In this document: positions 1-23,274 of the stretch, piece after piece
How positions within the stretch are numbered: position 1 is the stretch's first letter
Layout: each line of letters begins with the position of its first letter
NCBI GenBank assembly: GCA_024690635.1
Contig: JAILOW010000184.1
Location: 1 to 23,274 of the forward strand
DNA length: 23,274 nucleotides
Origin: Butyrivibrio sp.
GTDB taxonomy: Bacteria > Bacillota_A > Clostridia > Lachnospirales > Lachnospiraceae
Direction of reading: 5' to 3'
Program-made: the position numbers and the translations under genes
The notes under the pieces: generated by a model
What the model was told of the DNA's origin: nothing
What the model saw: only the letters and a program-made list of their open reading frames with translations
The model's database searches: none

Positions 1-1
1 C

Positions 2-451
2 TCTTTTACCCTCTACGGCTTTTTATCAAGAGATGAATTGAAGTTATTTAAAATGCTTATAACAGTCAGCGGCATAGGCCCCAAGGGAGGTCTTTCCATT
101 TTGTCGGTAATGTCGCCCGATGATCTTAGATTTGCCATAATGGCAGGGGACTCAGGTGCTATCTCCAAGGCGCCGGGAATCGGCAAAAAGACTGCTGAGA
201 GGATAACCCTTGAGCTTCGCGACAAGATAAAGACCTTTGAAGATCTTATGCCGGGAGGCGTATCGATAGCTTCCGATGATCTCGATGAGGGAGAAAACAG
301 TGCAAGGGATGAAGCGGTTGCCGCACTGGTGGCTCTTGGCTACAACAGAAGCGACTCTGTAAAAGCTCTTAGAAAAGTAATAAACAAAAACGAAGCTGCC
401 GCATCGGACACAGAGATGCTGCTTAAGCTGGCTCTTAAGGAGATGTTCTGA
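2..451 (+). CDS. ruvA: Holliday junction branch migration protein RuvA (5' truncated by window edge)
   Basis: RuvA binds the four-way Holliday junction as a tetramer and loads RuvB hexamers for branch migration. The reading frame is open from base 2 and about 149 residues are visible. The family is about 200 residues long, so roughly the first 50 residues, part of the N-terminal OB fold, lie outside the window. Visible parts are the end of the OB fold ([13 protein letters not shown]), two helix-hairpin-helix motifs (VSGIGPKGG and [12 protein letters not shown]) that contact junction DNA, an acidic linker, and the C-terminal RuvB-binding three-helix domain ([18 protein letters not shown]). The stop is 5 nt before the ruvB start, so the two genes are almost certainly co-transcribed. 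An internal TTG at position 38 is not the real start, because conserved family sequence continues upstream of it. Confidence 0.96.
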
Positions 452-456
452 GGGAT

Positions 457-1488
457 ATGGAAAAAAGAAAGATAGCCACTTCCGCCAGGGGGATGGATAC
501 ACAGGCAAATCAGGAGGACATAAAGATCGAAGGATCTCTTCGTCCCAAACGCCTTGAAAACTATATAGGACAAAAGAAAATAAAGGAAAGCCTCAAGATC
601 TACATTGAGGCCGCAAAAAAGAGAGGCGACAGTCTTGACCACCTTCTTTTCTACGGACCGCCCGGACTTGGTAAGACCACTCTTGCATCCATCATTGCAG
701 CGGAGATGGGAGTAAATATCAAGATAACCAGCGGACCTGCCATTGAAAAGCCGGGAGACATGGCTGCCATACTCAATAACCTTCAGGAGGGAGATGTTCT
801 GTTTGTGGATGAGATCCACAGACTCAACAGACAGGTGGAAGAAGTTCTTTATCCCGCCATGGAGGATTACTGCATCGACATCATGATAGGAAAGGGACCC
901 ACAGCCAGATCCATAAGGCTTGACCTTCCCCACTTTACTCTTATTGGAGCAACCACAAGAGCAGGAATGCTCTCTGCGCCTCTTCGTGATCGTTTCGGCA
1001 TGATCCACAGAATGGAGTTTTATGATGTGGACGAGCTTTTGGAGATCATAATGCAGTCTGCAAAAGTCCTTGGAGTTGAGGTTGATGAAAAGGGCGCTGC
1101 GGAGATGGCCAAAAGAAGCCGCGGAACGCCCAGACTTGCCAACAGGATACTTAAAAGAGTAAGGGACTTTGCCCAGGTTAAATACGACGGCAAGATCACC
1201 GAAGAAGTTGCCAATACCGCACTGGATCTTATGGACGTTGATAAGCTTGGACTTGACCATACAGACAGAAACATCCTTCTTACCATGATAAACAAGTTTG
1301 CGGGAGGCCCTGTGGGACTTGATACTCTGGCGGCTGCCATAGGCGAGGATGCAGGCACCATTGAGGATGTTTACGAACCATATCTTATTAAAAACGGACT
1401 CATTAACAGAACCCCCAGGGGAAGAGTCGTTACAGATACCGCATACTCTCATTTGGGGCTTGAAATGCCCACATCTGAGGATATATAA
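457..1488 (+). CDS. ruvB: Holliday junction branch migration ATPase RuvB
   Basis: RuvB is the AAA+ motor that pumps DNA through the RuvA-bound Holliday junction during recombinational repair. The 343-residue product has normal family length. Visible motifs are Walker [10 protein letters not shown] (residues 67-75), Walker B with DEIH (118-121), sensor 1 LIGATTRAG, the arginine-finger region LRDRFG, and the C-terminal winged-helix domain that starts near [10 protein letters not shown] and contains [16 protein letters not shown]. The N-terminal [12 protein letters not shown] is the typical RuvB entry motif. The start ATG follows a GAGGG ribosome binding site that overlaps the ruvA stop region, so translation is probably coupled. 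No key residue is missing. Confidence 0.98.
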
Positions 1489-1523
1489 TTATTCTACACA
1501 TGCAGATTTAGGGGGAAACCAAC

Positions 1524-1937
1524 ATGGCATCTAAAACAGATACCGAGGTTATAATCGGCGGCAAGGTATTTACATTAAGCGGATATGAGAGTGAGGAGTA
1601 CCTTCAGAAGGTGGCTTCTTACATAAATAACAAGATCGCTGAGTACAACAAGATCGACGGCTTTAAGAGACAACCCTTGGATACTCAGAATGTTCTTTTA
1701 CAGCTCAACATCGCAGATGACTATTTCAAGGCCAAAAAGCAGATCGAGCTGATGGAAGAGCAGCTTGGAGAAAAGGAAAAAGAACTCTATGATCTCAAGC
1801 ATGAGCTTATCACCGCTCAGATTAAGCTTGAAAATACCGAGAAAAACTCCAAGAATCTCCAGACCAAGCTTGATGAATCCTCAAAAAAGATCATACAGCT
1901 TGAAACACAGGTCAAAGGAAATTCAAACAAGAAATGA
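1524..1937 (+). CDS. zapA: Cell division protein ZapA
   Basis: ZapA is a small cytoplasmic protein that bundles FtsZ protofilaments at the division site. The 137-residue product begins with the ZapA globular domain (TEVIIGGKVFTLSGYESEEY, about residues 7-26, then VASYINNKI and a NVLLQLNIADDYFKAK helix). It continues as a long charged coiled coil from about residue 75 to the end. That tail is longer than in E. coli ZapA but usual for Firmicutes forms. The start follows a purine-rich ribosome binding site (TTAGGGGGAA). The gene lies 35 nt behind ruvB and is followed by an intrinsic terminator, so it appears to close the ruvAB-zapA unit. In B. subtilis, zapA likewise sits near DNA-repair genes. 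Confidence 0.88.
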   Translation: MASKTDTEVIIGGKVFTLSGYESEEYLQKVASYINNKIAEYNKIDGFKRQPLDTQNVLLQLNIADDYFKAKKQIELMEEQLGEKEKELYDLKHELITAQIKLENTEKNSKNLQTKLDESSKKIIQLETQVKGNSNKK

Positions 1938-1943
1938 TCGCTA

Positions 1944-1973
1944 AAGGCTGTCTGAAAAAGGACGGCCTTTTTT
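1944..1973 (+). terminator. Intrinsic terminator after zapA
   Basis: A 9-bp stem (AAGGCTGTC paired with GACGGCCTT, one G-U wobble) with an 8-nt loop is followed by an uninterrupted T run. It begins 7 nt after the zapA stop and ends only about 16 nt before the next start codon. Confidence 0.8.
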
Positions 1974-1988
1974 CACATTTAAAATATT

Positions 1989-4316
1989 ATGAGTAAAAAA
2001 GTAGAACTACTTGCTCCCGCAGGGGGCTACGAAACAATGGTGGGGGCATTCAATGCAGGTGCCGACGCCGTTTATCTTGGCGGATCCAAATTCGGCGCAA
2101 GAGCCTATGCTGACAATTTCGATACCCAGCAGGTCCTTGACGCTGTTTCTTATGCGCATCTCCACGGCAAGAGAATATATCTGACGGTCAATACCCTGGT
2201 AAAAGAAAATGAGTTTGGCCAGGTTTATGATTTCATGGTGCCCTATGCAGAAAAGGGTCTTGATGGTGTTATAGTTCAGGACCTTGGTGTTATGAGACTC
2301 ATAGGAAGGGAATTTCCCGGGATCGAGCTTCATGCAAGCACCCAGCAGACCGTTACCGGCGTATACGGAGCGAAGCTTTTAAAAGAGCTTGGCTGCTGCA
2401 GAGTTGTTCCCGCAAGAGAACTTTCTTTACAGGAAATGAGAGACATCAGAGAAAAGGCTGATGTGGAGGTTGAAGCATTTATCCACGGCGCCATGTGCTA
2501 TTGCTACTCCGGAGCCTGCCTTTTTAGCAGCATGATAGGCGGAAGGAGCGGAAACAGAGGACGATGCGCCCAGCCCTGCAGACTTCCTTACAAGACTATG
2601 AACTCCAAGGGAGAGGTTTACCCCTTAAGCCTTAAGGATATGAGCACCATCGGCATGATCCCGGAGCTTATAGAAGCGGGAATCGATTCCTTCAAGATAG
2701 AGGGCAGGATGAAAAAGCCCGAGTATTCTGCGGGTGTGACAGCTCTTTACAGGAAATATATCGATATGTACTATGCTCAGCCGGAGGGAGAGTACAAGGT
2801 CTCCAAAGAAGATATGGAGATGCTGAAAAACCTGTATCAGAGAACAGGAATCAGCGACGGCTACTACCACAGGCATAATGGAAAAACCATGGTGACTGTA
2901 TCATCCCCTGCTTATAACAGCACTTCCGAGGAAGTTTTATCAGCTGTAAGGGAAAAGTATTTAAGGTCGGAGCTAAAGATTGACTGCCACCTGGAATGCA
3001 GGCTCACTGTTGGCGAACCGGCGCACCTTGCCATGAAGGCAGATAAAGATGGAAAAGAATACACCAAAGAGGCTGTGGGCTCAGCTGTTCAGAGCGCTTC
3101 CAAGCGCCCCATGGATGAGGAGAGCATTAAAAAGCAGCTTAAAAAGCTTGGAAATACGCCTTTTGAAGCAAAGGACATCAAGGTCAGCATAGATGACCAA
3201 GGAACCGGACTTGGGATATTTGTTGCAGTCAGCGAGCTTAACGAGCTTAGGCGAGAAGTCTGCGATAAGATGATGGAAGAGCTTCTTTCACAGGTTCCCG
3301 GTGCGGCAGGTGACTTAGCGGCGACATGTGGCTCTGTGGCAGGAGTAGATGCAAGTTTTGATGCGGAGCTTTATGAATCCTCCGAAAAGGCAGATAATAA
3401 AGGAACAAGGAAATTAAAGGTTCTTGTAAATACGAAGGATCAGCTTTTTGACGTGATAAAGGCTGCGGACAGCTGTGGCTATCCCTCGACCCTTATTTTA
3501 AGCGGACTTCTGATCCTTGGAGCGGGCTCTGAGGAAAAGGCTCTTATAGAAAAGGCTGCGGCTCATGAATGCAGCGTTTACGCGGCCCTTCCCTTTATAA
3601 CAAGAAAAGAGGATGATCCCGCCCTTGACGGCATAAAGCTTATCTCAGATATTGTGGAAAAATGCACCGGGCTTGGTATAGGAGGACTCCTTGTAAGAAA
3701 CCTTGAGCAGCTTTCATTTTTGAAGGAAAGTGGATACAAGGGAGATATCATCACCGACTACGGTGTATATAACTGGAACAAAGAGGCAGTACTTGAGCTT
3801 CTTGCCTGCAATGACAGGGATAGGGATTTCTTTATAAAAGAGATCTCGGTGCCCTACGAGCTTACTCTTTCAGAGGGGGCAGACCTTGTAAAAGCCTATA
3901 AAAAGGATGTAAAGATCCCCTGCTCCTACAATATCTACGGGCACATTCCCATGATGATAAGCGCAGGCTGCGTAAAGCTCACCATGGATAAGTGCAGCGG
4001 CAAAAGAGGAGAGCTTCACAGAGAAAACCTCACTATTACAGACAGAATGGGGAATGACCTCAAGATCACCGCGGATTGCAGAAACTGCATGAACACAATC
4101 TGGAATCCTCATCCCACGTCTCTTCACAAAAAGCTTTCAGATATTCAGAAAATGGGGATTTTTGAATATTTCAGGATCGACTTTACCGTTGAAAAAGGAA
4201 AGCGGGCCGGTGAAGTGTACGAGTTTTATGCAGATCTTTTAAAGGGCGAAAAGCCTTTTGATATTTTTGAAAAAACAAGCTATACCACGGGACATTTTAC
4301 CCGGGGTGTGGAGTAA
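1989..4316 (+). CDS. U32 family peptidase with DUF3656-type extension; probable RNA hydroxylase (RlhA/TrhP-like)
   Basis: The 775-residue protein starts with the U32 barrel sequence VELLAPAGGYETMVGAFNAGADAVYLGG and carries the family signature at residues 162-198 (EAFIHGAMCYCYSGACLFSS, then GNRGRCAQPCR). Cysteines at 170, 177, 193 and 197 are placed to bind an iron-sulfur cluster. Characterised members of this family, E. coli RlhA and TrhP, hydroxylate rRNA or tRNA using prephenate rather than acting as proteases, so 'peptidase' is a historical label. Residues about 330-600 form a second region typical of the long DUF3656-type members, and the C-terminus contains DCRNCMNTIWNPHPTS. The conserved N-terminus fixes the ATG at 1989, yet no ribosome binding site is visible before it. 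The precise substrate cannot be read from sequence. Confidence 0.88.
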   Translation: MSKKVELLAPAGGYETMVGAFNAGADAVYLGGSKFGARAYADNFDTQQVLDAVSYAHLHGKRIYLTVNTLVKENEFGQVYDFMVPYAEKGLDGVIVQDLGVMRLIGREFPGIELHASTQQTVTGVYGAKLLKELGCCRVVPARELSLQEMRDIREKADVEVEAFIHGAMCYCYSGACLFSSMIGGRSGNRGRCAQPCRLPYKTMNSKGEVYPLSLKDMSTIGMIPELIEAGIDSFKIEGRMKKPEYSAGVTALYRKYIDMYYAQPEGEYKVSKEDMEMLKNLYQRTGISDGYYHRHNGKTMVTVSSPAYNSTSEEVLSAVREKYLRSELKIDCHLECRLTVGEPAHLAMKADKDGKEYTKEAVGSAVQSASKRPMDEESIKKQLKKLGNTPFEAKDIKVSIDDQGTGLGIFVAVSELNELRREVCDKMMEELLSQVPGAAGDLAATCGSVAGVDASFDAELYESSEKADNKGTRKLKVLVNTKDQLFDVIKAADSCGYPSTLILSGLLILGAGSEEKALIEKAAAHECSVYAALPFITRKEDDPALDGIKLISDIVEKCTGLGIGGLLVRNLEQLSFLKESGYKGDIITDYGVYNWNKEAVLELLACNDRDRDFFIKEISVPYELTLSEGADLVKAYKKDVKIPCSYNIYGHIPMMISAGCVKLTMDKCSGKRGELHRENLTITDRMGNDLKITADCRNCMNTIWNPHPTSLHKKLSDIQKMGIFEYFRIDFTVEKGKRAGEVYEFYADLLKGEKPFDIFEKTSYTTGHFTRGVE

Positions 4317-4319
4317 AGT

Positions 4320-5666
4320 ATGGAATTGTATGTTAGGGAATTATCTAAATACGTGATCGCCCTGTTTCTTTTCCTGTATACCCTGGAAGCCTTTATGACC
4401 TTCAGGTATACCACGGAGAAAAAGAGAAAGGGCATCTATATAAGGCAGATCGTGTGCATGTTTGCGGTTCAGCTATCCTGTTTTGTACAGATAATAGCAA
4501 AGACCGGCAAACCCGTTTACCTGTTCTTTTTCATGTTCCAGATCATCATATTTGCATCGGTGCTGCTATTGTTCTATATCATCTATCCGGAGGGCAACAG
4601 GCTGATTATAAATAACAGCTGTATGCTTTTGATGATAGGAATGATCATGCTTACAAGGATTTCATATGGAAAAGCAGTAAGGCAGTTTTTTATCGTTGCG
4701 GCGTCCTTTGTCATAGGATTTTTTATCCCGGAGATGATCTTCAGATTCAATTTCCTTAAAAAATTTACCTGGATCTATGCTCTTGTGGGAGTTGTTTTCC
4801 TTGGGGCGGTGCTTATTTTAAGTGCGGCCATAAACGGATCCAAGATCACCTACACTCTGGGAGGCGTGACCTTCCAGCCTTCGGAGGTTGTAAAGATACT
4901 GTTTTTGTTCTTTATGGCGGGGGCCTTGTACAAGGCTGAGGACATATTGCATCTGTTTTTATTATCGCTCGTTGCGGCACTTCATGTCATTATCCTTGTT
5001 TTGTCAAAGGACCTGGGAAGCGCCCTTATCTTTTTTGTGATCTATCTTGCCATGATCTACATTTCAACTGACAACGTGGGCTATCTCATACTGGGCCTTT
5101 CCTTTGGGGGCATAGCCAGCATGGTTTCATACAAGCTCTTTAGTCATATAAGAGTCAGGGTATCCGCATGGAGAGATCCCTTTGGGGATATTGCGGATTC
5201 GGGCTATCAGCTGTCACAGTCTCTTTTTGGCATCAGCAGCGGCGGATGGTTCGGAGCAGGGCTTTACGGCGGATCGCCACAGTCCATTCCCTATGTTGAG
5301 CAGGACTTTATTTTCTCTGCAATCGCAGAGGAGATGGGTGTTATATTTGCAATTCTCATGGCGCTTATCTGCGTGAGCACCTTTATGATGATCATGCAGG
5401 AGGGCTATTACATAAAAGATAAATTCTACAGACTTATTGTGTGCGGCATCGGAGTCGCCTACATTTTCCAGACCTTCCTTACCATAGGAGGAGGCTCAAA
5501 GTTCATTCCCCTTACGGGAGTAACCCTTCCCCTTGTAAGCTACGGCGGATCCTCTGTTCTTGTGACCATTATGATGATCATGATCGCAGAAGGCATATGT
5601 ATGATCAGAACTGATGAGAGGTATGAAGCTCTTGAACGAAAACGAAAAAAGCAGCAGGAAAAATAA
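4320..5666 (+). CDS. SEDS family peptidoglycan glycosyltransferase (FtsW/RodA/SpoVE)
   Basis: This integral membrane protein of 448 residues polymerises lipid II into glycan strands together with a class B penicillin-binding protein. Family motifs are clear: GMIMLTRIS, LSKDLGSALIFF, the segment VEQDFIFSAIAEEMG with the conserved aspartate at D329, and FIPLTGVTLPLVSYGGSS with SYGGSS at 407-412. About three extra transmembrane segments (roughly residues 8-90) precede the SEDS core, making the protein longer than E. coli RodA. The ATG lies 3 nt after the U32 stop, with a GGAG ribosome binding site inside the end of that gene. The 3' end overlaps the next gene by 53 nt. The pairing resembles actinobacterial rodA-pbpA. 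Whether it serves elongation or division cannot be decided from sequence. Confidence 0.92.
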   Translation: MELYVRELSKYVIALFLFLYTLEAFMTFRYTTEKKRKGIYIRQIVCMFAVQLSCFVQIIAKTGKPVYLFFFMFQIIIFASVLLLFYIIYPEGNRLIINNSCMLLMIGMIMLTRISYGKAVRQFFIVAASFVIGFFIPEMIFRFNFLKKFTWIYALVGVVFLGAVLILSAAINGSKITYTLGGVTFQPSEVVKILFLFFMAGALYKAEDILHLFLLSLVAALHVIILVLSKDLGSALIFFVIYLAMIYISTDNVGYLILGLSFGGIASMVSYKLFSHIRVRVSAWRDPFGDIADSGYQLSQSLFGISSGGWFGAGLYGGSPQSIPYVEQDFIFSAIAEEMGVIFAILMALICVSTFMMIMQEGYYIKDKFYRLIVCGIGVAYIFQTFLTIGGGSKFIPLTGVTLPLVSYGGSSVLVTIMMIMIAEGICMIRTDERYEALERKRKKQQEK

Positions 5667-7077
5667 AATACGCTCTTATCCCATACTGGTACTCACTGTG
5701 TTCTACGTGGGTATCTTTGTTGTGATGCTTGGATATATCGGCATTTATTCCTATAAAAACAGACAGGTTCTGATGAACAACAATTACAACACACGTCAGC
5801 AGATCCTGACGACTCAGAACAAAAGAGGAAATATCTACGCGGGAGACGGCACGGTCCTTGCCTATTCCGAGGAGGATGCCAACGGGGATGAGGTAAGAGT
5901 CTATCCTTATGGAAGAGAGTTTGCCCATGTTCTGGGCTATGCCACCAACGGAAGAAGCGGTCTTGAGGCATCCGAGAACTATTACCTCATAAAATGCAGT
6001 ATGGATCTGTCTGAAAAGGCGGAATATGAGCAAAGAGGGGAGAAATACCCTGCGGACAGTCTTTATACCACGCTGGATATCGGACTTCAGGAGGTTGCAT
6101 ACAAGGCCCTTGCAGCCAGAAAGGGAGCTGTTGTTGTAACAGATCCCAAAACAGGGCAGATACTTGCTATGGTTTCAAAACCCGATTACGACCCCGGCAC
6201 CATTAAACAGGACTGGGAGGATCTGGTAAAAGATACTCATGGTGAAGCTAAACTTCTAAACCGCGCAACCCAGGGCCTTTATCCGCCGGGATCAACCTTC
6301 AAGATCGTTACGGCACTTGCTTATTTAAAAGAGCATGAGGGAGACTACCAAAACTACAGATATACCTGCTCGGGGAAGTTTAAAGACGGAGAAGATGTGA
6401 TCTCATGCTTCCACGGGGAGAGCCACGGAAGTCTGGACCTTTACAGCTCTTTTGCCAAATCCTGTAATTCATCCTTTGCAAATATAGGGGTTGATATAGA
6501 CAGAAAGGTCTTTGCGGATACCTTAAAAGAGCTGATGTTCAACCAGGAGCAGCCTCTTGATATTGCCTACAAAAAAAGTAAGGCTACCATTTCGGCGGAA
6601 AGCACAACAGCTGACGTGATGCAGCTTGCCATAGGGCAGGGTACTACAGGCGTTACGCCCATGCATATCAATATGATAACCTGCGCGGCAGCCAACGACG
6701 GCCTTCTGATGAAACCCTATCTGGTAAAAGCGGTTAAGAGCCTTGACGGCAAGGTGGTATTAAAGAATGAACCCGAATCCTACAAAAAACTCATGACAGC
6801 AGAGCAGTCGAGGATATTAAGAGAGATGATGGAGCAGGTGGTACAAAACGGAACGGCCACCAATTTAAAAGGCCTTTCCTACACTTCTGCAGGAAAGACC
6901 GGTTCTGCTGAGTTTAACACCGCCACATCGGATTCACATGCCTGGTTTACGGGATATGCTCCCGCAGATGATCCCAGGATCTGCGTTACCATAATAGTTG
7001 AAAACGCAGGAACCGGCGGAAGCTATGCGGTACCCATTGCCAAGAGAATATTTGATGCATATTTCGGCGTTGAATAA
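5614..7077 (+). CDS. Penicillin-binding protein 2-like transpeptidase (class B, PbpA-like)
   Basis: This is a membrane-anchored D,D-transpeptidase that cross-links peptidoglycan made by the adjacent SEDS enzyme. It has one N-terminal transmembrane helix (about residues 24-45) and a short extracytoplasmic N-terminal region, then the transpeptidase fold. The active-site motifs are STFK (S227-K230), SCN (S283-N285) and KTGS (K428-S431), numbered from the ATG at 5614. At 487 residues it is shorter than typical PBP2 or FtsI and matches the compact PbpA type. The start is uncertain. The ATG at 5614 has no ribosome binding site, whereas an in-frame TTG at 5632 lies 10 nt after AGAGG. Either start overlaps the SEDS gene, which implies translational coupling. 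Only 13 nt separate its stop from the convergent HD-GYP gene, with no evident terminator. Confidence 0.93.
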   Translation: MRGMKLLNENEKSSRKNKIRSYPILVLTVFYVGIFVVMLGYIGIYSYKNRQVLMNNNYNTRQQILTTQNKRGNIYAGDGTVLAYSEEDANGDEVRVYPYGREFAHVLGYATNGRSGLEASENYYLIKCSMDLSEKAEYEQRGEKYPADSLYTTLDIGLQEVAYKALAARKGAVVVTDPKTGQILAMVSKPDYDPGTIKQDWEDLVKDTHGEAKLLNRATQGLYPPGSTFKIVTALAYLKEHEGDYQNYRYTCSGKFKDGEDVISCFHGESHGSLDLYSSFAKSCNSSFANIGVDIDRKVFADTLKELMFNQEQPLDIAYKKSKATISAESTTADVMQLAIGQGTTGVTPMHINMITCAAANDGLLMKPYLVKAVKSLDGKVVLKNEPESYKKLMTAEQSRILREMMEQVVQNGTATNLKGLSYTSAGKTGSAEFNTATSDSHAWFTGYAPADDPRICVTIIVENAGTGGSYAVPIAKRIFDAYFGVE

Positions 7078-7090
7078 TAGTTTATTAAAA

Positions 7091-8152
7091 TCAGAATACT
7101 GCTACGATGGACAACTGTTTGTTGGTGGAAAGATCAAGTAAAGTGTTGTCACCAAGTTTGATGAGAGGGCGTGAGAGCGCCTTCTCATTTATTAATATGA
7201 CTTCTCCGATCTGTCCGCTGGAGAGCTGAACGTTAAAGCCAAGCTGAGAGTTGGCGATGTGGGACAGAATGGATTTAATGGCTGCGTAGTCGTATTTTAC
7301 GAAGCCTTCGTTTTCATAGTTTGCAATGATCTGGAAGGGATTGAGTTTTTGCCTGTAGGAACGGGGCGATGTCATGGCCTCGTAGGTATCGATAATGGCG
7401 ATATATTTGGCAAATTTATCAATCTCTGTGTCTGTAAGGGATCTGGGATAGCCTGATCCGTCGCATCTTTCGTGGTGCTGTGCCGCTGCGTTTAAAACGT
7501 GCTCATCAAAGGTTCCGAGGCTCTTTAAAAAGTCATAGCCGATGGTGGTGTGGCGCATGACCATTCTGTACTCCTCGGAAGTAAGGCGCTCGGGCTTCCA
7601 AAGGATCTGATAGGGAATGCTGAGCTTACCTATGTCATAGACAAAAGCGCACTGTATCAGAAGTGATATATCCTCGTTGGAAAGACCAAGCCATGTGCCG
7701 AACACGCCCGCGATAAGAGCGGAGTTCAGGCAGTGGGCATGAGTCATGTCATCCTCACCGGGGAGCATATTGTATAAATAATCAAGAAGAAGCTCGCCGC
7801 TTTTGGCGCATACGATAATATTGCGGTAAACCTCCATGAGCTGTTCCATCTTAATGGGAGTTCTGTTGTTTACCGAGCTTATTACGAGATTTTTATATAC
7901 GGGAAAATAGATGTTATAAGTTGATTCAAAGGTCTTGAAACCTTCGCTCAGACGCACTTTCTCAAAGTGTGTGGTGGCAAAATCGATGTCCTCTTTGATA
8001 GGCACCACCATGATGGATTGTCTGGCAAGTTTTTCTATGATGGTGTCGGTGATCTTGGTATTTGCGGTGACTATGATCTCATTCTTGTAATTAAGAATGT
8101 CGTCCGCAGTAACCATCCCCGGTTTGAGCTCCATCCTCGCAACTGCTTTCAT
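7091..8152 (-). CDS. HD-GYP domain protein with degenerate HD motif
   Basis: HD-GYP proteins usually hydrolyse cyclic di-GMP in the cytoplasm. The 353-residue product has an N-terminal region of about 110 residues without a recognised sensor, the HD-GYP domain at about 120-300 and a short C-terminal tail. The GYP motif is intact (HHERCDGSGYP, residues 226-236), as is the KPERLTSEEYRMVMRH segment. However, the HD motif reads VYDIGKLSIP, so the metal-binding histidine is Tyr172 (codon TAT, one transition from CAT). Catalysis may therefore be weak or lost. The start at 8152 is chosen because GGAGG lies 9 nt upstream. A longer frame to 8206 lacks such a site. It is a single-gene unit with its own promoter, convergent with the penicillin-binding protein gene. 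Confidence 0.9.
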   Translation of the reverse strand: MKAVARMELKPGMVTADDILNYKNEIIVTANTKITDTIIEKLARQSIMVVPIKEDIDFATTHFEKVRLSEGFKTFESTYNIYFPVYKNLVISSVNNRTPIKMEQLMEVYRNIIVCAKSGELLLDYLYNMLPGEDDMTHAHCLNSALIAGVFGTWLGLSNEDISLLIQCAFVYDIGKLSIPYQILWKPERLTSEEYRMVMRHTTIGYDFLKSLGTFDEHVLNAAAQHHERCDGSGYPRSLTDTEIDKFAKYIAIIDTYEAMTSPRSYRQKLNPFQIIANYENEGFVKYDYAAIKSILSHIANSQLGFNVQLSSGQIGEVILINEKALSRPLIKLGDNTLLDLSTNKQLSIVAVF

Positions 8153-8230
8153 ACACTGCAACCTCCGATGTATAAGTCCCCCGGCCGGATCTTGGCAGAT
8201 TTCCATTAAACCGGCTCATATGTTAATATA

Positions 8231-8259
8231 AGTATATCTTTTTATATCATCACATTCAA
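8231..8259 (-). promoter_or_regulatory. Sigma-A promoter for the HD-GYP gene
   Basis: On the minus strand, TTGAAT (8254-8259) and TATACT (8231-8236) are separated by exactly 17 nt, close to the vegetative consensus. This predicts a leader of about 70 nt before the start codon at 8152. Confidence 0.75.
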
Positions 8260-8302
8260 TTTATTTTTATACAGAATTTATCAATGTTTGGGAGCTTTTG
8301 GC

Positions 8303-8638
8303 ATGAAAAAAAGGGGATTTTGCCGATTCTCTGACAACTTATACTGGGGGGAGTCAGTAAAAAAGCATTCATTGGTGAAATGGCGACTTAAACACGGCAG
8401 AGGCCAGTTCACCATCTATTGCGTCACAAGGGCACAATTTGAGCAAGATCAGCTTGATGTCACACACTGCGCATTCCTTAAACAACCCTACTATCTTGAA
8501 AATCCGCCGCTTGTCTACGGGATCGCAGGAGGCTACGACGAGGCTCTTGAGCTGATCGTGAAAATGTCCGACGATGCCATAGCCGCCGGCTATGAAGGCA
8601 GGATACTTGAGTATCTTGAAAAGGACAATAACAAATAA
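8303..8638 (+). CDS. Small conserved-looking protein of unknown function
   Basis: I do not recognise this 111-residue protein. It is soluble, with no signal peptide or membrane segment. It begins with basic, aromatic sequence (MKKRGFCRFSDNLYWGESVK), has two cysteines beyond Cys7 and ends in a helical acidic tail (GYDEALELIVKMSDDAIAAG). The ATG at 8303 is preferred because GGGAG lies 8 nt upstream. An in-frame TTG at 8288 is an alternative but has no such site. The ORF is real judging by codon use and tight spacing: its stop is 18 nt before the DUF2953 gene. It is probably the first gene of the unit that includes gerW. Confidence 0.75.
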   Translation: MKKRGFCRFSDNLYWGESVKKHSLVKWRLKHGRGQFTIYCVTRAQFEQDQLDVTHCAFLKQPYYLENPPLVYGIAGGYDEALELIVKMSDDAIAAGYEGRILEYLEKDNNK

Positions 8639-8656
8639 CCTTGTTTTGGAGTTGAT

Positions 8657-9601
8657 ATGCTTCTGACTGTACTTAATGTTTTAAAGATAATAGGAATAGT
8701 ACTGCTGGTGATCCTGGCGGCTCTTCTTTTACTGATATTACTGGTTCTTTTTGTTCCCGTAAGATACAGGATCGACGCCAGGGTTCCTGATACGGATCTT
8801 GATGAGGGCTTTGATCCTGAAAAGATATGGGGAAGAGCCTCTTTTTCCTGGCTTTTATTTGTGCTGCGTGGAAAATACGAATGGCCTGCGGATAAGGCTT
8901 TTGTTCTAAGAGTGTTTGGGATAAAGCTAAAGTCCAAAAAAGATGGGAATGAGGCAGATAAAGAGCAGGCGGAAGATGTTGGAAAAGAGTCTGTAGAAAG
9001 TTCGTCTGTAGAAAAAACGCCTGAAGAAAATGATTCCGCCTCAGATGATAAGATCGACGACGGAGAATTTGAAAATAATAACACATGTTTTGATTCAGAC
9101 ATCGATGATTCCGCGGATGAGGAAAAGACCTTCCTGGATGTTTTATGGGATATAATCGATAAGATTGAAAATATTCTGAAAACGCCACAAAATGTGTTCG
9201 AAAAAATACAATATACAATATCTAGAGTTTGTGATAAAATAACTATGATCAAAACAACTCTTGAAAATGATATTTTCAAGAGAGCTTTTTCCCTGGTAAA
9301 AAGGAAGCTTATCAAGGTTCTGAAGATGATCCTTCCGGATAAATGCGATATCGACGTTACTCTTGGAACGGGTGATCCTGCAACCACAGCGGAGATGATG
9401 GGAATAGTGGGGATGCTTTATCCCATCCTTTACAAAAAGGTCAGGCTCACACCTGATTTTGAGAGAAAGGCCGTTTCCGGAACCGCTCACATCAAGGGAC
9501 ATATCACAGTCTTTACCGTTATCTGGTCAGTGGCTGTGTGCTATTTCAACAAAGATGTGAAGAAGGTCATCAAAAGATTTAAAAAGATCCTTGATAAATA
9601 A
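8657..9601 (+). CDS. DUF2953 domain protein (YtfI-like)
   Basis: The 314-residue protein has an N-terminal membrane helix (about residues 10-34, a run of Leu, Ile and Val) followed by VPVRYRIDARV, the usual entry to DUF2953. A strongly acidic low-complexity insert (about residues 95-160) separates this from the conserved C-terminal part (DIDVTLGTGDPATTAEMMG, YPILYKKVRLTPDFE, IKGHITVFTVIW). In B. subtilis the homologue ytfI sits beside ytfJ (gerW), and the same order is kept here, with gerW starting 29 nt downstream. The ribosome binding site is TTGGAG. The molecular function is unknown. The context suggests a membrane-associated partner of GerW. Confidence 0.85.
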   Translation: MLLTVLNVLKIIGIVLLVILAALLLLILLVLFVPVRYRIDARVPDTDLDEGFDPEKIWGRASFSWLLFVLRGKYEWPADKAFVLRVFGIKLKSKKDGNEADKEQAEDVGKESVESSSVEKTPEENDSASDDKIDDGEFENNNTCFDSDIDDSADEEKTFLDVLWDIIDKIENILKTPQNVFEKIQYTISRVCDKITMIKTTLENDIFKRAFSLVKRKLIKVLKMILPDKCDIDVTLGTGDPATTAEMMGIVGMLYPILYKKVRLTPDFERKAVSGTAHIKGHITVFTVIWSVAVCYFNKDVKKVIKRFKKILDK

Positions 9602-9630
9602 AAACATATGTTATGCACCGGGAGGTTATG

Positions 9631-10029
9631 ATGGGAGAGAATAATTTCAACGGAGTTGTAAGTTCACTTCTTCAAGGCATGAACACAGTTATGTCCACCA
9701 AGACGGTTGTTGGGGAAGCAACCAAGGTTGGCGACACAATAATACTTCCTCTTGTGGATGTGTCTTTTGGGGTTGGGGCAGGAGCTACTTCTGCCGATAA
9801 AAAGAATGGAGGGACAGGAGGCTTCGGAGCCAAAATGTCACCCAGCGCCGTTCTGGTTATCAAGAACGGAACAACCAAACTTGTGAACATTAAGAACCAG
9901 GATGCTGTTACCAAGGTTCTGGATCTTGTACCTGATATCGTCAATAGATTTACGACTAAAAAGGAAGACATGATGGACGATGATGCTGCAGTAGAGATCG
10001 CTTTCCCTGAAAAAGAAGAGGAAAAGTGA
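9631..10029 (+). CDS. GerW family sporulation protein (YtfJ-like)
   Basis: The 132-residue product matches the GerW/YtfJ family: LLQGMNTVMSTKTVVGEAT, then GDTIILPLVDVSFGVGAGA, a Gly-rich GGTGGFGAKMSPSAVLVI core, and a C-terminal helix ending in an acidic tail. In Bacillus, GerW is a forespore protein needed for normal germination. In many Clostridia, including lineages not known to sporulate, the family is kept and its role is unclear. The ATG at 9631 is favoured because GGGAGG ends 5 nt before it. The ATG codons at 9613 and 9628 are poorly placed. It is the third gene of the 8303-10591 unit. Confidence 0.9.
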   Translation: MGENNFNGVVSSLLQGMNTVMSTKTVVGEATKVGDTIILPLVDVSFGVGAGATSADKKNGGTGGFGAKMSPSAVLVIKNGTTKLVNIKNQDAVTKVLDLVPDIVNRFTTKKEDMMDDDAAVEIAFPEKEEEK

Positions 10030-10054
10030 TTCACCCGTTGGGCGGGGGGCCATT

Positions 10055-10591
10055 ATGGAAGAAAGAAGAAATTTAGAAGAAATCATATTAAACGGTACCG
10101 AGGACGAACTTGCAGAGCTTAGGATATGGCTCTTTAAAGAGAGTGTACGACTTGAAAATCAGGAGAGTGCCCTCTCCGAGAGATATGCAAGGCTCGAGGC
10201 AGATGAGATGTCTTTTAAGAGCAGAGTGGATGCAACTGAGAGAAAGCTTGAGAACGCATCCAAAAAGCTCAATAACGATAAGGCTCTTTTCGATCAGAGA
10301 CTTCAGATCCTCAATAATGGATTCGAACAGCTCAATGCCGATAAAAAGAGGCTTGAGGCTGATATGGTCAGACTCGAGAGAGAAAAGGCTTTTCAGAGAG
10401 AGGATGAGTACGATGCCCTTGATATGCTTTTTAGGGGCGTAAACAGTGCTCTTACTCTTAAAAAGAGATACAAAGACCTGATGAAGATGTTCCATCCGGA
10501 CAATATCAGCGGAGATGCTTATATGGTTCAGCTTATAAATCAGGAATACAGCGCTCTCTGCAGACAGTATGATATCAGTATGAAGGCCTGA
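10055..10591 (+). CDS. Coiled-coil protein with C-terminal J-domain-like HPD segment
   Basis: The 178-residue protein is almost entirely helical. Residues about 10-125 form a highly charged coiled coil (repeated Glu, Lys and Leu, for example KKLNNDKALFDQRLQIL and LEADMVRLEREKA). The last 45 residues read LKKRYKDLMKMFHPDNISGD and then an INQEYSALCRQYD helix. This matches helix II, the HPD loop (H147-P148-D149) and helix III of a J domain, the part of DnaJ-type co-chaperones that stimulates DnaK ATPase. Helix I is not obvious, unless the end of the coiled coil plays that role. A G-rich ribosome binding site precedes the ATG. It follows gerW by 25 nt and ends the unit before the recA region. The J-like assignment is an inference from motif and order. 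Confidence 0.7.
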   Translation: MEERRNLEEIILNGTEDELAELRIWLFKESVRLENQESALSERYARLEADEMSFKSRVDATERKLENASKKLNNDKALFDQRLQILNNGFEQLNADKKRLEADMVRLEREKAFQREDEYDALDMLFRGVNSALTLKKRYKDLMKMFHPDNISGDAYMVQLINQEYSALCRQYDISMKA

Positions 10592-10635
10592 TATGAGCCT
10601 GTTTTGACTTTGTATTATCATTATGGTATTGTATT

Positions 10636-10666
10636 CAAGTCATTGCCGGTCTGTGGCAATGACTTG
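10636..10666 (+). terminator. Perfect 12-bp stem-loop between the gerW unit and recA
   Basis: CAAGTCATTGCC (10636-10647) pairs perfectly with GGCAATGACTTG (10655-10666) around a 7-nt loop. The following sequence (TATGTATTTTG) is only moderately T-rich, so this could be a weak terminator, an mRNA 3' end stabiliser or part of a small RNA. Confidence 0.5.
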
Positions 10667-10686
10667 TATGTATTTTGTGGGGAATT

Positions 10687-10723
10687 GCGGCTTTGGCCGT
10701 GTCCGGCGTTTCTGCCGTTTTTT
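10687..10723 (+). terminator. Intrinsic terminator upstream of recA
   Basis: An outer CGGC/GCCG stem (10688-10691 with 10714-10717) encloses an inner GCCG/CGGC stem (10696-10699 with 10704-10707, loop TGTC) and is followed by six T residues (10718-10723). It isolates recA from the upstream unit. Confidence 0.6.
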
Positions 10724-10765
10724 CAGCTGTATTTATTTTATTAAAAACAAACGAAAAAAATTTTA

Positions 10766-10794
10766 TTGACACAATCGAACATCTGTTTTATATT
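10766..10794 (+). promoter_or_regulatory. Sigma-A promoter of recA-recX
   Basis: TTGACA (10766-10771), a 17-nt spacer and TATATT (10789-10794) give a near-consensus vegetative promoter. Transcription should start near 10801, giving a leader of about 37 nt. Confidence 0.88.
10776..10789 (+). promoter_or_regulatory. LexA/DinR SOS box 1 (within recA promoter spacer)
   Basis: CGAACATCTGTTTT fits the Gram-positive SOS box CGAAC-N4-GTTYG with its final G changed and one preferred central base missing. It fills the -35 to -10 spacer, where repressor binding would block RNA polymerase. Confidence 0.72.
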
Positions 10795-10808
10795 TATCTT
10801 ATGAGCCA

Positions 10809-10822
10809 CGAACGGATGTTCT
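10809..10822 (+). promoter_or_regulatory. LexA/DinR SOS box 2 (recA leader)
   Basis: CGAACGGATGTTCT has a perfect GAAC-N4-GTTC core, the better of the two boxes. It starts exactly 33 bp after box 1, about three helical turns, so two LexA dimers could bind the same DNA face. Confidence 0.82.
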
Positions 10823-10837
10823 GAAAAGGAGAAAAGT

Positions 10838-11905
10838 ATGGAAAGAGAAGATAAGCAAAAAGCACTTGAGGCGGCACTTGGACAGATCGAGAAACAGTTC
10901 GGCAAGGGCGCTGTCATGAAGCTTGGAGATTCTACAGATACCATGAATATCGAGACGATCCCCACCGGGTCACTGAGTCTTGATATCGCACTTGGCCTTG
11001 GAGGCATCCCTAAGGGCAGGATCATCGAGATCTACGGTCCTGAGTCCAGTGGTAAGACCACTGTTACCCTTCATATGATCGCAGAGGTGCAAAAGAGAGG
11101 CGGAATTGCCGGATTTATCGATGCCGAGCACGCTCTCGACCCTGTATATGCTAAAAATATCGGAGTAGATATAGACAATCTCTATATTTCACAGCCTGAC
11201 AGCGGAGAGCAGGCTCTTGAGATCACAGAGACCATGGTTCGCTCCGGTGCTATCGATATAGTAGTTGTTGACTCTGTTGCAGCGCTTGTTCCCAAGGCAG
11301 AGATCGACGGTGATATGGGTGATTCCCATGTGGGCCTTCAGGCAAGACTTATGTCACAGGCTCTTCGTAAGCTCACAGCTGTTATCAGCAAGTCCAACTG
11401 TACAGTTGTATTTATCAACCAGCTCCGTGAGAAGGTTGGCGTTATGTTCGGTAATCCCGAGACCACAACAGGCGGACGTGCTCTGAAGTTCTATTCTTCA
11501 GTTCGTATGGATGTCCGCAGGATCGAGGCTATCAAGCAGAACGGCGAGAACATCGGTAACAGAACCAGAGTTAAGGTTGTTAAAAACAAGATCGCTCCTC
11601 CTTTCAAAGAGGCTGAATTTGACATCATGTTCGGTAAGGGCATTTCCATGACAGGAGACATTCTTGATCTTGCAGCAGGAGTTGATATCGTCAACAAGAG
11701 CGGTGCATGGTACCAGTACGAGGGTGAAAAGATCGGTCAGGGACGTGAGAATGCCAAGATGTACCTTGAGAACAACCCTGAGGTCCTCAAGGAGATCGAT
11801 GCCAAGGTTCGTGCTCACTACGGACTTCCCGTAGATGGAGTAGCACCTGCCGCAGAAAAAGAGGAAAAGGAAGAAACAGGAAAAAAGGCTAAGGCTTCCA
11901 AATGA
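10838..11905 (+). CDS. recA: Recombinase RecA
   Basis: RecA forms filaments on single-stranded DNA, catalyses strand exchange and triggers LexA self-cleavage. The 355-residue protein is full length. It has N-terminal [20 protein letters not shown], Walker [10 protein letters not shown] (residues 67-75), IDAEHALDP, Walker [19 protein letters not shown]-binding loop L1 ([20 protein letters not shown]), loop L2 ([28 protein letters not shown], given here as the region around GNPETTTGG), a C-terminal domain and an acidic-basic tail ([16 protein letters not shown]). AAGGAG lies 6 nt before the ATG. Expression is under an SOS-regulated promoter. The recA stop overlaps the recX start in an ATGA junction, so the two are co-translated. 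Confidence 0.99.
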
Positions 11906-12513
11906 TAATAACTGCTGTTGAGGCTTTGGATAAAAAGCGCTTTAAAGTTTATATTGACGGCGAGTTTGCTTTTGTCCTGTACAGAGGCGAGCTTAAGGAC
12001 TACGGTATATCCCCGGGGCAGGAGATTGGCGAGGCAGTCGTTTCGGAGATCACAGACGTTTTACTCTTAAAGAGAGCAAAACTAAGGGCCATGAACCTCC
12101 TTCAAAAAAAGGATTACACCCGCAAACAGCTTACAGATAAACTAAAAGAAGGCCTTTATCCTACAGAATGCATTGAAGGTGCCATCAGTTATGTGGAATC
12201 ATATCATTATCTGGATGATAAGAGATTTGCTACCGACTACATAACCTACCATATGCAGAGCCGCAGCAAAAACAGGATAATACGAGATCTTATGGATAAG
12301 GGCATAGGCAAGGATTTGCTTATGCCCCTTATTGATGAAATATACAGTGAAGAGTCAGGTGAGGATGTGGAACTGGAGCAGGTTAAAACGCTCCTTGTAA
12401 AAAAGCACTATGATCCTGAAAACTGTGATTTCAAGGAAAAACAAAAGATCATGGCATTCCTTCTTCGAAGGGGCTATTCCATGGAAACCGTGAGAAGGGC
12501 CATGGAGGATTAA
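11902..12513 (+). CDS. recX: Regulatory protein RecX
   Basis: RecX binds RecA filaments and modulates their growth and recombinase activity. The 203-residue product has the N-terminal region seen in Firmicutes forms ([20 protein letters not shown]) and three tandem RecX three-helix repeats: [40 protein letters not shown], and [18 protein letters not shown] near the C-terminus. Its length is normal. The ATG overlaps the recA stop codon (ATGA), the classic recA-recX coupling that ties RecX dosage to RecA induction under SOS. Confidence 0.95.
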
Positions 12514-12536
12514 AATAAACGTAGAAATGACAGGCA

Positions 12537-12605
12537 CACATTACGATTATATTGAAAATTAATGTCCATCAAACCGTAATGTGCGCTATTATTTTATTAT
12601 AGCGC
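12537..12605 (+). terminator. Two stem-loops after recX
   Basis: CACATTACG (12537-12545) pairs with CGTAATGTG (12575-12583) around a long loop. Directly after it, GCGCTAT (12583-12589) pairs with ATAGCGC (12599-12605) around a 9-nt AT loop, followed by TTTAATTTG. The second hairpin is the likelier terminator, although its T run is short. Confidence 0.5.
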
Positions 12606-12646
12606 TTTAATTTGATTTTCCAGATACTCATAGAGAGGAGTACCAT

Positions 12647-14356
12647 ATGAAGGTTAGAAAAATAAGAATTACCACGAAGCTTATTGTCGGTGTTATTGCG
12701 CTTTTTCTTGTTTCTGATATTATCCTCAGCATAATCATATATAACAAGGCCAGCGAAATTCTGAATCAGGAGATCAGAAAGAACACAGAAGCCATTTCCA
12801 AGTCCACAGCTGCCATGCTTGACGGAAGTATTATTGCCTCTGTTCAGCCGGGAGAAGAGGAATCTGAAGAGTATTTGGAAGTAAGCAATATGCTTACAAC
12901 CTTCCTTGATGAGTCAGGCGTTGAATATTTATATACTGTAAGGAAAAATGCTAAGGGAGACCTGGAATACGCTATCGATGCCCAGATTGAGGATGCATCA
13001 ATGATAGGAGATGTGTTTGAAGACGAAGAGGCCATTCCGGCTTTTTCTGGCCAAACAGTTTCAGATAAAGAGCCCTATACTGATGAGTGGGGTACACATA
13101 TTTCTTCCTACAGCCCGATCTATGTAGACGGCAAGATTGTAGCCGCTGTTGGTGCTGACGTTAGCATGGACTGGGTTAAAGAGCAGACTTCTTCTCTTAT
13201 GAAAGCCATAGTTATCACCTGTCTTGCAGTTCTTTTGGTCAGCAGCGTTATAATGATCGTTCTGAGCAAAGTACTAAACAGAAAGTTCGTTATGCTAAAT
13301 GACAAGATCGTTGAGCTTACCAAAGGTGACGGAGATCTTACAAGAAATATCGAAGTTGATTCCGGTGATGAGTTTGAAGTTATCGGTCAAAATGTAAATA
13401 AGCTTATCAGTTTTATCAGAGAGATGCTTCTATCCATCAATTCCGATTCCAACAGGCTTAATGAAGCATCAGGCCATATAGCTCAGAATGTAAAGGATGT
13501 AAGAAGCCATTCAGAGGCAATCTCTACAACAATGACTGATATGAGCTCCATGATGCAGAATACCTCCAGCTCTCTTAATGAGATGGCAGAGCTTATGTCT
13601 GATATCACTGATTCCTTCAAGGATATTGTAAATGAAATTGACGGCGGCAGAAACTTCTCCAAAGAGGTTAAAAATTCCGCTTCGGATACAGGTAAGAAGG
13701 CTGAGGCTGAGCGCAGCAATGCGGAAGATGAAGTGTCAAGAATGTCAGCTTCCGTATCAGACAAGATCGAAAGATCCAAGGCTGTCAGCAGGATAGAAGA
13801 TCTTACAGCCAATATCATAGCCATTGCAAATCAGACGAACCTTCTTGCCCTCAATGCTTCCATCGAGGCAGCAAGAGCAGGAGATGCAGGAAAAGGCTTT
13901 GCAGTTGTTGCTTCTGAGATCGGAGAGCTGGCCAGCAATTCACAGAAGGCAGCAAGTGAGATACAGACAGTGTCTGCAGAAGTTGTTACTGCGGTTAACG
14001 AGCTTGCAACTGAAGCTGAAAACCTTCTTGGCTTTGTAAAAGGGACCACCATGGATGGCTTTGACAAGCTTGTAAATATCAGTAGCGACTATCAGAACTC
14101 TGCTGAGAGAATAGATGAGATGATGGAGCGCTTTGCTGAGGCTTCGGAGCAGATCCAGAAGAATGTAAATCTTATTCAGGAATCCACAGGATCCATCAAC
14201 CTTGCAGTAGAAGATGCGGCAAGAGATGTCATCGGAGCAGCTGAAAAGTCCGTGGAAATGAGTGAGAACATGCTAAGGATCGATGAAGATGCTTCCGCCA
14301 GCAGCGAGCTTTCAAGTAAGCTCCAGGGAGAAGTGGGAAAATTCAAGCTTGAGTAA
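12647..14356 (+). CDS. Methyl-accepting chemotaxis protein with extracytoplasmic sensor domain
   Basis: This 569-residue transmembrane chemoreceptor relays ligand binding to CheA/CheW. It has a transmembrane helix at about 12-33, an extracytoplasmic sensor of about 150 residues (resembling a Cache fold, for example [20 protein letters not shown] and [20 protein letters not shown]), a second helix at about 184-206, a HAMP domain to about 260 and a long coiled-coil signalling domain. The hairpin tip is highly conserved: [20 protein letters not shown] (Q396 onward), followed by [20 protein letters not shown]. The ligand is not predictable. The ribosome binding site is GAGAGGAG. It is apparently monocistronic, bounded by hairpins on both sides. 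Its presence implies a chemotaxis system elsewhere in the genome. Confidence 0.93.
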
Positions 14357-14401
14357 CGCCAAAACAGCCTGAATTTCAATCTATACAAATGACGATAAAT
14401 A

Positions 14402-14430
14402 AAAGCGCACCTGCGTAAGCGGTGCGCTTT
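14402..14430. terminator. Bidirectional terminator between chemoreceptor and histidine kinase
   Basis: AAAGCGCACC and GGTGCGCTTT form a perfect 10-bp stem with a 9-nt loop between two convergent genes. The minus-strand side continues as a T-rich tail (TTTTATTTAT), so it should work best for the efflux operon, and it can also stop the chemoreceptor transcript. Confidence 0.82.
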
Positions 14431-14450
14431 CGTTAGAATGTTCTATATTT

Positions 14451-15779
14451 TTATACCTTCCTGAGCAGAAGCTCTACTACAAATCCGTTGTCGTTGTAAT
14501 ACTCCATGCCTCCGCCCTGTTTGTTCATGTAGGTTTTACACAGATACATTCCAAGGCCGTAGCCTGCCTTATTCTGGGAGTTTTTGCCGCGGTAGTATTT
14601 TTCTGCAATTAGAGGAAGGTCGTCCTTATCTACGCCGGGACCGTTATCGCTTATCTTTATCTTGATGAAGCTTCCGCTTTTTCCATCGGCCATTAGTATG
14701 TCATCTGTCTGGGAAAAGCGGACTCTAATATCTGTGCCTGCGTATTTGGCTGAGTTACTGATGATATTGTCAATAACCTGCTCCATGCGCAACCTGTCCA
14801 TATAAACAAGACAGGGAATGATATGATTTTCTATAATGATCCTTCCAAAATCAGAAAGGCTCTTTATTCTTTCTTCCAGCAAAAGTGTGCTTTCTTCGCT
14901 GACACTTATGCTGATCTTTTCCATGTCTTCAAGACTTGCGTGCATTACATCGCTCATAAGGTTGTTTACGATCTGCGCCTTGTTGGAAATGGTCTTTATC
15001 TTATCAAGAGTGTCATTATATTCGGTAATATGTGAGTCTGTGTGTTCGTCATCTGGCTTTGATGACACATCACTTAGCTTTCGTGAGTACTTAAGATCCA
15101 GAACTTCGCAGGTTGCGTTAATAACGGCAAGAGGAGTCTTTATATCATGGCTAAGGCCTTGTATCAGCTCTTTTCTTGCAATCTCAGCCTGACGCTCTCT
15201 GTCGATGGAATCCCTGACCTGTTCTCTCATGATGTCAAAGCCTTCCACGAAGCTTCCGAACATATTTGTTCTGCGGATTGGAAGGGGCTTATCCAGCTCG
15301 CCTTTTGCAATATCTTCAGCGAAGTCTTTCAGTTCATCTATGGGTTTGATAAAAAAAAGGAACATATAAAATAACAGCAGATAGCCGCAGGAGAGTACTG
15401 CTATCCACAGTATCAATGCGGCTTTTAAGAATCTGTATCTGGTATCATCAAAGTTCTGCTCCCTGTCGTTCCAGGCAACCTTGCCGATATATTTACCATT
15501 TACGTTAAGGTCAAGAACCAGGGCTCCGGAAGAATAAAGCTCTGCAAGCTCCGGATCGTTGATCTCTTTTGACAGGATCAGCTTGCAGGAGTATTTGTTC
15601 TCAATGTCGGATTTGGGCATTCCCGCCTCCGCATCAGCCGTTACCTGATGAAGCAGATCATTATAATATACGATGTCTCTTTTCCCGTATGCCGTCTTCC
15701 CGCTGAGGCTGCAGAAAACATATAGCGCGAGCAACATAAAAGCGGTAAAAGAAATGAATAAGCGACTTATACTTTTCAT
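14451..15779 (-). CDS. Sensor histidine kinase (two-component system of the efflux operon)
   Basis: This membrane kinase of 442 residues has a transmembrane helix at about 4-24, an extracytoplasmic loop of about 80 residues, a second helix at about 115-142, a HAMP domain, and a HisKA dimerisation domain with H-box GLSHDIKTPLAV (phospho-accepting His211). The ATPase domain shows the N-box MEQVIDNIISNSAKYAG, the G1 box SDNGPGVD and the G2 box AGYGLGMYLCKTYMNKQGGG. The start at 15779 overlaps the response-regulator stop in an ATGA junction, so it is translated with its cognate regulator. An in-frame ATG 30 nt further upstream would overlap more and is less likely. It is the last gene of the operon. 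It probably senses the compound or envelope stress that the transporter handles. Confidence 0.93.
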   Translation of the reverse strand: MKSISRLFISFTAFMLLALYVFCSLSGKTAYGKRDIVYYNDLLHQVTADAEAGMPKSDIENKYSCKLILSKEINDPELAELYSSGALVLDLNVNGKYIGKVAWNDREQNFDDTRYRFLKAALILWIAVLSCGYLLLFYMFLFFIKPIDELKDFAEDIAKGELDKPLPIRRTNMFGSFVEGFDIMREQVRDSIDRERQAEIARKELIQGLSHDIKTPLAVINATCEVLDLKYSRKLSDVSSKPDDEHTDSHITEYNDTLDKIKTISNKAQIVNNLMSDVMHASLEDMEKISISVSEESTLLLEERIKSLSDFGRIIIENHIIPCLVYMDRLRMEQVIDNIISNSAKYAGTDIRVRFSQTDDILMADGKSGSFIKIKISDNGPGVDKDDLPLIAEKYYRGKNSQNKAGYGLGMYLCKTYMNKQGGGMEYYNDNGFVVELLLRKV

Positions 15780-16489
15780 GACAATTCCAGAATATATCCC
15801 GTCCCCCAAACAGTTTTGATAAGCTTTGGCTCATTGGGATTTTCTTCAATCTTTTCCCTGAGTTTCCTGATGTGCACATTCAGCGTACTGTCGCTGAAAA
15901 AAGTATCTCCCCACACTTCGTCAAAGAGAACTTCCTTTTTAACGATGGTGTCGTGGTGCTTGAAAAGACAGTCCAAAAGGGCGTATTCCTTGGCTTTTAG
16001 CGGAATGCTCTTTCCGTCTATGACAACGGACATAGTGGGAGAGTCCATGTAAAAACCTGATTCCGGGCCACCTGTGGTATCCCCTGCAGAAGCACTTTCC
16101 GCACTTTCCGAAAACTTCATCTGTTCAATTCTCTTTAGATTGACTTTGACCTTGGCAAGAAGGATAGAGAGGCTGTAGGGCTTTTTGATGTAATCGTCGC
16201 CGCCGATGGACAGGGCGATAAGAACGTCGTCATCGCTCTGCCTTGCGCTTATGAACAAGATGGGAAGCTGCATGTCCTCCCTCAGTTTTTTACATACATC
16301 AAAGCCTGTGCCGTCGCCTAAATTTATGTCCAAAAGCACCAGGTCTGCGGTATTTCCTTTGTCAAAAAAATCGTAGCAGGCCGCGGCGCTGTCGACATAC
16401 TCCGTGGATACCTCAAACATCCTGAAGTATTCACAGGTCATTTTTGCAAGTTCAATTTCATCATCCACAATCAGACAGTTGTAATGCAT
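15776..16489 (-). CDS. OmpR/PhoB-type response regulator
   Basis: The 237-residue transcription factor has a receiver domain with acidic pocket VDDE, phospho-accepting Asp54 (DLVLLDINLGDG), the Ser of FISARQSDDD and the conserved Lys of IKKPYSLSILLAKV. A C-terminal winged helix follows (IPLKAKEYALLDCLFKHHDT, then EVLFDEVWGDTFFSDSTLNV and HIRKLREKIEENP). The start at 16489 is chosen because GGAG lies about 9 nt upstream. An in-frame ATG at 16504 has no ribosome binding site. It follows the permease gene by about 40 nt and precedes the kinase with a 4-nt overlap. It most likely controls its own operon. An 11-bp tandem repeat at 21235-21256 is a candidate target. Confidence 0.94.
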   Translation of the reverse strand: MHYNCLIVDDEIELAKMTCEYFRMFEVSTEYVDSAAACYDFFDKGNTADLVLLDINLGDGTGFDVCKKLREDMQLPILFISARQSDDDVLIALSIGGDDYIKKPYSLSILLAKVKVNLKRIEQMKFSESAESASAGDTTGGPESGFYMDSPTMSVVIDGKSIPLKAKEYALLDCLFKHHDTIVKKEVLFDEVWGDTFFSDSTLNVHIRKLREKIEENPNEPKLIKTVWGTGYILELS

Positions 16490-16528
16490 AGATGTCATCT
16501 CCATATGGATTATTTTATCACAAGTTCT

Positions 16529-18904
16529 TTATTCCTCGGTGATCATCTTCACGGGTTCAAGGCTCTTTATACGGCGACCCATAAATGCGGATGTCAAAAG
16601 AGCTACGCCGCAGATGATAAGTGCTGTTAAAAGATATGATAAAGGATTTATGCGGAAATTTATCTTTTTAAATCCAAAAATCAGCATGGCCAAGGTTAAA
16701 AGCTTGCTTCCGAGAAAAGTTGACAGGACAAGACCAAATATTATACCGATCAGGATGGCAGGCATATTTGAGAGCATGACCTGGCCGATGAGCTGCCTTG
16801 AGGTAAACCCAAGAGCTTTGCTGACGCCAAGGTTTCTCCACTGCCTGTTTATGTTGGTGCGGACAATGAGTGACTCAACAAAGGCAACGATGAGGATAGT
16901 GATGAAGGCTACAAAGTATGCGAAGACTTTCATGCCGCTTGATATAAGGCCCACAGTCTGGTGAGCGGCCTCCTCATAGTCCGTAACGGTGACTTCAGGG
17001 TAGGAGTCTTTAAACTCTGTTTCAAAATCTTTAAAGGTATATCCCGGCTTTAGAGTTACGCATATACTCATGGTTTCGGGAAGGTTTGTTACTTTTGAAA
17101 GCCCGTCCACTGTCATGTAGGTCATCATGCCCATGTTGTTCATGGTCTGATTGATGCCGCATACTATGAAGGATTCGTTTGCCATTTCGTTCCTTACTGT
17201 AACGGTGTCACCAACGCCGACACCAAGCCTGATGGCAGAGTTTGTTGCCAGCATGACTTCGTTGGAATACTTGGGCCATCTGCCTTCTACGATACATCCG
17301 CCTACGATGGTGGAGGTGTCGGAGATTCCTCTTACTGTGAGGGTTTGCTTGTTTTTCTTATTGTAGTAATTCAGTCCCATATTGATTTCTCTTCGGGTGT
17401 TTTCCACGGTTTTCATGGCTGCAACGCTTTGCTCCATTGTTTCATCACCGATAAGGAAGGCATCATAGACGTCAAAACCGCCCATTTCAAGGACTCCTGC
17501 ATCGTTTCCGTAGGTGTCCTTCATGCCAAAGGCGATGATGGTGGACACGGACAGGATCATCATGATAAAGATGACGCCCAGCTGATTTCTGAATCTTCCA
17601 AAGGTGTCCTTAAGAGCCAGAGTGATGGCGATCGGAAAAGAAGTCTTGTCAAATGAAAAGAGATTTTTCTTGTAATTGTGCGTGTTAACACCGCCTCTTA
17701 AAGCGGAAAGAACGCTTATCTTGCTGTACTGCCTTCCAAGAATGATGGTCAAAAGGCAAACCAGAAGACATATTCCGAAAAATACCAGGAGAGCAACAGT
17801 GATATTTACCGGCTGATTCCATGGAAGTCCAAGAGTTATCAGTATGATCACACCTATCTTGTCGATCAGAAGGGCGCCTATCATAACGCCTATAAATGCG
17901 CCTATTCCGGAGATCATAAGAAGCTGGAATAAGAGAATAAGCACAAGTTCACGAACTGTGTATCCCGAAGCCTCCATGATGGCTGTGTTTTTCATGTTGG
18001 TCAGTATAAAGTTCTTTACACTGAAATTGATAATGACTATGGCTATGGCAAGGATGATGATGGCAAACAGGAAAATCAGGGCAACAAATGACATGGGAAG
18101 TATCATGGACCCTGTTTTCATCAGATCTGCCGGAAGGAAGTTGTAACCGCTCAAGGGATCTTTATGGGTGAGAAGATATTCGTTAAACCAGTTTAAAAAC
18201 TCATCACCAAGCTCATCCGTCAGCTTGTTTGTGTCTATGTGCTTCTTTTTTGCGGTATCCGTGAGCTGAGTCTTGATATACACGTAAGGTACGGCATTTT
18301 TGGGATTTTCAAAACGTATGGTTTCATAGAGCCTGTCGGAAATATATGCCTTGTAGGTTCCCATGTTCATGGGAGAGCAGTAGATATTGTCCTCGTTGAA
18401 ACCTGCAACCTTCAGATCGTATACATTGTCACCCAGCTTTAACTGAAGTACTGAGCCTATTTTGAGGGTTGTGCTAAGAGAAATGGGGACAATAGCTTCA
18501 TTTCCCCTAAGACCTGAAGCGTCAATGCTCATGGTCTGGATCTTACTTTCTTTTTCATAGCTGCTAAGGTTAAAAGGGTATTCAATCCAGTTTTTGCTTC
18601 CCTTGATCCTGTATTTTGACTTGCAGTCAAGGTAGGGTTCCGTCTCGCAGTTTTTAAGGTAAACGTTACCTCTTACCAGTTCTTCGAGCTTGGCTACGGC
18701 ATCTTCGTTATCACCTGACAGGATCAGGACGTCCGCGGCATTTATCTTTTCTCTGTTGGTATCGACGACCTTGCCGGTGTCTGCAAGAAAAGAAGCGCTT
18801 ATGAAGATAAAAAGCGATGCTATGGCAGACAGGATAAAGAAAGTGATCATGTCGCTTTTTTGCTTTCTTATGTTATTCTTTGCGATAAAGAAAAATCTGT
18901 ACAC
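16529..18904 (-). CDS. ABC transporter permease, FtsX/MacB family, double-module form
   Basis: The 791-residue membrane protein has two FtsX-like modules. Module one has a transmembrane helix at about 20-42, a large extracytoplasmic domain to about 270 and three helices at about 272-300, 327-350 and 365-392. Module two has a helix at about 440-460, a MacB-type extracytoplasmic domain (GISDTSTIVGGCIVEGRWPK, EVMLATNSAIRLGVGVGDTV) and three helices at about 660-685, 712-740 and 755-777. Such mechanotransmission permeases drive export or remove peptides rather than pumping across the bilayer directly. It is about twice the length of B. subtilis YknZ. Translation starts at a GTG preceded by AGAGGA. 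It lies 26 nt after the ATPase gene. Confidence 0.9.
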   Translation of the reverse strand: MYRFFFIAKNNIRKQKSDMITFFILSAIASLFIFISASFLADTGKVVDTNREKINAADVLILSGDNEDAVAKLEELVRGNVYLKNCETEPYLDCKSKYRIKGSKNWIEYPFNLSSYEKESKIQTMSIDASGLRGNEAIVPISLSTTLKIGSVLQLKLGDNVYDLKVAGFNEDNIYCSPMNMGTYKAYISDRLYETIRFENPKNAVPYVYIKTQLTDTAKKKHIDTNKLTDELGDEFLNWFNEYLLTHKDPLSGYNFLPADLMKTGSMILPMSFVALIFLFAIIILAIAIVIINFSVKNFILTNMKNTAIMEASGYTVRELVLILLFQLLMISGIGAFIGVMIGALLIDKIGVIILITLGLPWNQPVNITVALLVFFGICLLVCLLTIILGRQYSKISVLSALRGGVNTHNYKKNLFSFDKTSFPIAITLALKDTFGRFRNQLGVIFIMMILSVSTIIAFGMKDTYGNDAGVLEMGGFDVYDAFLIGDETMEQSVAAMKTVENTRREINMGLNYYNKKNKQTLTVRGISDTSTIVGGCIVEGRWPKYSNEVMLATNSAIRLGVGVGDTVTVRNEMANESFIVCGINQTMNNMGMMTYMTVDGLSKVTNLPETMSICVTLKPGYTFKDFETEFKDSYPEVTVTDYEEAAHQTVGLISSGMKVFAYFVAFITILIVAFVESLIVRTNINRQWRNLGVSKALGFTSRQLIGQVMLSNMPAILIGIIFGLVLSTFLGSKLLTLAMLIFGFKKINFRINPLSYLLTALIICGVALLTSAFMGRRIKSLEPVKMITEE

Positions 18905-18930
18905 TGTTATTTCCTCTCGAGTAAAAAGGG

Positions 18931-19746
18931 TTACCAGCCCATATCCTGCAGGAAGCCTTTAAGGCGCTGATGGCGCAGCTTTGCCTCCTCCAGAGTGGGA
19001 TTTGACTCATCCTTATAGTCACCTGCGTAGGGGCCAAGGTCTATCTCGTCACTGATGACGCCGTCTGCAAGGTAAATGATCCTGTTACCTCTTTCCGCGG
19101 CCTTTATTGTATGGGTTACCATGACGATGCTCTGGCCTTCATTATTAAGGTCTGAAAGGATGTTCAGGACGTTTTCCGTGTTCTGTGAATTCAACGCTCC
19201 TGTGGGCTCGTCTGCAAAAAGAACCTCAGGGCTGTTGATAACGCCCCTTACAACGGCAACTCTTTGCTGTTGACCGCCGGACATCTGGGTCGGGAATTTC
19301 CTGTAGTCGGCTTCACCGATCTCAACGTTATTAAGAAGCCTTTTTGCTTTTTCGGAAAGGGCCTTTCTGTCTGTGTTTTTCAAAAGACCGCAGACCATAA
19401 CGTTATCAAGAGCGCTCATGCTGTCGTTAAGGTAGTTTTGCTGAAAAACAAAACCCACATGGTCGCGCCTGAACATAGCAAGCTTGTCATTGTTGTAGGT
19501 GGAGATTTCGGTTTCGGCTGAGCCTTCCGTATAGTAGGTGATGGTGCCCATGCTGGGCCTGTCCATGCCTGAAAGAGCGTATAGGAGAGTACTCTTGCCG
19601 GAGCCGGAGTTACCCATTATTACCGTGAAATCTCCTTTATATATAGACAGATTCAGGTTTTTTAACACGTGCTGCTGCACGGAACCGTTTGAAAATGTCT
19701 TTGAAAGATCTTTTGCACTTAGTATTCTTTTCTTTTCGGATATCAT
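18931..19746 (-). CDS. ABC transporter ATP-binding protein (MacB/LolD/YknY type)
   Basis: The cytoplasmic ATPase of 271 residues powers the adjacent permease. Motifs in order are Walker A GNSGSGKST (residues 45-53), the Q-loop in GFVFQQNYLNDSMSALDNV, signature MSGGQQQRVAVVRG (first position Met rather than the usual Leu), Walker B EVLFADEPTGALNSQ, and the H-loop in IVMVTHTIKAA. The start at 19746 shares one base with the stop of the upstream HlyD-type gene (TAATG) and is served by AAGGTG 8 nt upstream. A longer frame to 19812 would be read from inside the HlyD coding sequence and is rejected. The tail beyond the ATPase core (about 40 residues, LEEAKLRHQRLKGFLQDMGW) is typical of this class. 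Confidence 0.94.
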   Translation of the reverse strand: MISEKKRILSAKDLSKTFSNGSVQQHVLKNLNLSIYKGDFTVIMGNSGSGKSTLLYALSGMDRPSMGTITYYTEGSAETEISTYNNDKLAMFRRDHVGFVFQQNYLNDSMSALDNVMVCGLLKNTDRKALSEKAKRLLNNVEIGEADYRKFPTQMSGGQQQRVAVVRGVINSPEVLFADEPTGALNSQNTENVLNILSDLNNEGQSIVMVTHTIKAAERGNRIIYLADGVISDEIDLGPYAGDYKDESNPTLEEAKLRHQRLKGFLQDMGW

Positions 19747-21131
19747 TATCTGTTCACCTTTACGCCCATTCCGTCTGTGATCTCCTGAGAGTCTTTCCAT
19801 ACAACCAGGCATCCTTCGGAGAGACCTGACCTGATCTCAACCATGTCATCATTTCTGATGCCGCACTCAACAAACTCTTTTTCGGCTACGCCGTCTTTTG
19901 CGATAAAGACATAGCTTCCTTCCTCATCTTCGCTGAGGGCCTCCAAAGGAATGCGGAGAACATCGGAGAGATTTGCAGTATGGATCCTGGCCTTTGCTTC
20001 AAGCCCAAGGATAATGTCATCGCCGGGCTCATCGAGCTTGATCTCAACGCCTATGCCGCTTCCTGAGCCTGAGTCCTTGGTCATACGCTCAATTCTTGAC
20101 ACCTTTCCGGCATAGTCCTTGTTCTTGATCTTTACCGTGGCGGGCTGACCTTCCTCAACATTCACTATATCATACTTATTTACTGTCGTTTTTACAACAA
20201 TATCAGAGGTGGATTTCAGGGTAAAGAGCTGAGAACCTGCCTGAATATTGCTGCCTTCGATCACATCAAGTGTTGTTACGATTCCGTCAAACTCAGCCTT
20301 TATGCCTTCTTTTGCACTTGCAAAGTCTTCAGCCTTTACATTGTTTGAGATATCGTTTGCTTCCTTTACGGCTTCGAGCTGCTCTTTGGCGCCTTCAGTC
20401 ATGAGATTCATAACGGTGCTTGCCTTCTGGCTTGTCATCTCTGCCTTGTATTCCTTGTAGTTTGCAAGCTGAACATTGAGAGAATTAAGCTCTTCCTGAA
20501 GCTGAACTATGTCGTCGTCGTACTGCTGCTCGTAGGCATTGGTCTGAACCAGCTTTTGAAGGTTTTCGTACTCCTCGGAGTCAGGCTTGTCAGCCCAGTC
20601 GATAAGAGATATCTGAAGCTTTGCGCCAAAGTCTGCAAGAGAAGACTTTCTTTCTGTGAGCTTGTTCTGTGTTCTTGTGATGGCATCCTGTGTATCTGCG
20701 ATCTGCTGATCAAGAACAGCAAGGTTTTTCTTTGCCTCTCCGTAAAGGCCCGCTGTGCGGTTTCCTGTCTGAATGGAGTTGTTGTAGCTTCCAAGATCTG
20801 CCTTGGCATCAAGATCCGCAAGGGCTTCAAGTCTTGCAAGCTCCTCGGCGTCGTAGGAGATGATCACATCGCCCTTTTTTACAAAGTCGCCTTCCTTTAT
20901 ATGAACCTTACCGATCCTGGCGTTTATTTTTGAATAGTAAACCTTGTCCAGGTTACTTTCAACGTTTCCGTTTACCTCGATCTCGCTGTCAAGAGCGCCC
21001 TTATCAACTGTATAGGCATCAACAGATGTGGCTGCTCCTGCGCTTATTGAAACTCCTCCGATTGCCGCTACGGCAACCACAAGCCCTGCGGCTATTGCAA
21101 CTTTCTTTTTGTCTTTTAACAGATTCATCAT
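19746..21131 (-). CDS. HlyD/MacA-type membrane fusion (adaptor) protein
   Basis: The 461-residue protein is anchored by an N-terminal signal or transmembrane helix (about residues 10-34, VAIAAGLVVAVAAIGGVSIS) and is otherwise extracytoplasmic. The first lipoyl half (ARIGKVHIKEGDFVKKGDVI) is followed by a long alpha-helical hairpin of about 150 residues and the second lipoyl half (AEFDGIVTTLDVIEGSNIQA). Beta-barrel and membrane-proximal domains end the protein (RIPLEALSEDEEGSYVFIAK). It resembles MacA and B. subtilis YknX, which work with a LolD-type ATPase and an FtsX-type permease. It is the first gene of the five-gene operon, with ribosome binding site AGAGGGG. Two consecutive ATG codons are both usable starts. 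Confidence 0.92.
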   Translation of the reverse strand: MMNLLKDKKKVAIAAGLVVAVAAIGGVSISAGAATSVDAYTVDKGALDSEIEVNGNVESNLDKVYYSKINARIGKVHIKEGDFVKKGDVIISYDAEELARLEALADLDAKADLGSYNNSIQTGNRTAGLYGEAKKNLAVLDQQIADTQDAITRTQNKLTERKSSLADFGAKLQISLIDWADKPDSEEYENLQKLVQTNAYEQQYDDDIVQLQEELNSLNVQLANYKEYKAEMTSQKASTVMNLMTEGAKEQLEAVKEANDISNNVKAEDFASAKEGIKAEFDGIVTTLDVIEGSNIQAGSQLFTLKSTSDIVVKTTVNKYDIVNVEEGQPATVKIKNKDYAGKVSRIERMTKDSGSGSGIGVEIKLDEPGDDIILGLEAKARIHTANLSDVLRIPLEALSEDEEGSYVFIAKDGVAEKEFVECGIRNDDMVEIRSGLSEGCLVVWKDSQEITDGMGVKVNR

Positions 21132-21234
21132 TTTTACCCCTCTTTTGGTTTCTGTATTTTTGTCCGGGTTTTCTAAGTTTCTGTTGATACTTTACTGCGA
21201 AAAAGAGGGGAAGTCTTAATCTGTCTCTTGTGCA

Positions 21235-21256
21235 ATTATTAATTGATTCTTAATTG
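21235..21256 (-). promoter_or_regulatory. Tandem 11-bp direct repeat upstream of the efflux operon (candidate regulator site)
   Basis: Read on the minus strand, CAATTAAGAAT and CAATTAATAAT lie head to tail with one mismatch. OmpR/PhoB-type regulators typically bind two direct half-sites about 10-11 bp apart. The repeat lies about 105 bp upstream of the HlyD-type start codon. No convincing sigma-A promoter was found between them, as might be expected for an activator-dependent promoter. Confidence 0.45.
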
Positions 21257-21333
21257 GGGGTGAGCCTGGGGGACGGGGTTAGGGGGTCATTTGAGGGGGG
21301 GTGAGCCTGGGGGACGGAGTTAGCGGGTCATTT
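21256..21333 (+). repeat. Two G-rich 37-bp direct repeats with a G-quadruplex motif
   Basis: Copies at 21256-21292 and 21297-21333 differ at only two positions and start 41 bp apart. Copy 1 contains GGGGG-N7-GGGGG-N2-GGGG-N3-GGGGG (21256-21286), which meets the usual four-tract G-quadruplex rule with loops of 7 nt or less. Copy 2 has its last tracts broken. The block lies between the efflux operon upstream region and the 53-bp array. Confidence 0.85.
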
Positions 21334-21335
21334 TA

Positions 21336-21739
21336 CTGCCTATATTGTGAATTGGGTGAAAAGGGCAGGCGGATTTTGGAAGATTATACTGCCTAAATTG
21401 AGAATTCTGCGAAACGGGCAGTAGGGCTCGGCGCTAGCATACTGCCTAAATTTAGAATTTGTGAATATAGGCAGTCAGGCTCAGGGTAAATATACTGCCC
21501 ATATTTCAAATTTGCGAATATAGGCAGGTGATGCTTGAATTGGGAATCTGCCTAAATCTCGAAAATGAAAAAATAGGCAGTTGAATTTTGGGAGATTGTA
21601 CTGCCTAAACTGTGAATTATGCGAAATAGGCAGGTGATGCTTGAATTGGGAATCTGCCTAAATCTCGAAAATGAAAAAATAGGCAGTAGAATTTGAGATA
21701 ATCGAACTGCCTAAAACGTGAATTCTGCGAAATAGGCAG
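21336..21739 (+). repeat. Tandem array of eight 33-bp quasi-palindromic units at an exact 53-bp period
   Basis: Units start at 21336, 21389, 21442, 21495, 21548, 21601, 21654 and 21707. Each is exactly 33 nt, begins with CTGCC and ends with GGCAG, and all seven intervening spacers are exactly 20 nt. The usual form is CTGCCTA-N19-TAGGCAG, with an interior resembling AATTGTGAATTNTGCGAAA, and a GAATTC near the centre of units 2 and 8. Unit interiors differ between copies. Spacers are mostly distinct, but spacers 4 and 6 and units 5 and 7 are identical, showing a duplication shifted by 106 bp (21520-21581 and 21626-21687). Most units could fold as hairpins with 5-7 bp stems. No gene overlaps the array convincingly. 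Its function is unknown. Confidence 0.95.
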
Positions 21740-22113
21740 TTTCACAGAAAAATCAACTGCCCTATTTCGATAAAATTCAAATAAAGTATGTTTTAGAAGA
21801 ATATGTTCCAATTTTGGACTTGGTGCGTGAACTAGATAAATGGAATGAATCACTAAAAGAATATTAAGAAAAGCAAAGTTTTTCTTTTGCGAGCTGTAAA
21901 AATGATAAAATTACATGGTCGGATGTAGAAGGCGTATACTCTAATCTGTCAAAAAGAATATATTATACAAGAAATTCGTTAGTGCATTCCAAAAGCGGTC
22001 AGATTGAAAAACAGTACAAAACACAAAAACATAAGTCAAATTTAGCTAGGGAATTGCAGTTAATTCAGATTATAGCGGAATTGATTATATTTAAAACTGG
22101 AAAGGCATTATAG
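21740..22113 (+). pseudogene. Remnant of a HEPN-like protein gene, 5' end lost, one in-frame stop
   Basis: A single frame reads as protein from just after the last array unit to a TAG at 22111-22113, broken once by TAA at 21865-21867. The first part reads LPYFDKIQIKYVLEEYVPIL and then DLVRELDKWNESLKEY. The second part includes DKITWSDVEGVYSNLSKRIY, then YTRNSLVHSKSG and ARELQLIQIIAELIIFKTGK. R-N-S-L-V-H (codons at 21970-21987) fits the R-x4-6-H motif of HEPN RNases and HEPN-like helical proteins, many of which act in phage defence or toxin systems. No start codon or 5' half is present; an in-frame TAG at 21733 lies in array unit 8. The stretch is clearly more AT-rich than its neighbours, which suggests acquired DNA. 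The family call rests on motif and helical pattern only. Confidence 0.6.
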
Positions 22114-22140
22114 TACATAGTTTTTGTATGTAATGTTTTT
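22114..22140 (+). terminator. Weak AT-rich stem-loop after the HEPN-like remnant
   Basis: TACATA (22114-22119) pairs with TATGTA (22127-22132) around a GTTTTTG loop and is followed by ATGTTTTT. The 6-bp stem is AT-rich, so terminator strength is doubtful. Confidence 0.35.
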
Positions 22141-22209
22141 ATTGAAGTTAATCATGGAAAATGAATGAAGTAAATAATTAAATGCTTTTGGGCAAGGAGG
22201 GCTTTACCT

Positions 22210-22905
22210 ATGGCTTCATGGATGGTTCATTTAAGAATTGCGGATAAACTTCTTGAAAGGATACCGGATCTTGACGAATCTGCATTTATATTGGGAAATA
22301 TTGCGCCTGACAGTGGCGTACCGAATGAAGACTGGTCGGTGTTCAATCCCCCGGGGAATGTGACTCACTACAGAACTAACCCCGCTGACAAGACCTTTAT
22401 TGATGTTGAAAAGTATGTGCAAGAATATTTTTCAAAAGAAAAGATAGAAAACTATAGCCAAAGGGAGTATTCCTTCTTTCTTGGATACTACACGCATCTT
22501 TTGACAGATATCGAATGGACGAAGATGGTTCATAGTGAGGGCGTTAATGAGGAAAACGCGCAGAAAGAAGGTATGTCTTTATCCGATTTTATCTGGAAGA
22601 ATAAAGAAGACTGGTATGATCTGGACTTCCTGTATCTTGAGCAGCACCCTGACTTCAGGGCTTTTCTTGTTTATGAAAATGCCGAGGATATCACCAATGT
22701 GTTTATGAAGGAATTTGCCGAGGATGCCTTTGAAAACAGGCGTGAGTACATTTGCGGATATTATCGGAGCGACAACCACGGCGACCTGCATAGGGGGTAC
22801 AAGTACCTTACGAAGGAAAGGTCAGACAGGTTTGTGGAGGAAACTTCGGAAAAGATAATGACTTCATATAATGCCAGTGTTCGACAATTTAGGCATAGAC
22901 ACTAG
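22210..22905 (+). CDS. Zinc-dependent phospholipase C family protein
   Basis: The 231-residue protein resembles the bacterial zinc-dependent phospholipase C/S1-P1 nuclease-like family. Likely metal ligands sit in the expected order: H7 (SWMVHLRIADKLLE), D34 (FILGNIAPDSG), H53 (VTHYR), and H96 with D100 (FFLGYYTHLLTDIEW). There is no signal peptide, so unlike secreted clostridial phospholipases it probably acts in the cytoplasm. Members of this short class are common in Firmicutes and their substrates are mostly unknown. The ATG is well supported by AAGGAGG ending 9 nt upstream. It is a lone gene followed by a bidirectional terminator. The upstream 96 bp is AT-rich, with no clear promoter match. 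Confidence 0.8.
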   Translation: MASWMVHLRIADKLLERIPDLDESAFILGNIAPDSGVPNEDWSVFNPPGNVTHYRTNPADKTFIDVEKYVQEYFSKEKIENYSQREYSFFLGYYTHLLTDIEWTKMVHSEGVNEENAQKEGMSLSDFIWKNKEDWYDLDFLYLEQHPDFRAFLVYENAEDITNVFMKEFAEDAFENRREYICGYYRSDNHGDLHRGYKYLTKERSDRFVEETSEKIMTSYNASVRQFRHRH

Positions 22906-22999
22906 AAGAGCGTGCTGCAGAATATGGAGGACAACTTTCTTTGGACGGTGATACTGAAATGGCGTGAACCGATAGGAAAAGAGATTTGGACATAAGAAA

Positions 23000-23045
23000 A
23001 AGGTTCTGGCGCACTTCTAAGTGTTACGTCCAGAACCTTATCTTT
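23000..23045. terminator. Bidirectional terminator between convergent genes
   Basis: AAGGTTCTGG (23000-23009) pairs perfectly with CCAGAACCTT (23030-23039). A small inner hairpin (CACT/AGTG) lies within the loop. The plus-strand side continues ATCTTTTATT, and the minus-strand side continues as a T run after the stem, so both flanking genes can use it. Confidence 0.85.
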
Positions 23046-23084
23046 TATTATGTGACACCTAATATTTTGAAAATGTCCTTACAT

Positions 23085-23273
23085 TTACAAAATTATTTTG
23101 TCCAGCCCGTCATTAAAATCTTCCTGTGAATTAACAGGAATGAAGCGTGCTTCAAAATGCAAGTTTGAATTTGGACTTGTTTTTTGTGAGTAGTTCTCAA
23201 TATACGTGTTGCAGTCTTCGAATAGCTCCGGTTCAGCATTCGGGACATACATTATCAATGTTATCTTTGCGTC
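23085..23273 (-). CDS. C-terminal fragment of an unknown protein (continues beyond window)
   Basis: On the minus strand a frame is open from the window edge to a TAA at 23085-23087, giving the last 62 residues of a protein. It begins DAKITLIMYVPNAEPELFED and ends FNDGLDKIIL. The composition is that of a normal soluble protein (mixed strand and helix, two aromatic patches), and the stop lies about 40 bp from the shared terminator, as expected for a real gene end. I do not recognise the family. The start and most of the gene lie outside the window. Confidence 0.6.
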   Translation of the reverse strand, partial: DAKITLIMYVPNAEPELFEDCNTYIENYSQKTSPNSNLHFEARFIPVNSQEDFNDGLDKIIL

Positions 23274-23274
23274 C

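Follow-up and report, generated by a model that had tools for sequence, protein, structure and literature searches.

An intergenic array of eight evenly spaced units lies near the end of a 23,274-bp stretch of Butyrivibrio sp. DNA (the window, in its entirety), and its lengths are held more strictly than its letters. The question is what such a geometry is for, and whether the array stands alone. Comparison with related genomes suggests that it does not: it looks like a dispersed family copy of an undescribed kind of mobile DNA system of gut bacteria with candidate DNA-cutting enzymes.

The array in the window and its geometry in relatives

An earlier note, made from the letters alone, had described eight units of 33 nt, seven spacers of 20 nt and 16 invariant ends, and a recount found this to be exact (Table 1). 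All 16 five-base unit ends are CTGCC or GGCAG, all units are 33 bp and all spacers 20 bp. The pattern CTGCY-N23-RGCAG occurs eight times in the window, every time inside the array, against a mean of 0.08 and a maximum of 1 in 100 shuffles. Units 5 and 7 are identical in sequence, and so are spacers 4 and 6, as if 106 bp of the array had been duplicated recently; Tandem Repeats Finder reported a 106-bp period too.

Table 1. Features of the array and of its surroundings in the window
Feature	Position	Strand
Whole solo array, 8 CTGCC-N23-GGCAG units and 7 spacers of 20 bp, period 53 bp	21336..21739	.
Unit 1	21336..21368	.
Unit 2	21389..21421	.
Unit 3	21442..21474	.
Unit 4	21495..21527	.
Unit 5, same sequence as unit 7	21548..21580	.
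Unit 6	21601..21633	.
Unit 7, same sequence as unit 5	21654..21686	.
Unit 8	21707..21739	.
Ninth CTGCC half-site, alone and partnerless, 17 bp past unit 8, probably degenerate	21757..21761	+
HlyD-type gene	19746..21131	-
G-rich repeat, two 41-bp copies	21256..21333	
Remnant ORF	21787..22113	
Zinc-dependent phospholipase C-type gene	22210..22905	+
Probable dispersed repeat, ~120 bp	22868..22990	

The array is flanked by an HlyD-type gene and a zinc-dependent phospholipase C-type gene. The HlyD side has 74% identity to genome G038, and its likeness to other Butyrivibrio genomes continues until about position 21,258. The phospholipase side also has matches in Butyrivibrio genomes, and because these lie at another place than those of the HlyD side, the site of the array appears to be variable. 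No relative of the nuclease family described below was found in the window by tblastn with 90 family members as queries; the window array is a solo copy, with no nuclease partner gene in the window. A known RNA family was rejected as the identity of the array, as Rfam gave 0 matches in the window at gathering score. The earlier note had seen no match to CRISPR, and this was borne out: only the 5-bp ends are constant, which is not the near-identity of CRISPR repeats, and a Pfam scan of the 19 window ORFs found no cas genes and one sub-threshold HD match.

Other features lie close by. Two copies of a G-rich repeat (GGGGGTGAGCCTGGGGGACGG...) adjoin the array; a 74-bp span of it was found again in many Butyrivibrio genomes, and similar sequence also adjoins an array at locus L171. 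The segment of ~120 bp has 74-80% identity to many Butyrivibrio genomes and is probably another dispersed repeat. The remnant ORF has one in-frame stop, and its pieces had no convincing Pfam match.

A scan of a genome collection with spacers of 14-26 allowed returned 98 stretches; a spacer of exactly 20 was found in 14 Lachnospiraceae stretches among them, and also in two GC-rich genomes of other groups. In 13 genomes pre-selected from the scan hits, with spacers of 10-40 allowed, all spacers were 20 save one of 19. The strict-end pattern was matched by 21 of 79 Butyrivibrio genomes when spacers of 10-40 and second-unit interiors of 13-33 were permitted. Among the matches listed, lengths were 86 or 87 bp, which corresponds to a spacer of 20 and an interior of 23 or 24, with two exceptions in G006 that span a run of N; the reversed control pattern gave one match, in G068. 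Arrays of the form CTGCY-N23/24-RGCAG-N20 were found in 35 of the 79 genomes (among the matches listed) and 0 times with the reversed control, the richest genome having up to 32 CTGCY/RGCAG matches per strand. The exact CTGCC/GGCAG ends and 33-bp length of the earlier note hold in the window but not strictly in relatives, where the ends are CTGCY/RGCAG and the unit is 33 or 34 bp.

A chain parser that permitted only near-20 and near-23/24 gaps found 67 distinct CTGCY arrays, with gaps of 20 in 288/300 and of 23 or 24 in 353/354 cases, and 0 arrays in 1.23 Mb of shuffled sequence. Sixty-one of the 67 start with CTGCY and 60 finish with RGCAG, and 5 to 7 units is the commonest size (45/67). Array geometry is thus kept genus-wide while sequence diverges. 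This agrees with the earlier suggestion of selection on geometry, length being held above sequence, and it is not the picture of a single-strain minisatellite with free unit length.

One array used as query gave no match in plasmid records, and the strict two-unit pattern gave none in viral contigs. At L126 and L062 the array edges are cut by sequence that we take to resemble an insertion-sequence end (AAAATGGACCCCAAGAAG). A possible further member, a tandem repeat whose copies are nearly identical and which shares the CTGCC-N23-GGCAG-N20 geometry, was seen at L054 (711-902), in a Lachnospiraceae genome of 58% G+C.

A recurrent partner gene and the solo arrays

Comparison of the flanking ORFs of 31 array loci revealed that one family of ~267 aa recurs, with its gene start toward the array; a co-occurring gene family, as the earlier note had proposed to look for, was thereby found. 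The family had no significant Pfam or NCBIfam match, and PHROGs likewise gave no usable name. All 106 aligned members resemble, in their C-terminal 110 residues, the C-terminal part of the PADLOC models for the candidate defence protein PDC-S68, and E164, P194-D195 and E210-H211 are invariant in all 106. The PDC-S68 models have ~1,200 residues, only the last part of which is common to the family here. In a structure model and its fold matches, the C-terminal domain shows the order of the PD-(D/E)xK superfamily, whose mark is an alpha-beta core with E...PD...(D/E)xK-type residues, with histidine replacing the usual lysine, and the family members look like candidate nucleases with a C-terminal PD-(D/E)xK-like domain. 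The N-terminal half had fold matches only to long helical hairpins; an integrase-like arm-binding N-terminal region had no match among those listed in the fold search and was rejected.

Of 79 Butyrivibrio genomes 68 carry the family, with as many as nine copies per genome. It was also found in 123 of 397 sampled Lachnospiraceae genomes and, by profile search, in 32 of 391 sampled genomes of the class Clostridia. Database proteins matching it at E 1e-5 number 2,584, and the named relatives among the 120 of these matches listed are all hypothetical or uncharacterized.

A CTGCY array is present at 19 of the 30 closest nuclease loci, each time 5′ of the gene, with one 3′ as well at L198. A core-blind scan, which looks for alternating inverted 5-mers with constant gaps and is given no core, was applied to 90 nuclease loci from at least 150, roughly, in Butyrivibrio genomes, and arrays were found at 59. 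Subfamily A had them upstream at 35/50 loci and downstream at 2, and subfamily B upstream at 14/40 and downstream at 9. In a further Lachnospiraceae set 16/29 loci had an upstream array and 1 a downstream one, and in a Clostridia-wide sample the figures were 11/22 and 1; six Clostridia-wide matches covering mainly the C-terminal part of the nuclease had no array. One strict scan over all sets, leaving out loci with <300 bp upstream or <150 aligned residues, found arrays at 87 of 135 loci, the 89 arrays being 76 upstream and 13 downstream. The controls gave 6 of 222 windows (23 loci, array-bearing genomes), placed without matching for gene starts, and 0 of 180 shuffled windows. All six control-window hits have periods near whole turns and are possibly real solo arrays. 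These scans show arrays that alternate a short core and its inverse and that, where found beside a nuclease gene, lie mostly 5′ of it, so far as sequence position can tell.

The association also appears genome by genome. A subfamily-A nuclease is present in 26/35 genomes with CTGCY arrays versus 11/44 others (p = 1.5e-5, the Butyrivibrio genome lists being drawn by hand). Arrays with a CTGTT core occur in 15/79 Butyrivibrio genomes, of which nine have the CTGTTG-clade nuclease and six lack it; no genome has that nuclease without a CTGTT-core array, which is partly trivial as adjacent arrays count.

Only a part of the arrays lies beside a nuclease gene. Among the 67 CTGCY arrays, 18 are within 1.2 kb of one, upstream in 17 cases. 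A further 39 have sufficiently long flanks on either side, free of a nuclease gene, and count as solo; 10 are without assignment. Six of the 39 solo arrays overlap ORFs of at least 100 aa. Different contigs of G019 carry copies with 97-98% identity over 367-429 bp, the likeness ending ~35-40 bp beyond the array, and whole or partial copies with common ends were found on seven contigs of one genome, at unrelated sites. Two arrays 1.55 Mb apart in G017 are 96% identical over 315 bp, and solo arrays of this genome are located on the chromosome and on a 302-kb replicon. Homologues of the flanks break off at the left end of the element in G061 and G020 and 14 bp inside it in one case in G017, and one in G052 begins at its right end. 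Empty-site searches found one-sided breaks only and no clean empty site or target-site duplication; in G019 the region around two arrays is rearranged. Having near-identical copies with common ends at unrelated sites, the arrays would rank as non-autonomous elements.

Two further sequences were noticed. A ~135-bp repeat at L167 (6698-6833), present in many copies per genome, is missing at the same place in G061, where a short overlap resembles a target duplication; it is probably an ordinary miniature element. At L162 (6290-6490), and at some other subfamily-A loci, a T-poor, CAA-rich leader between array and nuclease start may be an unstructured 5′ untranslated region.

These data bear on a first alternative, in which a defence or housekeeping nuclease has foreign DNA or RNA as its target, the array serving only as its operator or tether in cis and solo arrays being immobile relics of lost nuclease genes. 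The predominance of arrays 5′ of the gene, the A-rich, T-poor upstream leaders of subfamily A and the match of every aligned member to the C-terminal part of a PADLOC candidate model all fit such a view. An operator in cis sits badly, however, with 39 solo CTGCY arrays against 18 beside a nuclease, with near-identical copies sharing their ends at unrelated sites of one genome, and with the arrays on the 3′ side of nine of the 40 subfamily-B loci, and we regard this alternative as unlikely.

Helical phasing and the cores of the arrays

The periods of the 89 arrays are 52-55 bp (56 arrays), 61-66 (20), 74-76 (5), 83-85 (4), 94 (1) and 104-106 (3), with clusters near 53, 63, 75 and 84 bp; the 52-55 bp group is mostly subfamily A, so that its arrays are not independent events. 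Eighty-three of the 89 periods lie at most 0.15 turn from a whole number of 10.5-bp turns. The three periods of 104-106 bp may each be two 53-bp periods, the cores being palindromic; L346 and L364, both 104-106 in the strict scan, score 53 and 62 bp in the further-Lachnospiraceae scan. Without double-stranded DNA it is hard to account for separate period groups at ~10.5-bp steps. Among the 53-bp array types the inner gap R-N20-F hardly varies.

Over 636 half-sites, CTGCY is succeeded by positions rich in A/T as far as about position 11, and both halves are alike. Complementarity across the unit exceeds column expectation at positions 5, 6, 7 and 8 (z 4.7, 7.6, 2.2 and 4.0) and shows no excess past position 8, while in the spacer it is under expectation at positions 9-13. 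The weak excess may be explained by relatedness within arrays, with no longer stem. The earlier note had left a choice between hairpins and phased binding sites. Whole-turn periods in several subfamilies, together with weak complementarity beyond the core that ends after position 8, favour phased double-stranded DNA sites over hairpins.

In a second alternative, transcription of the array yields consecutive hairpins that the nuclease processes or that inhibit it, as a type III toxin-antitoxin or a guide RNA might. Its position ahead of the nuclease gene is like that of antitoxin repeats, there is some surplus complementarity at positions 5, 6 and 8, and the window array folds better than shuffles on both strands (z -7.9 and -8.5). 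Folding energies do not separate the DNA from the RNA reading, because complementary cores fold anyway. Base composition does not differ between the two halves, pairing beyond position 8 is no higher than expected, a strictly kept 20-base linker would be pointless in a hairpin chain, and the whole-turn periods across subfamilies suggest double-stranded DNA. The majority of arrays are moreover solo, Rfam had nothing in the window, and no terminator-like site was found between array end and nuclease start at the two loci scanned. An RNA system is accordingly a rather improbable account, more so than a cis operator.

The arrays differ in their cores. Those of subfamily A include CTGCC, CTGTTG, TATGTT, TTGACT and CCTGTC, and those of subfamily B include GATGC, TATAC, TCACG, TCCGA and others. 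On the 90-protein tree 11 core changes were counted versus 20-25 in 300 shuffles, counting the 44 of 90 tips whose core could be clearly classed, in 11 classes grouped by hand. Subfamily A alone required 6 changes versus 11-16 in shuffles, and the period class 6 versus 13-19. Among subfamily-A pairs with C-terminal identity of 0.55-0.85, which are not independent pairs, identity over residues 1-75 is 0.553 for the same core (91 pairs) and 0.415 for different cores (484 pairs), and over the middle part of the protein 0.599 and 0.539. At the level of sequence comparison, each nuclease clade is shown to have its own array core, and the firm part of the case is this linkage of nuclease clade and core with whole-turn geometry.

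This link weighs against a third alternative, namely that another host protein serving nucleoid or replicon maintenance binds the arrays and the nucleases merely insert beside them. Solo arrays on both the chromosome and the 302-kb replicon of G017 would suit such a binder, which would yet have to change in step with the nuclease clade, and any one core is missing from most of the 79 Butyrivibrio genomes; we consider it very unlikely. Plain tandem duplication yielding a functionless minisatellite has the 106-bp duplication inside the window array in its favour and can be dismissed in view of the invariant geometry with diverged sequence in many species, the constant spacing while the core changes, and the gene linkage of arrays.

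Proposed system and its relation to known ones

The window array is probably a solo copy of a phased double-stranded DNA binding platform for one member of the PD-(D/E)xK-like nuclease family of ~267 aa. For the system as a whole we lean, by a small measure, towards a new mobile DNA class that Lachnospiraceae would share with some other Clostridia. It would be made of nuclease and cognate array modules with alternating half-sites 5, 6, 7 or 8 whole turns apart and several cores per genome. Each nuclease would assemble on the array that is cognate to it and disperse that array in trans. Nuclease protomers would occupy the half-sites next to one another along a single face of the helix, and the N-terminal region (residues ~1-75) may read the core, because its identity tracks the core best. 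The 5′ array would regulate the nuclease gene, and the nuclease, acting in trans, would help array elements to be copied or moved to further places between genes. If nucleases do spread arrays in trans, the solo arrays, that of the window included, would be non-autonomous elements, the status that REP elements are thought to have with respect to TnpA-REP.

Three papers describe REPtrons as a TnpA-REP/RAYT gene beside its own short inverted repeats, with more copies dispersed between genes, and report that REP repeats and enzyme co-evolve and that there are several repeat-specific systems per genome (PMC8266576, PMC3733652, PMC3116915). The arrangement seen here is alike, in that the gene adjoins copies of cognate inverted repeats and further copies are dispersed. 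The enzyme differs: it is a HuH (Y1) tyrosine transposase in REPtrons and has a PD-(D/E)xK-like fold here, and no HuH or Y1 family was among the Pfam matches of 106 members at E 0.01. The repeats differ as well, REP/BIME being palindromic single-strand hairpins of 20-50 nt tagged with a conserved tetranucleotide, mostly GTAG, whereas no such tag is found in the units or the half-site profile here. The arrays here have 5-8 alternating half-sites with whole-turn spacing in double-stranded DNA and lie mostly 5′ of the gene only, unlike REP/BIME. The earlier statement that the array does not match REP/BIME accordingly stands for enzyme and tag but not for the organisation of a gene with dispersed repeats. 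By analogy, array and nuclease are best read as REPtron-like in organisation with another enzyme.

Type III toxin-antitoxin systems (ToxIN, CptIN, TenpIN) share with the present loci a repeat array directly 5′ of a nuclease gene. Their repeats code for pseudoknot RNAs, with a Rho-independent terminator after them (PMC5086642). They differ from the present loci in that terminator, of which the two scanned loci had no likeness, in the nuclease domain, and in that arrays here are mostly solo. TnsA of Tn7 and the homing endonuclease I-Bth0305I can be compared on the nuclease domain only. No partner genes as in Tn7 were seen here, and the N-terminal half has long helical hairpin matches only. We know of no homing endonuclease-type long terminal recognition site for the nuclease family here.

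The listings of the open-access papers searched showed no account of such arrays, and a word search of the B. proteoclasticus B316 genome paper (PMC2914790) found no mention of them. The earlier view of an undescribed array of this lineage agrees with that literature, with the amendment that the window array is one of many with different cores.

If the proposal is true, Lachnospiraceae and some other Clostridia would hold a second, unrelated bacterial solution to the REP problem, in which a dedicated nuclease maintains repeats dispersed between genes, and would offer a clear case of selection for helical phase. The family would also offer many naturally different nuclease-target pairs at constant geometry, and with them a ready code for target changes in a small DNA-binding region. 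The arrays give a first handle on a gene family with >2,500 database relatives.
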